DNA of 64,000 bases from Deltaproteobacteria bacterium (GTDB lineage Bacteria; Desulfobacterota; Binatia; UBA12015): the NCBI GenBank assembly GCA_016874795.1, contig VGTG01000011.1:1-64000 (forward strand), read 5' to 3'. The translations under genes and the position numbers were made by a program. Below are positions 1-64,000 of the stretch, one piece after another. Positions within the stretch are counted from its first letter, which is position 1; the number at the start of each line of letters is the position of its first letter. The notes below the pieces were generated by a model, which saw only the letters and a program-made list of their open reading frames with translations, was not told the origin of the DNA and ran no database searches.

Positions 1-215
1 AGGCGTACTTGAACAGTACGTCGAGGAGCCCGGAGGGAGAAGCTCGCGAAGATTCGGTGCTATCGGCCGCCGCAGTAGGGATCTGGTGAGAAATGCAGGC
101 TAGAGCCATCACACGGGGAGCGACTTCCCGGTCGAGCTTCCGGGAGTCCAGTTCGCGCCCCCGTGCACGCTTTCGCGGAGCGTCGTGCCCTGAGACCGCG
201 GCGATCGAACGGAAA

Positions 216-242
216 GCGGCCGCGCCCGCCGGGCGCGGCCGC
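216..242 (-). terminator. Terminator of the lipoprotein gene
   Basis: A perfect 12-bp GC-only stem (216-227 with 231-242, 3-nt loop) lies just past the TAG stop of the minus-strand lipoprotein gene and is followed, reading the minus strand, by CTTTCC. The stem is very stable but the U tract is short. The rest of 1-249 holds no gene I can support. Confidence 0.7.
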
Positions 243-249
243 CCTTCCT

Positions 250-1743
250 CTACCTCGACCCGCCGATCAAGAGGACGCGGTCGTTCGTCGCGTCGCGCTC
301 GGCGATCAGGAGGACGTTGCCGCTGTCGTCGAAGCCGACGCTGTTCAGCGCCGTCACCGCGCCGAGGATGCCCGAGTCCTTGCTCGAGGCGATCGTCACG
401 TACTCACCGTCGATCCGACGGACCGTCGCGCGCGTCTCCTCGAGGAAGGTCGTGTCGTCGTTCCGCCGCCCGAGCTGCGAGACGAAGAGGACGTCGCCCA
501 CGGCGTTGATCCGCGCGCCCTCGATCGTGAAGACGACGTTCGTGCCGCCGGCGAAGGGATCGCCCTCGCACACGACGTCGACGACCTCCTCCGCGTTGCC
601 GAGACGGAGGCAGAGCTTCGCTTCGTCGGTCGCGGGATCGCGCAGCGTGACCTCGAACAGCGCCGCGCCACCGCCCAGGCCGATGCCGCGGACGCGTTCG
701 AGGACGAGTCCGTTCTCGATCGTTCCCTCGCGCGCGAAGGTCTCGAGTCGATCACCGTCGAGCAGGCCGACGTGGTCGAGGATCGGATCGTCCTCGTTCT
801 CGGGGACGAGGCCGAGCTCGACGAGGAGGCGACCCTGCTCGTCGAGGTCGACGACGTCGATCCGGCTCAGGAGGCCGAGACCGGGAAGCTCGCTCTCGCG
901 CTGCAGAAGCGCTTCGACCTCCCCGTCCGCATAGCGGATCAGCATCGGCGACTCGCGGCGACCGGGGAGCGAGAAGTAGGCGTCGCCGCTCTCGTTGATC
1001 GCGATCTGGGCGTCGTTCGCGAGTCGCTCCTCGAGCAGGAAGCCCTCGTGCTCGATCCGCACGACTTGCGTGCGATCGGCGAGGTAGAGCGCCAGCGTGC
1101 AGCGGTTCCGGACGGTGTCACCCGTGGTCTCCTGCACGCAGTCCTCGGCGCCGCCCGTGAAGGCGACGATCCCGCCGGAGACGATGCGGAAGTTCCCGAG
1201 CACCCGGAAGTCCGGCTTGACGACGCCCGGCGGGCCGCCGGCGATCGTGCGGACCTCGCCGTCGGCGGCGTAGTGCAGCTTGTCGGTGTCGAGACCCGTC
1301 CCACTGAGGAAGGCGATCTCGCCGGTCGGCGCCATGCGCAGTCGGGTGAGCGTGCCCAGGTCGACGTCGGCCGGCGCGTTGGTCTCGTCGAACAGGACCT
1401 CGAACTGGCGGTCGGGACCCGCCTCCAGCACGATGTGGTCGCCGCTCCCGGAGTCGCGCGCGACGATCACGGAGAGGTTGCCGTTTCGCGCGAGGGCCGC
1501 GTCTTCGATGTTTCCGACCACGACCCCGTCGGAGCTGACGTCGCCGTTCTGCAGGATGATGCGCGCGGAGCCCGCCGGCGGCTGGGGCGTCGGCGTGGGG
1601 CCGGCCGGTACGGTCGGCGTCGGACGAGGCGTGGGAGCTGGACCGCCGCCTCCGTCGCCGCCCCCCCCTCCGCCGCCGCAGCCGAGTGCGACCAGGGCGA
1701 GGAGTGCGGTCGTGGAACGAAGACGCGAATGATTGCGCAGCAA
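250..1743 (-). CDS. Secreted lipoprotein with beta-propeller-like repeats
   Basis: This 497-residue protein starts with a lipoprotein signal (hydrophobic stretch ending LVALGC at about residues 16-21). A glycine-rich and Pro/Thr-rich linker (PTPRPTPTVPAGPTPTP) follows to about residue 60. The remainder consists of repeated beta-strand units with phrases such as GEIAFLSGTG and GGIVAFTGGAED, the look of choice-of-anchor or DUF7453-type propellers in soil deltaproteobacteria. It is probably anchored at the outer membrane and exposed outside or in the periplasm. No catalytic motif is visible and no function can be assigned. It is monocistronic, with a strong hairpin after its TAG stop. Confidence 0.8.
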   Translation of the reverse strand: MLRNHSRLRSTTALLALVALGCGGGGGGGDGGGGPAPTPRPTPTVPAGPTPTPQPPAGSARIILQNGDVSSDGVVVGNIEDAALARNGNLSVIVARDSGSGDHIVLEAGPDRQFEVLFDETNAPADVDLGTLTRLRMAPTGEIAFLSGTGLDTDKLHYAADGEVRTIAGGPPGVVKPDFRVLGNFRIVSGGIVAFTGGAEDCVQETTGDTVRNRCTLALYLADRTQVVRIEHEGFLLEERLANDAQIAINESGDAYFSLPGRRESPMLIRYADGEVEALLQRESELPGLGLLSRIDVVDLDEQGRLLVELGLVPENEDDPILDHVGLLDGDRLETFAREGTIENGLVLERVRGIGLGGGAALFEVTLRDPATDEAKLCLRLGNAEEVVDVVCEGDPFAGGTNVVFTIEGARINAVGDVLFVSQLGRRNDDTTFLEETRATVRRIDGEYVTIASSKDSGILGAVTALNSVGFDDSGNVLLIAERDATNDRVLLIGGSR

Positions 1744-1902
1744 GGGGAACCTCCGACGTGGGGATGCCGCCGGGTTCCGAGAGAAGGGTGGGCGAAGGAT
1801 CGGGGAAGGGGGTCGCGCGGACCGGACTCGGCTGGCACCGAGCAGGTTAGCGTCTGGCGACCCCTGCGGGGAAGCGGGTTTCGCTCCCCCCGTCCGCGTT
1901 TG

Positions 1903-1939
1903 GGGGGAACGGCAGGCAGCACCGGCCTGCCGTTCCCCC
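1903..1939 (-). terminator. Long perfect hairpin after the XRE gene
   Basis: A perfect 15-bp stem (1903-1917 with 1925-1939, 7-nt loop) sits 16 bp past the stop of the minus-strand XRE gene. No U tract follows, so it may act as a processing or attenuation hairpin rather than a classical terminator. The rest of the 1744-1955 gap holds one weaker GC hairpin near 1868-1890 and the leader of the lipoprotein gene. Confidence 0.45.
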
Positions 1940-1955
1940 TACGTCCTGGACGGCC

Positions 1956-2201
1956 TCAAGCGGCTTCGGCGGTCCGTTCCAGCTCCGGAAGCTCGGCCCC
2001 CAGGAACCATTCCATGGGGTATCCCGTGTACTTCGCGATGCGGAAGAGCACGTCCGTCGTCGGGATCCGGCCGTTCATGTAGTTGTACACGGCCGAAAGG
2101 CTCAGCCCGAGGTCGTACGCGAACGCCTTCGGCTCGTCTCGCACCACGAACCGGATGCGCTCCGACAGGACTCTGGGATCGATCGGGGTTGCTGTGACCA
2201 T
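1956..2201 (-). CDS. Small XRE-like helix-turn-helix regulator
   Basis: This 81-residue protein has an XRE/Cro-type helix-turn-helix. The core at about residues 28-48 (YDLGLSLSAVYNYMNGRIPT) matches the usual pattern of turn, recognition helix and G-R-x-P, followed by 'LFRIAKYTGYPMEWFLG'. It is little more than the DNA-binding domain, so it probably dimerises through the short C-terminal helix. A good ribosome site (GGAGAAAGGA) lies upstream of its ATG, and a strong terminator lies just upstream of that, so it has its own promoter within about 70 bp. The target is unknown; the downstream lipoprotein gene is a possibility. It could also be an orphan antitoxin, but no toxin partner is next to it. 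Confidence 0.75.
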   Translation of the reverse strand: MVTATPIDPRVLSERIRFVVRDEPKAFAYDLGLSLSAVYNYMNGRIPTTDVLFRIAKYTGYPMEWFLGAELPELERTAEAA

Positions 2202-2272
2202 GGTTCCTTTCTCCTTTCTTCCCCCCGGCTCGGCGGCCGGGGGTCTCGTTCACCGCGTTTTCCTCGAAGACG

Positions 2273-2305
2273 AAAAAAAAGGCCGCTGGGTTTCGCCCAG
2301 CGGCC
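2273..2305 (-). terminator. Rho-independent terminator
   Basis: A perfect 10-bp stem (2281-2290 with 2296-2305, loop TTTCG) is followed on the minus strand by eight T residues (2280-2273). This is a textbook terminator for transcripts leaving the ABC-F gene, and it insulates the XRE gene. Confidence 0.9.
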
Positions 2306-2616
2306 TTTCCTTCCTCGAGGATCCGAATTTCCTACGGATCTCCTCGTTTCAGGCCGCTGGGCGGGCCGTCGTCGCGAATCGTCGCGACCGCGAGGCGCTT
2401 GGTCTGAGCGCACGAGGTCGAGACGGCCCACGGGGAGGCGAAGCGAACGACGACCGCTGCGTCGATCTCGCCGTGGGCTCGCCAGGCGTGATTTGCGGTC
2501 ATCGAATTCATCTCTTCGCTCTTCTCCCAAAGACGGCGCTGATTGGCCGTGGGTAACGGTTTTCCATGCGCATCGCGCGATTGCAAGTCAAGTGTCTCCA
2601 CGGCCGTGGAACGCGC
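2306..2616. other. Gap with one weak minus-strand open frame
   Basis: Between the ABC-F stop and the terminator there is a minus-strand open frame, 2601-2332 (GTG start, or ATG at 2511; TAG stop). The short form would encode 59 residues. It has no recognisable motif, no membrane segment and no clear ribosome site. It is the only thing between the ATPase gene and the terminator, so it may be a small co-transcribed gene or just the 3' UTR. I do not call it a gene. A 6-bp inverted repeat (GATCCG/CGGATC, 2320-2340) is also present. Confidence 0.3.
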
Positions 2617-4584
2617 TCATTCGGAGGCGCCCGATCCCTCGGCTCCTTCGAGAAGGGTCTGGAGCTCGATCCAGCGATCCATGCGCTCGGACAGCCGCCG
2701 TGACAGGGCGACGTGGCGCTGCTGCTCGGCGCCCGCATCGAAGGCCGGGTCGGCGTAGGAGTCGGGGCTCGCGAGACGAGACTCGAGCTCGGCCTTCTCG
2801 CGCTCGAGGTCCGCGACCTCGCGCTCGACGACGGCGAGCTCCTGGCGGAGCGGACGCGTGCGCGCGGCGAGATCCTGGCGCGCTTCCGCGGCGCGACGAC
2901 GTTCCTCGCGGCGGCCGCGTCCGGAGCGCGACATCTCGTCCGTCGCGGCTTCGAGCTCGGAAGCATCTACCGCGGCGGCCGTCTCGCGCCCCCGCTTCCA
3001 GAGGTAGTAGCTCCAGTCGCCGGGATACTCCGTGACGGCGCCGCTCTCGATGCGCACGACCCGCTGCGCGACCTCGCGGATGAAGTGCGCGTCGTGGCTG
3101 ACGAAGCAGAGCGCTCCCTCGTACTCGCGCAGTGCCTGGATGAGCGCGTCGAGGGACGGGATGTCGAGGTGCGTCGTCGGCTCGTCGAGAAGAAGGACGC
3201 TCGGCGGGTCGAGGAGGATCTTCGCGAGCGCGAGCCGGCTCTTCTCGCCTCCGCTCAGGACCGAAGCGCTCTTCTGCACGTCGTCGCCGACGAAGAGGAA
3301 CGAGCCGAGGAGCGTGCGCACGAACGTCTCGCTCTCGTCCGGCGCCGCGGACCATGCGTTCTCGAGCACCGTCTTGCCGAGATCGAGGAGCTCGTGGCGG
3401 TGCTGTCCGTAGTAGCCGATCGTCGCGCGAAGCCCCGGACGCCGCGTCCCGCTCGCGGGCTCGAGCACGCCGCCGAGGAGCTTCAGCAGCGTCGACTTGC
3501 CCGCTCCGTTCGGGCCGACGAGAACGGTCCGCTCGCCGCGGCGGAGGAAGAAATCGAATCCGTCGTAGACGACCTTCTTTCCGTAGGCGTAGCGAACGCC
3601 TTCGAGCGCGAGGGCGATCTCGGAAGTGCGCTCCGGCTGCGGGAAACGGATGCGCACGCGCGGGCCTTCGCGCTCGAGGACGATCCGCTCCTCCTTCGCG
3701 AGCGCCTTGATGCGGCTCTGGACCTGCGTCGCTTTCGTGTTCTTCGCGCGAAAGCGCTCGATGAAGCGCTCCGTCTGGCGGATGCGCCGCTCCTGCGCGC
3801 GTGCCGCGGCCTCGCGTGTCGCGCGGCGCTCCTCACGCTCGCGGACGTAGTCGTCGTAGTTGCCCGCGTATCGCGTGAGCGTCGTGCGATCGATCTCGAG
3901 GATCGACCGCACCGTCGCGTTCAGGAACGCGCGATCGTGGGAGATGACGACGAGGGTCGCGGGCGTGCTCGCGAGGATCCCCTGCAGCCAGAGCACCGAT
4001 TCGAGGTCGAGGTGGTTCGTCGGCTCGTCGAGGAGGAGCACGTCCGGAACGTCGACGAGAAGGCGCGCGAGCTCCGCGCGCATCGCATAGCCGCCGGAGA
4101 ACGTCGCGAGCGGTCGCTCCTCCTCTCCCGGCCGGAAGCCGAGCCCGGCGAGGACGCGACGCGCGCGCGCCTCGCGGTCGTGTCCGCCGATCTCCGCGTA
4201 CGCGGTGTGCGCGTCGGCGAGGCGCGCGGCGAGGCGCTCCCTCTCCCCCGAGGTCGCGGCCGTCGCGAGCGCGTCCGGCAGCGTGTCCAGCTCTTCCTGG
4301 ACCTCGGCGAGCCGGCCGCTCGGCCGCAGCGCCGCGGCGAGCGCGGTCTGGCGAGGCTCGGTCATCACCTCCTGCGGCAGGTGGCCGATCGTCAGACCGC
4401 GTGTCTTGCGGATCGAGCCGGCGTCCGGGTGATCGTGGCCGAGAAGAAGGGAGAGCAGAGTCGACTTCCCTGCTCCGTTCGGCCCGACGATGCCGAACCG
4501 GTCGCCTGGCCCAAGCGTCACGGTGACGTCGCGCAGGAGCACGCGCGCGCCGAAGCTCTTCCCGACGTTCTCGAGCGTGATCAT
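2617..4584 (-). CDS. ABC-F family ATPase (Uup/YheS-like)
   Basis: This 655-residue soluble protein has two ABC ATPase domains and no membrane segment, which defines the ABC-F class of ribosome-associated translation factors. Domain 1 shows Walker A GPNGAGKST near residue 37, signature SGGYA and Walker B LLLDEPTNHLD. The second domain repeats GPNGAGKST, LSGGEKSRLALAK and LLLDEPTTHLD. An Arg/Glu-rich linker separates the domains, and a basic coiled coil of roughly 90 residues ends the chain, as in Uup. The start is taken at the ATG at 4584 (MITLENVGKSFG) because residues further upstream in frame lack homology and overlap the promoter of the divergent SDR gene. The likely role is rescue of stalled ribosomes. 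Antibiotic resistance ABC-F proteins share this fold, but nothing here points to that. Confidence 0.93.
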   Translation of the reverse strand: MITLENVGKSFGARVLLRDVTVTLGPGDRFGIVGPNGAGKSTLLSLLLGHDHPDAGSIRKTRGLTIGHLPQEVMTEPRQTALAAALRPSGRLAEVQEELDTLPDALATAATSGERERLAARLADAHTAYAEIGGHDREARARRVLAGLGFRPGEEERPLATFSGGYAMRAELARLLVDVPDVLLLDEPTNHLDLESVLWLQGILASTPATLVVISHDRAFLNATVRSILEIDRTTLTRYAGNYDDYVREREERRATREAAARAQERRIRQTERFIERFRAKNTKATQVQSRIKALAKEERIVLEREGPRVRIRFPQPERTSEIALALEGVRYAYGKKVVYDGFDFFLRRGERTVLVGPNGAGKSTLLKLLGGVLEPASGTRRPGLRATIGYYGQHRHELLDLGKTVLENAWSAAPDESETFVRTLLGSFLFVGDDVQKSASVLSGGEKSRLALAKILLDPPSVLLLDEPTTHLDIPSLDALIQALREYEGALCFVSHDAHFIREVAQRVVRIESGAVTEYPGDWSYYLWKRGRETAAAVDASELEAATDEMSRSGRGRREERRRAAEARQDLAARTRPLRQELAVVEREVADLEREKAELESRLASPDSYADPAFDAGAEQQRHVALSRRLSERMDRWIELQTLLEGAEGSGASE

Positions 4585-4676
4585 GGCGAAACGGGGATCT
4601 TGCCTTCCCCGGCGGTGCAGCATAAACGACCGCGTGTTCGACGTGCACGCACCCGAGCACAAGGCGGGACGGTAGC

Positions 4677-5471
4677 GTGGATCTCGCGCTGCCGGGCAAG
4701 GTCGCCATCGTCACCGGCGCGAGCAAGGGCATCGGCCGGGAGATCGCACGCGAGCTCGCAGGAGCGGGCGCGGATCTGGTCGTGAACGCGCGCGGCCGCA
4801 AAGCGCTCGAAGAGGTTGCCGCGGAGCTCCGGACGTCGGGGCGCGCGATCGAAGTCGTCGCCGCCGACGTGGCGACGCCGCAGGGAGCCGCGGAGGTCGT
4901 CTCGCGTACGCGCGAGCGCTTCGGCCGCGTCGACGTCCTCGTCAACAACGCCGGCAAGGGCTCGCCCAAGCGCCTCCTCGACCTCACCGAAGACGACTGG
5001 CACGCGAGCTTCGAGCTGAACTTGATGAGCGCGGTACGCTTGTCGACGGCATGCGTCCCGATCATGCAGGCCCAGGGGGGCGGCCGCATCATCAACATCT
5101 CCTCGCGGGTCGGTCGCCAGCCCGACGCGTTCTTCGCTCCCTACGCGGCGGCGAAGGCGGCGCTGATCAACTTCACGAAGACCCTCGCCAACGCCTTCTC
5201 GAAGGACGGCGTCCTCTCGAACTGCATCGTTCCGGGGCTGATCCGCACCGAAGCCGTCGAGGAGGCGGCGCAGCGGAGCGCGCAGGCGACCGGGAAGTCG
5301 GTCGAGGAAGTGTTCGCCGCGACTCTGAAGAAGCGACCCATCCCGGTCGGTCGGCTGGGAGAGCCGGCGGACATCGCCGGACTCGTAGTCTTTCTCGCTT
5401 CCGATCGCGCCGGATGGATCACCGGCAGCACGTTCACCGTCGACGGCGGGATCGTGCCGACGGCTCCTTGA
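4677..5471 (+). CDS. Short-chain dehydrogenase/reductase
   Basis: This 264-residue NAD(P)-dependent oxidoreductase starts at GTG. It carries the classical SDR signatures: cofactor loop TGASKGIG (residues 13-20), NNAG (90-93), catalytic Ser around 142-143, and YxxxK (Y156, K160). The C-terminal VDGG motif is also present. It resembles 3-oxoacyl-ACP reductase and 3-hydroxyacyl-CoA dehydrogenase paralogs. Its stop is separated by one base from the acyl-CoA dehydrogenase start, so it leads the acyl-CoA operon. A role as hydroxyacyl-CoA or alcohol dehydrogenase in that pathway is the natural inference. The substrate is not readable from sequence. Confidence 0.9.
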   Translation: MDLALPGKVAIVTGASKGIGREIARELAGAGADLVVNARGRKALEEVAAELRTSGRAIEVVAADVATPQGAAEVVSRTRERFGRVDVLVNNAGKGSPKRLLDLTEDDWHASFELNLMSAVRLSTACVPIMQAQGGGRIINISSRVGRQPDAFFAPYAAAKAALINFTKTLANAFSKDGVLSNCIVPGLIRTEAVEEAAQRSAQATGKSVEEVFAATLKKRPIPVGRLGEPADIAGLVVFLASDRAGWITGSTFTVDGGIVPTAP

Positions 5472-5472
5472 G

Positions 5473-6639
5473 ATGAACTTCGCGTTCAGCGAGGACGAGC
5501 AGAAATTTCGTACCGAGCTGCGCGCGTTCCTCGCCTCCGAGCTGCCGTCGTGGTGGCGCGGAATGTTCGTCGACGACCCGCGCGCGATGCCGTTCACGCG
5601 AGCGTTCTCCCGGAAGCTCGCCGAGCGCGGGTGGCTCACCATGGCCTGGCCGAAGGAGTGGGGCGGCGCGGAAGCGAGCCCGTGGAAGCAGGCGATCCTC
5701 CGCGAGGAGATGTGGGCGCACGACGAGCCGCGCGGGCCGCAGTACATGAACCTGAACTACATCGGCCCGTGCATCCTGCGGTTCGGCAGCGAAGCGCAGA
5801 AGAGGCGCTTCCTTCCGCCGATGGCGGCCGGCGACGTCCTCTGGACGCAGGGTTTCTCGGAGCCCGGCGCGGGCTCGGATCTGGCCGCCGTCGCGACGCG
5901 CGCCGAGCCGAGCACCGACGGCTTCGTCGTGAACGGGCAGAAGATCTGGAACAGCTACGCCGATGCTCCCGCCGAATGGTGCTTCCTGCTCGCGCGCACG
6001 AGCGTTGCGGCGAAGCGCCATCACGGCCTCTCGGTGCTGCTGGTCGACATGCGCACCGCCGGAGTCGACGTGCGGCCGATCGACAGCATGGCGGGGCCGC
6101 ACGAGCTGAACGAGATATTCTTCGAGGACGTCGCCGTGCCGCGCGACTGCTTGCTCGGCGAGGCCGGGCAGGGCTGGGAGATCGTCACCGCCGGCCTCAC
6201 CTTCGAGCGAGTCGGGATCGCCCGCTACGCCCGCGCCGGACGTGTGATCGAGCTCCTCGTCGAGCACGCCGGGGCGACGGGGCTCGCAGGCGATTCCGAG
6301 GTGCGGTCGAAGCTCGCGAGGCTTCGCGTGCAGTACGAGGCGGCGCGTCTCCTCAACTATCGCGCGATCTCCCTACAGGCGGCCGGCCGGGTCCCCGCCG
6401 TGGAGGCGTCGATCGCGCGGCTCCACAACACGCAGCTCGAGCAGCAGGTGAGCGACGTCGGTCTCGAGATCCTCGGTCTCGCCGGACAACTCACCGCCGA
6501 CGATCCGGCGGCGCCGCTCACGGGCCTGCTGCACCGGCAGTGGGTGCGGACCATCCCGACCACGATCACGGCGGGAACGCTCGAGGTGCAGAAGAACATC
6601 ATCGCCGAGCGCGGGCTCGGCCTGCCGCGTGCGCGCTGA
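5473..6639 (+). CDS. Acyl-CoA dehydrogenase (first of a pair)
   Basis: This 388-residue flavoprotein has the acyl-CoA dehydrogenase N-terminal helical domain (NFAFSEDEQKFRTELRAFL), the middle beta-domain motif TQGFSEPGAGSDLA near residues 133-146, and the C-terminal FAD-binding end AGTLEVQKNIIAERGLGLPR. It should oxidise an acyl-CoA to the 2,3-enoyl-CoA and pass electrons to ETF. It begins one base after the SDR stop and is followed by a second dehydrogenase. Such adjacent pairs often form alpha2-beta2 heteromers (as in steroid or aryl-propionyl side-chain degradation), so the pair may act as one enzyme on a bulky substrate. That partnership is inferred from gene order. Confidence 0.93.
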   Translation: MNFAFSEDEQKFRTELRAFLASELPSWWRGMFVDDPRAMPFTRAFSRKLAERGWLTMAWPKEWGGAEASPWKQAILREEMWAHDEPRGPQYMNLNYIGPCILRFGSEAQKRRFLPPMAAGDVLWTQGFSEPGAGSDLAAVATRAEPSTDGFVVNGQKIWNSYADAPAEWCFLLARTSVAAKRHHGLSVLLVDMRTAGVDVRPIDSMAGPHELNEIFFEDVAVPRDCLLGEAGQGWEIVTAGLTFERVGIARYARAGRVIELLVEHAGATGLAGDSEVRSKLARLRVQYEAARLLNYRAISLQAAGRVPAVEASIARLHNTQLEQQVSDVGLEILGLAGQLTADDPAAPLTGLLHRQWVRTIPTTITAGTLEVQKNIIAERGLGLPRAR

Positions 6640-6658
6640 AGCGAGCTTTGGAGCAGCC

Positions 6659-7732
6659 GTGGACTTGAACCTTTCGGCGGAGCAGACGATCCTCGTCGAA
6701 TCCGCGCGGGAGCTTCTCGGCAGACGCTCGCCGCTCGCCGCGGTCCGGGCGCTCGAAGCGGCGGGTCGTGGATTCGATCGCGAGCTCTGGCGTGAAGTCG
6801 CCCGGCTCGGCTGGGTCGGGCTCACTCTTCCGAGCGAGGGCGGTCACTTCGATCTGCTCGATGTCGCGCTCCTCGCCGACGAGATGGGACGCGCTCTCTT
6901 CCCGTCGCCGTTCGTACCGACCGTCGCCATGGGGGCGTGGCTCATCGACGCCTTCGGCGACGAGGAGCAGCGCCGGCGATGGCTTCCCCGCCTCGCGACG
7001 GGAGAGCTCGCCGTGACGGTCGCGCTCGCGGAGCCGGGCGCGCGAAGTCTCTGGGATCCGCCGGGGCTCGCGATCGCCGGCGGTCGTCTGAGCGGACGGA
7101 AGCTCTTCGTCCCGTTCGCTGCGGAGGCGGATCTGGTGCTCGTCGCCGTCGCCGGTCCGGCCGTCGTCGCGGTCGAGCGGGAGGCGAGCGGACTCGTTTG
7201 CACGCGCCACGACGCGCTCGGCGGCGAGCCGCTCTACGCTCTCGCCTTCGAGAGCGTGTCGTGCGAGCCAGTCGCAGCACACCCGACGGCGCTCCCTCGT
7301 GCGCTCGACCGCGGCGCCGTCGCGACTCTCGCCTACCTCGCGGGCGCGTGCGAGCGCGTCCTCGAGATGAGCGTCGCGCACGCCAGGATGCGAGAGCAGT
7401 TCGGCCGCCCGATCGGCTCCTTCCAGGCGATCGCGCATCGCTGCGTCGACATGCGCAGCGACGTCGATGCACTCCGGGTTCTCGTTCATCAGGCGGCGTG
7501 GTGCCTCGCGGCTGGCGAGGCCGCTGACGTCGCGGTGGCGAGCGCGCTCGCCTACGGGCTCGAGGCGGTGCGGCGAATCCTTCGCCACGCGCACCAGGTG
7601 CACGGCGCGATCGGGTTCTCGATGGAGTACGACCTCCAGCTCTTCACGCGCAGGATGAAGGCCGCCGAGCTCGGCTGGGGTCCGGCGGCGCTGTACCACG
7701 AGTGCGTCGCTCGCGCGATGGGGCTCGGATGA
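6659..7732 (+). CDS. Acyl-CoA dehydrogenase (second of a pair)
   Basis: This 357-residue acyl-CoA dehydrogenase-family protein is shorter and more diverged than its upstream neighbour. It has the N-terminal domain (DLNLSAEQTILVESARELL), a middle domain in which the usual substrate-loop motif is degenerate (ALAEPGARSLWDPP), and a C-terminal helical domain with REQFGRPIGSFQAIAHRCVDM. The GTG at 6659 is preferred because GGAG lies just ahead and the family homology starts there; a longer in-frame start at 6629 would overlap the previous gene. A weakly conserved active site beside a well conserved partner fits the non-catalytic subunit of a heteromeric ACAD. Its stop overlaps the next start (ATGA). 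Confidence 0.9.
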   Translation: MDLNLSAEQTILVESARELLGRRSPLAAVRALEAAGRGFDRELWREVARLGWVGLTLPSEGGHFDLLDVALLADEMGRALFPSPFVPTVAMGAWLIDAFGDEEQRRRWLPRLATGELAVTVALAEPGARSLWDPPGLAIAGGRLSGRKLFVPFAAEADLVLVAVAGPAVVAVEREASGLVCTRHDALGGEPLYALAFESVSCEPVAAHPTALPRALDRGAVATLAYLAGACERVLEMSVAHARMREQFGRPIGSFQAIAHRCVDMRSDVDALRVLVHQAAWCLAAGEAADVAVASALAYGLEAVRRILRHAHQVHGAIGFSMEYDLQLFTRRMKAAELGWGPAALYHECVARAMGLG

Positions 7733-9285
7733 CGCTTGGCGAAGTGCTGCGGCGCGAGGCGCGCGCGCGGCCCGGAAAGACGGCCGTAGTCGACGCGCGG
7801 ACCCGCCTCACCTACGCCGCGCTCGACGAGCTCGTCGATCGCGGCGTCGCGGGTCTCCGCGCACACGGTGTGCGACCCGGCGAGACGGTCTCGTGCCTTC
7901 TCCCGAATCGTGCCGAGGCCGTCGTGCTCTTCTACGCGACGGCGCGGCTCGGCGCGGTCTACTCGCCGATCGTGCCGATCTACGGCGCGCGCGAGGTGCG
8001 CTTCATCCTGCGCCAGACCGGGAGCGTCCTCGCCGTGGTGCCGTCGCACTTTCGCGGCGTGGACTATCCGGCGTTGATCGAGCGAGTGCGGCCCGACGTG
8101 CCCTCGCTCCGCTCTCTCGTGGCGATCGACGAAGCGTTTCCCTCCGGCTTCCTCGGCTCGCCTCGCGCTCGCGCCGGCGACGGACCGGCCGAGCCGGGCG
8201 CGATCGCGACCATCCTCTACACGTCGGGAACGACGGCCGATCCGAAGGGCGCGCTGCACAGCCACCGCACGCTCCTCACGGAAGCGAGCGCCACGGAGCA
8301 ACTGCATCGTCTCGGCGACGACGAGGTGTTCGTGATGCCCTCGCCTGTGAGCCACATCTCGGGGCTTCTCTACGGGATGCTGCTGCCGATCACTCTCGGT
8401 GCGACGAGCGTGCTCATGGAAACGTGGGACCCGGAACGATTTCTCGACCTCGTCGAGCAGGAGCGAGGCACCTACTCCGCGGGCGCGACTCCGTTCTTGC
8501 AAGGCGTCGTCGACTCGCCGACCCTCGCGCGGCGGGATCTTCGCTCGCTTCGCATCTTTCCGTGCGGGGGCGCGGACGTGCCGCCCGAGCTGATCCGACG
8601 TGCGATCGACCGCCTCGGCATCCGCAGCGGCCGCGGCTACGGCTCGACGGAGTTCCCGAGCATCACCAGCTCGTCGGGCCGAGGCGTGCCGCTCGCGAAG
8701 CGCGCCGAGACCGACGGTGCGCCGATCGGTCCGAACGAGATCGAGCTGCGCGACGACGCGGGAAACCGCGTGCCGGTGGGCGGCACCGGAGAGGTCTGGG
8801 CGCGTGGGCCGGAGCTCTTCCTCGGCTATCGCGACCCGTCACTCGACGCCGAGGCCTTCGACGCGGCGGGGTTCTTTCGCACCGGCGATCTCGGGTTCGT
8901 CGACGGTGACGGCTACCTCACCATCACCGGGCGCGTGAAGGACATCATCGTGCGCGGCGGCGAGAAGATTTCCGCGAAGGAGATCGAGGATCTCCTCTTC
9001 GAGCACCCGAAGGTGCGCCACGTCGCCGTCGTCCCGATGCCCGACCCGAAGCTCGGCGAGCGCGTCTGCGCATTCGTCGTCCCGGCCGACCCCGCTTCAC
9101 CGCCGGCGCTCGAGGAGCTCGTCGGCTTTCTCACCGAGCGAGAGCTGTCGCGGCGCAAGCTGCCGGAGCGGCTCGAGATCGCCGAGGACCTCCCGACGAC
9201 CGCGAGCGGAAAGATCCGCAAGGACATGTTGCGGGAGTCCATCGCGGGGAAGGCTCGCGGTGGGTCCTCGGAGGGACCCCGTTGA
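7729..9285 (+). CDS. AMP-forming acyl-CoA synthetase
   Basis: This 518-residue member of the ANL adenylating family makes acyl-CoA from a carboxylate, ATP and CoA. It carries the P-loop-like YTSGTTADPKG (residue 165 on), the A5 motif GYGSTEFP, the hinge region GDLGFVDGDGYLTITGR with GRVKDIIVRGGEKI near residue 401, and catalytic lysine K495 in TASGKIRK. The ATG at 7729 overlaps the previous stop (ATGA). It resembles cyclohexanecarboxylate-CoA ligase and medium-chain ligases. As the only ligase of the operon it probably activates the carboxylic acid that the two dehydrogenases then desaturate. Confidence 0.93.
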   Translation: MTLGEVLRREARARPGKTAVVDARTRLTYAALDELVDRGVAGLRAHGVRPGETVSCLLPNRAEAVVLFYATARLGAVYSPIVPIYGAREVRFILRQTGSVLAVVPSHFRGVDYPALIERVRPDVPSLRSLVAIDEAFPSGFLGSPRARAGDGPAEPGAIATILYTSGTTADPKGALHSHRTLLTEASATEQLHRLGDDEVFVMPSPVSHISGLLYGMLLPITLGATSVLMETWDPERFLDLVEQERGTYSAGATPFLQGVVDSPTLARRDLRSLRIFPCGGADVPPELIRRAIDRLGIRSGRGYGSTEFPSITSSSGRGVPLAKRAETDGAPIGPNEIELRDDAGNRVPVGGTGEVWARGPELFLGYRDPSLDAEAFDAAGFFRTGDLGFVDGDGYLTITGRVKDIIVRGGEKISAKEIEDLLFEHPKVRHVAVVPMPDPKLGERVCAFVVPADPASPPALEELVGFLTERELSRRKLPERLEIAEDLPTTASGKIRKDMLRESIAGKARGGSSEGPR

Positions 9286-9316
9286 ACGCGAGGACGAAGC
9301 CGGGCTATTCGGAGAC

Positions 9317-11116
9317 ATGCGACAGCAGCGGGTGAAAGCGAAACGGGCGCGTCCCCGGCGGGCGAAGCGCGACCCCGTCACGGCGGAGATCATCCGCGGC
9401 GCGATGGAGACGGTCGCCTTCGAGATGGCGACGCACGTGAGCCTCACCGCGACGACGCCGATCCTGAACCAGTCGAACGAGCGCAACGCGACCATTCTCG
9501 ACGCGAGCGGCGCGCTCGCCGCTCTCTCGGTCGGCATCCCACAGTTCATGCTGTCGTCGACATTGCCGATCCGCTTCGCCCTCGACTTCTTCGGCCCGGA
9601 CGGGCTGTTCGAAGGCGACGTCCTGGTCGCGAACGACCCGTATCACGGCGGCGGACATCTCCCCGACTACAACGTCTTCGCGCCCGTCTTCCACGAGGGC
9701 GAGATGGTCTTGATCGCTTCGATCCAATGCCATCACGCCGACACCGGCGGCGGCATGCCGGGCGGCTACAACGCGGACGCGCCCGACATCTGGGCCGAAG
9801 GTGTGCGCTTCCCGGTGATCAAGCTCTGGGAGCGCGGCGTCGAGCGGCGCGACATCACGTACTTCATGCAGGTGAACAACCGCACGCCGACCTTCGTCGG
9901 CGACCTTCGCGCGCAGGTCGGCGCCGCCCAGCTCGGCGTCCGGCGCCTGAAGGCGATGCTCGCGCGGCACGGAACGGCGGCGGTACGCAGCGCGGTGGAC
10001 GAGATGATCGAGCTCGCGGCGCGCCGCTTCCGGAAGGCGGTCTCGAGCTGGCCCGACGGCGTGTACACCTCGGACGTCTGGGTCGACCACGATCCCAAAG
10101 GGAATCCGGACATCCATCTCCACTGCGCGGTCACGGTGCGCGGCGACCGGCTGACGATCGACTTCACGGGCTCCGACAGCCGTCCGGAGATCCAGGCCTA
10201 CTCGTCGTACGGCAACACCCGCGGCTACGTCGTGGCGCAGCTTGCCTCGATGATGGATCCGACGATCCCGAAGAACGAAGGATTCTTCCGTGCGATCGAG
10301 CTGATCGTGCCCGAGGGATCGTGCCTGAATCCTCCGCCCGGGCGATCGGTCGCCGCTGGAACGCATCATCCCGGTACGGAGGTCGGCGAAGCGATCGCGC
10401 TGGCGCTCGCCCAGGTGATTCCCGAGCGGTCGTGCCCACAGGTGTACAAGATCGGAATGCCGACGGTGATCTTCGGAAAGGATCCGAAGACGGCGCGGCT
10501 CTTCATCGACAACTCGGCGGACACGATCGCGGCGCACTGCAGCGCGGTGCACGGCCGGGACGGCTGGGGCTCGATGAACGCGAGCTTCGGCAACCTCATC
10601 CGTGCGACGGCCGAGATCAACGAGTCCATCTTTCCGCAACGCCAGCTCGCCCGCGACTACATCACGGACAGCGGCGGCCCGGGCCAGTTCCGCGGCGCGC
10701 CCGGGACGCTCTATCGGAAGCAGCTTCTCGCACCCGCCAACGTCTACACCTACGTCGTCGGGCGGAAGTATCCGATGCCCGGCATCGCAGGTGGGAAGCC
10801 GGGCGCTCCGAATCGGCTCACGCTGAAGGTCGGCGGCGCTGCCGAGGAGGCGGACGATACGAGCCGGCTCGTCGCGCACGCCGCCGGCGAAGCGATCGCC
10901 TACGCGTACGGCGGAGGCGGCGGGTGGGGAGATCCTCTCCAGCGCGAACCCGCCCGGGTACTCGACGACGTGCTCGACGAGTACGTGTCCGTGGAGAGCG
11001 CCCGGCGCGACTACGGAGTGGTCCTGACGGGCTCGCTCGAGGACCTGACGCTCGTGATCGACCAGCCTGCTACCGTCGCCCTTCGCGCGAAGCTTCGATC
11101 GACCCGTATTGCTTGA
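9317..11116 (+). CDS. Hydantoinase B/oxoprolinase family protein
   Basis: This roughly 600-residue HyuB-type subunit shows DPVTAEIIRGAMETVAFEMA at the N-terminus, NDPYHGGGHLPDYNVFAPVF near residue 110, MQVNNRTPTFVGDLRAQ, and the glycine-rich C-terminal segment YAYGGGGGWGDP. HyuB proteins normally work with HyuA in ATP-dependent opening of cyclic amides or in acetone/acetophenone carboxylase complexes. No HyuA gene is present in this window. The ATG at 9317 with GGAG six bases ahead is chosen over the upstream in-frame GTG, which lies inside the ligase gene. Its place in an acyl-CoA operon suggests carboxylation or hydrolysis of a pathway intermediate. That role is inference. Confidence 0.9.
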   Translation: MRQQRVKAKRARPRRAKRDPVTAEIIRGAMETVAFEMATHVSLTATTPILNQSNERNATILDASGALAALSVGIPQFMLSSTLPIRFALDFFGPDGLFEGDVLVANDPYHGGGHLPDYNVFAPVFHEGEMVLIASIQCHHADTGGGMPGGYNADAPDIWAEGVRFPVIKLWERGVERRDITYFMQVNNRTPTFVGDLRAQVGAAQLGVRRLKAMLARHGTAAVRSAVDEMIELAARRFRKAVSSWPDGVYTSDVWVDHDPKGNPDIHLHCAVTVRGDRLTIDFTGSDSRPEIQAYSSYGNTRGYVVAQLASMMDPTIPKNEGFFRAIELIVPEGSCLNPPPGRSVAAGTHHPGTEVGEAIALALAQVIPERSCPQVYKIGMPTVIFGKDPKTARLFIDNSADTIAAHCSAVHGRDGWGSMNASFGNLIRATAEINESIFPQRQLARDYITDSGGPGQFRGAPGTLYRKQLLAPANVYTYVVGRKYPMPGIAGGKPGAPNRLTLKVGGAAEEADDTSRLVAHAAGEAIAYAYGGGGGWGDPLQREPARVLDDVLDEYVSVESARRDYGVVLTGSLEDLTLVIDQPATVALRAKLRSTRIA

Positions 11117-11147
11117 CGTACGGCGCGGTTCGTCGCACCAGTCGAAG

Positions 11148-11828
11148 ATGCGAAAGATGGTTTTCCTCTGCCGGCGTCGGCCCGACATCACGCACGACGA
11201 GTACGCGCGACGCGTCCTCGAGGGGCACGTGCCGCTCGCAATCCGGCACCATCCGACGATGCGCCACTACGTCGTCAACATCGTCGAGCGCGTCGCGGTG
11301 CCGGGCTCGGCGGATCTCGACTCGGTCGCCGAGCTCTCGTTCGAGACGCTCGAGGACTATCGCGAGCGCCTCTACGACTCACCCGAGGGCGAGAAGATCA
11401 TCGGTCGCGACGTCGTGGGCTTCATGGGCGGAGCGCACTCCTACGATTGTACGGAGCACGTGCATCGCCGCCCGGAACGCCGCTTCGGCGAGCGGACGCC
11501 GGGCGTCAAGCTCGTCGAAGGTCTGAAGCGGAAGCCCGAGCTCGCGCACGACGAATTCGTAGCGCAGTGGCTCGAGCGACACGTGCCGCTCGTCCTCGAG
11601 CACCTGCCGGGCGTCACGCACTGCGTGACGAACGTCGTCGACCAGCGGGTCTCGCCGGCGGGCGAGGATTTCGATCTCTTCTTCGAGATCGGCTTTGCCG
11701 GGGAGCAGCAGCTCCGCGGCGCTTTCGCGTCGCCGAAGTCCGGAGGACGACTTTCGATCGAGAGCGACTCCGCGCGCCTCGTCGGCGCGGTCGAGGCCTG
11801 GCGCGTCGCCGAGTTTCCGCAGAAGTAG
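11148..11828 (+). CDS. Tandem EthD-domain protein
   Basis: This 226-residue protein contains two copies of an EthD-like ferredoxin-fold domain: residues 1-110 (MVFLCRRRPDITHDEYARR then LEGHVPLAIRHHPTMRHYVVN) and residues 115-226 (LKRKPELAHDEFVAQWLERH then LPGVTHCVTNVVD). Each repeat keeps the D/H-E-F/Y and H-VP pattern of the family. EthD and related dimeric alpha-beta-barrel proteins accompany xenobiotic or ether degradation genes, some as lyases or isomerases, many without known chemistry. The tandem form would be a built-in pseudo-dimer. It lies 31 bp after hyuB and probably ends the operon. Confidence 0.85.
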   Translation: MRKMVFLCRRRPDITHDEYARRVLEGHVPLAIRHHPTMRHYVVNIVERVAVPGSADLDSVAELSFETLEDYRERLYDSPEGEKIIGRDVVGFMGGAHSYDCTEHVHRRPERRFGERTPGVKLVEGLKRKPELAHDEFVAQWLERHVPLVLEHLPGVTHCVTNVVDQRVSPAGEDFDLFFEIGFAGEQQLRGAFASPKSGGRLSIESDSARLVGAVEAWRVAEFPQK

Positions 11829-11840
11829 CCGGAGCGCCGG

Positions 11841-12494
11841 CTACCGAAGCGCGAAGCCGAGCAGCGTTTCGAGCTCGCCGAGCGCCTGAGCCGGATCGTC
11901 GACCTTGATCGTCGCCATGCCGAGCTGGCGCGCGGTCTTCAGGTTCCGCCCGATGTCGTCGAGGAAGATCGCCTCGACGGGCTTCACGCCGAGGCGGTCG
12001 CAAGCGATCTCGTAGATGCGCGGGTCGGGCTTCCGCATGCCCTCGACGGCGGACTCGACGACGGCGTCGAAGTGCGGGCCGAGGAGGTTCATCTGCGGCT
12101 CGCCGCTCCGCCAGTTGTTCGTGAGAGCGGCGGTCCGCAGGCCGCGCGCGCGGATGCGGCGGATCGCCTCGAGCATCTCCGGCCGAGGTCCGGCGATCGT
12201 GGCGATGCGCAGCATCATGTCCCGCGCCGAGAAGGGCGGACAGACGGCCGCGCAGTCCTCGTCGAAGGCGAGGAAGAACTCGTCGAGCTCGAGCTCGCCG
12301 CGCTCGAGCCTCGACCACGCGCCGGACGAGCCGGTGTCGACCACGACGCGGTTCACGAAGCCCGCGGGGATGCCGATCTCGGTCTCGTACGCCGCGATCG
12401 CGTGCAGCGGAGAGCCGACGACGACTCCGCCAATGTCGAAGATGACGGCGCGCCTTGCGGCGTCCGTGCGCTCGGGCTCTCGCGTCGTGCTCAT
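11841..12494 (-). CDS. HAD-superfamily hydrolase
   Basis: This 217-residue HAD-IA-like protein has motif I AVIFDIGGVV (D20), motif II ALTNNW, motif III lysine in MRKPDPRIYE and motif IV FLDDIGRN. The second aspartate of the usual DxD motif is replaced by glycine (G22), as in the N-terminal domains of soluble epoxide hydrolase and ACAD10-type proteins. That change is expected to weaken general acid catalysis or alter the reaction. It is transcribed away from the Nudix gene, with a 97-bp palindrome between them. It ends 12 bp from the convergent EthD gene. Substrate unknown. Confidence 0.88.
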   Translation of the reverse strand: MSTTREPERTDAARRAVIFDIGGVVVGSPLHAIAAYETEIGIPAGFVNRVVVDTGSSGAWSRLERGELELDEFFLAFDEDCAAVCPPFSARDMMLRIATIAGPRPEMLEAIRRIRARGLRTAALTNNWRSGEPQMNLLGPHFDAVVESAVEGMRKPDPRIYEIACDRLGVKPVEAIFLDDIGRNLKTARQLGMATIKVDDPAQALGELETLLGFALR

Positions 12495-12505
12495 GCTCGC
12501 AGTCC

Positions 12506-12602
12506 CTAGTGCACCGCCGTCGAGATAGCGTCAAGCAGATTGCCGTTCATCGGCGTCGAGGGGCGGTAAGATGTTGACGCTATCTCGACGGCGGTGCACT
12601 AG
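12506..12602. repeat. Perfect 29-bp inverted repeat with 39-bp spacer
   Basis: The arms 12506-12534 and 12574-12602 are exact reverse complements over 29 bp and stop matching immediately outside. Both outer ends are CTAG, a rare tetranucleotide. It fills the divergent promoter region of the HAD and Nudix genes. Thirteen bases of the arm (GTGCACCGCCGTC) recur at the Nudix start codon (12640-12652). It could be a miniature inverted-repeat element, a large operator or a stable hairpin; no transposase is nearby. Confidence 0.9.
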
Positions 12603-12639
12603 CACTGGAGACGGTGGATTCCGCGTGCGAAGGTCGGTC

Positions 12640-13203
12640 GTGCACCGCCGTCCTCTGCTCGATCTGCTCGATCGCTACGCGTCGCTTCATCCGGGCGAGG
12701 ACGAAACGGTCCAGCGCATGCAGGCCTTCATCCGTGCGCACGCCGATTGCTTCGCGCGGACGTGCCTCGCGGGCCACGTCACCGGCTCCGCGTGGGTCGT
12801 TTCCGCGGACCACCGGAGCGTCCTCCTGACGCATCACGCACGCCTTGGCCGCTGGCTCCAGCTCGGCGGTCACGCCGACGGCGAGACGGATCCGTTCGAG
12901 GCGGCGCTGCGCGAGGCGCGCGAGGAGTCGGGCATGGAGGACTTCCGCGAGGTCTCCGGAGACGTGCCGCCCGTGCCGCTCGACGTCGACGTGCACCCGA
13001 TCCCGGCGCGCGGCGCGGAGCCGGAGCACTTCCACTTCGATGTCCGGTACCTGCTGATCGCGGCGCCCGGTCAGCGCATCGTACGTTCGGACGAGTCGAA
13101 CGATCTCCGCTGGGTCCCCGCCGACCGCGTCGAGGAGCTCTCCGACGAGGAGAGCCTATTGCGCCTCGCGCGCAAGGCGCGAGCTCTTCTCCGCTCGCCC
13201 TAG
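12640..13203 (+). CDS. Nudix hydrolase
   Basis: This 187-residue Nudix protein carries the full box Gx5Ex7REUxEExGU (GGHADGETDP... with REAREESGM), so it should hydrolyse a nucleoside-diphosphate-linked compound using Mg2+. The GTG at 12640 (VHRRPLLDLLDRYASLHP) is chosen because AAGG lies six bases ahead and the family's N-terminus starts there. A longer frame from 12571 would translate the palindromic repeat and is unlikely. It ends one base before the convergent RND gene ends. The substrate is not readable; such stand-alone Nudix enzymes often clean damaged nucleotides. Confidence 0.88.
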   Translation: MHRRPLLDLLDRYASLHPGEDETVQRMQAFIRAHADCFARTCLAGHVTGSAWVVSADHRSVLLTHHARLGRWLQLGGHADGETDPFEAALREAREESGMEDFREVSGDVPPVPLDVDVHPIPARGAEPEHFHFDVRYLLIAAPGQRIVRSDESNDLRWVPADRVEELSDEESLLRLARKARALLRSP

Positions 13204-13204
13204 T

Positions 13205-16200
13205 CTAGCGCGCGTCGGTGTGCGCGTCTGCCGGGGGCGAGACCAGCGGTCGCCGCCAGGGCCAGCGCAGCCACGAGAACAGCGCGCGTCCTCGCACCGC
13301 ACCCCCGAAGTCGTCGAGCAGCGAGTACGCGACCGGCGTCACGAGCAGCGTGAGCAGCAGGCAGAGCGTCTGCCCGCCGATGATCACGTTCGCCATCGAA
13401 GCGCGCGAAGCCGCTCCGGGTCCCGTCCCGAGCGCGATCGGGACCATGCCCATCACGAGCATCACCGTCGTCATCAGGATCGGACGCAAGCGGACGTGGT
13501 TCGCTTGCAGGATCGCCTCGTCGCGCGGCATGCCGCCCGCGCGGAGCTGGTTCGTGTAGTCGACCTGCAGGATGCCGTTCTTCTTGACGATCCCGAAGAG
13601 CATGAAGAGCCCGAGCACCGAGTAGAGGTTCAGGCTCTGTCCGAGGATCAGGAGCGAGAGCAGCGCGAACGGCAGCGAGAGCGGCAGCGAGAGCAGGATC
13701 GAGATCGGATAGATGAAGCTCTCGAACTGCGCGGCGAGCACCATGTACATGAAGACTGCGCTCAGCGTGAACGCGAGGGCGAAGCTCTGGCCCGTCTCCG
13801 CCATGTTCTCGGCGTCGTGCGACATGCGCACCGAGTAGAGGCGCGGGAGACCGATCTCGGCGATGATCTTCTGCACCTTCGTGACCGCGTCGCCGAGCGC
13901 GATGCCTTCGAGGTTCGCGACGATCGTCATCTGCCGCTGGCGGTCGAGGCGCTCGATCTCCGCGGGTCCGCGCTCCTCCTCGAGCGAGACGAGGCTCGAG
14001 AGACGGACGAGCTCGCCGTTCGGGCGCGCCACCGTCATGTTGTAGACGGAGCGCGGATCCTGCCGGTTCGAGAGCGAGGCGCGCAGCCACACGTCGTACT
14101 GCTCGTCGTCGACCTGGAAGTTCGTCACCGGCTCCCCGCCGACGAGGGTGCGAAGCGTCGCCGCGACCTCCTCGACCGGAATGCCGAGGTCCGCTGCCTT
14201 CTGTCGATCGATCTGGACGCGGATCTCCGGCTTTCGCAGGGCCAGGCTCGAGTCGACGTCGACGAATCCGGGGATCGCCCGCATGCGCTCGAGGAGCTTC
14301 TGGCTGATCCGGTCGAGCTGGCCGAGGTCGGGGCCCATGATGTCGAAGCTGAAGTCGGTGCTGCGGCGGCCGCTGACGAAGGCGTTCGCTACCTGCACGC
14401 TCGGCCGGAGCTCGGGGTACTCCACGAGGAGGTCGCGGGCCTCGGCCATGACGTCCTTCTGCGAGAAATCGCGTTCTTCGAGGTCGCTCAACTTGACGTA
14501 CACGCTTCCGCGGGTGACGTCGCCTTCGCCGCTGTTGGAAGCCCGCTCGCCGATCGCGACGAGGGTGTGCTCGACGCCGCGAAGCTCGGTGAGCCGTCGT
14601 GCGACTTCCTCGAAGAGGCCGGTCGCGCGGTCGAGCGTGTAGCCCTCCGGCGCCTGCAGCACGACCTCGAACTCGCTCTGGTCGTCCTGCGGGATGAAGT
14701 CCTTGCCGACCGCCTTGAAGATCGGGACCGTGCTCGCGATCGAGATCACGCTCGCGAGAACGATCACCCAGCGGTGGCGGAGAGAGAACGTGAGGAGGGA
14801 GCCGTACGCGCGGTCGATCGCGCGGTAGATGCGGTGCTCCTTCACGGAGTCCTTGCTCTCCGCCCGGGGGCGCAGGAACCGCGAGCAGAGCATCGGCGTC
14901 AGCGTGAACGAGATCAGCATCGAGACCAGGATCGCGATCGCCGTCGTCAGGCCGAACTCGTGCAGGAAGCGCCCGGTCATGCCGGACATGAAGGCGAGCG
15001 GCACGAAGATGACGACGAGCGAGAAGGTCGTCGCCATGACCGCGAGACCGATCTCGCGCGTGCCGTCGATCGCCGCCTGGTACGGCGTCTTTCCCAGCTC
15101 CTCGATGTGCCGGTAGACGTTCTCGAGCACGACCACGGCGTCGTCGATGACGATGCCGACGGAGAGGATCAGCGCGAGGAGCGTCACGTTGTTCAGCGTG
15201 AAGCCGAGCGCCCACATCGCGGTGAAGGTCGCGATGATCGACGTCGGGATCGCGACCGCGGCGATCAGGGTCGACCGCATGTCGCCCATGAAGAGGATCG
15301 TCGAGAGAGCGACGAGGATCCCTCCGAGGAGGAGATGGAACTGCGCCTCGTCGATCGAGCGGCGGATGAAGCGGCTCTGGTCCTTGACGATCTCGATCTT
15401 GATGTCCGAGGGCATCGCGGCTTGCAGCTCGGCGAGCTTCTTCTTGACGTCGCGTGCGACCTCCGCCGTGTTCGCACCGGACTGCTTCCGGATCTCGAGC
15501 GTGAGAGCACGCTGGCCGTCGAGGCTCGCGTAGGAGCGCGGATCGACCCAACCGTCGACGACGGTCGCGATGTCGCGGAGCGTGACGGGCCGCTCGCCGA
15601 GCGAGCCGATGACGAGGCTCTCGAAGTCCTCGACCCGTTTCATGCGACCCATCGTGCGGAGGACGAGCTCGCGCGAGCCCTGATCGATGCGGCCTCCGGG
15701 CAGCTCGACGTTCTGCGACTGGAGCGCGCGCCGCACTTGCGCGATGGAGAGCCCGAACGCGTCGAGCAGGTCCGTGTCGACGTAGATCTGGATCGCGCGC
15801 TTGCGCCCGCCGGTCAGGTCGACGCCGCCGACGCCGGAGACGGTCTCGAGGTTCTGCTTGAGCGTGCGGGTCGCGATCTCGGTGATCTCGCGAAGGTCGC
15901 GGTTCCCGGACACGGCGACGCGGAGCACGGGGACGTCGTCGAGATCGAAGCGGATCACGACGGGCGGCTCGACGTCGTCGGGGAGCTTGCCCTGCGCGGC
16001 GGCGACCTTGTCGCGTACGTCCTGCGCCGCTTGGGCCGCGTCGCGCTCGAGCTCGAACCCGACCATGATGTAGGAGACGCCTTCCATGCTCCGCGAGCTC
16101 AGGCGGTCGATCCCTTCGATCTGATTGACCGACTCCTCGAGCGGCTTCGTGACCTGCGTCTCGACCTCCTCGACGGAGGCGCCCTTCAGCGTCGTGACGA

Positions 16201-16342
16201 CGCTCGTGAACGGGAAGTCGAGGCTCGGATAGAGGTCCACGCCGAGGCGCGTGTAGGAGAGCGCGCCCAGCACGACGAGCAGCATCACGAGCATCGTCGC
16301 GAAGACGGGACGACGAACGCAGATCTCGGCGATGCGGCTCAC
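13205..16342 (-). CDS. RND efflux pump, inner-membrane transporter
   Basis: This roughly 1045-residue transporter of the HAE1/AcrB type starts with ISVRRPVFA-like IAEICVRRPVFATMLVML. It shows two halves of six helices with large periplasmic loops and the proton-relay aspartates D400-D401 in LSVGIVIDDAVVVLENVYR. The GTG at 16342 overlaps the stop of the adaptor gene (GTGA), so the two are translationally coupled. It should pump hydrophobic compounds to an outer-membrane channel, which is not encoded nearby. Substrate range is unknown. The whole unit is presumably repressed by the TetR part of the upstream gene acting at the palindrome near 18082. Confidence 0.94.
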   Translation of the reverse strand: MSRIAEICVRRPVFATMLVMLLVVLGALSYTRLGVDLYPSLDFPFTSVVTTLKGASVEEVETQVTKPLEESVNQIEGIDRLSSRSMEGVSYIMVGFELERDAAQAAQDVRDKVAAAQGKLPDDVEPPVVIRFDLDDVPVLRVAVSGNRDLREITEIATRTLKQNLETVSGVGGVDLTGGRKRAIQIYVDTDLLDAFGLSIAQVRRALQSQNVELPGGRIDQGSRELVLRTMGRMKRVEDFESLVIGSLGERPVTLRDIATVVDGWVDPRSYASLDGQRALTLEIRKQSGANTAEVARDVKKKLAELQAAMPSDIKIEIVKDQSRFIRRSIDEAQFHLLLGGILVALSTILFMGDMRSTLIAAVAIPTSIIATFTAMWALGFTLNNVTLLALILSVGIVIDDAVVVLENVYRHIEELGKTPYQAAIDGTREIGLAVMATTFSLVVIFVPLAFMSGMTGRFLHEFGLTTAIAILVSMLISFTLTPMLCSRFLRPRAESKDSVKEHRIYRAIDRAYGSLLTFSLRHRWVIVLASVISIASTVPIFKAVGKDFIPQDDQSEFEVVLQAPEGYTLDRATGLFEEVARRLTELRGVEHTLVAIGERASNSGEGDVTRGSVYVKLSDLEERDFSQKDVMAEARDLLVEYPELRPSVQVANAFVSGRRSTDFSFDIMGPDLGQLDRISQKLLERMRAIPGFVDVDSSLALRKPEIRVQIDRQKAADLGIPVEEVAATLRTLVGGEPVTNFQVDDEQYDVWLRASLSNRQDPRSVYNMTVARPNGELVRLSSLVSLEEERGPAEIERLDRQRQMTIVANLEGIALGDAVTKVQKIIAEIGLPRLYSVRMSHDAENMAETGQSFALAFTLSAVFMYMVLAAQFESFIYPISILLSLPLSLPFALLSLLILGQSLNLYSVLGLFMLFGIVKKNGILQVDYTNQLRAGGMPRDEAILQANHVRLRPILMTTVMLVMGMVPIALGTGPGAASRASMANVIIGGQTLCLLLTLLVTPVAYSLLDDFGGAVRGRALFSWLRWPWRRPLVSPPADAHTDAR

Positions 16343-18039
16343 GAGTTGGTCTCGTCGTCGAGGCGGGCCTCGCGCTCGGTCACGCGGGCGCCGTCGACCA
16401 GATGGGTGAGCCCGCTCGTCGCGATGCGGTCTCCGGCCGAGAGGCCTTCCAGGATCTCGACGCGGGTGCCGAGGCGCGTGCCGGCGTGCACGGTGCGGCT
16501 GCGCGCCGTTCCTTCCTCGTCGATCACGAAGACGCGCTCGACGCCGGCGTACTCGATCAGCCCCTCCGCGGGGATGACCACGACCTGGTCGTCGACACCG
16601 GTGATCACCTCGGCCTTCGCGAAGAAGCCGGGCTTGAGACGTCCCTCGGCGTTCGGGACGAGCGCTTCGATCGTGAGCGCGCGGTGCTCCGGATCGGCCG
16701 CGGGGCTGATGCGCGTGACGCGGCCGTGGATGACGAGATCGGGATACGCGGCGGCGCGTGCGCGGACGGGATCGCCCGGCTCGAGCTCCGCGGAGTAGCG
16801 CTCGGGGATCTCGCCGCGCAGCCGGAGAGGATCGTCCGCGACGAGGACGTAGAGAGTCGTCCCGGTGCGGACGTAGTTCCCGACGTCGACGAGCCGCTGC
16901 GCGATCCGGCCGCGGAACGGCGCGCGGACCTTCGTCTTCTCGACCTGGATCGCGAGCACCTCGCGGCGGGCCTGCGCAACGTCGAGAGCGCTCGTCAGCT
17001 CGTCGAACTCCTGCGGCGAGATGACGCCCTGGTCGCGGAGACGCCGGGCGCGCTCCTCGTCGCGCTTCGAGCGCTCGAAGACGGCCTCGGCCTCGGCGAG
17101 CTTCGCCTCGAGCTCGGCTCCCGCGAGCGTCGCGAGAACCTGATCGGCTTCGACCTGGTCGCCGAGGTCGACCTTTACCTCGAGAAGTCGCCCCTCGACC
17201 TCGGCCGCGACCTCTGCGCGCGCGTCGGCGTGCAGCGTCCCGACGAAGTCGACCGTGCGCTCGAGGCTCTGGACCGCGGCGAGCTCCGTCGTGACCGCGA
17301 TCGCCGGCGTTTCCTCCTTCTGCTCGGCGCGGGCGTCGACGTCGCCGGAACCGGAGCACGCGAGGAGGGAGAGGCTCGCCGCGAGCGCCACGCCGACCGC
17401 CGCGAGCCCCGCTCGCGTGCCGGCGGTTCGGCGTCGAACCGGCTCCGCGGGACGGACCCCGCATCCGGAGAGGAAGAGGGTGACGAGCTCCTTCGCGACG
17501 GCGTCGCGGCGTTTCTGGCTGGCGTCGCCGCCGAGCACCTGGATCGCCGTGCGGGCCATGCCGAGGAAGACGTGCGCCGCGAGCGTCGAGTCGACGTCCG
17601 CGCCCCGGACGGCCCGCCTTTCCCGGTCGATCGCGCGGGCGACCGCGTCCGTGACCGAGGTCCGGCGCTCCTGCCAGGCGCGCGCCTCACCCTCGGGAAG
17701 TCGGTCCTCGTAGCGCTGCAGGAGGGTCAGGAGCTGGGGCTTGCCGGCGAAATACTCGAGCATCTTCGACATCGCCGCGCGGAGCAGGTTCTCGAGGGAC
17801 GCGTCCCCCCCGAGCATCCGGATGAACTCCTGGTGGGACTCGTCGAGGCGGCGGGCCACGCTCGAGACGAAGAGCTCCTCCTTGGTCGGGAAGTATCGGT
17901 ACAACGTGCCCTTCCCGACACCGGCGCGGGCCGCGACGTCCTCCATGAGGACGGCATGGAAATCCCGCTCCGCGAACTCGTCGGAGGCGGCCGCGAGGAT
18001 GGCCTCGCGCTTCGCGTCGCTCTTCTGTCTGCCGGCCAT
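16339..18039 (-). CDS. TetR repressor fused to RND adaptor lipoprotein
   Basis: One uninterrupted 566-codon frame joins two normally separate proteins. Residues 1-195 form a complete TetR regulator: the helix-turn-helix lies at about 28-50 (MEDVAARAGVGKGTLYRYFP), followed by a helical ligand domain. Residues 202-228 are basic (VRRRTAGTR), then hydrophobic, ending in a lipobox LLAC with cysteine 228. Residues 245-560 form a membrane-fusion adaptor with lipoyl-like halves (VEGRLLEVKVDLGDQV and KTKVRAPFRGRIAQ), an alpha hairpin and beta-barrel. No stop and no ATG separates the halves; the only in-frame alternative start nearby is GTG at residue 217, which would leave too short a signal peptide and has no ribosome site. 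Topology would place TetR in the cytoplasm and the adaptor in the periplasm. Confidence 0.88.
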   Translation of the reverse strand: MAGRQKSDAKREAILAAASDEFAERDFHAVLMEDVAARAGVGKGTLYRYFPTKEELFVSSVARRLDESHQEFIRMLGGDASLENLLRAAMSKMLEYFAGKPQLLTLLQRYEDRLPEGEARAWQERRTSVTDAVARAIDRERRAVRGADVDSTLAAHVFLGMARTAIQVLGGDASQKRRDAVAKELVTLFLSGCGVRPAEPVRRRTAGTRAGLAAVGVALAASLSLLACSGSGDVDARAEQKEETPAIAVTTELAAVQSLERTVDFVGTLHADARAEVAAEVEGRLLEVKVDLGDQVEADQVLATLAGAELEAKLAEAEAVFERSKRDEERARRLRDQGVISPQEFDELTSALDVAQARREVLAIQVEKTKVRAPFRGRIAQRLVDVGNYVRTGTTLYVLVADDPLRLRGEIPERYSAELEPGDPVRARAAAYPDLVIHGRVTRISPAADPEHRALTIEALVPNAEGRLKPGFFAKAEVITGVDDQVVVIPAEGLIEYAGVERVFVIDEEGTARSRTVHAGTRLGTRVEILEGLSAGDRIATSGLTHLVDGARVTEREARLDDETNS

Positions 18040-18069
18040 GCAGTGCGGGTACCGGTTCGCTCTCTACAG

Positions 18070-18095
18070 AACGGAACTGACCGGTCAGTTCCGTT
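18070..18095. promoter_or_regulatory. Perfect 26-bp palindromic operator
   Basis: A gapless perfect palindrome with core AACTGACCGGTCAGTT, centred between 18082 and 18083, lies 31 bp upstream of the TetR-adaptor start. Its form (even palindrome with TGACCGGTCA core) is typical of TetR-family operators, and it is the natural autoregulatory site for this gene. The T run on its plus-strand side would mimic a terminator, but no plus-strand gene ends here. Confidence 0.85.
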
Positions 18096-18340
18096 TTTAG
18101 GGGTCGGTCCGGGACGGGTCAAGGGGTGCGCGCGCGACACGGACCTCCGGGAGCGTGCCAGCGGGTTCCCTATAGGGGATGCGTCAAATGAAAAAGGAAT
18201 TGACTGCGTCCAGGCCGAGAACGTAGCGTCCAGGCAAGCCCACGGTCCCGCCGCGATGCGTCGGGGCGAGGGATCTCGTTTCACATCTCGAATCTAGTTC
18301 CGATGGAGCCATCCTCGCTCCGTCCTCTCAGGAGGTCGTC

Positions 18341-19894
18341 ATGTTCCGGCCGGCGCGCGCATTCCTTCTCTCGGGAGCGGGGCTCCTCTGCCTCGCGGTC
18401 GCCCAACCCGCCGAGGCGTTCGTTCCGATCGCCACCGCGAACCAGGTGACGAACACCAAGAACGGGCGGAACGAGAGCCCCGCCGTCGACACCGCGGGCA
18501 GGGTCGTCGTCTTCGTCTCGAACTCCGATCACGTCGCCGGAGTGCTGAACGCACCCGGCGGAGCGTTCGACCACGACGGCAGCGGCAACGCGTTCACGTC
18601 CGCCGGAGCGACGCATCCCGATCCGGTCTGCACGAACTGTACGTCGGTCGACGACTCGAGCGGCAATCTCTACATCTGGCGCGCGAAGAAGAAGCAATCC
18701 GATCCCGCGAACTCGATGCGCCAGCTCACCTTCTCCTCCACGGGCGGCTTCGACGCGAATCGCTTCCCCGACGTCGACTCGAAGGGGCAGTGGCTCGCGT
18801 GGGACTCCGACCGGGATCAGACGGGCGGCAACGCCGACGAGAACCGCGAGATCTTCCTGATGGAGATCGACTCGGGCACGATCACGCAGGTGACGAGCAC
18901 GACGGGCGGCGGCGGCTCGGCAAATCAGCGCGCCAGCATCAGCGACCGCGGGAGCGTCGTCGCGTTCACGTCGACGCGTGACTTCGCCGCGGTCGCGACC
19001 TGCAAGCGCCCGGACGGCACCACGGCGTGCGGCAACGGCGACAACAACAGCGAGGTGATGCTCTACGACCGTGCCGCCGGCACTCTGACGCAGGTCACGA
19101 GCACGACCGGCGACGGCGCGAGCGCGAACACCCTCGCGCACGTGAGCTCGGACGGCGCCTTCGTCGCGTTCCAGTCGGTCGCGAGCTTCGGCGGAGCCCT
19201 GACCGGCGGCGTCACCTGCAGCAAGATGGGCGGCGGCGCCTGCGCGAACGACGGGAACTCCGAGATCCTGCTCTACGACCTCGAGCTGCGCACGCTGACG
19301 CAGATCACCGACACGATCGCCCAGTCGGGTTGCAACGGCGCGGGCTCGAGCGAGTGGGCGGAGGCAAGCAAGAAGGCCAAGTACCTCGTCTTCGAGTCGA
19401 CGTGCGAAGACCAGCTCAACCCGACGGGCTGCGGCGCCTGCGACAACAACGACGAGATCTTTCTCGTCGATCTCAAGAAGGCGGAGATCGCACAGCTCAC
19501 CATCTCCGATGCGGGCTGGAACCGGGTCCCGCGACTCTCGGCGACGGGCTCCACGATCGCCTTCGAGTCGAACCGCGACTACATGAACCTCAACAACTCG
19601 CACAACGAGACGCTCTTCATCCTGAAGCGGAGCAGCACCAAGGCGGTCGCCGGCCTGACGAACCGCTCCCAGGTCGAAGAAGACGACGATCTGGAGCTCG
19701 CCGGCACCACGCAGAACCCGAAGACGCAGCTCACGACGATCCAGTTCAACGGCGGCTTCCCGGCGCAGGAGCGCATCGCGGTCAGCGGCAACGGGCGTTT
19801 CGTCGCCTTCGAGAGCTCGAAGAACGTCGGCAACCATGAGATCTGGCTCGTCGACAAGAACAAGTGCACGCACGGCCTGCCCGACTGCCAGTGA
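18341..19894 (+). CDS. Secreted PD40/TolB-like beta-propeller protein
   Basis: This 517-residue exported protein has a clean signal peptide (residues 1-26, ending PAEA-F) and a strong GGAGG ribosome site. Its body consists of PD40-type blades recurring about every 60 residues, for example RLSATGSTIAFESNRDY and HVSSDGAFVAFQS, alternating with phrases like NREIFLMEIDSGTITQVTSTT. Several disulfide-prone Cys-rich insertions (CTNCTS, CGACDNNDEIF) suit a periplasmic or surface location. TolB-like propellers mediate protein contacts, and no catalytic site is seen. It is monocistronic. The 18096-18326 gap upstream contains a possible TTGACT -35 box at 18200 but no convincing -10 or riboswitch. Confidence 0.85.
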   Translation: MFRPARAFLLSGAGLLCLAVAQPAEAFVPIATANQVTNTKNGRNESPAVDTAGRVVVFVSNSDHVAGVLNAPGGAFDHDGSGNAFTSAGATHPDPVCTNCTSVDDSSGNLYIWRAKKKQSDPANSMRQLTFSSTGGFDANRFPDVDSKGQWLAWDSDRDQTGGNADENREIFLMEIDSGTITQVTSTTGGGGSANQRASISDRGSVVAFTSTRDFAAVATCKRPDGTTACGNGDNNSEVMLYDRAAGTLTQVTSTTGDGASANTLAHVSSDGAFVAFQSVASFGGALTGGVTCSKMGGGACANDGNSEILLYDLELRTLTQITDTIAQSGCNGAGSSEWAEASKKAKYLVFESTCEDQLNPTGCGACDNNDEIFLVDLKKAEIAQLTISDAGWNRVPRLSATGSTIAFESNRDYMNLNNSHNETLFILKRSSTKAVAGLTNRSQVEEDDDLELAGTTQNPKTQLTTIQFNGGFPAQERIAVSGNGRFVAFESSKNVGNHEIWLVDKNKCTHGLPDCQ

Positions 19895-19934
19895 GAGCGG
19901 CGGGTCTCACGTAGCGCACGAGGTCCTGCTTCGA

Positions 19935-19959
19935 CCCGGGCTCCCGGAGAGAGCCCGGG
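19935..19959 (+). terminator. Hairpin after the propeller gene
   Basis: A perfect 9-bp stem CCCGGGCTC/GAGCCCGGG with a 7-nt loop lies 40 bp past the propeller stop. No U tract follows, so termination is plausible but not certain. Confidence 0.5.
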
Positions 19960-19993
19960 CAGCGAGGCGCTCTTTCGTCTACCCTTCGCGGCG

Positions 19994-20983
19994 ATGAGCC
20001 GTGCGGCACCTCTCTCGATCGGGCTGATCGGCCTCGGAAAGCACGGCGAGCGCTACCTCGGACACGTCCAGCGCGACCTGCCGGAGCTGCGGATCGCCGC
20101 TCTCTCGCGGCAGAACGCGGACGCGGGGCGAGCGCTCGCGGGCGAGCTCGGCGTCCGATTCCACGCGGATCCGCGCGACCTGGTGAACGATCCCGGCGTC
20201 GAGGCGGTGATCGCGGTCGTTCCCCCGCGCCTGCATGCGTCGATCGTCGAGGCGTGCGTCGCCGCGCGCCGTCCGCTCCTCATCGAGAAGCCGTTCGCCG
20301 TCGACGCGGCGGAGGCGTTTCGCCTGCGGGACCGCGTCGAGGATTCCGGTCTTCCGTGCCTCGTGGCGCAGACGCTTCGCTTCTCGAGCGTCGTCCGAAC
20401 CGTTCGCGAGTGGCTGCCCGAGATCGGCCTGCCGAGCCAGGTTCTCCTCGGCCAGAGCTTCGAGCCGACGCGCCTCGGCTGGCTCGACGATCCCGCGGTG
20501 TCGGGCGGCGGCAACGTTCTCCACACGGGCGTGCACATGTTCGATCTTCTGCGCCACCTGACGGGCGGCGAGGTGCGCGAGGCGTACTGCGCGCTCGACC
20601 GCGTGACGACGAAGCGGACCGAGGACAGCTTCGTCGCGAGCTTCGCGATCGAGGCGCCGCACGGTCGCGTCCTCGGCTCGGCGGCGGGGTCGCGCGCGAC
20701 CGAGAGCCGCGCGGGCGAGATCCGGATCGTCGCCGAGCGCGGCCAGGTCGTCGCCGACCACGTGCACCGGACCGCCTCGCTTCTCGCGGACCGGCGCGTC
20801 GTACGGTCCGTCGAGGTCGCGGACGTGCCGACCGTGCGCGAGGTGCTGCAGACGTTCGCCGCGGTCGCGCGTGGCGCCCCGTCCCCGATCACGGCGCGCG
20901 ACGGCGCCGCGGCGGTGGCGATCGCGGACGCATGCTATCGCTCCGCCGAGACCGGGACCCGCGTTCGGGTACCCGCCCAGTAG
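19994..20983 (+). CDS. Gfo/Idh/MocA family oxidoreductase
   Basis: This 329-residue NAD(P)-dependent oxidoreductase has an N-terminal Rossmann fold with GLIGLGKHGERYL (residues 10-22) and the family's EKP motif in LLIEKPFAVD near residue 94. The C-terminal alpha/beta domain carries the GGNVLHTGVHMFDLLRHL segment with conserved histidines. Members oxidise or reduce sugars, cyclitols or related alcohols. It is followed 12 bp later by a YciI gene and a CrtC-like gene, likely one operon. The substrate cannot be inferred. Confidence 0.9.
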   Translation: MSRAAPLSIGLIGLGKHGERYLGHVQRDLPELRIAALSRQNADAGRALAGELGVRFHADPRDLVNDPGVEAVIAVVPPRLHASIVEACVAARRPLLIEKPFAVDAAEAFRLRDRVEDSGLPCLVAQTLRFSSVVRTVREWLPEIGLPSQVLLGQSFEPTRLGWLDDPAVSGGGNVLHTGVHMFDLLRHLTGGEVREAYCALDRVTTKRTEDSFVASFAIEAPHGRVLGSAAGSRATESRAGEIRIVAERGQVVADHVHRTASLLADRRVVRSVEVADVPTVREVLQTFAAVARGAPSPITARDGAAAVAIADACYRSAETGTRVRVPAQ

Positions 20984-20995
20984 CGGGAGCGAGCG

Positions 20996-21304
20996 ATGCC
21001 TCTGTTCGTGATGATCGGAAGGGACGGCGAGGACGGCCTCGCCAAGCGGCCCGCGACCCGTCCGCGCCATCTCGCGCACCTCGAGCCGCTCGACCGCGCG
21101 GGCCGCATCGAGATCGCCGGTCCGATGTTCGACGCGGACGGCAGCACGCCGCGCGGGAGCGTCGTGATCTTCGAGGCGGAGAACCTCGCGGCCGCACGCG
21201 AGATCGCCGCGCGCGACCCCTACGTGCTCGAGGGGGTGTTCGCGACCTGGGAGATCCACCCCTTCAAGATCGTCTTCCCCGAGCTTCCCGAGCTCCCCGG
21301 CTGA
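20996..21304 (+). CDS. YciI family protein
   Basis: This 102-residue small alpha-beta protein of the YciI/YCII-related ferredoxin-fold family shows the family's N-terminal strand (LFVMIGRDG), the acidic-GPM motif IAGPMFD and the C-terminal DPYVLEGVFATWEIHPFK with its conserved D-P-Y. YciI proteins are dimers and some have dehydrochlorinase-like or dihydroxyacetone-related chemistry, but most have no known reaction. It has a GGAG ribosome site and is packed between the oxidoreductase and the CrtC-like gene, which suggests an accessory enzyme of that pathway. Confidence 0.88.
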   Translation: MPLFVMIGRDGEDGLAKRPATRPRHLAHLEPLDRAGRIEIAGPMFDADGSTPRGSVVIFEAENLAAAREIAARDPYVLEGVFATWEIHPFKIVFPELPELPG

Positions 21305-21307
21305 GCG

Positions 21308-22273
21308 ATGCCGCTCGTCAACGTCCCCGCTTCGGACGAGCTGCCGCACGCCGTCGGCAGCGAGAGCGGCTGGAGCGAGTCGTACTCGTTCCAGCTCGTC
21401 GATCCGCGCGAGGGGATCGCCCTCCTCACGCGCATCGGCGTGCGGCCGAACGAAGGGATCATGGACGTCGGCCTCGACGTCTACCTCCCCGACGGCGGCA
21501 TGCTCGCCGCGCGCCACGTCGCGGCGGCGAGCGGGAACACCGCCGACCTCGCGATCGAAGGCGTGCGCTACGAGCTCGTGCGCCCGCTCGAGGAGTGGCG
21601 GGTCACCTACGACGGTCCCGCACACTCGCTCGCTTCGTCGCGCGATGCGGGCCGGCACGAGGCGTGGCACGGCTCGCGGCTCGAGCGGCTCTCCCTCGAT
21701 CTGCGCTTCGTCGCGGAGGCGGCGGCCGCCGCGGTCGAGCCGGCGACGGCGCGCTTCGGGCAGGCCGGGCGCTTCACCGGCGAGGTCTGGGTCTCGGGCG
21801 ACTCGTATCGGCTCGACGTGCCCGGGCTGCGCGAGAAGTCCTGGGGCGCCGCCGGCACCGAGATCCCTCGCCTCCGGAGACGCTTCTGGATCCGCTTCGG
21901 CGACGAAGCGGCGCTCGTCGTCGACCGGCGCGTCACCGAGACCACGGACGAGCTGACGGGCTGGATGCTCGACGGCGGCCGCGTGCGCGCGCTCGAGAGC
22001 GTCGCGCTCCGCACGGAGACGGAGCCCGACTCGTTCTTCCAGAAGTCGTTCTCCCTGACGGCTCGCGACGACGCGGGCGTCGAGCATGCTCTCACGGGCG
22101 AGGTCGTACATCTCGCGCCGCTGCCGACGGTGCGTGGCACCGTGCGCGCGGTCGTGTGCACGAGCGTCGCACGCTTCTCGTGGAGCGGACGCGAGGGCGT
22201 CGGCATCGCGGAGTACGTGCATCGTCTCGACGCCGCGGGAAATCCGCTCTTGCCGGTCGCCGAATGGGGCTGA
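21308..22273 (+). CDS. CrtC/AttH-like lipocalin-fold protein (DUF7064/7065-like)
   Basis: This 321-residue beta-rich soluble protein resembles the double-lipocalin hydratase group (CrtC, AttH) and DUF7064/DUF7065 proteins of actinobacteria and sphingomonads. Supporting segments are SESGWSESYSFQLVDP near residue 20, EWRVTYDGPAH near 98, LREKSWGAAGTEIPRLRRRFWI near 177 and FSWSGREGVGIAEYVHR at the C-terminus. CrtC adds water to carotenoids; relatives are often found with lipid or steroid catabolism. It starts three bases after the YciI stop. Assignment to the fold is moderate, and the reaction is unknown. Confidence 0.7.
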   Translation: MPLVNVPASDELPHAVGSESGWSESYSFQLVDPREGIALLTRIGVRPNEGIMDVGLDVYLPDGGMLAARHVAAASGNTADLAIEGVRYELVRPLEEWRVTYDGPAHSLASSRDAGRHEAWHGSRLERLSLDLRFVAEAAAAAVEPATARFGQAGRFTGEVWVSGDSYRLDVPGLREKSWGAAGTEIPRLRRRFWIRFGDEAALVVDRRVTETTDELTGWMLDGGRVRALESVALRTETEPDSFFQKSFSLTARDDAGVEHALTGEVVHLAPLPTVRGTVRAVVCTSVARFSWSGREGVGIAEYVHRLDAAGNPLLPVAEWG

Positions 22274-22283
22274 GCGCGTCGCT

Positions 22284-23459
22284 TCAGCCGAGCGCGGCTT
22301 CGCGGCCTTCGCCCCGCAGGATCACCTCGAGGATCTCCGCCGGCGCTCGCAAGCGGATCGGCGGTCCCCAGTAGCCCGTTCCGCAGCTCACGAGGAGCTG
22401 CGATCGACCGCGTCGATAGTGCCCGGCGACGAAGCCGACGGCGGCACGAACGAGCCAGCCGAACGGCCAGATCTGGCCGCCGTGCGTGTGGCCGGAGAGC
22501 TGCAGATCGACGTCGTGTCGGGCAGCCGCCGGGAACGTCGCGGGATCGTGCGCGAGAAGGATCACCGGCCGCGACACGTCGCGTCCCGCGAGCGCGCGCG
22601 GAACGTCCTCGCCGTGTCCGGGCCCGAACATGCGACCGCGATGGTCGTCGACGCCGGCGAGATCGAAGACGCCGCCGTCCGCCTCGATCGCGATCCGCTC
22701 GTTGCGGAGCGGCCGCATCCCGAGGTCGGAGACGTACGCGAGCCACGGATCCGCGCCCGAGTAGTAGTCGTGATTCCCGGTGACGAAGAAGACGCCGTGC
22801 CGCGCGCGCAGCTCCGCGAACGGCTCGACCTCCTCCGCGAGGTGCGGCACCGTCCCATCGACCAGGTCGCCCGTCACCGCGACGACGTCCGGCCGAAGCC
22901 CGTTGACGCGCTCGACGACGGCGCGCGCGAAGCGGCGGCCCTGCATCGCGCCGATGTGGATGTCGCTGATCTGGACGATGCGAAGGCCGTCGAGCGGAGC
23001 CGGCCAGCGCGCGATCTCGATCTCGCAGCGCGTGACCTGCGGCGGCGACAGTGCCGACCGCATGCCGATCGCGATCCCGGCGAGGGCGACCGAGAGCACT
23101 GCGACCGAGCGAAGCCGCGCGGTTGCCGGCCCCGCGGGCGAGACGCCGGTCACGTCGAGGACGAAGAGCAGCAGATCGGTCGCCGCGAACCCGACCAGCA
23201 GCAGGAACGCGAGCCCCATCCAGAGGTTCGCGGGCCAGGCGACCCAGCGCGCGACGTGCGGTCGCGAGAGGCGCTCGAAGACGGGCGCGAGAAGAGGCAG
23301 GGCCGCGCAGGCGATCATCACCAGCGTGAGACGGCGCGTCCAGTCTTCGCCGAGATCGAGATCCCAGATCAGACGATCGGCGAGGTACGTGTGGCCGGCC
23401 ACCCACACCGTGAGGAGCACCGATACGAAGGCCGTGGCAAGGAGCGCCGTCCGCCACAT
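22284..23459 (-). CDS. Membrane-anchored metallophosphoesterase
   Basis: This 391-residue protein has four N-terminal membrane helices (residues 5-130) and then a calcineurin-like phosphoesterase domain. It shows SDIHIG (D166, H168), TGDLVDG (GD 197-198), GNHD (228-231) and GHTHGGQ near residue 325, a complete binuclear metal site. It resembles YkuE/YaeI-type enzymes, which hydrolyse lipid-linked substrates such as UDP-diacylglucosamine or act on phosphoesters at the membrane. The catalytic domain follows the last helix after a short strand. Convergent with the CrtC-like gene (10 bp apart). Substrate unknown. Confidence 0.9.
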   Translation of the reverse strand: MWRTALLATAFVSVLLTVWVAGHTYLADRLIWDLDLGEDWTRRLTLVMIACAALPLLAPVFERLSRPHVARWVAWPANLWMGLAFLLLVGFAATDLLLFVLDVTGVSPAGPATARLRSVAVLSVALAGIAIGMRSALSPPQVTRCEIEIARWPAPLDGLRIVQISDIHIGAMQGRRFARAVVERVNGLRPDVVAVTGDLVDGTVPHLAEEVEPFAELRARHGVFFVTGNHDYYSGADPWLAYVSDLGMRPLRNERIAIEADGGVFDLAGVDDHRGRMFGPGHGEDVPRALAGRDVSRPVILLAHDPATFPAAARHDVDLQLSGHTHGGQIWPFGWLVRAAVGFVAGHYRRGRSQLLVSCGTGYWGPPIRLRAPAEILEVILRGEGREAALG

Positions 23460-23597
23460 GGTCGAGCACGCGTTTAGGCGATCGGCGCGATCCGGTCCAG
23501 GGGACGAAGATTTGCGCGGTGGGACAAACTTCGATCTCGTTCACACGATTCCGGCTCTCTCTTCGCGTAGGACGCCGCTCCGGAGAGAACGGTCGCG

Positions 23598-24248
23598 ATG
23601 TCGCTCAAGTACGTGGTCCTCGGTCTCCTCGCGTCGAGCCCGCTGCACGGGTACGCGGTCCGCGCCGCGCTCGAGCAGCGCATCGGCGACTTCGTCGAGC
23701 TCGGCTGCGCGCAGATCTACGCGATCCTCGCCGCGCTCGAGGAGGAGGGTCTCGCCGCCGCGACGATCGACCACGTGGGCAAGCGGCGCCGGCGCGTCTA
23801 CGCCTTGACGGAGACGGGTACGCGAGCGCTGCGCGAATGGATCCTCGCGGCGCCGCGTGAGGGCGATCGCCGCCGCGATCTCTTCTTGCGTCTCCTCGTC
23901 GCGGGCGCGGATCACCGTCTCGTCGGCGAGATCCTGAGGGCACACGCGCGCCACGAGACGACGGCGCTCGCGCGTCTTCGCGCCGCGCGAAGCACGCGCG
24001 CGGAGCAAGCGGATCTCGTCAGGCGACTCCGGATCGAAGCGGAGATCCGCCACGCGGAGGCGGCTCTCGAGGTGATCGCGCTCTGCCGAAGCGCCTTCGA
24101 GCGGCCGCGTGCGAGCGGGATGCGCGTCGCGGCTACTGCAGGATGCCGGGCATCTGCAGCGGGAAACGAGGGATCTCCGCCTGGAAGACGCGGCCGCTCG
24201 CCTCGTGCATCTCGTACGTGCCTTCCATCGTCCCGACGGGCGTCGTGA
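23598..24248 (+). CDS. PadR family transcriptional regulator
   Basis: The N-terminal winged helix is of PadR type (residues 1-80: LKYVVLGLLASSPLHGYAVR, then ELGCAQIYAILAALEEEGL and the wing KRRRRVYALTETGTRALREW). It is followed by the helical Vir_act_alpha dimerisation domain to about residue 175. The last 40 residues are low-complexity Arg/Ser-rich and overlap the convergent apaG gene by 116 bp, so they are probably a frame extension without function. Regulators of this class repress efflux or phenolic acid genes; the target is not evident, and the metallophosphoesterase transcribed divergently is a candidate. Confidence 0.85.
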   Translation: MSLKYVVLGLLASSPLHGYAVRAALEQRIGDFVELGCAQIYAILAALEEEGLAAATIDHVGKRRRRVYALTETGTRALREWILAAPREGDRRRDLFLRLLVAGADHRLVGEILRAHARHETTALARLRAARSTRAEQADLVRRLRIEAEIRHAEAALEVIALCRSAFERPRASGMRVAATAGCRASAAGNEGSPPGRRGRSPRASRTCLPSSRRAS

Positions 24249-24516
24249 TCACTGCGCCGCTCGTGTAGTTGTGCTCGTCGCCGGGCTCGAGCGTCGGCTG
24301 CTCGCCGACGACGCCAGGGCCCTCGACTTCCTGCACGTGCGCGTTTCCGTCGGTGATGATCCAGTGTCGACGCCGAAGCTGTACGCGCGTCGCGCCTTCG
24401 TTCGCGATCGTGACGAAATATGCGAACGCGTAACGGTTCTCGTCCGGCTGGGAGTGCTCTTCGAGGTACTTCGACTCGACGGTGACTCGAACTCCCTCCG
24501 TGAGCGCGGTCGGCAT
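24133..24516 (-). CDS. apaG: ApaG domain protein
   Basis: This 127-residue ApaG protein (usual length 120-130) has an all-beta fibronectin-like fold, with VTVESKYLEEHS, YAFAYFVTIANEG, LRRRHWIITDGNAHV, VVGEQPTLEPGDEHNYTSG and MEGTYEMHEASG, the family's diagnostic strand order. The long in-frame extension upstream is the shadow of the thiolase gene; the ATG at 24516 matches the family start. ApaG binds small ligands and is linked to Co2+ resistance and nucleotide metabolism in E. coli, but its biochemical role is unclear. It is divergent from the DUF35 gene and overlaps the PadR gene tail. Confidence 0.93.
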   Translation of the reverse strand: MPTALTEGVRVTVESKYLEEHSQPDENRYAFAYFVTIANEGATRVQLRRRHWIITDGNAHVQEVEGPGVVGEQPTLEPGDEHNYTSGAVITTPVGTMEGTYEMHEASGRVFQAEIPRFPLQMPGILQ

Positions 24517-24615
24517 CGGACGGTTCGTAGCATCGCTCGGGACCGAGGCCAATCGCACTGGTTGCAAGCGTCGCAGCCCGCTCGTTAACGAAATCGCCAG
24601 CGCGCCGAGGGAGAC

Positions 24616-25032
24616 ATGGCAGACGACTACAAGGCCCCGAGACCGACGCCGACGCCGGACAACGCTCCGTTCTGGGAAGCGCTCCGCAAGCACGAGCTGC
24701 ACGTCCAGCGCTGTCGCGATTGTGGACAGGCGTACTTCTATCCGCGCAACGCGTGCCCCGGCTGCCTGTCCGGGAACGTCGAGTGGATCAAGACGAGCGG
24801 ACGCGGACGGCTGCACACCTTCTCCGTCGTGCACGTCACCGGCCGCAATCCTCCGCTCGAGCCTCCCTACGTTCTCGCGATGGTGGAGCTCGAGGAGGGA
24901 CCGAAGCTCTTGACCAACCTCGTCGGCGTCGAGCCGGATCCGGCGAAGATCCGTTGCGACATGGCCGTCGTCGTCGAGTATGCGGACGTGACCGCCGAGC
25001 TCACGCTGCCGCGCTTTCGCCCGGCTTCCTGA
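24616..25032 (+). CDS. Zn-ribbon/OB-fold (DUF35) thiolase partner
   Basis: This 138-residue DUF35 protein has an N-terminal helix and zinc ribbon with C33, C36, C47 and C50 (QRCRDCGQAYFYPRNACPGC), then an OB-fold with GRGRLHTFSVVH and ALPRFRP-like LTLPRFRPAS at the end. DUF35 proteins form complexes with non-decarboxylating thiolases or act in aldol-lyase complexes for side-chain degradation. The thiolase gene follows 21 bp downstream, the classical arrangement. A GAGGGAG ribosome site precedes the ATG. It is likely to position CoA or acyl groups for the neighbour. Confidence 0.93.
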   Translation: MADDYKAPRPTPTPDNAPFWEALRKHELHVQRCRDCGQAYFYPRNACPGCLSGNVEWIKTSGRGRLHTFSVVHVTGRNPPLEPPYVLAMVELEEGPKLLTNLVGVEPDPAKIRCDMAVVVEYADVTAELTLPRFRPAS

Positions 25033-25053
25033 AGGAATCGGGAGGATCACGCC

Positions 25054-26220
25054 ATGGCTCTCGAGAAGCTCCACGCGCAGCGCGGCACGATCGCGATCGT
25101 CGGCGCCGCCGAGACCGATCGAATCGGCAAGCAGCCGGAGATGTCCGCGCTGATGCTCCACGCCGAGGGCGCGCGAAACGCGCTCGCGGACGCTGGCATC
25201 GCGGCGAGCGAGGTCGACGCGGTCCTCTCGACGGGACGACAGACCGCGAACGACATCCCGGAGTATCTCGGCATGCGCCCGCGGTACATGGACAACACGC
25301 AGATGGGTGGCTGCTCGTTCATCGCGCACCTGCAGCACGCGATGGGGCTGATCAACGCCGGCATCGCCGAGGTCGTGCTGATCACGCACGGTGAGAGCGG
25401 ACGCTCGCGCGTCGGGATGGCGAGCACGAGCTTCACGCCGGACTCGCCTCCGGGCCAGTTCGAGATGCCGTTCGGGATCGGTGGACCGGCGACGCGCTAT
25501 GCGCTCGCCGCGGTTCGCCACATGCACGAGTACGGCACGACGCGCGAGCAGCTCGCCGAGGTGGCGGTCGCGACGCGGAAGTGGGCGAGCCTGAACCCGC
25601 GTGCGGCGATGCGCGATCCCCTGACGATCGAGGACGTGCTGAACGCGCGCATGATCTCGTGGCCATTCGGGCTCCTCGACTGCTGCCTCGTCGCGGACGG
25701 CGGCGGTGCGCTCGTGGTGACGTCGGCCGAGCGCGCGCGCGACGCGAAGCAGAAGCCCGTCTACGTGCTCGGCACCGGCGAGGCGACGACGCACTCGATC
25801 ATCAGCCAGATGCCGCGCTTCCACGTGTGGGACGCGGCGATCCTCTCCGGAGAGCGGGCGTGGGCGATGTCCGGCGTCGAGCACGACGAGATCGACCTCG
25901 CGATGTTCTACGACGCGTTCACGATCGTGCCGCTGCTCTCGCTCGAGGCGCTCGGCTTCTGCGGGCTCGGCGAGAGCGGCGCGTTCGTCGAGAACCAGCG
26001 GACGGCGCCGGGCGGCGACTTCCCGATGAACACGAACGGCGGCGGTCTCTCGTACACGCACACGGGGATGTACGGGATGTTCCTCCTGATCGAAGCGGTA
26101 CGTCAGCTTCGCGGCGGTTGCGGCGAGCGACAGGTCGAGGGCGCGAAGACGGCGATCTGCCACGGCACGGGCGGCATCCTCTCCGCCGCCGCCACCGCGA
26201 TCCTCTCGACCGAGCGCTGA
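25054..26220 (+). CDS. Thiolase family protein (SCP-x-like)
   Basis: This 388-residue thiolase-fold protein of the SCP-x/SCP2 thiolase-like branch carries candidate catalytic Cys87 in NTQMGGCSFIAH, a GGGLSYTHTGMYG histidine segment near residue 335, and the C-terminal motif AICHGTGGILSA. It lacks the GHP and CxG motifs of ordinary acetyl-CoA acetyltransferases. With the DUF35 partner it probably cleaves or condenses a 3-oxoacyl-CoA, or acts as an aldol lyase, in side-chain degradation of a bulky compound. It belongs to the same two-gene unit as the upstream Zn-ribbon protein. Confidence 0.92.
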   Translation: MALEKLHAQRGTIAIVGAAETDRIGKQPEMSALMLHAEGARNALADAGIAASEVDAVLSTGRQTANDIPEYLGMRPRYMDNTQMGGCSFIAHLQHAMGLINAGIAEVVLITHGESGRSRVGMASTSFTPDSPPGQFEMPFGIGGPATRYALAAVRHMHEYGTTREQLAEVAVATRKWASLNPRAAMRDPLTIEDVLNARMISWPFGLLDCCLVADGGGALVVTSAERARDAKQKPVYVLGTGEATTHSIISQMPRFHVWDAAILSGERAWAMSGVEHDEIDLAMFYDAFTIVPLLSLEALGFCGLGESGAFVENQRTAPGGDFPMNTNGGGLSYTHTGMYGMFLLIEAVRQLRGGCGERQVEGAKTAICHGTGGILSAAATAILSTER

Positions 26221-26259
26221 GCGCGAGCCGGCGCGAAGCTCGTCCGGCGCACGGAAAAG

Positions 26260-28890
26260 ATGCCGTCGCTACGTATCGTCTCGGGCGGTCAGACGGGCGT
26301 GGATCGCGCCGCGCTCGACGTCGCCGCCGAGATCGGCTTCGAGTCGGGCGGCTGGTGTCCGAAGGGCCGGATCGCCGAGGACGGCGCGCTTCCCGCGCGG
26401 TATCCGCTCCAGGAGACGCCGGCGCGCCGCTATGCGCAGCGCACGGAGTGGAACGTCCGAGACTCCGACGCGACGCTGATCCTCGCGCACGGCTCGCTCA
26501 CGGGCGGGACGGCTCTGACGGTACGCTTCGCGAGCGAGCTCGCTCGGCCCTTCCTCGTCGTCGATCTCGCCGCGGGAGAGGACGCGAGCGGGGAAGAGAC
26601 GCGCGCGTGGCTCGCGAAGAACGCCGTCCGTACCCTGAACGTCGCCGGACCGCGCGAGAGCACCGCACCGGGGATCTACGAAGCGGCGCGCGCCTTCCTC
26701 CTGCGTCTCCTCCTGGTCTTGCTCGCGTTCGTGCTCGGTGGGCCCTTCGCCGCGAGAGCGGCTGCGGCGACGCCCGAAGCGAAGCCCACGCTCGAAGGTC
26801 CGGCGATCGTCGTCGACGCGAACGCGGATGGCATGGCGCAGGACGGCGCGCGCGACTTCCGCGTCTACTGGTATCGCATGACGGGGGCGCTCCTTCCGAT
26901 CGTTCCCGCGACGAAGGACCTCGCGAGCGCGGGCGTTCCGGGCGGATCCTTCGTCCTCGGCCGTCTCGACGTGAATCCCGTCGTCGAAGCGCTGCAGGAG
27001 CAGGGCAAGCTCGGTCTCGGCGGCGCGACGCTCGGACCGGAAGGATTCAAGCTCGAGACGATTCCGTCGGCGTCCGGAACGGTGACGGTCGTCGCGGCGA
27101 GCACGGGCCGAGGCGTGATGTACGGCGGCTACGAGCTGCTCGAGCGCTACGGCGTCCGCTTCTTCACGGAGCACGACACGGTGCCGGACCTGCGCGGCAA
27201 GGTGCCGCGGCTCGAGCTCGACGAGATCGAGGAGCCCCGTCTCGCGGTGCGCGGCTCGCTGCCGTGGTCGAACTTCATCGCGAGCCCGTACGTCTGGGAT
27301 CTGGCGGACTACTACCGCTACATCGACCAGATGGCCAAGCAAAAATTCAATCTTCTCATGTTCCACGTCTACAAGGAGGAGCCGTACCTCCGTTTCACGC
27401 ACCGCGAGACGTCGCACCCGGTGCGGCGCGGAAACGCCTCGGCCGGGCGCTGGCACGAGAAGACCGGGATCGAGCAGATGCCGCTCGGCCTGCAGCGCTT
27501 CTACCGCGCGCCGGTCTTCGGGTCCGAGGCTCTCGTCGACGCGAAGACCGACTCGGAGGCGTTCGAGCGCGCCTCCGCGATGCTCCGGCGCATGATGGCG
27601 TACGCGCACCGCCGCGGCATCCAGGTCTGCATGGGCTTCGAGGTCGGCCTTCATCCGCCGGAGATCCGGGCGGTCGTTCCGAAGGAAGCCTGGCTGGACG
27701 AGCAGCACCTCCTCGATCCGACGGGTGCTCCGGCGCGCGAGATCCTCGAGATCCAGATCCGGAACCTCGTCGAGACCTATCCGGACGTCGACTACGTCGC
27801 GTTCTGGCAGCCCGAGTCGGTCTTCCGCTTCCAGCTTCCCGAGGGGAAGAGCGAAGGCTTCGATCGGTTCGTCCGTACGCACGAGGCGAAGTTCTCGTAC
27901 GAGCTGGAGCGCGCGAAGAAGCCGCACGAGAGGAAGCGCGCGGAGCAGCGCATCCGGATGAACCTCTGGACCGCTGCGTACTTTCTCCGCGCGATCTCGA
28001 TCCTGAAGAAGGTCGCGCCGGAGAAGGTGCCCGTGATCGCCGGCTGGGGCGGCAGCATGGGATATTCGGGTCAGCTCGTCGGTGCGCTCGAGGGGCTCGA
28101 CGCGATCCTCCCGAAGAACGTCGTCCTCTCGTACCTCACCGGGCTCTACGGACTGATGAACGTGGCGCCGGTGCTCGGCGAGATCCAGGGACGTCCGAAG
28201 TGGCCGATCTCGTGGTTCGAGGGCGACTACGCGCTCTGGTACCCGTCGTACAACGTCCACCTGATGGATCGGCAGCTCGAGAGCGGTGCGCGCCGTGGCG
28301 TCACCGGATTCATCGGGATCCACTGGCGGACGCAGAACATCGAGCGGTCGGCCTCGTACGTGGCGCGAAAGCTCTGGAGCGACGGCTGGACGCCGGAGAC
28401 CTTCTACCGCGACTACGCGCGTACGGAGCTCGGCGACGAAGCCCTCGCGGAAGCGCTCACGCGCCTCGACAAGGAGACGCGCTTCGTCGGCAGCCCGGAA
28501 TGGTCCGGCTACAAGGAGGGCCAGCCGATGGGCGCCGTTTCCGATCGACACCGCGAAGCCCTGAACGAGACGCTCGCGTTCCTCGAGGGGCGAACGGTGC
28601 CCGGAGCGCTCGAGCAGGAGCGCCTCGAGCTCCTGCGCAACGAGATGCGCGCGACGAAGACGCTCGACGAGATCGGGCAGACGATGCGTCGCGTGTACCC
28701 GAGCAAGAAGCAGAAGATCGAGCCGCAGGAGCTCGAGCAGGCGAGGCGCGCCGCTCTGCCCGAGCTTCGCCGCGAGCGGATGCGCGAGGCGCTCGAGCAA
28801 TCCGCGAACCGGACGTTCGTGAAGGAGCACCTCGGGCTCCTGATCGGCCTCTCCGGCGGACACGCGCGTCTCCGTGAAGTCACGGCGTAG
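26260..28890 (+). CDS. SLOG domain fused to exported glycoside-hydrolase-like protein
   Basis: This 876-codon frame has three parts. Residues 1-148 are a cpYpsA-like SLOG domain of the 'putative molybdenum carrier' family, with SGGQTGVDRAALDVA, GWCPKGRIAEDG, TEWNVRDSDATLI and GTALTVRF. Residues 147-170 form a hydrophobic export signal ending ARAAAA. Residues 175-876 are an exported enzyme: a GH20/GH67-type N-terminal domain (GRGVMYGGYELLERYGVRFF) and a probable TIM barrel with candidate acid Glu in VAFWQPES. No stop and no ATG separates the SLOG part from the signal. The frame ends at an amber codon, after which homologous-looking sequence continues in frame. Family assignment of the enzyme part is tentative. 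Confidence 0.8.
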   Translation: MPSLRIVSGGQTGVDRAALDVAAEIGFESGGWCPKGRIAEDGALPARYPLQETPARRYAQRTEWNVRDSDATLILAHGSLTGGTALTVRFASELARPFLVVDLAAGEDASGEETRAWLAKNAVRTLNVAGPRESTAPGIYEAARAFLLRLLLVLLAFVLGGPFAARAAAATPEAKPTLEGPAIVVDANADGMAQDGARDFRVYWYRMTGALLPIVPATKDLASAGVPGGSFVLGRLDVNPVVEALQEQGKLGLGGATLGPEGFKLETIPSASGTVTVVAASTGRGVMYGGYELLERYGVRFFTEHDTVPDLRGKVPRLELDEIEEPRLAVRGSLPWSNFIASPYVWDLADYYRYIDQMAKQKFNLLMFHVYKEEPYLRFTHRETSHPVRRGNASAGRWHEKTGIEQMPLGLQRFYRAPVFGSEALVDAKTDSEAFERASAMLRRMMAYAHRRGIQVCMGFEVGLHPPEIRAVVPKEAWLDEQHLLDPTGAPAREILEIQIRNLVETYPDVDYVAFWQPESVFRFQLPEGKSEGFDRFVRTHEAKFSYELERAKKPHERKRAEQRIRMNLWTAAYFLRAISILKKVAPEKVPVIAGWGGSMGYSGQLVGALEGLDAILPKNVVLSYLTGLYGLMNVAPVLGEIQGRPKWPISWFEGDYALWYPSYNVHLMDRQLESGARRGVTGFIGIHWRTQNIERSASYVARKLWSDGWTPETFYRDYARTELGDEALAEALTRLDKETRFVGSPEWSGYKEGQPMGAVSDRHREALNETLAFLEGRTVPGALEQERLELLRNEMRATKTLDEIGQTMRRVYPSKKQKIEPQELEQARRAALPELRRERMREALEQSANRTFVKEHLGLLIGLSGGHARLREVTA

Positions 28891-29265
28891 ATCGAGAAGG
28901 AGACGGGCTCACCCGCGCGACCCGAGGACGCAAAGCCGCGCGACGTGCGGATCGTACCGCACACGTTCCTCTGGGCGCGCTCGCCGGTGTACGAGAAGGG
29001 GAAGCCGGCGGTCGTCGAGGCGATCGTCGCGACGGCGGAGCCGGTGCAGGCCGTGCTGCGCTACCGGAAGATCGGCGAGAAGGAGTTCGCCTCCGTTCCG
29101 ATGGAGCAGGGCTGGGAGACGTCGTTCCGCGGCATGCTGCCCGAGTCCGCGCTGCAGGGAGACGTCGTCGAGTACTTCGTCGAGGTCTCGAGCCCGGACG
29201 GCCGAGTGCTGCCCGAGCTTCGCTATCCGCGGAGCGTCGAGACGGTCTGGATGGAGCCGCTCTGA
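28891..29265 (+). pseudogene. In-frame C-terminal domain beyond an amber stop
   Basis: Immediately after TAG 28888-28890 the same frame continues 124 codons to TGA. It encodes a basic linker (IEKETGSPARPEDAKP) and a compact beta domain, IVPHTFLWARSPVYEKG ... VLRYRKIGEKEFASVPME ... VEYFVEVSSPDGRVLPELRYP, the pattern of a fibronectin/Ig-like module that often caps secreted hydrolases. A G-to-T change in a GAG codon would create the stop. It is either the severed end of the fusion gene, translated by readthrough, or restarted at GTG 28945. It has no ribosome site of its own. Confidence 0.7.
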
Positions 29266-29271
29266 CGGCGA

Positions 29272-30069
29272 TCAGAGGCCTTCCGCGAGAGCGCGCGCGG
29301 TGCGCGGACCGGGCCAGAACGCGAGCGTCCCGTCGACGACGCGGATCGCGCCGTTCCGCGCAGCCGGCGTCCCGGCGAGCGGTCCTTCCGCGAGCGCGCG
29401 AGCATCGTCCGGTCCGAACCGATAGGGCTCGTCGGGAAGGAGGACGACTTCGGGCGAGAGCGAGGCGACCCGGTCGAGCGTGACGCGCGGGTAGCGCTCC
29501 GCGGCGTCCGCGAAGACGTTCGCGAGACCGAGATGGGCGAGAAGATCGTGCGCGTAGGTGGCCCTCGAGAGGGTCATCCAGGGATCCTTCCAGACGGCGA
29601 CGAAGCAGCGCCTCGGCTCGCGAAGCCGAGCCCGCGCCGTGGCGAGGCCCTGCTCGAGATTGCCGAGCAACGACGAACGGCGGCCTTCGGGCGCACCGAG
29701 GTCTGCGAGCCATTCGACGTGCGCGACGACGTCGGCCACGGTGCACGGGAAATCGACCCAGACCGCAAAGCCGCGCTCGCGCAGGCGCCGCACGTCGATC
29801 TCGCGGTTCTCCTCGAGGTTCGCGAGCACGAGGTCGGGACGGAGGCTCTCGATCGCCGCGACGTCGGGGTTCTTCGTGCCGCGAACGCGTGGCACGGACG
29901 CGAGCTCGCGGGCCGGGTGGATGCACCACTCCGTGACGCCGACCACGCGGTCCCCGAGTCCGAGCGCGAACAGCGTCTCGGTCACGCTCGGGACGAGCGA
30001 GACGATGCGCGACGGCGCGCTCGGGACCGTGACGAGCGAGTCCGAGGCATCGCGCTGCACGCTCGACAT
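29272..30069 (-). CDS. TroA/BtuF-like metal-receptor protein, no signal peptide
   Basis: This 265-residue helical-backbone periplasmic-binding fold of the cobalamin/siderophore type shows SRIVSLVPSVTETLFALGLGD near residue 22, VGVTEWCIHP, GTKNPDVAAIESLRPDLVLA and the C-terminal VVDGTLAFWPGPR. The ATG at 30069 with GAGGAG ahead is chosen over an upstream in-frame ATG. Neither start gives a signal peptide or lipobox, so unlike BtuF it would stay in the cytoplasm. No ABC permease or ATPase is near. It may be a cytosolic corrinoid-binding protein, as annotated in many genomes. Divergent from galK by 32 bp. Confidence 0.82.
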   Translation of the reverse strand: MSSVQRDASDSLVTVPSAPSRIVSLVPSVTETLFALGLGDRVVGVTEWCIHPARELASVPRVRGTKNPDVAAIESLRPDLVLANLEENREIDVRRLRERGFAVWVDFPCTVADVVAHVEWLADLGAPEGRRSSLLGNLEQGLATARARLREPRRCFVAVWKDPWMTLSRATYAHDLLAHLGLANVFADAAERYPRVTLDRVASLSPEVVLLPDEPYRFGPDDARALAEGPLAGTPAARNGAIRVVDGTLAFWPGPRTARALAEGL

Positions 30070-30101
30070 CTCGCTCCTCTCGTACCAGCGGAGCGGCACG
30101 C

Positions 30102-31307
30102 GTGCCGCTCGGTCGTCCCGTGAACGAGGCGAGCGGCGCGCGTGCTCTGCGGGAGCACTTCCGGCGCCGTCACGGGCGAGAGCCGCGCTTCGCGCATGCT
30201 CCCGGCCGCGTCAATCTCATCGGAGAGCACACGGACTACAACGACGGCTTCGCTCTTCCGGTCGCGATCGATCTCTGGACGAGCGTCGCGTTCGCGCCGC
30301 GCGAGGAAGCGCGTTGGCTCGTGCGGTCGGAGTCGTTCGCGATCGGGGTCGAAGGCGCGCCGGGCGATCAGGTCGAGCTCCGGCCGGACGAGGGCCCGCG
30401 AGTGCACTGGAGCGACTACCCGACGGGCGTCCTCCGGATGCTTCTCGAGACGGGCGTGCGCGTGCCCGGAGCGACGCTGGAGTTCGCGAGCGACGTCCCG
30501 GCGGGAGCGGGCCTCAGCTCTTCGGCGGCTCTCGAGGTTGCGACGGCGAACGCGCTCCTCGCCCTCGCGGGCGAGGAGCGGGACGGAGCCGAGATCGCGC
30601 TTCTCTGCCAGCGTGCGGAGAACGAGTTCGTCGGCATGCGCTGCGGGATCATGGACCAGCTCGTCTCGTGCCTCGGCCGCGCCGGCGAGGCGATGCTGCT
30701 CGACTGTCGGACGCGCGCGGTGCGCTTCGTCCCGCTTCCGACGGGGGTCGACCTCGTGATCGTCAGCAGCATGGTGCGCCATGCGCTCGCGGCGGGCGAG
30801 TACAACGCAAGGCGGAGCGAGTGCGAGGAGGCCGCCCGGATCCTCGCGGAGGAAGCGGGCCGAGACGCTTCCCGCCCTCCCTCGCTCCGGGACGCGACTC
30901 TCGCCGACGTCGAGCACTCGCGCTCCCGCATGACCGATCGCGTGTTTCGCCGCGCGCGTCACGTCGTGACGGAGAACGAGCGCGTCCTCGAGACGGTCGA
31001 GGCGCTCGCGGTGGGCGACCTCGAGCGCGTCGGCGGTGCGATGGCGCGCTCGCACGCGAGCCTCCGGGACGACTTCGAGGTGAGCTGCCGGGAGCTCGAC
31101 TCGCTCGTCGAGATCGCGTCGAGCGAGCCCGGCGTCGTCGGTGCCCGCATGACCGGCGGCGGGTTCGGCGGCTGCACGGTGAACCTCGTTCGCTCCGCCT
31201 CGACGCGGTCCTTCTGCGAAGCGGTGTGCGAGCGCCAAGCGGCCGCGACCGGGCAGGCTCCCGACCTCTGGGTGACGAGCGCCGTGTCGGGCGCCCGCGT
31301 GGAATGA
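30102..31307 (+). CDS. galK: Galactokinase
   Basis: This 401-residue GHMP kinase shows the galactokinase signature PGRVNLIGEHTDYNDGFALP near residue 36, the ATP loop VPAGAGLSSSAALEVA near residue 129, and the third GHMP motif MTGGGFGGCTVNLV near residue 352. It phosphorylates alpha-D-galactose at C1 in the Leloir pathway. No galT or galE is adjacent in this window. GTG at 30102 is used (GGAG eight bases ahead); GTG at 30120 is an alternative. Two hairpins follow its stop (31336-31351 and 31356-31371). Confidence 0.93.
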   Translation: MPLGRPVNEASGARALREHFRRRHGREPRFAHAPGRVNLIGEHTDYNDGFALPVAIDLWTSVAFAPREEARWLVRSESFAIGVEGAPGDQVELRPDEGPRVHWSDYPTGVLRMLLETGVRVPGATLEFASDVPAGAGLSSSAALEVATANALLALAGEERDGAEIALLCQRAENEFVGMRCGIMDQLVSCLGRAGEAMLLDCRTRAVRFVPLPTGVDLVIVSSMVRHALAAGEYNARRSECEEAARILAEEAGRDASRPPSLRDATLADVEHSRSRMTDRVFRRARHVVTENERVLETVEALAVGDLERVGGAMARSHASLRDDFEVSCRELDSLVEIASSEPGVVGARMTGGGFGGCTVNLVRSASTRSFCEAVCERQAAATGQAPDLWVTSAVSGARVE

Positions 31308-31335
31308 AGAGGGGGGCGTCGAGCCTGTAACGCGA

Positions 31336-31371
31336 TGTCAGCCCGCTGACAGCGCGTCCGCTTCGGCGGAC
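31336..31371 (+). terminator. Two short hairpins after galK
   Basis: TGTCAGC/GCTGACA (2-nt loop) at 31336-31351 is followed by GTCCGC-TTCG-GCGGAC at 31356-31371, a UUCG-capped hairpin. There is no U tract. They probably end or stabilise the galK transcript; the first is also a good operator-like palindrome. Confidence 0.45.
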
Positions 31372-31413
31372 CTCGAAAACTTCCGGAATCGTTGGCATTT
31401 TCGGCTCGGGAAG

Positions 31414-31431
31414 GTTGGCGCCACGTTTGCT
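31414..31431 (+). promoter_or_regulatory. Sigma54-type -24/-12 promoter
   Basis: TTGGCGCCACGTTTGCT carries GG at 31417-31418 and GC at 31429-31430 with the exact 10-nt spacing and a TTGCT -12 element, close to the consensus TGGCACG-N4-TTGCW. Expected start near 31441, about 60 nt ahead of the 39-codon ORF. Confidence 0.6.
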
Positions 31432-31502
31432 GGATCGGCTCCTCGCCAGGTCGCCCGGCGGCAACGCAGGCGTCCACGTACTGGCGAATCGGAGGCGACA
31501 CG

Positions 31503-31622
31503 ATGAAGCGGTTCCGCAGAGTGCAGCGACGGCATATTCGGCGTCTGGCGAGGAATCCGGCGGTGGTGGCGCGGGCTGCGCTTCTGGGGATGGCCTTCCT
31601 GGTCGGGATGGTCGCGGCTTGA
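31503..31622 (+). CDS. 39-residue single-pass membrane miniprotein
   Basis: A small ORF has a strong GGAGG ribosome site eight bases before its ATG. The product is a very basic N-terminus (MKRFRRVQRRHIRRLARNP) followed by one hydrophobic helix (residues 22-39, ARAALLGMAFLVGMVAA), an N-in single-pass or amphipathic topology. It lies between a sigma54-like promoter and a strong terminator, so it seems to be its own transcription unit upstream of the oxidase operon. No family is recognised. Membrane miniproteins of this shape include stress peptides and type I toxins; which, if either, applies is not decidable here. Confidence 0.55.
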   Translation: MKRFRRVQRRHIRRLARNPAVVARAALLGMAFLVGMVAA

Positions 31623-31693
31623 GGTAGAGCGTCGTCCGAATCGAACGAGTCGGAGAACCCGGATGCCGGGCGCTCCGGCGGTAGCTGCGTCGA

Positions 31694-31726
31694 GACCCGG
31701 GTCCCCGTGAGGGACCCGGGTCTTTT
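31694..31726 (+). terminator. Strong rho-independent terminator
   Basis: A perfect 12-bp stem GACCCGGGTCCC/GGGACCCGGGTC with a 5-nt loop is followed by TTTT. It ends the miniprotein transcript and separates it from the oxidase promoter. Confidence 0.9.
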
Positions 31727-31755
31727 CGTTTGTGCACCTCTGCCCCTTTCTGCTT

Positions 31756-31784
31756 TTGACCCACCTGGGGACGGTGTGCATAAT
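31756..31784 (+). promoter_or_regulatory. Sigma70-type promoter of the oxidase operon
   Basis: TTGACC (31756-31761) and CATAAT (31779-31784) are spaced by 17 bp, about 45 nt ahead of the coxB start. This is the best -35/-10 pair seen in the window. Confidence 0.75.
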
Positions 31785-31833
31785 CGCGCCCCGCGGTTCG
31801 GACCACGGATGTGGGTCGGGCGTAGAGGGCAGT

Positions 31834-32934
31834 ATGGATCGAATCGCTTCAGCAGCGGGGTTCCGTTCGGCGGCCTCGCGGCGCCGGGGGCTCGCCAAAG
31901 CGATGGGGCTCCTCGCCGGAGCGGCGGTCCTCTGCGCCACCGGCGTGGCGATGGCCGAGCCGACGACGGGCCGGCCCGTGTTCGATCAGGTTTCGAACAT
32001 GTTCCAGCCGGTCTCCGTGCCGGCTGCGAAGATCCGCGATCTTGCGTTACTCGTTCTCGCGATCTGCGGCGGGATCTTCGTCGTCGTCGGTGGCCTGATC
32101 GCCTACACGCTGATCCGCTTCCGTGCGCGTCCCGGCGACGAGCACCGCGAGCCGCCGCAGGTGTACGGCAGCAGCAACATCGAGGCGGCCTGGACGATCG
32201 TCCCGGTGATCATCGTCGTCGTCCTTTTCCTCGCGACCGCGCGGACGATCAACGAGCTCGAGCTGAAGGAGCCGCCCGAGAGCGCGCTCCAGGTCACCGT
32301 CGTCGGCCACCGCTGGTGGTGGGAGTTCCAGTATCCCGAGTACGGAATCGTCACCGCGAACGAGCTGCACGTGCCGGCGAGCACGCCGGACGCGCCGCGG
32401 CCGACGTTCCTCTGGCTCGAGTCCGTCGACGTCGCGCACAGCTTCTGGGTGCCGCGGCTCGCCGGCAAGACGGACGTCATCCCGAATCGCCGCAACACGC
32501 TCTGGCTCGAGACGGCGCAGCCCGGGCTCTATCTCGGCCAGTGCGCCGAGTACTGCGGCACGCAGCACGCGCACATGCTGCTGCGCGTCTACGTGCACAC
32601 GCCGGAGGACTTCGCGCGCTGGGTCGAGGAGCAGAAGGCGCCCGAAGCCGAGGTCGCGAGCGTCGCGGCCGGTCGTGACCTCTTCCAGCGGACCGCGTGC
32701 ATCAACTGCCATGCCGCCTCTGGCACGGTCGCGGACGGAACCTTCGGACCGAGCCTCTCGCACCTGATGAGCCGCGAGACGATCGGAGCCGGCGTCGCGA
32801 TGAACACGCCCGACAACCTGCGCGCCTGGATCCGCGATCCGCAGACGATGAAGCCCGGCGTGCGCATGCCGGACATGAAGCTCGCCGACCACGAGGTCGA
32901 CGCGATCGTCGACTATCTCGTGACGCTGCGCTAG
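31834..32934 (+). CDS. coxB: Cytochrome c oxidase subunit II with fused cytochrome c (caa3)
   Basis: This 366-residue subunit II has an N-terminal signal (ending ATGVAMAE), two membrane helices (residues 70-140), the aromatic electron-entry patch HRWWWEFQYPEYG, and the CuA site HSFWVP ... GQCAEYCGTQHAHM with all ligands. A C-terminal heme c domain with CINCH near residue 288 and axial Met in RMPDMKLADHE is the mark of caa3-type oxidases. The ATG at 31834 follows the promoter above. First gene of the terminal oxidase operon coxBAC. Confidence 0.95.
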   Translation: MDRIASAAGFRSAASRRRGLAKAMGLLAGAAVLCATGVAMAEPTTGRPVFDQVSNMFQPVSVPAAKIRDLALLVLAICGGIFVVVGGLIAYTLIRFRARPGDEHREPPQVYGSSNIEAAWTIVPVIIVVVLFLATARTINELELKEPPESALQVTVVGHRWWWEFQYPEYGIVTANELHVPASTPDAPRPTFLWLESVDVAHSFWVPRLAGKTDVIPNRRNTLWLETAQPGLYLGQCAEYCGTQHAHMLLRVYVHTPEDFARWVEEQKAPEAEVASVAAGRDLFQRTACINCHAASGTVADGTFGPSLSHLMSRETIGAGVAMNTPDNLRAWIRDPQTMKPGVRMPDMKLADHEVDAIVDYLVTLR

Positions 32935-32962
32935 GCGCGACGGGGAGGGGACGAGGGGGAGC

Positions 32963-34639
32963 ATGACGGCGATCGACGGAAGCGTTCTCCCGGCCGAAGC
33001 CGCGGCGCGGACCTCGTTCTGGATCCGCGCGCACGAGTGGGCAACCACCGTCGATCACAAGAGGCTCGGGCTTCTCTACATCTCCTCCGGCCTCGTGTTC
33101 TTCCTGATCGCCGGCCTCGAGGCTTCGGCCATCCGCGCGCAGCTCGCCTTCGCGAACAACGACCTCATCGGACCGAACACCTTCAACCGTCTGATGACGG
33201 TGCACGGCACGACGATGGTGTTCTTCGTCGGCATGCCGATCTTCTTCGGCTTCGGGAACTACCTGATCCCGCTGATGATCGGGGCGCGCGATCTCGCCTT
33301 CCCGCGGCTGAACGCGTTCGGCTACTGGCTCTTCCTGTTCGGCGGGCTGCTCTTCTACTTCAGCTGGATCGGCGGCGACGGGCTCTACGGGACCGGCACG
33401 GCGCCCGACGTCGGATGGTTCGCGTATTCGCCGCTGACCTCACCTGCGTTCTCGCCGGGAAACTCGACCGACTACTGGATCCTCGGGATCATGGTGGCGG
33501 GGTTCGGCAGCACGGCGACGGCGCTGAACTTCGTCGCGACGATCCTCTGCATGCGCTGTCCGGGCATGACGCTCGGCAAGATGCCGCTCTTCGTGTGGAT
33601 GATGCTCGTCAACGGCTTCCTCGTCCTCGTGGCGTTGACGCCTCTGACCGCCGCACAGGTGATGCTCCTCTTCGACCGCTTCCTGGACTCGCACTTCTTC
33701 GATACCCAGGCGGGCGGCTCGGCGGTCCTCTGGCAGCACTTCTTCTGGGTCTTCGGGCATCCCGAGGTCTACATCCTGATCCTTCCCGCGTTCGCGGTCG
33801 CTTCGGAGGTGACGCCCGTGTTCTCGCGGAAGCCGATCTTCGGCTACGAGATCATGGTCGCCGCGACGACCGGGATCGGCTTCATCAGCCTCGGCGTCTG
33901 GGCGCACCACATGTTCACGGTCGGGCTCTCCGGACCGGTGAACACTTTCTTCACCGCTTCGACGATGGCGATCGCGGTGCCGACGGGGATCAAGATCTTC
34001 AACTGGCTCGGCACGATGTGGGGCGGACGGATCCGCCTGCGCATGCCGATGCTCTGGGTCTGCGCGTTCCTCTTCGAGTTCGTGATCGCGGGCTTGACGG
34101 GCGTGATGCTCGCGGTCGTGCCGTTCGACTGGCAGCTGAGCGACTCCTATTTCGTCGTCGCCCACTTCCACTTCGTCCTGATCGGCGGGCTCCTCTACAA
34201 CATCTTCGCGGGCATCTACTACTGGTTCCCGAAGGCGACGGGGAAGATGCTGAGCGAGCGCCTCGGCCGCTGGCACTTCTGGGTCTTCGTCGCGGGCTTC
34301 AACGTGACGTTCGGAACGATGCACTTCCAGGGGCTGCTCGGGATGCCGCGGCGGATCTACACGTACGATCCCGGACGCGGCTGGGACTTGCTGAACCTGA
34401 TCACGTCGCTCGGCGTCATCCTGCAGGCGATCGGCATCCTGTTCTTCCTCGTGAACGTCCTCTGGTCGCTGCGCCGCGGCGAGGACGCCGGGCAGGATCC
34501 GTGGGACGCCTGGACGCTCGAGTGGTCGACCACGTCGCCGCCGCCCGCCTACAACTTCGAGAAGATCCCCGTCGTGCAGAGCCGCAGGCCGCTCTGGGAT
34601 CTGAAGCACCCGAACGACCCCGACTGGCGGTACGAATGA
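32963..34639 (+). CDS. ctaD: Cytochrome c oxidase subunit I
   Basis: This 558-residue heme-copper oxidase subunit I has twelve helices. Visible are the heme a ligand in MTVHGTTMVFFVG, the CuB histidine with crosslinked tyrosine FWVFGHPEVYILILP, the CuB pair WAHHMFT, and the two heme ligands in VVAHFHFVLIGG. This is the type A oxidase arrangement. It reduces O2 to water with proton pumping in the inner membrane. A GGAGGGGACGAGGGGGAGC purine-rich leader provides its ribosome site. Confidence 0.96.
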   Translation: MTAIDGSVLPAEAAARTSFWIRAHEWATTVDHKRLGLLYISSGLVFFLIAGLEASAIRAQLAFANNDLIGPNTFNRLMTVHGTTMVFFVGMPIFFGFGNYLIPLMIGARDLAFPRLNAFGYWLFLFGGLLFYFSWIGGDGLYGTGTAPDVGWFAYSPLTSPAFSPGNSTDYWILGIMVAGFGSTATALNFVATILCMRCPGMTLGKMPLFVWMMLVNGFLVLVALTPLTAAQVMLLFDRFLDSHFFDTQAGGSAVLWQHFFWVFGHPEVYILILPAFAVASEVTPVFSRKPIFGYEIMVAATTGIGFISLGVWAHHMFTVGLSGPVNTFFTASTMAIAVPTGIKIFNWLGTMWGGRIRLRMPMLWVCAFLFEFVIAGLTGVMLAVVPFDWQLSDSYFVVAHFHFVLIGGLLYNIFAGIYYWFPKATGKMLSERLGRWHFWVFVAGFNVTFGTMHFQGLLGMPRRIYTYDPGRGWDLLNLITSLGVILQAIGILFFLVNVLWSLRRGEDAGQDPWDAWTLEWSTTSPPPAYNFEKIPVVQSRRPLWDLKHPNDPDWRYE

Positions 34640-34658
34640 AGCCGCAGGGACGCGCACG

Positions 34659-35249
34659 ATGACGACGGCTTCCGCGACTCCCCCCGCTCCGGCCGAATGG
34701 ACGTTGCCCTCGCGCGGCCGCGTCGGGATGGCGTGTCTCATCCTGACCGAGTCCGCCTTCTTCGCGATCTTCATCGCGGCGCACCTCTTCTACATCGGGA
34801 AGAGCCTGAATCCGCCGTACGCGCGCGACGTGCTCGAGCTGCCCGTCCTGAACACGATCTGCCTCCTCTCGAGCAGCATCACGATCACGCTCGCTCTGCG
34901 TGCCCTTCGCCGCGGCGCCGTGGGCACGTTCTCGTGGCTCTGGCTCGCGACGATCCTCCTCGGGCTCGAGTTCCTGATCGGCACGGGCCTCGAGTGGTAC
35001 GGGCTGATCTATCGCGACGGGCTCACGATCGACACGAACCTCCTCGGAACGACCTTCTACTCGCTCGTCGGCTTCCATGCGGCGCACGTCACGCTCGGAT
35101 TACTGATGCTTTCCGGGACGCTGCTCTTCGTCGTCCTCGGCTGGGCGGGAGAGCGCGACGTCGAGCGGATCGACGTCCTGTCGTGGTATTGGCACTTCGT
35201 CGATGCGATCTGGGTCGTCGTGCTGACGGTCGTGTACGTGATCGTCTGA
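34659..35249 (+). CDS. coxC: Cytochrome c oxidase subunit III
   Basis: This 196-residue protein has five membrane helices and belongs to subunit III in the short five-helix form seen in caa3 and bacterial SoxM-type oxidases. Key segments are MACLILTESAFFAIFIAAHLFY, the glutamate-bearing LLGLEFLIGTGLEW, FYSLVGFHAAHVTLGLLML and YWHFVDAIWVVVLTVVYVIV. It stabilises proton uptake by subunit I. It lies 19 bp after ctaD. Confidence 0.94.
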   Translation: MTTASATPPAPAEWTLPSRGRVGMACLILTESAFFAIFIAAHLFYIGKSLNPPYARDVLELPVLNTICLLSSSITITLALRALRRGAVGTFSWLWLATILLGLEFLIGTGLEWYGLIYRDGLTIDTNLLGTTFYSLVGFHAAHVTLGLLMLSGTLLFVVLGWAGERDVERIDVLSWYWHFVDAIWVVVLTVVYVIV

Positions 35250-35266
35250 GGGAGCGGAGGAGGGGC

Positions 35267-36115
35267 GTGGCAGCAGAGCGAGAGGCGAAGCACGCGGGCG
35301 AGGGAGGGATCGAGCTCCCGTCGCCGACGCCGTGGCCGCTCCTCGCCGCGTTCGGCATGACGCTCGGGTTCGCGGGGCTCGTGACGCATCCGATCGTCTC
35401 GATGGTCGGCGGCGTGTGCTTTCTCTTCGGCGGCGTCGGCTGGTGGCGCGAGGTGCTGCCCGTCGCACACGAAATCGAGGTCCCGCTCGCCGCACCGGCG
35501 CGGCGCGCGCGGCTGGTCGAGCCCGTTCCGGAGACCGTCGATCATCTCGAGCTCGGCGAAGGCGGACACCGGATGCGCCTCCCGACGCACGTGTTCCCGC
35601 TCTCCGCGGGCATCCGCGGCGGGATCGCGGGCGGAATCGCGATGGCGGCGCTCGCGGAGCTCTACGGGCTCCTCGTGCACCAGAGCCTCTGGTATCCGGT
35701 GAACCTGCTCTCCGCGGCGGCGATCCCGTCGCTCGCGAATGCTTCGACGGAGCAGCTCGCGCAGTTCAGCACGGAAGGGCTCCTCGTCGGCGTGATCGTG
35801 CACGTGCTCTTCTCGCTGCTCGTCGGGCTGCTCTACGCGGTGATGCTGCCGATGTTCCCGCGGCATCCGGCGATCCTCGGCGGGATCGTGGCACCACTCC
35901 TCTGGACCGGCCTTCTCTGGACGAGCCTCGGCGTGATCAACCCCGCTCTGAACGAGCGCATCGCGTGGGGCTGGTTCGCGGCTTCGCAGCTCGCCTTCGG
36001 TCTCGCCGCGGGGTTCGTCGTCTCGAAGATGGAGCGCATCGCGACGCTGCAATCCGCGGCGTTCGCGATCCGCGCCGGCCTCGAGCTGCAGTACGACGAG
36101 GAGGGGAAGGAGTGA
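35267..36115 (+). CDS. Oxidase-operon membrane protein, subunit IV-like N-terminus
   Basis: This 282-residue protein starts at a GTG with GGAGG ahead. Residues 20-65 form two helices resembling a small oxidase subunit IV (WPLLAAFGMTLGFAGLV, VCFLFGGVGWWREVLP). A hydrophilic middle with paired His (HEIEVP, DHLELGEGGHRMRLP) follows, and then four further helices from residue 105 on. The C-terminal half is of unknown family. Its position between coxC and the cytochrome c gene and its overlap with the latter (GTGA) say it is an oxidase or supercomplex subunit or assembly factor. Confidence 0.75.
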   Translation: MAAEREAKHAGEGGIELPSPTPWPLLAAFGMTLGFAGLVTHPIVSMVGGVCFLFGGVGWWREVLPVAHEIEVPLAAPARRARLVEPVPETVDHLELGEGGHRMRLPTHVFPLSAGIRGGIAGGIAMAALAELYGLLVHQSLWYPVNLLSAAAIPSLANASTEQLAQFSTEGLLVGVIVHVLFSLLVGLLYAVMLPMFPRHPAILGGIVAPLLWTGLLWTSLGVINPALNERIAWGWFAASQLAFGLAAGFVVSKMERIATLQSAAFAIRAGLELQYDEEGKE

Positions 36116-36849
36116 GCCGCTTCGCGCTGCTCTCCCTCCTCGTGCTCGCCGGAGGTCTCTCCGGCTGCGACTCGCTTCCCGGCAAGCCCACCGAGGCGGA
36201 GCGTCCCGTCCTGCCGTCGAAGGTGATGGACTTCGCGAAGCTGTACGACGCGAACTGCGCGGGCTGCCACGGTGCGAACGGACAGCTCGGAGCGGCGCGC
36301 GCGCTGAACGACGCGCTGTACCTTGCTTGGGCCGGCGACGACGAGCTCGTCCGCGTCACCGCGAACGGTGTTCCGGGCACGGCGATGCCCGCGTTCGCGG
36401 TGAGCCAGGGCGGCGGTCTCACGGACGAGCAGATCACGGCACTGATCGACGAGATGGTCACGCGCTGGGGCGGGAAGGCGTCCGACGTCGACGGCTTGAA
36501 CCTGCCGCCGCACGAGGCGTCGCTCGGTGATCCCGAGAGCGGGGCGCAGACGTACGCGACCTTCTGCGCCGCTTGTCACGGTGCGGACGGCACGGGCGGG
36601 ACCGCTCCCGGATCGATCGTCGACGGAAGCTATCTCGCTCTCGTGAGCGATCAGGCGCTCCGCTCGATCGTCGTCGTCGGCCGGAAGGATCTCGGCATGC
36701 CGGACTGGCGTCACTTGATCCCTGGCCGGCCGATGTCGGACGCGCAGATCGCCGACGTCGTCGCGTGGCTCGCTTCGAAGCGCGTTCCATTCCCGGGCCA
36801 GATGGGCGGCCTGGGCCAGAATTCGCAGGAGGGGAAGACGGATGGCTGA
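36112..36849 (+). CDS. Diheme cytochrome c lipoprotein
   Basis: This 245-residue lipoprotein has signal and lipobox GGLSGC (cysteine about residue 18), then two cytochrome c domains with CAGCH (near residue 48) and CAACH (near residue 153). Axial methionines are likely in TAMPAFAV and LGMPDWRHL. Anchored to a membrane, it can shuttle electrons between the cytochrome bc complex downstream and the caa3 oxidase upstream. GTG start overlaps the previous stop; its own end overlaps the Rieske start by eight bases. Confidence 0.93.
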   Translation: MSRFALLSLLVLAGGLSGCDSLPGKPTEAERPVLPSKVMDFAKLYDANCAGCHGANGQLGAARALNDALYLAWAGDDELVRVTANGVPGTAMPAFAVSQGGGLTDEQITALIDEMVTRWGGKASDVDGLNLPPHEASLGDPESGAQTYATFCAACHGADGTGGTAPGSIVDGSYLALVSDQALRSIVVVGRKDLGMPDWRHLIPGRPMSDAQIADVVAWLASKRVPFPGQMGGLGQNSQEGKTDG

Positions 36850-37375
36850 GGGCGGACCGCAACCGGGCGCGCCGGCGCCGGCACCGCCGGTCACGCGGCG
36901 CGGCGTCCTGATCGGGCTCGGGGTCGCGCTCAACGTGGTCGGTGCCGCGCTGATCGGGGTCCCCGTGATCGGCTACATCGCGAGCGCGCTGCGCACCCGC
37001 TCGTACCAGGCGTGGATCCCGCTCGGGAAGCTCGCCGTGTTCCCCGAAGGCCAGACGCGCCTCGCCACGTATACGAATCCGTTCACCGTGCCGTGGGACG
37101 GCGTGACGGCGAACGTGCCGTGCTGGGTCCGCCGTATCGGCGCAGAGAAATTCCAGGTGTTCGCGATCAACTGCGCGCACCTCGGCTGCCCGGTGCGCTG
37201 GTTCCCCGAGTCGGGCCTCTTCATGTGCCCGTGCCACGGCGGCGTCTACTACGAGGACGGCTCGCGCGCTTCCGGTCCGCCGCCGCGCGGCCTCTTCGAG
37301 TACGAGTACGAGATCCGCGGCGACGAGCTCTGGGTCCGCGGCGGTCAGCTTCCGACGCTCGCGGGGCCGGTGTGA
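36842..37375 (+). CDS. qcrA: Rieske iron-sulfur protein of the bc complex
   Basis: This 177-residue Rieske protein carries a Tat-like signal anchor (TRRGVLIGLGVALNVVG) and binding loops NCAHLGCPVRW and FMCPCHGGVYY. Both Cys-x-His and Cys-x2-His pairs that hold the 2Fe-2S cluster are present, with a C-terminal Pro-rich turn GPPPRGLFEYEYE. It accepts electrons from quinol in the bc complex and swings to heme c. The ATG overlaps the diheme cytochrome gene, and cytochrome b follows. Confidence 0.95.
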   Translation: MAEGGPQPGAPAPAPPVTRRGVLIGLGVALNVVGAALIGVPVIGYIASALRTRSYQAWIPLGKLAVFPEGQTRLATYTNPFTVPWDGVTANVPCWVRRIGAEKFQVFAINCAHLGCPVRWFPESGLFMCPCHGGVYYEDGSRASGPPPRGLFEYEYEIRGDELWVRGGQLPTLAGPV

Positions 37376-37391
37376 CGGGCGGGTGCAGGCG

Positions 37392-38870
37392 ATGAGCGCT
37401 CCGGCGCAGCCGAAGGGCCGCCTCGCGCGCGTCGGCGAGTGGCTCGACTTCCGGTTGAAGTTCCGCGAGTCGATCCTGCCGCCGATCGCGCACCCGGTGC
37501 CGAAGAGCTCGGCGAGCTGGTGGTACGTCTTCGGCAGCGCGACGCTCCTCTGCTTCGTCGTCCAGATCGTGACGGGCATGTGCCTGGCGCTCGTCTACGT
37601 CCCTTCCGCGTCCGAGGCGTGGACGAGCCTCGAGTACCTGAACTACGTCCAGCCGTTCGGCTGGTTCCTCCGCTCGCTGCACTCGTGGGGCTCGAACTTC
37701 ATGGTCACGCTGATGACCATCCACCTCGTGCAGGTCTATCTCTTCGGCGCCTACAAGTATCCGCGCGAGCTGACGTGGGTCGTCGGCTGCGTCCTTTTCC
37801 TCTGCACGCTCGGCATGGCGTTCACCGGGCAGGTGATGCGCTTCGATCAGGACGCGTACTGGGGCCTCGGCATCGGCGTCGCGATGATGGGGCGCTTCCC
37901 CGTGATCGGCGAGTCGCTCGTGCACCTCGTCCTCGGCGGGCCGATCATCGGCGCGGAGACTCTCTCGCGCTTCTTCACGCTGCACGTGTTTGCCGTCCCC
38001 GGGCTCTTGCTGATGCTCATCGGCGTCCACCTCTGGCTCGTGATCAAGGTCGGCATCAACGAATGGCCGATGCCGGGCCGGCTCGTGACGCGCGAGCGCT
38101 ACTCCGACGAGTACCACGAGCTCGTCGCGAAGGAGGGCGAGCCCTTCGTCCCGCAGGGCGTGCAGAAGGACATCGTGTTCGCGGGCATCGTGCTCGTCGC
38201 CCTGTTCGCGTGCGCGGCGGTCTTCGGGCCCGCGGGACCGAACGGGCAGCCCGATCCGACGCTGATCGAGACGGTGCCGCGGCCGGACTTCTTCTTCCTC
38301 TCGCTCTTCGCCGTGTTCGCGCTGCTGCCGCCCTACCTCGAGACGCCGCTGATCCTGACGGCGCCCGTCGTCCTCGTCGCTCTCGCGTTCCTGCTGCCGT
38401 TCTACTCGAACACCGGCGAGAAGAGCTGGAAGCGTCGCCCGGGTGCGTGGATCCTGGTGATCGTCGTGTTCCTCTGCCTGGGTACGCTGACGTGGCTCGG
38501 CCTCTCCTCGCCGTGGTCGCCGGACATGAGCGCCTGGAGCGGCACGCCGACGCCCGTCGAGTACGTGAAGGGGCGGACGCCGCTCGAGCTGCAGGGTGCG
38601 CTCGTGTTCCAGGCGAAGCAGTGCCGGAACTGCCACAGCCTCGGCGGCGAAGGCGGCATGCGCGGTCCGGCGCTCGACGACGTCGCGACGGTGCAGACGC
38701 GCGACGAGATCGTGCGCCAGGTCCTGCAGGGCGACGGCAACATGCCGGCGTACGGCAAGAACCTGAAGCCGCAGGAGGTGACGGCGCTCGTCGCGTTCCT
38801 CACGGCGATGCACCCGGCCGGAGAGCCCGCGCAGCGAAGCGCGACGATCCCGGCTCGTCCCGGAGGTTGA
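37392..38870 (+). CDS. Cytochrome b fused to a cytochrome c domain
   Basis: This 492-residue protein has a full-length cytochrome b, with eight helices and heme ligands in SLHSWGSNFMVTLMTIHLVQVY and FFTLHVFAVPGLLLMLIGVHLW. The quinol-oxidation motif appears as RPDFFF in place of the usual PEWY. A C-terminal cytochrome c domain with CRNCH near residue 415 and axial Met in NMPAYGKNL is fused in the same chain. This is the b-c fused bc complex, with the Rieske gene upstream. The internal ATG at 37392 is used; GTG at 37383 is possible. Confidence 0.92.
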   Translation: MSAPAQPKGRLARVGEWLDFRLKFRESILPPIAHPVPKSSASWWYVFGSATLLCFVVQIVTGMCLALVYVPSASEAWTSLEYLNYVQPFGWFLRSLHSWGSNFMVTLMTIHLVQVYLFGAYKYPRELTWVVGCVLFLCTLGMAFTGQVMRFDQDAYWGLGIGVAMMGRFPVIGESLVHLVLGGPIIGAETLSRFFTLHVFAVPGLLLMLIGVHLWLVIKVGINEWPMPGRLVTRERYSDEYHELVAKEGEPFVPQGVQKDIVFAGIVLVALFACAAVFGPAGPNGQPDPTLIETVPRPDFFFLSLFAVFALLPPYLETPLILTAPVVLVALAFLLPFYSNTGEKSWKRRPGAWILVIVVFLCLGTLTWLGLSSPWSPDMSAWSGTPTPVEYVKGRTPLELQGALVFQAKQCRNCHSLGGEGGMRGPALDDVATVQTRDEIVRQVLQGDGNMPAYGKNLKPQEVTALVAFLTAMHPAGEPAQRSATIPARPGG

Positions 38871-38931
38871 CGGCAGCGTCCGAGCGCTGCGGCGCTTCTT
38901 CGCATGTCACCGGTGTTGGCGTTTATCGCAA

Positions 38932-39024
38932 GAGAGGGGCGCTGCCCCTCTCCTCCACGCGGCAAAGCCGCGCGGAGCCTCCACACCCCGCTCGCTGTCG
39001 CTCGGCCGCGCGCTTCGCGCGCGG
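38932..39024. repeat. Three consecutive GC hairpins ahead of the CtaG fusion
   Basis: Perfect stems GAGAGGGGC/GCCCCTCTC (38932-38952), CGCGGC/GCCGCG (38958-38972, extended by CTCC/GGAG) and CCGCGCGC/GCGCGCGG (39006-39024) follow each other in the 164-bp gap. The last overlaps the first two bases of the GGAGGG ribosome site of the next gene. This may be an intergenic palindromic repeat and terminate or attenuate the operon. Confidence 0.65.
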
Positions 39025-39034
39025 AGGGTTCGAT

Positions 39035-41314
39035 GTGATTTCACCGGCGCTGCTGTCGTGGAGCTTCGAGCCGGGGCTGATCGTCTCGCTCGCCGCTCTC
39101 GTCTGGGTCTATCTGCGCGGCCGGCGCGACCTCGCGATCGATCTGCCCGAGCGATACCCGACGTGGCGTGCCGTCGCCTTCGTCGCTGGTGCGGTGACGC
39201 TCTACGTCGCGCTCGCTTCACCGCTCGACGCGTTCGCGGGTCTCCTGCTGCAGGTCCACATGACGCAGCACCTCCTCCTCATGCTGGTCGCACCGCCGCT
39301 CCTCTGGCTCGGAGCGCCGCAGCTTCCGCTCCTGCGGGGCCTTCCGGACGTCGTGCGCCGGGATGGACTCTCTCCGTTCCTCGCATGGCACGGCCTGCAT
39401 CGGGTCGTCGACGTCCTGACGCATCCGCTCGTCGGATGGATCGCGTTCGTCACGACGATGTGGGCGTGGCACGTGCCGTGGCTCTACGAGGCGGCGATCG
39501 CCGATCCGTTCCTGCACGAGATCGAGCACTTCTCCTTCTTCTTCGCAGCGCTCCTCTTCTGGTTCCCCGTCGTGCAGCCGTACCCGAGCCGGCCGCGCTG
39601 GTCGCGCTGGGCGATGGTGCCGTACCTCGTCCTCGCGGACCTGCAGAGCACGCTCTTCGCGGCGTTGCTCGCGTTCTCGGATCGCGTGCTCTACCCGCTC
39701 TACGAGCGCGCGCCGCGTCTCGGCGGGATCGGCGCGCTCGAGGACCAGGCGACGGCCGCGGCGATCATGTGGGTGCCGGGGTCGATCGCGCTCCTCGTCC
39801 CAGTGGTGTTGATCGTGCGTCGCCTGCTCGCGGCGGAACTCGTGCGGCCGGGCGAGGCGCCCGTGCACGTTGCCGCCTCGCGCGTCCGTCGAGAGCGACG
39901 TCCGATCGATCTCCTGCGCTGGCCGGTCGTCGGCGCGCTGCTCCCGCGGCGCGGCTTTCGCTTCGCGATGCAGTCCGTTCTGCTCGCGCTCGCGGTACTC
40001 GTCGTGCTCGACGGCTTCCTCGGACCCGAAGCCGGCGCGATGAACGTCGCCGGCGTCCTGCCGTGGACCTACGGCCGCGCCTTCGCGGTGATCGGGCTTC
40101 TCGTCGCCGGAAACGTCTTCTGCTTCGCGTGTCCCTTCATGCTGCCGCGCTCGCTCGCTCGCCGCTTCTTGCCGGCCGGACGAGCGTGGCCGCGCGCGCT
40201 GCGCACGAAGTGGACGGCGGTCGTGCTCTTCGCGCTCTTCCTCTGGGCGTACGAGGTGTTCGCGGTCTGGGACAGCCCGTGGTGGACCGCGTGGATCGTC
40301 GTCGGGTACTTCGCGGCGGCGCTCGTCGTCGACGGCTTCTTCCGCGGCGCGAGCTTCTGCAAGTTCGTGTGTCCGATCGGGCAGTTCGACTTCGTCGCCT
40401 CGCTCGTCTCGCCGCTCGAAGTACGTGCACGCCGGACCGACGTCTGCGGCTCGTGCACGACGAGCGACTGCATCCGCGGCAACGAGCGCTCCCGCGGCTG
40501 CGAGCTCGACCTCTTCCTGCCGGCGAAGGTGGGAAACCTCGACTGCACGGCGTGCCTCGACTGCGTCCGCGCCTGTCCGCACGATAACGTCGGCATCTTC
40601 GCGCGGATGCCCGCGGCGGAGCTCGTCGCCGACCCGCCGCGCGCTTCGGTGGGACGACTCGGGACGCGGCTCGACGTCGCCGCGTTCGCTTCGATTCTGG
40701 TCTTCGGCGCGTTCGCGAACGCGGCGGGGATGGTGCAGCCGGTCCTCGCCGCGGAGCGCGCGATCGCTGCGGACCTCGGTCTCGGCTCGACGCTCGTGCC
40801 GACGACGGTGCTCCTCGTGCTCGGGCTCGTGGCCGGCCCCGTGGTGGTCGCCGCGGGCTCCGCATGGCTCGGGACGCGCTTCGCGGGGATCGGGATCGAC
40901 GGGCGGACGTTCTTCTGCCGTCTGGCGCTCGCGCTGGTTCCGCTCGGCGTCGCGATGTGGGCCGCGCACCTCCTCGGACATCTCGTGATGGGGCTCGCGA
41001 GCGTGCTTCCCGTCGGGATGCGCGGGCTCGCGGACCTCGGCTTCGCGGGCGTCGGCGCACCAGATTGGTCGCTCGCGCACGTCATGCCGGGATCCACCGA
41101 GACGCTGACGACCGTGCAGATCGTCCTTCTCGATCTCGGCCTCCTCGTGAGCCTCTACCTCGGATGGAGGGTCGCGCGGCAGCACGCTTCGCGTGCCGCG
41201 ATCGCCGCGCGTGCTCTCGCGCCGTGGAGCGTGGTCGCGAGCGCGCTCTTCGTCGTCGGCGTTTGGGTGCTCTTTCAGCCGATGGAGATGCGCGGCATGC
41301 TCCTTCCCGGATGA
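39035..41314 (+). CDS. CtaG assembly factor fused to NapH-like polyferredoxin
   Basis: This 759-residue polytopic protein combines two families. Residues 1-285 are a caa3_CtaG oxidase assembly protein with QVHMTQHLLLMLVAPPLLWLG and TTMWAWHVPWLYEAAI ... HEIEHFSFFFAALLFW, seven helices and conserved His/Met copper-type ligands. Residues 310-745 are a NapH/NosR-like membrane polyferredoxin, with CFACP (C363, C366), CKFVCP (C442, C446), further Cys pairs (CGSC, DCIRGN, RGCEL) and a 4Fe-4S motif CTACLDCVRACP from C504. The GTG at 39035 has GGAGGG ahead. It lies beside the oxidase and bc genes and is coupled to the next gene (ATGA). A role in CuB insertion with redox input is inferred. Confidence 0.86.
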   Translation: MISPALLSWSFEPGLIVSLAALVWVYLRGRRDLAIDLPERYPTWRAVAFVAGAVTLYVALASPLDAFAGLLLQVHMTQHLLLMLVAPPLLWLGAPQLPLLRGLPDVVRRDGLSPFLAWHGLHRVVDVLTHPLVGWIAFVTTMWAWHVPWLYEAAIADPFLHEIEHFSFFFAALLFWFPVVQPYPSRPRWSRWAMVPYLVLADLQSTLFAALLAFSDRVLYPLYERAPRLGGIGALEDQATAAAIMWVPGSIALLVPVVLIVRRLLAAELVRPGEAPVHVAASRVRRERRPIDLLRWPVVGALLPRRGFRFAMQSVLLALAVLVVLDGFLGPEAGAMNVAGVLPWTYGRAFAVIGLLVAGNVFCFACPFMLPRSLARRFLPAGRAWPRALRTKWTAVVLFALFLWAYEVFAVWDSPWWTAWIVVGYFAAALVVDGFFRGASFCKFVCPIGQFDFVASLVSPLEVRARRTDVCGSCTTSDCIRGNERSRGCELDLFLPAKVGNLDCTACLDCVRACPHDNVGIFARMPAAELVADPPRASVGRLGTRLDVAAFASILVFGAFANAAGMVQPVLAAERAIAADLGLGSTLVPTTVLLVLGLVAGPVVVAAGSAWLGTRFAGIGIDGRTFFCRLALALVPLGVAMWAAHLLGHLVMGLASVLPVGMRGLADLGFAGVGAPDWSLAHVMPGSTETLTTVQIVLLDLGLLVSLYLGWRVARQHASRAAIAARALAPWSVVASALFVVGVWVLFQPMEMRGMLLPG

Positions 41315-41832
41315 GGCTCTGCTCGATCGCCGTCGTCGCGGCCCTCGGCGCGGCGGTCGCGGCTCCGTCGCACGCGGACGGCGGGCGCGTGCTCCTGAGC
41401 GAGCCCCTCGGCGCGAGCCAGGTGACGGTGTTCCTCGCGCCGAGCCCCGTCCGTGTCGGGCCGGCCGACGTGACCGTCCTGATCCAGGCGGGCGAGGGCG
41501 GAGCCGCGGTCCTCGACGCGCGCGTCGAGCTCGAGATGGTACCGGTCCTCGACGGCTCTCCTCCGCCGACGCGCCTTCCCGCGCTGCGCGGCGCCGCGAC
41601 GAATCAGCTTCTCTATGGCGCGCAGGTCGATCTCTTCCGGCCGGGCGCGTGGCGCCTCCGCGCCGACGTCGCGCGCGGCGACGAATCGGGCTCGGTCGAG
41701 ACGACGTTCGACGTCGCGCCGCCGGCGGCGCCGGTCACGCGCTACTGGCCCTGGCTCGCGATCGTACCGGCCGTCGTCGCGGTGTTCCTGCTCCACCAGT
41801 GGCTGCGCGACCGGCAGAAGCTCCGCGAGTGA
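41311..41832 (+). CDS. Exported YtkA/FixH-like protein with C-terminal anchor
   Basis: This 173-residue protein has a signal peptide (residues 1-22, ending SHA-D), a single beta-sandwich of about 110 residues, and one C-terminal membrane helix (WPWLAIVPAVVAVFLLHQWL) with a basic cytoplasmic tail. The beta domain resembles YtkA/FixH, which are exported helpers of copper or oxidase assembly (GPADVTVLIQAGEGGAAVLDA; LFRPGAWRLRADV). Its start overlaps the stop of the CtaG fusion (ATGA), tying it to the oxidase-assembly unit. The family call is moderate. Confidence 0.7.
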   Translation: MRLCSIAVVAALGAAVAAPSHADGGRVLLSEPLGASQVTVFLAPSPVRVGPADVTVLIQAGEGGAAVLDARVELEMVPVLDGSPPPTRLPALRGAATNQLLYGAQVDLFRPGAWRLRADVARGDESGSVETTFDVAPPAAPVTRYWPWLAIVPAVVAVFLLHQWLRDRQKLRE

Positions 41833-41842
41833 AGGTGACGCT

Positions 41843-43288
41843 CTACGAAGCCGCCTGGAGCCGCGTCTCGATCGCCTTCAGCTCGCCCCCGCTCGACCAC
41901 TCCGGCAGCCGCGGAAGCGTGATCGAGAAGGTCGAGCCGCGCTCGGGCTCGCTCCGGAGGTGCACGGAGCCGCCGAGCCTCTGCGTCAGCTGACGCACGA
42001 TGTAGAGCCCGAGACCGCAGCCCTCGAAGCGCCGCGTGTCGGATCCGTCGGCCTGGCGGAACATCTCGAAGACGATCTCCTGGTCTTCGGGGCGGATGCC
42101 GACGCCGGTGTCGTCGACGATGACGGTGATCTCGTCGGGGCTGCCCGTGAAGCGCACGCGCACGTAGCCGGCGTCGGTGAACTTGAGGGCGTTGGCGAGG
42201 AGGTTCCGCAGGATGACGAGGAGCTTTCGCGGGTCCGTCCGGATCTCGCCCATCGGCAAGTCGGTGTCCCAGTGCAGCGCGACGTGCGGTCGCGGAATCA
42301 GGTCCGCACAGCCGAGCCGGAGCTCCGACCAGAGCGCCGCGACCGTCGAGGACCGCGCCTCGAGCGCGGTGCGTCCGGCCTCGAGCTTGCCGACCTCGAG
42401 CGTCCCTTCGACGAGCTCGAGCATCCGCGCTCCGGCGTGGCGCACCCCGCCGAGCAGCTCGCCGCGCTCGCTCGCGTCGAAGGAGGGATCACGCGCCATC
42501 TCTGCGAGCCCGATGATCACGTTCAGCGGCGTGCGGAGCTCGTGCGACATCGTCGAGACGAACTCCGTCCGCACCTGGTTCGCTTGCTCGAGCGCGGCGA
42601 TGAGTCGGCGATTCGCCTCGACTTCTCTCTTCAGCTTCTCCTCGTTGGTGCACTTCTCGAGATAGGTCTGCTTGAACGCGAACCGGTTCTTGAACTCTCG
42701 CCAGCGCAAGCGCTCGCGCGCGACGGCGCTGACCGCACCGATCAGGCCCGCGGCGGCGAATCCGACGGTGTTGTTGACGACCATCCGGACGTCGTCGATC
42801 GGACCCATCCACCACGCGTAGCCGACGTAGCTCGAGACGATCACGCCGGTCGCGAGCATCGACCATGTCGGCGACCACGGCATGAGCAGCGCGGTTCCGA
42901 GGATCAGCAAGCCGACGCCGTTCGCGTACGGGCTCGCGTGTCCGCCCGTGTGCCGCATCAAGGCGAAGATCAGGAGGCCGCCGACGAGCGTGGTCGCGAG
43001 GGCGAGCTCGCGCGGGCGCGTCGAGCCGAGCCGGCTGCCCAGCAGCAGGAGCAGAAGCACGTTGATCGCGACGTAGATGCCGCGAATCGGCAGAAAGCTC
43101 GAGGCCACGTCGGGGAAGCGGGCGTAGTCGATGAGGACGAACGCCGGCGTCACCGTGATCCAGAGGAGACACGCTGTGCGGGCCGCACGCCGGCAATGCT
43201 CGAGGCTCTCGGAGCGATACGCGAAGCGAAGATGGGGCGGAGTGCGAAGCGGCGCGACCTCGACATCGGGTGATGTCGTCGCGAACAT
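41843..43288 (-). CDS. Orphan membrane sensor histidine kinase
   Basis: This roughly 481-residue kinase has six N-terminal membrane helices (residues 35-185, MASE-like, no large periplasmic loop), then a short coiled coil. The HisKA domain carries FVSTMSHELRTPLNVIIG. The HATPase_c domain shows the N-box NLLANALKFTD, G1 VDDTGVGI, F-box FEMFRQ and G2 GCGLGLYIV. No response regulator lies within the window, so it is an orphan. A membrane-embedded sensor next to the respiratory operon could sense redox state or a lipophilic molecule; this is inference. Several in-frame starts exist (43288, 43315, 43333); 43288 is used because homology begins there. No clear ribosome site. Confidence 0.87.
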   Translation of the reverse strand: MFATTSPDVEVAPLRTPPHLRFAYRSESLEHCRRAARTACLLWITVTPAFVLIDYARFPDVASSFLPIRGIYVAINVLLLLLLGSRLGSTRPRELALATTLVGGLLIFALMRHTGGHASPYANGVGLLILGTALLMPWSPTWSMLATGVIVSSYVGYAWWMGPIDDVRMVVNNTVGFAAAGLIGAVSAVARERLRWREFKNRFAFKQTYLEKCTNEEKLKREVEANRRLIAALEQANQVRTEFVSTMSHELRTPLNVIIGLAEMARDPSFDASERGELLGGVRHAGARMLELVEGTLEVGKLEAGRTALEARSSTVAALWSELRLGCADLIPRPHVALHWDTDLPMGEIRTDPRKLLVILRNLLANALKFTDAGYVRVRFTGSPDEITVIVDDTGVGIRPEDQEIVFEMFRQADGSDTRRFEGCGLGLYIVRQLTQRLGGSVHLRSEPERGSTFSITLPRLPEWSSGGELKAIETRLQAAS

Positions 43289-43452
43289 TCGTTTGCGGTG
43301 GGCAGCAAGGCCCATACCAGCGCGGGCGTGCATCCCGGTCGAAGCGCAGGGCACCTGGTCTTGCATTCGCGCCAGCGCGACCGAATTGCTACGAGCCTCC
43401 GTCGCACGATCGCGGGTTGCCTTCGGCGCGGCCGTGTAGAATTTTCGAAGGC

Positions 43453-44739
43453 ATGCGAGAAGCCGCGAATCGAGCCTCGAAGCGAGCCACGAAGGCACGG
43501 ATCGTCGTCGTGCTGTCTTCTTGGGCATGTGCGGCGATGAGCGCGACGCTGGGCGCCGACGCGCTCGCCGCGTAGACGGGCCGCCGTCTCGCGATCGCCT
43601 GGACCGATTCCGAGTCCGGACGCGGTCGGGTGCAGGCAATCGACGTGCGTGCTCCGTGGGCGTTCGAGACGGCCGCGATCGAAACCGGCAGCGCGCCGAC
43701 GCTGCACTTCGGCGGCGGCCTCCTCTTCGCCACGAGCGCGCAGGCCGGGACGGTCACGATCATCGATCCGCACGCGTGGGAGGTGCTGCGCGTCGTCTCG
43801 CTCGGCGAGGGAAGCGAGCCGGACGACGTTTCGGCGGTGAGCCGGCGTCGCGCGTACGTTTCGCGTCGCGGTGCGACGCATCTCCTGCGTCTCGATCCCT
43901 GCACCGGCGAGACGGCGGAGGGGATCGATCTCCGGCCGCTCGCCGACGCCGACGGCATTCCCGATCTCGGCTCGACGGTGCGCGACGGCCGGAGGCTCTT
44001 CGTCCAGGTGCGCCGTCTGAACGGCGACGCACCGGGAGGTTTCGAGCATCCGGCGCAGATCGGCGTGATCGATCTCGCGACGGAGGAGCTCGTCGACGTC
44101 GACGCGCAGACGGCGGGCGTGCAGGGCATCGCTCTCGAAGGAACGCTGCCGAAGACGCGGATGCAGGTCGTGCGCTCTCCGCGCCGTCTCGTGGTCGGCG
44201 CCAGCGGCGGCTTCTTCGACGAGGGCGGCATCGAGCTGATCGACCTCGCGACCCTCGACTCGCTCGGTCTCGTCGTGCGTGAAGCCGACGCTCAGGTCGG
44301 AGCGGATCTCGGCTCGTTCGTGATGACGAAGCGCGACCGCGGATACTTGACGTATTCGACCGACCTCCTGCTCTCGTCGCACCTGCACCAGTTCGCGGTG
44401 GACGGGACGGTCGTCCCCGAGCAGCTCCACGTGTCGGTCGACTACTTCGCGCCGGCGCTCGCCCACGACCCGCCGTCGCAGAATCTCTTCGTGCCGGAAG
44501 CGGGCTTTGGAGCCGAGGGCGTTCACGTGTTCGACGCGCGGACGGGGAGACAGCTCACGGAGGAGCTGATCCGGACCAGCGGTCCTCCTTCGGATCTCGT
44601 GATCGTGGAAGGGGGGTCGCGACGCGCGGGTGGCTGTCGAGCGCCCGTCGAGGAGCCGCCGACGCTCGTTCCTCCGACCGGCTCGCGTTCGAAGCAGCTC
44701 GCGGAGGCCGAGACGGAGAGCAGCGGCCCGCCGAGCTGA
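43453..44739 (+). pseudogene. Exported beta-propeller protein split by an in-frame amber codon
   Basis: The frame from ATG 43453 encodes a typical signal peptide (KRATKARIVVVLSSWACAAM..., ending ADALAA) and then meets TAG at 43573-43575. It continues in the same frame for 388 codons as a propeller-like protein (TVTIIDPHAWEVLRVVSLGEG, HPAQIGVIDLATEELVDVDA, GGIELIDLATLDSLGLV). The stop sits exactly at the expected signal-peptidase site, so without readthrough only the signal peptide is made. An internal GTG at 43630 would give an unexported product with no ribosome site. A C-to-T or G-to-T change at one codon would explain it. Function unknown; LVIVEGG repeats suit a binding protein. Confidence 0.75.
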
Positions 44740-44745
44740 GCCCGG

Positions 44746-46071
44746 TCAGGCTTCGGACGCCGACGCGGCTGGAGGCGGTGTCGGCTTCGTCGGCGGAGCG
44801 GCGAGGTACGGCAGCAACGCCGCTCCGATGTCGACGTGCGTGCCGAGCTGCTTCCCGATTCCGGAGAGAATCCCGGAGACGCGTCCGACGGCGAGGATGT
44901 CGCTCGGGATCTCGACGAGCGGGTTCTTCTTCATCACGTCCGGGAGCGCCGCGTTGAAGTGCTCGAGCATCTCCGCGTCGGCGTAGGAGCGCTGGTTGCG
45001 GAGCGCCCAGCCGAGGAACGCCTCTCCGAGAAGAGCGAGGCTCTCGTCGCCTTCCTTGCGCGTGCGGAAGCCGAGATCGCGGAACGCCTTCCCGATGGCC
45101 GTCTTGTCGTTGCTCATGATCGCGACGACGAGGTTCGCGATCCCCGTGCGGAAGCTCGAGTCGAAGTCCTTCGCGAGGCCGAAGTCGAGCAGGACGAGCC
45201 GGCCGCCGGGCTGCACGAGGATGTTCCCGGGATGCGGGTCGGCGTGGAAGAAGCCGTGTACGAGGATCATCTCGCTGAAGAGATCGATCAGGAGGCGCGC
45301 GATCTCCTCCGGGTCGGCGCCCGCGGCGCGGAGGCCCTCGATGTCCGTCACGCGGACTCCGGGAGCGAACTCCGTCACGAGGACGCGGCGCGCGCCGATC
45401 TCGGGGACGACGGCGGGCACCATCACGTCCGTACGTGCAGCCAGGCACGCGCGCATGCGCTCGGAGTTCTTCGCCTCGTGCAGGAAGTCGAGCTCGAGCG
45501 GGACGTACTTCTCGACCTCGCGGATGAAGACGGAGAAGTCGAAGTTCCGCTCGAGAAGCGCCAGTGCGCGGACGAAGAAGCGGAAATTCGCCAGGTCCGT
45601 GCGCACGACCTCGGCGATCTCGGGATACTGGATCTTGACGGCGACCTCGCGGCCGTCGTGGAGGCGCGCGCGGTGCACCTGCGCGAGCGAGGCGGAGGCG
45701 ATCGGCTTCCGGTCGAACTCGGCGAAGATCTCCTCGATCGGGCGGCCGAGCTCTCCGCGCACCATCGGCTCGAGGTCCTCGATCGGGCGCGGCGGCACGC
45801 GGTCCTGGAGCTTCGAGAGGACCTCGACGTACGCGTCCGGCAGCACGTCGGCGCGCGAGCCGATGAACTGGCACACCTTGATCGGCAGGCCTTCGAGCCG
45901 GACGGCGAGCCGATAGATGGCGTCGGCGCTGCGACGATGCTGCCGCTCGAAGGCGGCCGTCGTGTCGCGGCCGAGGCGACTGCGGACCTGCAGCCACTTG
46001 TACCCGGCGTAGACCCGGACGACGAGCCAGCCCTGGGCGAGGAAGCGGCGGGACGGGGAGCGCGTCGGCAT
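44746..46071 (-). CDS. ABC1/AarF (UbiB-like) atypical kinase
   Basis: This 441-residue member of the ABC1 family has the nucleotide loop ASASLAQVHRARL, the invariant lysine in VAVKIQYPEI, the catalytic FFHADPHPGNIL and metal-binding LLDFGLAKD. The family's N-terminal KxGQ motif reads KVCQ here (glycine replaced by cysteine). The N-terminal 40 residues carry a basic amphipathic stretch, and no membrane helix is present. UbiB-type proteins support quinone biosynthesis as ATPases in the membrane. The ATG at 46071 is chosen because homology starts there; the upstream extension is low-complexity. Confidence 0.88.
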   Translation of the reverse strand: MPTRSPSRRFLAQGWLVVRVYAGYKWLQVRSRLGRDTTAAFERQHRRSADAIYRLAVRLEGLPIKVCQFIGSRADVLPDAYVEVLSKLQDRVPPRPIEDLEPMVRGELGRPIEEIFAEFDRKPIASASLAQVHRARLHDGREVAVKIQYPEIAEVVRTDLANFRFFVRALALLERNFDFSVFIREVEKYVPLELDFLHEAKNSERMRACLAARTDVMVPAVVPEIGARRVLVTEFAPGVRVTDIEGLRAAGADPEEIARLLIDLFSEMILVHGFFHADPHPGNILVQPGGRLVLLDFGLAKDFDSSFRTGIANLVVAIMSNDKTAIGKAFRDLGFRTRKEGDESLALLGEAFLGWALRNQRSYADAEMLEHFNAALPDVMKKNPLVEIPSDILAVGRVSGILSGIGKQLGTHVDIGAALLPYLAAPPTKPTPPPAASASEA

Positions 46072-46347
46072 CCGGGGAGTCTCGCTGAGGTCGTGCGCGA
46101 CGGCAACGTGCGTGGACGTGCCGAGGTATCCCGCGGTATCCCGCGGCGCCCGGGCGGGGCTCCCGGCCGAGCGAAGCTCTCGGTTTCGGAGATCAGGCGT
46201 TCGATTGCGATGAACGAGGTTCGCGCTTCGCTCCCGGGGTCCTGTAAGCGGCGTCGAACGACCTTTCGCGCGCCGCGGCGGGCCAGACGCCCGATTCGCC
46301 TGCGGGCCCCCTTCTCTCGCGGAGGCGACAAACGGAAACTGCCGGCC

Positions 46348-48123
46348 ATGCGGAACCGAAACGGCCTTCGGGCCCTTGCCGGCAGCCTCTTCGTGGCTGG
46401 TCTCGTGCTCGCCTGCGGCTGCGGCAGCTCCGGGGGTGGCTCGGGCTCCCAGGATGTTCCCAACACGCCGCCGCCGACCGATCCGCCCCCGACCGATCCC
46501 ACCTGTGAGGAGTCGTACGACTCCACGTTCGACGCGATTCAATCGGTCGTCTTCGAGCGTCACGGCTGCACGGCCGAGGCCTGCCACGGAAGCGCCGCCT
46601 CGGGCCGTCTCGATCTCCGGGCCGACGTGTCCTACGCGAACCTGTTCGAGGCGCCGTCCACCGCATCGTCGCTCGCCCGCGTCCATCCGGGCACGAAGGA
46701 GCGGAGCTTTCTCTGGCTGAAGCTTCTCGCCGCGAGCGACGACACCGTCGAGATCACCGGCTCGCCGATGCCGCTCGGCAGCACGCCCCTCGGCGAGACC
46801 GAGATGGAGCTGTTGCGTCTCTGGATCCAAGGCGGCGCTCCGCAGCACGGCACGGTGCAGGGAACGGAGAGCCTGCTCGACGCTTGCCTACCCGACCCCG
46901 AGCCGATCCTCATCGAGCCGCTCGACCCGCCGCCCGCCGGCGAGGGCGTGCAGCTCGTGATGCCGGATTGGGACCTGCCGCCCGGCTCGGAAAACGAGAT
47001 CTGCTTCGCGACGTATTACGACGTCTCCGATCAGGTGCCCGAGGAGTTCAAGTCGGAGGACGGCAAGTTCTTCTTCTACGAATCCTTCGAGATCCGGCAG
47101 GACCCGAGCAGCCACCACCTGCTCATCCAGGCCCCGGTCACCGCCTTCGGCGGCGAGTACGTCGATCCCTCGAACGTGTCGGGCTGGGCCTGCACCAGAG
47201 GCCCGAGCGCCGGGCAGCCGTGCGATCCGCTCGACCGTGACGCCTGCGGCGAGGGCGGCTTCTGTGCGAGCCCGATCGAGGAGACGTCCGGCTGCACGGG
47301 CTACCGGGCCGCGCCGGAGATCACGCCCGTCACGTTCAGCGGCACGCAGCAGGCGCAGTTCCTGCAAAGCAACTACCCCGGAGTGTACGTCCCGGTGCCG
47401 ATCCGGGGGCTCGTCTTCTGGAACTCGCACGCCTTCAACCTGACGACGACCGGAACCCAGATGCACGCGCGTGTGAACTTCCGCTTCGCCCGCGAGCGGC
47501 TTTACCCGGCGCAGAACTTCGGCGGCGGCAACAACCAGTTCGGCATCCCCCGGCTGATCGTCGAGGGCGCGGCGCCCTACACCGAGAAGGTGATGTGCGG
47601 CCAGGCCGTCTTGCCCAAGGGCGCGCGGCTCACCGGGCTCAACTCACACACTCACAAGCACGGCAAGCACTTCTGGTACGAGCTGCACGACGGCGAGGTC
47701 ATCTACGATTCGTACGTCTACAACGACCCGCTGCAGAAGTACTTCGAGCCGCCGCTCGCGTTCGACTCCGACTCGGCGGCGGAGCGCACCGTCAAGTTCT
47801 GCTCGTTGTACAACAACGGCGTCGGCGAGAACGGCGAGCCCGATCCCGAGGCGGTGACGCGCGCGTCGCGCATCCCGTACGGCATCCGCTTCGAAGGATT
47901 CGGCGGCTTGCTCGGTCTCTGCGAGCCGACGCGCTGCGTGAACCCCGGCAGGTACGACGTCGACTGCGACGACGGCCAGAGGAACCAGGCCGGCGACGAC
48001 ACCGCCTGCGACAGCTCGCCGGGCGCGGGAGACGGGTTCTGCGACGCCTGCGCGATCATGGGCGGCGTCACCACGGAGAACGAGATGTTCGGCCCGTCGA
48101 TCAGCTACTTCGTGCAGGAGTAA
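46348..48123 (+). CDS. Lipoprotein with CX4CH motif and copper monooxygenase-like domains
   Basis: This 591-residue protein starts with a lipoprotein signal (LVLACG) and a short Ser/Pro-rich linker. Residues 55-150 contain HGCTAEACHGS, the CX4CH variant found in myxobacterial secreted proteins. Residues 200-591 show the ligand order of PHM/DBM copper monooxygenases: paired His in SSHHLLIQ, a third His in WNSHAFNLTT, the HTH pair in NSHTHKHGKHFWYEL, and Met in the C-terminal TTENEMFGPSISYF. These are PHM's CuH and CuM ligands in order. It should hydroxylate a substrate outside the inner membrane. The substrate is unknown. The ATG has no strong ribosome site. A 10-bp duplication lies near 46125. 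Confidence 0.82.
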   Translation: MRNRNGLRALAGSLFVAGLVLACGCGSSGGGSGSQDVPNTPPPTDPPPTDPTCEESYDSTFDAIQSVVFERHGCTAEACHGSAASGRLDLRADVSYANLFEAPSTASSLARVHPGTKERSFLWLKLLAASDDTVEITGSPMPLGSTPLGETEMELLRLWIQGGAPQHGTVQGTESLLDACLPDPEPILIEPLDPPPAGEGVQLVMPDWDLPPGSENEICFATYYDVSDQVPEEFKSEDGKFFFYESFEIRQDPSSHHLLIQAPVTAFGGEYVDPSNVSGWACTRGPSAGQPCDPLDRDACGEGGFCASPIEETSGCTGYRAAPEITPVTFSGTQQAQFLQSNYPGVYVPVPIRGLVFWNSHAFNLTTTGTQMHARVNFRFARERLYPAQNFGGGNNQFGIPRLIVEGAAPYTEKVMCGQAVLPKGARLTGLNSHTHKHGKHFWYELHDGEVIYDSYVYNDPLQKYFEPPLAFDSDSAAERTVKFCSLYNNGVGENGEPDPEAVTRASRIPYGIRFEGFGGLLGLCEPTRCVNPGRYDVDCDDGQRNQAGDDTACDSSPGAGDGFCDACAIMGGVTTENEMFGPSISYFVQE

Positions 48124-48130
48124 CCGCGCT

Positions 48131-48276
48131 TCAGGGCCGCTGCCAGAACACGTTCAGGGACTCGACGACGCCGTCGTCAGCCTGGCGATAGTGGACGACG
48201 AAGGGGTCCAGCATCCGGCGTCGATCTGGGCGATTTCGACGAGGCAGCTCCGCGTGAAGCGGAGTACGAGAGCCGG
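48131..48276 (-). pseudogene. Remnant of a ParE/RelE-type toxin gene
   Basis: Two ParE-like pieces are read on the minus strand in different frames. LVLRFTRSCLVEIAQIDA (around 48275-48215) matches the family's N-terminal strand and helix, and PFVVHYRQADDGVVESLNVF (48204-48145, stop at 48131) matches its C-terminal strands. The middle of the toxin is missing and the frame shifts at the junction, so the gene is dead. No antitoxin is adjacent. Call based on pattern only. Confidence 0.4.
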
Positions 48277-48298
48277 TTCTCTCCGGCAATCCGCTTCC

Positions 48299-48754
48299 TC
48301 AGAGCTCCTTCGTCATGAAGACGCTGTTCGGGTCTTCCCGGTAGTCGGCGAAGGGCGCGCCGTACGCGAACCCGAAGCTCTCGTACAGCTTCCGAGCCGG
48401 CGAGAAGGCCCTCATCGAGCCGGTCTCCAGGCTCAACCTCCCATAGCCGCGCTCCGTCGCCTCGCGGAGGATGTGACGCAGCATCGCGCGCGCGACGCCA
48501 CGCCGGAGGTGCGCCGGAGCCGTCCGCATCGACTTGATCTCGCCGTGCGTGGCGGACAGCTCCTTCAGTGCGCCGCATCCGAGCAGCTCGCCGTCCGACC
48601 AGACCGTCCAGAACGTGACGTCCGGACCGCGCAGGGCTTCGAGGTCGAGCGCATGGACGCTCTCGGGCGGAGAGAGGCTGTGCATGCTGCGGAGATGCTC
48701 CTCGAGGAGCGCGCGAATTTCCGGGCCGGAAAGATCGTCGAGCCGGATCTCCAC
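48299..48754 (-). CDS. GNAT family N-acetyltransferase
   Basis: This 151-residue GNAT enzyme has acceptor-side helices (ALLEEHLRSMHSLSP), VWSDGELLGCGALKEL, the CoA-binding loop SMRTAPAHLRRGVARAMLRHI (motif A, R-R-G-V-A), and the C-terminal YESFGFAYGAPFADY. It belongs to the YedL/PA4866-like branch of small-substrate acetyltransferases. The GTG at 48754 begins five bases after the aconitase stop, so it is probably translated from the same transcript. The acceptor substrate is unknown. Confidence 0.9.
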   Translation of the reverse strand: MEIRLDDLSGPEIRALLEEHLRSMHSLSPPESVHALDLEALRGPDVTFWTVWSDGELLGCGALKELSATHGEIKSMRTAPAHLRRGVARAMLRHILREATERGYGRLSLETGSMRAFSPARKLYESFGFAYGAPFADYREDPNSVFMTKEL

Positions 48755-48759
48755 CGGAC

Positions 48760-51465
<2,706 letters not shown>

Positions 51466-51506
51466 GCACGCGATTTAGCCCTCGTCCGCGGGGCTCGCAA
51501 TTGTGC

Positions 51507-52733
51507 TCAATCGAGGTGCGCTGCCGCGAGGAGGTCGATCGGATGGGCGACCTCGACCGATAGGCCGCGCGCAATCGCACCGGCGCGGATCTGCAGCAGA
51601 CAGCCGGGATTCGCCGCCGCGACGACGTCCGCGCCCGAGCGCTCGACGTTCGCGAGCTTGCGCGCACCCAATCGCTGCGCGAGGGCCCGCTCCGTCAAGT
51701 TGTACGTACCGGCGCTGCCGCAGCAGAGATCGGACTCGGCGAGATCGACGAGCTCGAGGCCGGGGATCCTGTCGAGCAGCCGGCGGACCTCTCCCGCGAC
51801 GCCCTGCGCGTGCACGAGGTGACACGGATCGTGCACCGCCACGCGGCGCGGGAGCGCGCGCTTCGCCGGCGGCAAGCCGAGCTCCGCGAGGAGGGCCAGC
51901 GCATCGCGCGCGCCGTGCGCGACTCGAGCGGCGTCCTCGTTGCCGGCGAGAAGCTCGTCGTACTCGCGCAAGAGCGCGCCGCAACCCGCCGCCGTCGAGA
52001 CGAACCAGTCCGCTCCGGTCCGCGCGGCGAGGCCGGCAAGGGCACCCGCGAGCGCGCGTGCGCGTTCGTCGTCGCCGAGGTGGAGCGAGAGCGCTCCGCA
52101 GCATCCTTGCTCAGGCGGGACGAGGACGCGGACTCCGGCGTGTACGAGGAGCCGTGCGATCGCGTGCGCCGTCTCCGGGAACGACGTCTCGGCGACGCAG
52201 CCCGTGAGGAGCACCGCGGTGCCGCGCGTCGCACCCACCGGCTCGAGAACCGCCGGCAGCGTGGCGCGCTTCGAAGACGTACGCGGCAGAGCTGCCGCGT
52301 ACGCGAGCCACGGCGAGCCGGTCGCGCGCGCGAGCCGGCGCGTCCACGAGCGGCCGGCAAGAAGGCGAAGCGGAACCGCGGCGAGCGCGCGCAGGCGCGG
52401 GTTCGTCAGCATCGTGCCGAGAGCGCGCCGCGCGAGCCGTCGCGCGCGAGGCCGATGCTCTTCGAGAAACGGCCGCGCCGCCTCGATCAACGAGCCGTAC
52501 GGCACTCCCGACGGGCAAGCGGTCTCGCAGGCCCGGCAGCCGAGGCAGCCGTCGAGGTGGGCGGTCACGCCCGGCGTCGGCTCGAGCCGTCCCTCCTCGA
52601 GCGCGCGCATGAGCAGGATCCGCCCGCGCGGCGAATCGGCTTCGGTCCCGAGCTCGACGTACGTCGGACACGAGGAGAGGCAGAGGCCGCAGTGCACGCA
52701 GCTCAGAAGCCGCTCGGTCTCGACGAAGCGCAC
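51507..52733 (-). CDS. glcF: Glycolate oxidase iron-sulfur subunit
   Basis: This 408-residue protein has two 4Fe-4S ferredoxin motifs at its N-terminus (CVHCGLCLSSCP and CLGCRACETACP). Two CCG domains follow, with EQGCCGALSLH, VHDPCHLVHAQG and SDLCCGSAGTY, as in GlcF and related heterodisulfide-reductase-like subunits. It takes electrons from the GlcD/GlcE flavin subunits to the quinone pool during glycolate or D-lactate oxidation. No glcD or glcE is next to it. GTG at 52733 (VRFVETERLLSCVHC) fits the family start; a further in-frame GTG at 52781 adds 16 residues without homology. Divergent from vapB. Confidence 0.9.
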   Translation of the reverse strand: MRFVETERLLSCVHCGLCLSSCPTYVELGTEADSPRGRILLMRALEEGRLEPTPGVTAHLDGCLGCRACETACPSGVPYGSLIEAARPFLEEHRPRARRLARRALGTMLTNPRLRALAAVPLRLLAGRSWTRRLARATGSPWLAYAAALPRTSSKRATLPAVLEPVGATRGTAVLLTGCVAETSFPETAHAIARLLVHAGVRVLVPPEQGCCGALSLHLGDDERARALAGALAGLAARTGADWFVSTAAGCGALLREYDELLAGNEDAARVAHGARDALALLAELGLPPAKRALPRRVAVHDPCHLVHAQGVAGEVRRLLDRIPGLELVDLAESDLCCGSAGTYNLTERALAQRLGARKLANVERSGADVVAAANPGCLLQIRAGAIARGLSVEVAHPIDLLAAAHLD

Positions 52734-52834
52734 CTCGTGTCCATACCAACCCGGACAGCGCGCTGGGACCCACACCGACACGGTAAACGCGCTGAGAGCG
52801 GCGTGGCTCGCTACGTCTCGCGGAAGGACCTTCG

Positions 52835-52865
52835 TTGCACTGTAGGCATGATGAGCCTACAATGC
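52835..52865 (+). promoter_or_regulatory. Promoter with embedded operator of the vapBC operon
   Basis: TTGCAC (52835-52840) and TACAAT (52858-52863) are spaced by exactly 17 bp. An inverted repeat TGTAGGC-N7-GCCTACA (52841-52861), extended to 11-bp arms with one mismatch, fills the spacer and the -10 box. The predicted start falls on the A of the vapB ATG at 52870. Confidence 0.75.
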
Positions 52866-52869
52866 AGGC

Positions 52870-53172
52870 ATGGCAAAGCATGCAAAGCTATCCACGCGGG
52901 ATCGGCGCGGCCGAGCGGTGCGCCGGACGACCGTCCAGTACACTGTCCGTGACGTTCCGGCCCACGTCGATCGAGCCCTGCGGCGCAAGGCGGGCGAGGA
53001 GGGGAAGAGCCTCAACGAGGTGCTGCGCGAGGCCCTGACGAGGGAGGCCGGTGTGGGCGGGGCGGTCGAGCACCACGACCTCGACGCGCTTGCCGGTACC
53101 TGGGAGGACGATCCGGAGTTCGACCGAGCGATCGCGGAGCAGGACCGCATCGACGAAGCGCTGTGGCGATGA
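52870..53172 (+). CDS. VapB-type antitoxin (ribbon-helix-helix)
   Basis: This 100-residue antitoxin has a basic N-terminus (MAKHAKLSTRDRRGRAVRR), then a ribbon-helix-helix DNA-binding domain (residues 20-60: TTVQYTVRDVPAHVDRALRR ... KSLNEVLREAL), and an acidic C-terminal tail (EDDPEFDRAIAEQDRIDEALW) that would wrap around the toxin. It should bind the palindrome at 52841-52861 and repress its own operon. Its stop overlaps the toxin start (ATGA). Its mRNA is predicted to be leaderless, because the -10 box ends seven bases before the ATG. Confidence 0.88.
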   Translation: MAKHAKLSTRDRRGRAVRRTTVQYTVRDVPAHVDRALRRKAGEEGKSLNEVLREALTREAGVGGAVEHHDLDALAGTWEDDPEFDRAIAEQDRIDEALWR

Positions 53173-53552
53173 GGATCGCGATCGACACCGATCGCTACGT
53201 CGACTTCGCGCGAGGCGAGGAGGAGGCAGTCGCGCAGGTGCGCCGAGCGAGTCGGCTCTACGTTCCGTTCGTCGTGCTTGCGGAGCTCCGGGCGGGCTTC
53301 CTCTGCGGGTCGAGGGCGAGCCGGAACGAGGCGATCCTGACCAGGTTCTTGAACGGTTCCCGCGTGGAAGTGCTCTATCCCGACGAGGAAACGGCGCACC
53401 ACCATGCCCGCCTGTTCCGCGATCTACGCGCGCGAGGCACTCCGATCCCGACGAACGATCTCTGGACCGGGGCACTCGCCGTGCAGCACGGACTCCACCT
53501 GTTCGCGCGTGACAGCCACTTCGACAACCTGCCGCAGATCCCGCGCGTTTGA
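53169..53552 (+). CDS. vapC: PIN-domain toxin (VapC family)
   Basis: This 127-residue PIN-domain RNase has the first acidic residues in IDTDRYVDF (D6 and D8), Glu39 in VLAELRAG, and the C-terminal acids in TNDLWTGALAVQHGL and ARDSHFDN, forming the Mg2+ site. Family members cut tRNA or rRNA, while the cognate VapB holds them inactive. ATG overlaps the vapB stop, the usual VapBC coupling. The usual TDxD/S motif is slightly altered (DTDRY). The immediate neighbours are unrelated, so the pair sits as a small inserted module. Confidence 0.92.
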   Translation: MRIAIDTDRYVDFARGEEEAVAQVRRASRLYVPFVVLAELRAGFLCGSRASRNEAILTRFLNGSRVEVLYPDEETAHHHARLFRDLRARGTPIPTNDLWTGALAVQHGLHLFARDSHFDNLPQIPRV

Positions 53553-53591
53553 CCTTGACCGCTCGCGCGTCCGGGCGTACCTCGCGCTTCC

Positions 53592-55877
53592 ATGTCGCAG
53601 AAGCCGCTCCGCATCGGCCGTACGATCGCCGAATCCACGCCCGCGTTCGACCCGCTCCCGCGTCCGCCCGAGGGCGCGCCGAACGTCGTCGTCATCGTGC
53701 TCGACGACCTCGGCTTCGCGCAGCTCGGCTGCTTCGGCGGCGACGTCGACACGCCGGCGATCGACCGCCTCGCCGCGGGAGGGCTGCGCTACCGAAGCTT
53801 CCACGTGACGGCTCTCTGCTCGCCGACGCGCGCCGCCCTCCTCACCGGCCGGAACCACCACGCCGTCGGCATGGGCTTCCTCACCGACCTCCCTACGGGC
53901 TTCCCCGGCTACAACGGACGCATCCCGAAGTCCGCGGCGACGCTGCCGCGCCTCCTGCGCGACACCGGCTACTCGACCTTCGCGGTCGGGAAGTGGCATC
54001 TCCTGCCGCGCTGGGAGCAGTCCGCCGCGGGACCGTTCGATCGCTGGCCGCTCGGGCTCGGCTTCGAGCGCTACTACGGCTTCCTCGCGGGCGACACGAA
54101 TCAGTGGGCGCCGGAGCTCGTCAGCGACAACGGCTTCGTCGATCCGCCCGCTTCGCCCGAGGAGGGCTATCACCTGACCGAGGACCTCGCCGACCGCGCG
54201 ATCCGCTTCGTTCTCGACCAGCAGCAGGCGACGCCCGGCAAGCCGTTCTTCCTCTACTTCGCGACCGGTGCGATGCACGCGCCGCACCAGGCGCCGCTCG
54301 CATGGATCGACCGCCACCGCGGCCGCTACGACGGCGGCTGGGAGGCGTTCCGCGATCGCGCTTTCGCGCGCCAGCAGGAGCTCGGCATCGTGCGCGCGGG
54401 AGCACCGCTTCCCGGGCGTCCGCCCTGGATCGCGCCGTGGAAGGACCTCTCCGCGGAGGAGCAGACGCTCTTCGCGCGGATGATGGAGGTGTACGCGGGC
54501 TTCCTCGCCCACACGGACGCGCAGATCGGGCGTGTCGTCGACTTCCTCGAGCAGCGCGGCCTTCTCGACGACACGATGGTCGTCCTGATCTCGGACAACG
54601 GCGCCAGCGCCGAGGGCGGACCTCTCGGATCGGACAACGAGCACCGCTTCGCGCACGACATGCTCGACGACCCCTCGAGGTTGCACGCGCGCGTGCATCA
54701 GCTCGGCGGACACCGGACCTACGGCCACTACGCGTGGGGCTGGGCGTGGGCGGGCAACACGCCGTTCCGCCTGTGGAAGCGCTTCGCCTGGCTCGGCGGC
54801 GTGCGCACGCCGCTCGTGGTGCACTGGCCCCGCGGGATCGCGGCGCGCGGCGCGGTCCGCGGACAGTTCTGCCACGCGATCGACGTGCTGCCGACGGTGC
54901 TCGACGTGGTCGGCCTCGAAGCGCCCGCCGTCGTCGATGGGATCGTGCAGCAGCCGATCGACGGCGCTTCGCTGCGCGCGACGTTCGACGACGAAGCCGC
55001 ACCCGATCCGCGCAAGACGCAGTACTTCGAGATGCTCGGGAGCCGCTCGATCTGGCACGACGGCTGGAAGGCGACGGCGGATCACGTTGGCAACCAGCTC
55101 ACCGTCGAGCGTGAGCGCGTCAGCGGAAGTCACGACTTCGAGACGGATCGCTGGTCCCTGTTCAAGCTCGACGACGACCCCGCCGAAGCGAACGACCTCT
55201 CGGAGGAGCAGCCCGTGCAGCTTCGGCGGCTCGTCGATCTCTGGTGGGCCGAGGCGGGTCGCAACCACGTGCTGCCGCTCGAGGACGGATTCCTCGGTCG
55301 CGCCGTCGCGATGGAGCCGTCGCCGTGGGGCGTTCGCGGCCGCGCCGACTTGACGGCGGGGGGCGGTCCCGTCTCCGAGACGCTGCTGCCGCCGATGGGC
55401 GGAGGCTTTCGTCTCGTCGCGGAGATCGAGGTGCCGGAGGAGGGCGCCGACGGCGTCGTCGCGGCGCTCGGCGACTGGCACAACGGCTGGGCCTGCTACG
55501 TCGTGGACGGCGCCGCCGCGGTCTGCCTCAACCTCTTCGGCGATCCCGTACGCGTCGTCGCGCCGGAGCCTCTCGCACCCGGCCCGCAGCGTATCGAGAT
55601 CCTGTATCGCCGCGCGCGAGCGGGCGGCGGACCGCTCGCGCTGTGCGTCGGCGGCGCGCCGGTCGCGCACGGCCGCGTGCCCTCGGACCTTCCGTTCCGC
55701 TGGCAGATCGGCGGCGCAGGACTCCTGATCGGAGAGGACCGCGGGTTCCCCGTCTGCGAAGACTACCGTCCGCCCGCGACGTTCCGCGGCCGCATCGAGC
55801 GCGTCGTCCTCGAAGCGCTGGCACTCCTTCCGCCGGACCAGCAAGCGGAGATCGAGGCGCTTCTGCGCCACGAGTGA
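53592..55877 (+). CDS. Arylsulfatase (Cys-type)
   Basis: This 761-residue sulfatase has metal-binding DDLG (D38, D39), the formylglycine motif CSPTR (C76, P78, R80) followed by AALLTGRN, the GKWHL substrate motif near residue 136, and SDNGAS near residue 335. A C-terminal beta-rich extension ends the chain. Cys at position 76 means activation by a formylglycine-generating enzyme, not encoded here. There is no signal peptide, so it is cytoplasmic or exported by a non-Sec route. It should cleave a sulfate ester, with the substrate unknown. Monocistronic, 40 bp after vapC. Confidence 0.93.
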   Translation: MSQKPLRIGRTIAESTPAFDPLPRPPEGAPNVVVIVLDDLGFAQLGCFGGDVDTPAIDRLAAGGLRYRSFHVTALCSPTRAALLTGRNHHAVGMGFLTDLPTGFPGYNGRIPKSAATLPRLLRDTGYSTFAVGKWHLLPRWEQSAAGPFDRWPLGLGFERYYGFLAGDTNQWAPELVSDNGFVDPPASPEEGYHLTEDLADRAIRFVLDQQQATPGKPFFLYFATGAMHAPHQAPLAWIDRHRGRYDGGWEAFRDRAFARQQELGIVRAGAPLPGRPPWIAPWKDLSAEEQTLFARMMEVYAGFLAHTDAQIGRVVDFLEQRGLLDDTMVVLISDNGASAEGGPLGSDNEHRFAHDMLDDPSRLHARVHQLGGHRTYGHYAWGWAWAGNTPFRLWKRFAWLGGVRTPLVVHWPRGIAARGAVRGQFCHAIDVLPTVLDVVGLEAPAVVDGIVQQPIDGASLRATFDDEAAPDPRKTQYFEMLGSRSIWHDGWKATADHVGNQLTVERERVSGSHDFETDRWSLFKLDDDPAEANDLSEEQPVQLRRLVDLWWAEAGRNHVLPLEDGFLGRAVAMEPSPWGVRGRADLTAGGGPVSETLLPPMGGGFRLVAEIEVPEEGADGVVAALGDWHNGWACYVVDGAAAVCLNLFGDPVRVVAPEPLAPGPQRIEILYRRARAGGGPLALCVGGAPVAHGRVPSDLPFRWQIGGAGLLIGEDRGFPVCEDYRPPATFRGRIERVVLEALALLPPDQQAEIEALLRHE

Positions 55878-55921
55878 GACGTGCACGCTCGGTGCGGAGG
55901 TCCGACCGCGGCCGTGCGAGC

Positions 55922-56720
55922 TCAGCTCAGGTCGAGGCCGATCGTGAAGCGGCCGACCCAGCCGGTGCCGCCCCCGTCGCGCTCGAGGGCGAGCATCAGC
56001 TCGTCGCCGTTCTGCCCGAAGATCCCGTCCGTCTCGTTCGTCGTGTCGGGCGTCCCGCGATCGGCGTAGGGCGGCTCCGCGAGCACCGCTTCGGTCACCG
56101 TCTCGTCGAAGAAGAACTGCGACGTGAAGTCGTACGTCGTGTCGCCCGAAGCCGAGAAGAACCGCACCTTGAAGTGGATGTGGATCGTGCGTCCCGGGTA
56201 CCAGCCGGGATTAGATCGTATCGAACACGACCGTGCCGTCGCCGGCGGTCGCCTGGAAGCCGCGGAGGAACGTTTCGCCGACGGCGTTCTCGACGTCGGA
56301 GTACACGCCCGCGGCGTCGGTGTGCCAGAGGTCGACCTGCGCGCCTTCGAGTGGCGAGCACGCTTCGCCGGCGACCTCGAAGACGCCGATCTCGAGCCGG
56401 AGCGGAAGGCCGTCGAGCACGGCGGCGCGCGTCGTGCCGGTCGTGAGGTCGGAGCGCTCGAGACCTTCGTCGACGAAGAACGGACCTTCTGTCTTCGCGG
56501 GCGTGACGACGCAGGAGAGCTGCGCCGGCGTCGGGCTCGGCGTGGGATTCGCTCCCGGAGTCGGCGTCGGCGTCGGTCCGCCCGAGGCGGACGAGCTGCC
56601 CGAGCCGCCGCACCCTTCGACGCCGAGCCACGTCGAAAGCCCGATCGCTCCGAGCACGCCCAGGGCCTCGCGACGGCTGATCGTCTCGACCGCCGGTGTC
56701 CTCTTCTCTCGCTGCTTCAT
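55922..56720 (-). pseudogene. Intradiol ring-cleavage dioxygenase, frameshifted
   Basis: The first 170 codons (56720-56211) encode a Tat signal (SRREALGVLGAIG), a Gly/Ser and PT-rich linker, and the N-terminal half of an intradiol dioxygenase (TEGPFFVDEGLERSDL, VDLWHTDAAGVYSD). The frame then hits TAA. Deleting one A in TCTAATCCC restores YPGWYPGRTIHIHFKVR, which holds the Fe ligands Tyr and HIH, followed by 80 codons down to 55922 (FFSASGDTTYDFTSQ ... GWVGRFTIGLDLS). The break lies right before the active site, so a functional enzyme requires a frameshift. If repaired it is 265 residues, exported, and would open catechol-like rings. Confidence 0.88.
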
Positions 56721-56999
56721 CGGCTCTTCCCTCGATTCTTGCCTCACCTCCGAGGCCCGAGTCCAGGAGCCAGCCGAGCGGCCGTCCGGCCGCGGGCAGG
56801 TTACTGCGATCGTCCTGCCACGCGACAACGGCGGAAACGGCGAAAAGCGCGAGGCGCCTCGGCGACGCCTCCGGGCGTGCGGATGCGGGACCTGCACCCG
56901 CGTGCGGAAGCCCGCACGAGTCGTTTGCTTCGCGCGGACCAAGAGGTGTACACGGCGGCACCGCCGCGGCCACATCTAAACCGGGAGAGGAGGACAGAG

Positions 57000-57977
57000 A
57001 TGAGCCGTCAGAGGGGTTCGAGTCCGGGATTCACGTACGCGTCGCTGTCGATCGCGCTGCTCTTGGCGTCGGGCACCCAGGCGACGGCGGAGGAAAAGGC
57101 GCCGCCCGAAGACCTGAACCAGGCCGACATGCTCGGCACACCCAATCCGGAGGCGGAGGCCGAGGAGGCCGAGGAGGAAAGCGAGAAGAGCGGCCTCGGA
57201 AGCCGCTTCTCGGTCGTCGTCAACATGGATTTCACGACGGCCTACGTGTTCCGCGGCATCCTGCAGGAGCGGAACGGCTTCATCTGGCAGCCGTCGATCG
57301 ACATCGGGCTGAATCTGTACGAGGGCGAAGGCGCGCTCAGCAGCGTCGATCTCGGGTTCGGCATCTGGAACAGCTTCCAGAGTGAGCAGACGCTCGCGGA
57401 GAACGGTCCCGCGAACCTCTACGAGACCGACTACTACCCGAGCGTGACGCTCGCGTGGTCGCCCGGGATCGAGACCGCGCTGACCTACCAGATCTACACG
57501 AGCCCGAATGGCGCGTTCACGACGATCCAGCAGCTCGACTTCAGCGTCGGCTGGGACGACAGCGAGGTGCTCGGAGCGTTCGCGCTTTATCCGACGGCGC
57601 TCTTCTCCTTCGAGGTCGACGGCACCTCGTTCGGCGAGAAGGAAGGCGGCTACTTCGAGCTCGCACTCGAGCCCGGATTCGACGTCACCTTCCCCGGCGA
57701 CGAGGAGGAGAATTACCCGCTCACGCTGAGCTTTCCGCTCGCCGTCGGGCTCTCGCTGTACGACTACTACGAGACGGAGGAGAGCGACGACACCTTCGGC
57801 TTCTTCAGCTTCGGGTTCGGCCTGAGCATCCCGCTCGCGTTCATCCCCGAGGACTTCGGAGCGTGGAGCGCGGGAGCCGGCGTCGTGATCTACGTGCTGG
57901 GCGACACGCTCGAGGAAGTGAACCTCGGCGACAGCCCGTTCGCGGTCGGGACCGGGAGCATCACGCTCGAGTTCTGA
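57000..57977 (+). CDS. Outer-membrane beta-barrel-like protein
   Basis: This 325-residue exported protein has a signal peptide (residues 1-30, ending TQATAE), then an acidic Glu/Ala-rich spacer (residues 45-65). About a dozen amphipathic beta-strands with alternating hydrophobic residues and aromatic girdles follow (VVVNMDFTTAYVFRG, SVTLAWSPGIETALTYQIY, FFSFGFGLSIPLAF). It ends in a terminal phenylalanine (GSITLEF), the usual outer-membrane insertion signal. It resembles TorF or DUF-type porin-like proteins; transported solute unknown. GAGAGGAGG ribosome site ahead. Lies next to the dioxygenase but is transcribed the other way. Confidence 0.85.
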   Translation: MSRQRGSSPGFTYASLSIALLLASGTQATAEEKAPPEDLNQADMLGTPNPEAEAEEAEEESEKSGLGSRFSVVVNMDFTTAYVFRGILQERNGFIWQPSIDIGLNLYEGEGALSSVDLGFGIWNSFQSEQTLAENGPANLYETDYYPSVTLAWSPGIETALTYQIYTSPNGAFTTIQQLDFSVGWDDSEVLGAFALYPTALFSFEVDGTSFGEKEGGYFELALEPGFDVTFPGDEEENYPLTLSFPLAVGLSLYDYYETEESDDTFGFFSFGFGLSIPLAFIPEDFGAWSAGAGVVIYVLGDTLEEVNLGDSPFAVGTGSITLEF

Positions 57978-57990
57978 CGCGGCGACGCAA

Positions 57991-58017
57991 CCCGAGCGCG
58001 GCGAGCCCGCGCTCGGG
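57991..58017 (+). terminator. Hairpin after the barrel gene
   Basis: A perfect 11-bp stem (57991-58001 with 58007-58017, 5-nt loop) lies 13 bp past the barrel stop. No U tract follows, so it terminates weakly or only stabilises the 3' end. Confidence 0.55.
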
Positions 58018-58065
58018 AACGATGACCGTGCCCCTTGGCGGTCGGCTCGTTAGGTACTCCGCCCC

Positions 58066-58944
58066 ATGGGTTCAACGCCGAAGGGGCGCGCGACCGGACC
58101 CGGGGTCTTGCTGACCCAGCTTCTCGCCGTGCACGCCACCTCCGAGATGTGGGTCTGGGCGGCCTACGGCAAGTTCGGGACCCAGGTCGGCATCTGGGCG
58201 GATCTCCTCGGCTTGTGGCCGCCCCTCGATCCCCGACCGGGGTACGTCGTGGCGCTCGCCTTGTCGGCGGTCGCGGCGCTGGCCTTCGTCCCCGGGCGGG
58301 CGCGCATCGCGGCCGGGCTCCAGACGGCCCTCATGTGCGCGATCGCGGTGTACTTCTTCCCGAACGTTCCCAACCACTTCATCGCCTTCACGATGGGTCT
58401 GGGGCTCTGCGCGTTCTGCGATCCCGAGCGGGAGACCGATCTCCTGCTCTTGGGGCTTCGATCCGTGGCGGCCCTGATCTTCTTCGGCGCCGGCATCCAG
58501 AAGATCCTCCACGGCACCTACTTCCACGGTGCGATCTTCGGCTTCATGGTCGCGGAGGGACCGAACTTCCGGGAGACGTTGAAGTACCTGCTCCCGGCCG
58601 ACGAGATGGCGCGGCTGCAGGCGGCCCGGGGCCGGGGGCCCTTCTTCCTCTCGTCCTGGCTCGGGATCTTCGCCGCGAACCTCAGCTGGATCCTGGAGAT
58701 CCTGCTGCCGGCCGGGCTCCTCATCCGGGCGACCCGCGTCGGCGCCGCGATCGCGGCCGTCCTCTTCGTCGTCGTGATTCAGCTCTCGGCGCGCGAGGTC
58801 TTCTTCGCGGGCTTCATGGTGCCGCTGCTCTTGCTGTGGGTCTCGCCGGCGGCAGCCGTGCGCTCCCTTCCGGTCGTCTACTTCGTCGACGCCTACCTCG
58901 TGCTCGCCGGCTTCGGCCTCTTTCCGTACTTCGCCGCCATATGA
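58066..58944 (+). CDS. Polytopic membrane protein (HTTM/DoxX-like)
   Basis: This 292-residue integral membrane protein has about seven helices. Features are WAAYGKFGTQVGIWADLLGL, PNHFIAFTMGLGLCAF, the polar loop FFGAGIQKILHGTYFHGAIF and ANLSWILEILLPAGLLI. The Q-K-I-L-HG-T-Y motif and a helix packed with an acidic residue resemble HTTM/DoxX-type proteins that act with vitamin-K-like or sulfur redox systems. Family confidence is moderate. It overlaps the next gene by ATGA, so the two probably work together. Confidence 0.7.
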   Translation: MGSTPKGRATGPGVLLTQLLAVHATSEMWVWAAYGKFGTQVGIWADLLGLWPPLDPRPGYVVALALSAVAALAFVPGRARIAAGLQTALMCAIAVYFFPNVPNHFIAFTMGLGLCAFCDPERETDLLLLGLRSVAALIFFGAGIQKILHGTYFHGAIFGFMVAEGPNFRETLKYLLPADEMARLQAARGRGPFFLSSWLGIFAANLSWILEILLPAGLLIRATRVGAAIAAVLFVVVIQLSAREVFFAGFMVPLLLLWVSPAAAVRSLPVVYFVDAYLVLAGFGLFPYFAAI

Positions 58945-59429
58945 CCACGGAGACCAAGACCCGCTGGGTGAAGGGGTTCCTGTGGGCCCTCGTCGCGTGG
59001 CCGTTCGTCCACTTCGCGATCACGCGATCGCTGGACATCGATCCTTGGCGGCTCGGGGGCTGGGCGATGTACGCGACGACGCCGATCCGCGTCGAGCTGA
59101 ACCTCACCCGGATCACGCCGCAGGGTGAGGGGCCCGTCGAGCGAATGTCCCAGCCGATGATCGAGTGGGGCGACTGGTACATCAACAACGGCGCCCGGCT
59201 CGGCCCGCTCTATCCTCCCGACGGAGGCGCTGCGATCGTCTTCGCGAACAATCCCGGGGTCAATCGGATCGCGATCTACGTCTCCCACGGCCACCTCACG
59301 TGGCGCGGCGACTGGGGCTACGCGACGACACGTTACGAGTACATTCGTCCGGGAACCCGGATACGCACGACACCGCTCGAGGGAGATCTGATCCAGCGCC
59401 CGACGGAACCTCCGGGCGGGTCGAGCTGA
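58941..59429 (+). CDS. Membrane-anchored partner of the HTTM-like protein
   Basis: This 162-residue protein has one N-terminal membrane helix (WVKGFLWALVAWPFVHFAI) and then an extracytoplasmic beta domain with conserved aromatic residues (GWAMYATTPIRVELNL; MIEWGDWYINNGARLGPLYPP; HGHLTWRGDWGYATTRYEYI). It has no recognised family. The start overlaps the stop of the upstream membrane protein (ATGA), a sign of translational coupling and probably a physical complex. It is not predicted to bind metal. Confidence 0.7.
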   Translation: MTTETKTRWVKGFLWALVAWPFVHFAITRSLDIDPWRLGGWAMYATTPIRVELNLTRITPQGEGPVERMSQPMIEWGDWYINNGARLGPLYPPDGGAAIVFANNPGVNRIAIYVSHGHLTWRGDWGYATTRYEYIRPGTRIRTTPLEGDLIQRPTEPPGGSS

Positions 59430-59433
59430 CGCT

Positions 59434-60570
59434 CTACGACTCGATCGGGATCGGCCGCGGCGGAAGGAGGCGGACCGCCGTCGGATCCCACGTCGCCCAC
59501 ATCGAGGCGCCGAGCGTGAGCCCCTCCGGCCGCTCGTCGTCGTCGACGTGCGCGATGATCTCGTTGTCGTCGCCGTCGCGCAGAGCGCAGCGGAGGACGG
59601 GTCCCTGGAAGACGATGCCGGTCACGGTGACCGGGATGCCGCGTCCATGCGACGGCGCGGTCGGGCCGAGGCGGATCCGCTCCGGGCGGAGCATCAAGAT
59701 CCCGTCGGAGCCGGAAGCGACGCTTCCGTCCGCGACGGGAGCATCGATCAGGACGCCGCCGGCGAGACGCACGGTCGCGCGGCCGCCTTCCACGCGCAGG
59801 GCGATCGTCGGCAGCAGGTTCGCCGTCCCGATGAAGCCTGCGACGAAGACGCTCGCCGGGGAGTGATAGATCTCCTCGGGCGTGCCGACCTGCTCGACGT
59901 GCCCTTCGCTCATCACGGCGATCTGGTCGGACATCGTCAGCGCTTCTTCCTGGTCGTGCGTGACGAAGACGAACGTGATGCCGACCTCGCGCTGGATGCG
60001 CTTCAGCTCGATCTGCATCGCTTGTCGGAGCTTCGCGTCGAGGGCGCTCAAAGGCTCGTCCAGGAGGAGCGCGCTCGGGAGGTTCACGAGCGCGCGGGCG
60101 AGCGCAACGCGCTGCCGCTGGCCGCCGGAGAGCTGGTCCGGACGCCGCTGCGCGAAGTCGGCGAGGCGCACGACCTCGAGCATCTGCTTGACGCGGCTCG
60201 AGACCTCCGCGTCCGCGACGCCCTTGATGCGCGGCCCGAAGGCGACGTTGTCGAACACGTTCAGGTGCGGGAAGAGCGCGTACTGCTGGAAGACCGTGTT
60301 GACGTTCCGCCGGTACGGCGGGAGCTTCGAGACGTCGACGCCGTCGAGGCAGATGCGCCCGCTGGTCACGTCCTCGAAGCCGGCGATCATGCGGAGCATC
60401 GTCGTCTTGCCGCAACCCGACGGGCCGAGCATCGAGAAGAAAGCGCCGCGCGGGATGTCGAAGTGCCCGCGCTGCACGGCGACGAAGCTGCCGTAGCGCT
60501 TGTGGACCTCCTGCAACGAGATGACGGGAACCAAAGGGTCGCCCGTGGTCGGGCTCGAAGACGTGCTCAG
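59434..60570 (-). CDS. PotA-like ABC transporter ATP-binding protein
   Basis: This 378-residue ATPase of the polyamine/spermidine (PotA) class shows Walker A GPSGCGKTT, signature LSGGQRQRVALARAL, Walker B ALLLDEPLSALD, H-loop VFVTHDQEEAL, and a C-terminal TOBE domain (PERIRLGP ... VTGIVFQGPVLRCAL). It needs permease and binding-protein partners, which are not in this window. Position 60570 is a CTG that follows AGGAG by eight bases and overlaps the upstream stop (CTGA), so it may be a rare CTG start; TTG at 60534 is the conservative alternative. No in-frame ATG or GTG precedes the homology. Confidence 0.9.
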   Translation of the reverse strand: MSTSSSPTTGDPLVPVISLQEVHKRYGSFVAVQRGHFDIPRGAFFSMLGPSGCGKTTMLRMIAGFEDVTSGRICLDGVDVSKLPPYRRNVNTVFQQYALFPHLNVFDNVAFGPRIKGVADAEVSSRVKQMLEVVRLADFAQRRPDQLSGGQRQRVALARALVNLPSALLLDEPLSALDAKLRQAMQIELKRIQREVGITFVFVTHDQEEALTMSDQIAVMSEGHVEQVGTPEEIYHSPASVFVAGFIGTANLLPTIALRVEGGRATVRLAGGVLIDAPVADGSVASGSDGILMLRPERIRLGPTAPSHGRGIPVTVTGIVFQGPVLRCALRDGDDNEIIAHVDDDERPEGLTLGASMWATWDPTAVRLLPPRPIPIES

Positions 60571-61862
60571 CCTCGTTTCTCCTCTGCGGCGCCGGCCGGT
60601 TGTGCTCGAGCGGACGGATTCCCGGCGCTTTTCGCAGAAGGCTCCGCGGGCTGCAAGGCGTCGTCGTGCTCCGCATCGCCCTCCGCAGTCGTCGCCTCGT
60701 CCGACTGCGCCGGCAACGCGGGGATCGCCTCGACCTCGTACTGCTTGTCGCGCGATCCGTACACGTAGCGGGATGTCTTCGAGAGCTCCGTCGCGAGCGA
60801 CGCCACCTCCTCGTCGAACCAGCGCGGCGTCGCGGCGATGCGCTCGCGGATCCGCTCGAGATACGCCTCCGTCCCCGGCGCGTCCGGGTAGTAGCGCCGA
60901 TAGATGTCGTAGCGGAACAGCCGCTTCAGGCGATGCAGGTTCGCGGGCATGGTCGGGAGCGGCAGGAGCGCGACGTCGGTCTTGCCCTTCACGCGTCGCT
61001 CCTCGAGTCGCTGCTGCACGACGTCGAGGCTGTTCTGTAGGAGCTCCGGGGTGCAGAAGCAGGCGAACTCGTCGTACAGGAGCCGCATCGTCGTGCTCGC
61101 CTCTTCGATCGGGAGGCGCGCCTGGCGCTCCCGCCCCATGCGTCGCAGGAGCAGCATGAACGGGACCGGCTGGTTCCCGGTCTTCTCGATCACCGCGGGG
61201 TCGCGGAAGTCCGGCTGGCGGTACGGGAAGTGCCGCGGGTCGATGACGTCGAAGCCGCCGCGGCCGTAGAAGAGGATGCGCTGCAGCGAGAGACGGTCGT
61301 CCGGCGAGAAGTACTCCATCTCCGCGGCGAGGTTCAGGTGGACGCCGAAGTACTTCGAAGGCTGGTCCGGAAGCGGCAGCTTCACGAGCTCGCGCTGCTG
61401 GAGCTGGTAAAGGTACTCGACCGCGAGCTCGACCGGCGCGATGCGGAGCCAGTAGGTCAGCACGGTTCCGCGCGCCTCCGGCAGCATGAAGATGTGCGAC
61501 AGGTAGACGGTGCAGAGGTCCGGCGCCCAGGCGGGATTGTAGGTGACCGACCCGTCGCGGACGCCGCGCAGATTGCCCTCGCGGTCCTTCGCGACGAGAA
61601 CGAAGTAGCGGATGAACGTCCCCGACGGCAGCGGCTCGAACGCGTCGTCGAGGAGGAAGCGCCGGATCGCGTGCTCCGGCTCCATCTCGCCCTGCGGGCC
61701 GAAGGCGTCCCAGAGGATCTGGTAGGCGCGGGGAAAGTCCGGGTGGTCGGGGTGCTCGATCGAGTCCAGCTCGTAGCGCCGCGTCTCGCGCTCGATCATC
61801 TCGACGATGTCTTGCTGATAGAGGTCCTTGAGGCATAGGCGGACTCGCGTTGCGAGGCTCAT
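60567..61862 (-). CDS. GNAT-like fold protein coupled to the PotA-like ATPase
   Basis: This 431-residue protein resembles an N-acyltransferase of the GNAT fold in its first 250 residues: acyl-CoA-side strand SGTFIRYFVLVAKDREGNLR, motif-A-like TVYLSHIFMLPEARGTVLTYWL, and RILFYGRGGFDVIDPRHFPY. The remainder is helical, and the last 50 residues are Ala/Glu-rich. No close family is recognised. The ATG at 61862 has GGAGAG upstream. It overlaps the ATPase start, so both proteins are translated together. Divergent from the FAD oxidoreductase, whose start lies 74 bp away. Confidence 0.65.
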   Translation of the reverse strand: MSLATRVRLCLKDLYQQDIVEMIERETRRYELDSIEHPDHPDFPRAYQILWDAFGPQGEMEPEHAIRRFLLDDAFEPLPSGTFIRYFVLVAKDREGNLRGVRDGSVTYNPAWAPDLCTVYLSHIFMLPEARGTVLTYWLRIAPVELAVEYLYQLQQRELVKLPLPDQPSKYFGVHLNLAAEMEYFSPDDRLSLQRILFYGRGGFDVIDPRHFPYRQPDFRDPAVIEKTGNQPVPFMLLLRRMGRERQARLPIEEASTTMRLLYDEFACFCTPELLQNSLDVVQQRLEERRVKGKTDVALLPLPTMPANLHRLKRLFRYDIYRRYYPDAPGTEAYLERIRERIAATPRWFDEEVASLATELSKTSRYVYGSRDKQYEVEAIPALPAQSDEATTAEGDAEHDDALQPAEPSAKSAGNPSARAQPAGAAEEKRG

Positions 61863-61935
61863 GATGGACTCTCCGTGCCGAAGGATGCCAATGCCGCGGC
61901 TCCAGTGCAAAGATTGCCATTCGGGATCGAAACCC

Positions 61936-63243
61936 ATGCGTCCGGATTTGCTTGACGACAATCCCTCGGCCTGGCTGGCGGAGCTTCCCCCGCACGAGCC
62001 GGGGCCTGCGCTTCGCGGCGACGTCGCGGCGGACGTGGCCGTCGTCGGGGGAGGCCTGACGGGGATCTCGACGGCGTGGCATCTGAGCGAGCGGTTCCCG
62101 GAGCGGAGGATCGTCGTCCTCGAAGCGCGCTCTCTCGCGAACGGCGCGAGCGGACGGAACGGCGGACAGGTGCTGAACGGCATCGCGGGGATCGAGCCGG
62201 ACGAGCCGGAGCTCGCGCGGCGGGTCCACGCGGCCACGCGCATGGGCATCGACGTCGTCGAGGATCTCGCGGCGCGCTCGCGCCTCCCGACCGGCTTCGT
62301 GCGCAGCGGCTGCCTCGAGGTCTACACCTCCGATCGCGGAGCCGAGGCGGCGCAAGCGCACGCCGAGCGCTCGGCGTCCTGGGGCATCCCCGTCGAATGG
62401 CGCTCGGGCGCGGTCTCCGGCTTGCGCGGCGTGCGCGGCGCCGTCGTCGACCCGACCGCGGCGCGCGTCAACGCGGCGGCGCTCGTCCGGGGGCTCGCAC
62501 CCGTGCTCCGCGAGCGCGGGGTCGTGATCCACGAGGAGACGCCGGTGCTCCGGATCGAGGAAGGCGCCACGATCGCGCTCGCCACGCCGCACGGCACCGT
62601 GCGCGCTCGTGCCGTCGTCCTCGCGACGAACGCGTACACGCCGCTCCTCGGCTACTTCCGGAGCGGCATCCTGCCAATCCACTCCCACGTCGTCGCGACC
62701 GAGCCGCTGCCCGACGCGCTCTGGAGCGCTCTCGGCTGGAGTGCGGAGTCCGGATTCCACGACGACCTGGATCGGCTCGCGTACGGCTGCCGGACGCCCG
62801 CGGGCCGTCTCGTGTTCGGCGGCGGCAGCAACGCGGCGTACGCGTATCGCTTCGGCGGAGTCCCCGTGTTCGCGGGATCGTCCGAAGCCGGCTCTGCGGC
62901 GGTCGAGCGCCGCTTGCGCGAGTACCTTCCCGGGCTCGAGGGCGTTCGCATCGCGCACCGCTGGACCGGCACGCTCGCGATCACGTTCGATCGCGTCTGC
63001 GCGATGGGCGTGACCGGTGCGTCGCGAAACGTCTTCTACGCGCTCGGCTACAGCGGGCACGGTCTCGCTCTCGCGGCCCTCGCGGGGAGGGTCCTCCGGG
63101 ACCTCTACAGCGACGACCCCGAGCCCTGGCGGGGGCTGCCGTTCCTTCAGCGCCGGCTTCCGCGGATCCCGCCGGAGCCACTTCGTTGGCTCGGCTACCA
63201 GGTGTACACGCGCTTGACGGGGCGGTCGCCGCGGCGCCGGTAG
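61936..63243 (+). CDS. FAD-dependent oxidoreductase (DAO family)
   Basis: This 435-residue flavoenzyme of the D-amino-acid-oxidase/gamma-glutamylputrescine oxidase (PuuB/OrdL) type has the N-terminal VAVVGGGLTGISTAWHL (FAD ADP-binding), VLEARSLANGASGRNGGQV, then the substrate domain. A final G-Y-S-G-H-G-L motif (ALGYSGHGLALAA) is typical of the family. The ATG at 61936 matches the family start, and the longer in-frame sequence upstream is promoter. Members oxidise amines or amino acids. Its neighbour is a PotA-like transporter gene, which makes a polyamine or amine substrate plausible. Substrate not proven. Confidence 0.92.
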   Translation: MRPDLLDDNPSAWLAELPPHEPGPALRGDVAADVAVVGGGLTGISTAWHLSERFPERRIVVLEARSLANGASGRNGGQVLNGIAGIEPDEPELARRVHAATRMGIDVVEDLAARSRLPTGFVRSGCLEVYTSDRGAEAAQAHAERSASWGIPVEWRSGAVSGLRGVRGAVVDPTAARVNAAALVRGLAPVLRERGVVIHEETPVLRIEEGATIALATPHGTVRARAVVLATNAYTPLLGYFRSGILPIHSHVVATEPLPDALWSALGWSAESGFHDDLDRLAYGCRTPAGRLVFGGGSNAAYAYRFGGVPVFAGSSEAGSAAVERRLREYLPGLEGVRIAHRWTGTLAITFDRVCAMGVTGASRNVFYALGYSGHGLALAALAGRVLRDLYSDDPEPWRGLPFLQRRLPRIPPEPLRWLGYQVYTRLTGRSPRRR

Positions 63244-63345
63244 CGCGGAAGGCCGTCAAGGACCACGATCCGGCCTGGATTCGTTTGCGCGCCGGACGGG
63301 CCGGTGGCAGGGGAACGACGTCGCGGTCGGGAAGAGGAGCGGCTC

Positions 63346-64000
63346 ATGGCGCGGGTGACGCGGGTGACGCGGGTGGTGCGGGTGACGCGGGTGACGCGGG
63401 TGGCGCGGGTGATGCGGGCGGTGCGGGTGGCGCACGTCGGCGGGCTGGTCGGGTTCGGCTTGGCCCTCGGACTCCTGGTTCCGTCTTCGGCTCTCGGAGC
63501 GCCGCCGGCGCAGAGCCTCGCGCGCTGCCAGCGCACGGTCGCGGAGGAGGGCACGCAGTTCGTCACGCGTGTTCAGCAAGTCGTCGGTCGCTGCCTCGAC
63601 GCGGTGTCGGAGGAGACGCTTCGCAAGGAGCGCTCGGCCGTCGACGGCGCCGCGCGCGCGTGTGTCAACGCGCTCGACGAGATCCTCGGGAATCGCGGCG
63701 GCCTCGGCGCGCAAGCGCGTCTCGAGTCGCGGATCGAGCGGTGGTGCGTCCCGGGTCGCCCCGACGTGACGCACACCGCGGCGGACGTGCTCGGCCCGGA
63801 CGCCATCCTCGCACAGTCGATCGAAGCGCGGGCCCTGGGCTCGCGGTGCGCCGCGTTCGGCGGTGATGGCTCGATCGACTCGGTCGAGGAGTGGCTCGAT
63901 TGCGTGGTCGAAGCGCATTGGTCGACGTCGGCGACGGCGATCGTCACGGAGTTCCCGCGCGCTCTCGAATGGCTCTCCGGGCTTCGGCCGGCGATGCTCG
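63346..64000 (+). CDS. Secreted Cys-containing protein with repeat-encoded signal, partial
   Basis: A frame that runs off the window end opens at ATG 63346 (GAGGAG ribosome site). Its first 28 codons come from a 9-bp tandem repeat of GCGGGTGAC type and read MARVTRVTRVVRVTRVTRVA. A hydrophobic signal (LVGFGLALGLLVPSSALGA) follows. The mature part is helical and contains spaced cysteines (ARCQRTVAEEG, VVGRCLDAVSEE, ARACVNALDE, ERWCVPGRP, GSRCAAFGGDG, WLDCVVEAHW), suggesting a disulfide-bonded secreted protein. No family is recognised. The 3' end is missing. Confidence 0.75.
   Translation, partial: MARVTRVTRVVRVTRVTRVARVMRAVRVAHVGGLVGFGLALGLLVPSSALGAPPAQSLARCQRTVAEEGTQFVTRVQQVVGRCLDAVSEETLRKERSAVDGAARACVNALDEILGNRGGLGAQARLESRIERWCVPGRPDVTHTAADVLGPDAILAQSIEARALGSRCAAFGGDGSIDSVEEWLDCVVEAHWSTSATAIVTEFPRALEWLSGLRPAML
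63350..63436 (+). repeat. Degenerate 9-bp tandem repeat inside a signal peptide
   Basis: About nine copies of a 9-mer near GCGGGTGAC cover 63350-63436, with variants ending GGT, GGC or GAT. The unit is three codons (Arg-Val-Thr/Val/Ala), so copy changes keep the frame and vary only the length of the positively charged n-region. Confidence 0.85.

Follow-up and report, generated by a model that had tools for sequence, protein, structure and literature searches.

The window, a stretch of 64,000 nucleotides, carries on its forward strand a respiratory operon for a caa3-type oxidase and a cytochrome bc complex, followed by a gene in which a CtaG domain continues into a membrane polyferredoxin (Table 1). 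The latter gene starts 164 nt after the cytochrome b–c gene, which ends at 38870, and overlaps the next gene, encoding a YtkA-like protein, by 4 nt (41311–41314). This agrees with the initial annotation, made from the sequence alone, which had placed the fusion after the caa3 and bc genes and in overlap with a YtkA/FixH-like gene. The proposed boundaries also hold: a GTG at 39035 preceded by GGAGGG and a TGA ending at 41314 delimit 759 codons. Upstream, the conserved membrane protein encoded at 35267–36115 is found in most relatives at 35–70% identity and is probably an undescribed oxidase subunit or assembly protein.

Table 1. Genes of the caa3–bc operon and features of the CtaG–polyferredoxin fusion (positions in the window; residue numbers refer to the fusion protein).
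Feature	Position	Strand	Basis and remarks
coxB, oxidase subunit II with CuA and cytochrome c domains	31732..32934	+	Pfam; start possibly 31903
coxA, oxidase subunit I (carries CuB)	32963..34639	+	Pfam COX1, E 5.1e-156
coxC, oxidase subunit III	34659..35249	+	Pfam COX3
Conserved membrane protein of the operon	35267..36115	+	Weak oxidase subunit IV match (E 0.04)
Di-domain cytochrome c	36112..36849	+	Pfam
Rieske protein	36842..37375	+	Pfam
Cytochrome b with C-terminal cytochrome c domain	37383..38870	+	Pfam
Shine-Dalgarno-like GGAGGG, 6 nt 5′ of GTG	39023..39028	+	Read from sequence
CtaG–polyferredoxin fusion gene, 759 codons, GTG start, TGA stop	39035..41314	+	Single frame
Caa3_CtaG domain, residues 24–265, 7 predicted transmembrane helices	39104..39829	+	PF09678, E 4.7e-56; model; topology
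HMxQH motif (H75, M76, Q78, H79), candidate copper ligands near outer face	39257..39271	+	Invariant in 61 sequences; topology
H146, H161, H165 of CtaG half	39470..39529	+	Invariant (61 sequences)
Flexible cytoplasmic linker between halves, residues 267–286	39833..39892	+	pLDDT < 50; 12 K/R in loop
Polyferredoxin half, residues 287–759, 9 predicted transmembrane helices and cytoplasmic 4Fe-4S loop	39893..41311	+	TIGR02163, E 3.5e-8; hhalign
FCxxCP motif (C363, C366)	40121..40132	+	Invariant in 61 fused sequences and 15 standalone relatives
FCKxxCP motif (C442, C446)	40358..40372	+	Invariant in fused and standalone forms
CxxCx4C...GC motif (C471, C474, C479, C489)	40445..40501	+	Invariant in fused forms
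Ferredoxin motif CTxCxDCxxxCP (C504, C507, C510, C514)	40544..40576	+	Invariant in fused and standalone forms
M566, predicted outer face	40730..40732	+	Invariant; topology
HxxxH (H645, H649), outer half of transmembrane helix	40967..40981	+	61/61 fused, 14/15 standalone; topology
C-terminal QPMEMRG (M750, M752), predicted outer face	41279..41296	+	Conservation (61 fused, 15 standalone)
YtkA-like partner: signal peptide, 8-strand beta domain, C-terminal transmembrane helix	41311..41832	+	4-nt overlap; model

The union of a CtaG domain and a polyferredoxin half in one frame is real, as the initial annotation had claimed for a CtaG and a membrane 4Fe-4S protein. The N-terminal half matches the Pfam profile Caa3_CtaG (PF09678) with 190.3 bits against a gathering cut-off of 27.7, and scores 74.8 bits with the Bacillus-type CtaG equivalog TIGR02737, whose cut-off is 279.35. 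For the second half, the NapH/MauN profile TIGR02163 aligns to residues 352–519 (E 3.5e-8; 33.3 bits versus a cut-off of 213), TIGR02745 for CcoG/FixG gives 8.8 bits versus 316.7, and hhalign comparisons yield E 5.6e-9 for NapH-like proteins and E 9.1e-9 for CcoG. Judged by these profiles, the second half is related to NapH and CcoG and belongs to neither curated family; both halves of the fusion are members of known superfamilies. Pfam reports no domain after residue 265, FtrD-like (PF10080) included, so standard annotation names the whole protein CtaG only and the fusion stays hidden.

An AlphaFold2 model of the fusion (mean pLDDT 89.8, pTM 0.78) has low confidence only at the linker 267–286. 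The predicted topology has 16 helices with both termini outside; in this arrangement 35 Lys/Arg residues lie in the inner loops versus 6 in the outer ones, and the 110-residue Fe-S loop, likewise placed inside, contributes 14 more. The 4Fe-4S loop and both CxxCP-type motifs are thereby predicted on the cytoplasmic side, whereas M566, H645/H649, the C-terminal QPMEMRG and the ligands of the CtaG half are predicted to lie at the outer face or close to it. A whole-protein fold search found no match to the fusion in the PDB, and sequence profiles run against the PDB detected nothing beyond generic ferredoxins.

Conservation was assessed over 61 fused sequences. In the CtaG half, H75, M76, Q78, H79, H146, H161 and H165 are invariant and D237 nearly so. 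The second half contains 12 invariant cysteines (363, 366, 442, 446, 471, 474, 479, 489, 504, 507, 510 and 514), enough for three 4Fe-4S clusters, along with invariant M566, H645, H649 and M750; M752 is conserved at 98%. Standalone relatives of the second half, 15 proteins of about 30% identity, fully keep 11 of these cysteines, the remaining one, C474, being retained in 8/15 and replaced by D, E or N in 7/15. The Met/His residues are kept in 13 to 14 of the 15 (M750 in 14, M752 in 13). The shared Cys and Met/His set indicates that this signature is a property of the second half itself, which forms a separate family and may merit its own name.

The other genera of the window's family have the fusion intact, as do two further families of the class. 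Among GTDB representatives, 366 relatives were identified, from which the best 80 by similarity to the fusion were fetched; this ranking means that the set does not measure how frequent unfused CtaG is in the phyla concerned. All 80 carry both halves in one frame, the single stop counted in one of them (L128) being the true 3′ end of the gene, and they come from at least four phyla (Planctomycetota, Verrucomicrobiota, Acidobacteriota and Myxococcota/Deltaproteobacteria). Together with the intact fusion in the other genera, this makes the fusion more than a local accident and rules out a missed stop or start as its source; the halves are not separate in all relatives, which the initial annotation had named as grounds for refutation.

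Among the same best 80 of 366, a cytochrome b gene lies upstream in 70/75 testable loci and coxA in 45/48, and a YtkA-like gene follows in 61/71; a similar small secreted protein occupies the downstream position in 9 of the 10 loci where no YtkA-like gene was detected. In most of them the operon has the order coxBAC–cytochrome c–Rieske–cytochrome b and ends in the fusion. This conserved context ties the fusion to the caa3 oxidase. Acidobacteriaceae KBS 83 and KBS 96 possess a second, unfused CtaG as well. Two records carrying the fusion operon are titled Klebsiella pneumoniae (L096) and Candidatus Kuenenia (L140); the fused CtaG domain of L096 is identical to that of a genome from the window's family (G004), so the title of L096 is probably wrong.

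The YtkA-like partner is predicted with a pLDDT of 91.9 as a beta sandwich between a signal peptide and a membrane anchor. Its best Foldseek matches in the PDB are copper proteins: CrdA of H. pylori (E 5.1e-5), FtrA/P19 (E 1.9e-4), PmoD (E 4.8e-4) and FetP. The profile YtkA (PF13115) is matched by 11 of 21 partner homologues, with a best E of 2.1e-4, and FixH (PF05751) weakly by 4; the window's own protein matches neither of the two. The homologue alignment contains no invariant His, Met or Cys.

The second half also occurs away from CtaG. In genomes of family f2 of the same class (L177–L181), its homologue bears a YtkA-like domain at its N terminus (hhalign E 4.5e-5, probability 69%). The gene adjoins one for an FTR1 iron permease that carries an FtrD-like domain, along with ABC genes of the MacB/FtsX type. 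Such standalone proteins of about 675 aa, ending in QPMGMRHGM or similar, are found in L177–L181, L055 and L062, several of them beside the FTR1–FtrD-like and MacB/FtsX ABC genes; these loci look like a variant FTR1/P19-type metal uptake locus. Other standalone relatives adjoin a Tat-exported molybdopterin oxidoreductase accompanied by NapG- and NapH-like proteins. In L057, L058, L059 and L061 the oxidoreductase has 908 aa, and the loci additionally hold a small secreted protein with the motif HHILGxPHY and a large multihaem cytochrome c. The HHILG protein matched YtkA-like proteins with a probability of 5%, which does not establish a relationship. The joint presence of the second half and a YtkA-fold protein in other loci suggests a module that recurs in metal and redox settings, CtaG being one of its partners.

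Nine genomes of family f9 and one of f8, from the same class as the window, possess the same operon type with a CtaG that lacks the polyferredoxin half and shares about 46–54% identity with the fused CtaG domain (L157–L164, L169 and L146; in L146 the CtaG gene is not adjacent to the cox genes). As in the fusion operons, it follows cytochrome b in 8 of the 9 f9 loci and in the f8 locus, as far as the available sequence of each locus extends. In the f9 loci neither a polyferredoxin nor a YtkA-like gene adjoins CtaG; the two seem to have been gained or lost together. The polyferredoxin half is thus an add-on without which caa3 assembly as such can proceed, and CtaG alone can evidently serve the oxidase of a caa3–bc operon in some bacteria. 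In the CtaG tree the unfused f9 forms fall within the fused ones. A single fused clade is nevertheless not rejected by an AU test (p 0.475), so either order of fusion and separation is compatible with the data.

The fusion protein is the only Caa3_CtaG in the window's genome, which encodes three further COX1-family proteins. Two of these additional COX1-type genes (contigs C49 and C163) have an SCO-family match 1.4 to 4.8 kb away; with the sole CtaG in the window operon and SCO near other oxidases, copper factors are possibly split between the oxidases. Cox11-type CtaG (PF04442) was not detected by profile search in any of the 11 fusion-bearing genomes, 10 of which have SCO genes. CcoG is absent from 10/11 genomes with the fusion and from 19/20 with CtaG alone. 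As the f9 and f8 genomes also lack it, no complementary pattern of loss points to a cupric reductase, and the idea of the fusion as a CcoG replacement is unsupported.

Several known systems resemble parts of this protein. Like B. subtilis CtaG (PF09678), it has a 7-helix domain with conserved His and Asp residues and is encoded by the last assembly gene of a caa3 operon, but a typical CtaG stops after this domain, whereas the fusion runs on into the 9-helix polyferredoxin half. CcoG/FixG/RdxA (TIGR02745) is likewise a membrane polyferredoxin with CxxCP/CxxxCP and ferredoxin-type cysteines (corresponding to C363/C366, C442/C446 and C504–C514), and its gene also follows an oxidase operon and precedes a gene for a small secreted domain (FixH there, YtkA-like here). 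However, hhalign aligns CcoG with the 4Fe-4S region only; unlike CcoG, the fusion has a C-terminal part of its own with HxxxH and QPMxMRG, is joined to CtaG and serves a caa3 oxidase. NapH/MauN and NosR-type proteins (TIGR02163) share the Cys motifs, and NapH/MauN is the best profile match; in contrast to them, the second half has no FMN domain and carries five extra C-terminal helices with the Met/His signature.

Precedents for the combination itself are found in proteins of other architecture. C. glutamicum CtiP, which is needed for the oxidase, joins CtaG to a copper-supplying membrane module, the copper importer CopD (PMC9145763), where the present fusion has an Fe-S electron carrier. A. 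fulgidus CopZ unites a copper chaperone with a Cu(II)-reducing Fe-S domain (PMC7558416), an activity that we only infer for the fusion; CopZ is soluble and cytosolic, and its folds are unrelated. The FTR1-associated protein of f2 (L177–L181) is homologous to the second half of the fusion and has an almost identical set of Cys and Met/His residues, but contains a YtkA-like domain instead of CtaG and lies beside an iron permease.

We propose that the fusion may be a copper-assembly factor of the caa3 oxidase with an inbuilt Cu(II) reductase that feeds Cu(I) to CtaG, a reading that we hold to be about evenly balanced between right and wrong. Electrons would enter at the cytoplasmic ferredoxin-like loop, with reduced ferredoxin, an NAD(P)H route or quinol as candidate donors, and would pass through up to three 4Fe-4S clusters, C471–C514 and then C363/C366/C442/C446 at the inner face. 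Cu(II) would be reduced to Cu(I) at an outer-face Met/His site formed by M566, H645, H649, M750 and M752. From there Cu(I) would be handed to the outer-face ligands of the CtaG half (H75, H79, H146, H161, H165 and D237), which would insert it into the oxidase, most likely at CuB of subunit I, while the secreted YtkA-like partner might hold or present the nascent site or a copper-bearing partner. This scheme predicts copper binding, a direction of electron flow and a target site, whether CuB or CuA. On the modelled topology, electrons travelling from the inner clusters to the outer site would require an intermediate carrier, or else the distance is shorter than the topology suggests.

Copper reduction during assembly is the reading that agrees best with the conservation of the Met/His residues, with a topology that puts them on the outer face and with a partner folded like copper proteins. 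The single frame in 80/80 relatives, the conserved operon context, the lack of Cox11 in 11/11 fusion genomes, the single CtaG of the window's genome and the precedents of CcoG, CopZ and CtiP also count in its favour. Counting against it are the f9 and f8 operons that do without the half, the missing complementary loss of CcoG and the lack of a PDB fold match for the fusion. Standalone relatives, moreover, lie by an FTR1 permease or a molybdopterin enzyme, not by copper oxidases, and no His, Met or Cys is invariant among the YtkA-like proteins. A role of Caa3_CtaG at CuB is unproven in its own right (PMC9145763). The initial annotation had suggested that reducing power is channelled to copper during assembly, and this part stands as the best fit, the activity itself being a prediction. 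Its statement that oxidase maturation and electron delivery are normally separate was too strong, as CcoG, the polyferredoxin of cbb3 assembly, has already been reported as a cupric reductase (PMC7558416).

The second half could instead act as a quinol-linked, NapH/NosR-like subunit joining the quinone pool to the bc–caa3 chain, with CtaG fused to it for co-assembly only. NapH-like systems are thought to carry quinol electrons over the membrane to many oxidoreductases (PMC8238504), which would suit the best-scoring profile, the position in a respiratory operon and the standalone relatives next to a molybdopterin enzyme with NapG/NapH. We nevertheless find this unlikely: the operon already contains a complete cytochrome bc complex, occurs elsewhere without the polyferredoxin half and encodes no periplasmic flavin, haem or ferredoxin acceptor with the fusion, and neither the Met/His set nor the fusion to an assembly factor rather than a catalytic subunit would be explained. 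The closest architecture outside CtaG, a YtkA-like domain with the same polyferredoxin by FTR1–FtrD-like and MacB-type ABC genes, hints at another function, in which the second half and the YtkA-like protein form a redox-driven module for import or release of copper (or iron), related to the FTR1 system and feeding CtaG. The FtrA/P19-like fold of the partner and the fusion of CtaG to a copper importer domain in C. glutamicum (PMC9145763) point the same way. Against it, no permease gene was found as a constant member of the fusion operons, Pfam detects no known transporter domain in the second half, and the fusion gene is tied to one oxidase operon, so that such an uptake role appears rather unlikely.

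It is also conceivable, if improbable, that the electrons go to the nascent oxidase itself, either to haem a3/CuB or to the cysteines of CuA, and that a site receives its metal only when reduced. Loading of CuB and CuA requires reduced partners in both cases, the CtaG half would dock the polyferredoxin on subunit I, and the operon link to the oxidase is consistent with such priming, which however leaves unexplained why the Met/His residues are conserved in standalone relatives without an oxidase. Moreover, reduction of the CuA thiols is usually ascribed to Sco, for which 10 of the 11 genomes have genes. Finally, the Fe-S half might gate the CtaG half as an oxygen or redox sensor; Fe-S clusters can sense O2, and the two halves are connected by a flexible cytoplasmic stretch. 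We consider this very improbable, given that a sensor would need far less than nine additional transmembrane helices plus Met/His residues resembling ligands, and that relatives in other contexts resemble electron carriers; the coupling of CuB insertion to redox status, put forward in the initial annotation, found no support of its own.

Beyond the proposed copper reductase of the caa3 operon, we tentatively speculate that the second half could represent a so far unnamed, portable family of trans-membrane metal reductases, with up to three 4Fe-4S clusters inside, a Met/His copper site outside and a partner of YtkA/P19 fold. Somewhat doubtful as this is, its members would be fused to CtaG for caa3 oxidases and to a YtkA-like domain beside FTR1 for iron uptake, and the former would combine Cu(II) reduction and CuB insertion in one polypeptide. 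No CtaG–polyferredoxin fusion was reported in the open-access literature searched, including reviews of the diversity of oxidase assembly and of CtaG evolution.

For oxidases that use Caa3_CtaG it is not settled how CuB obtains its copper or which redox state the metal then has, and the fusion makes this question directly testable. Cultured bacteria are at hand for the purpose (Blastopirellula marina, Lacipirellula limnantheis and the Acidobacteriaceae KBS strains). A natural control already exists in the lineage whose operon of this type has an unfused CtaG. Despite being hidden in annotation, the fusion is widespread in several phyla of aerobic bacteria, many of them from soil and marine habitats, and suggests that copper may be reduced and loaded by a single machine.
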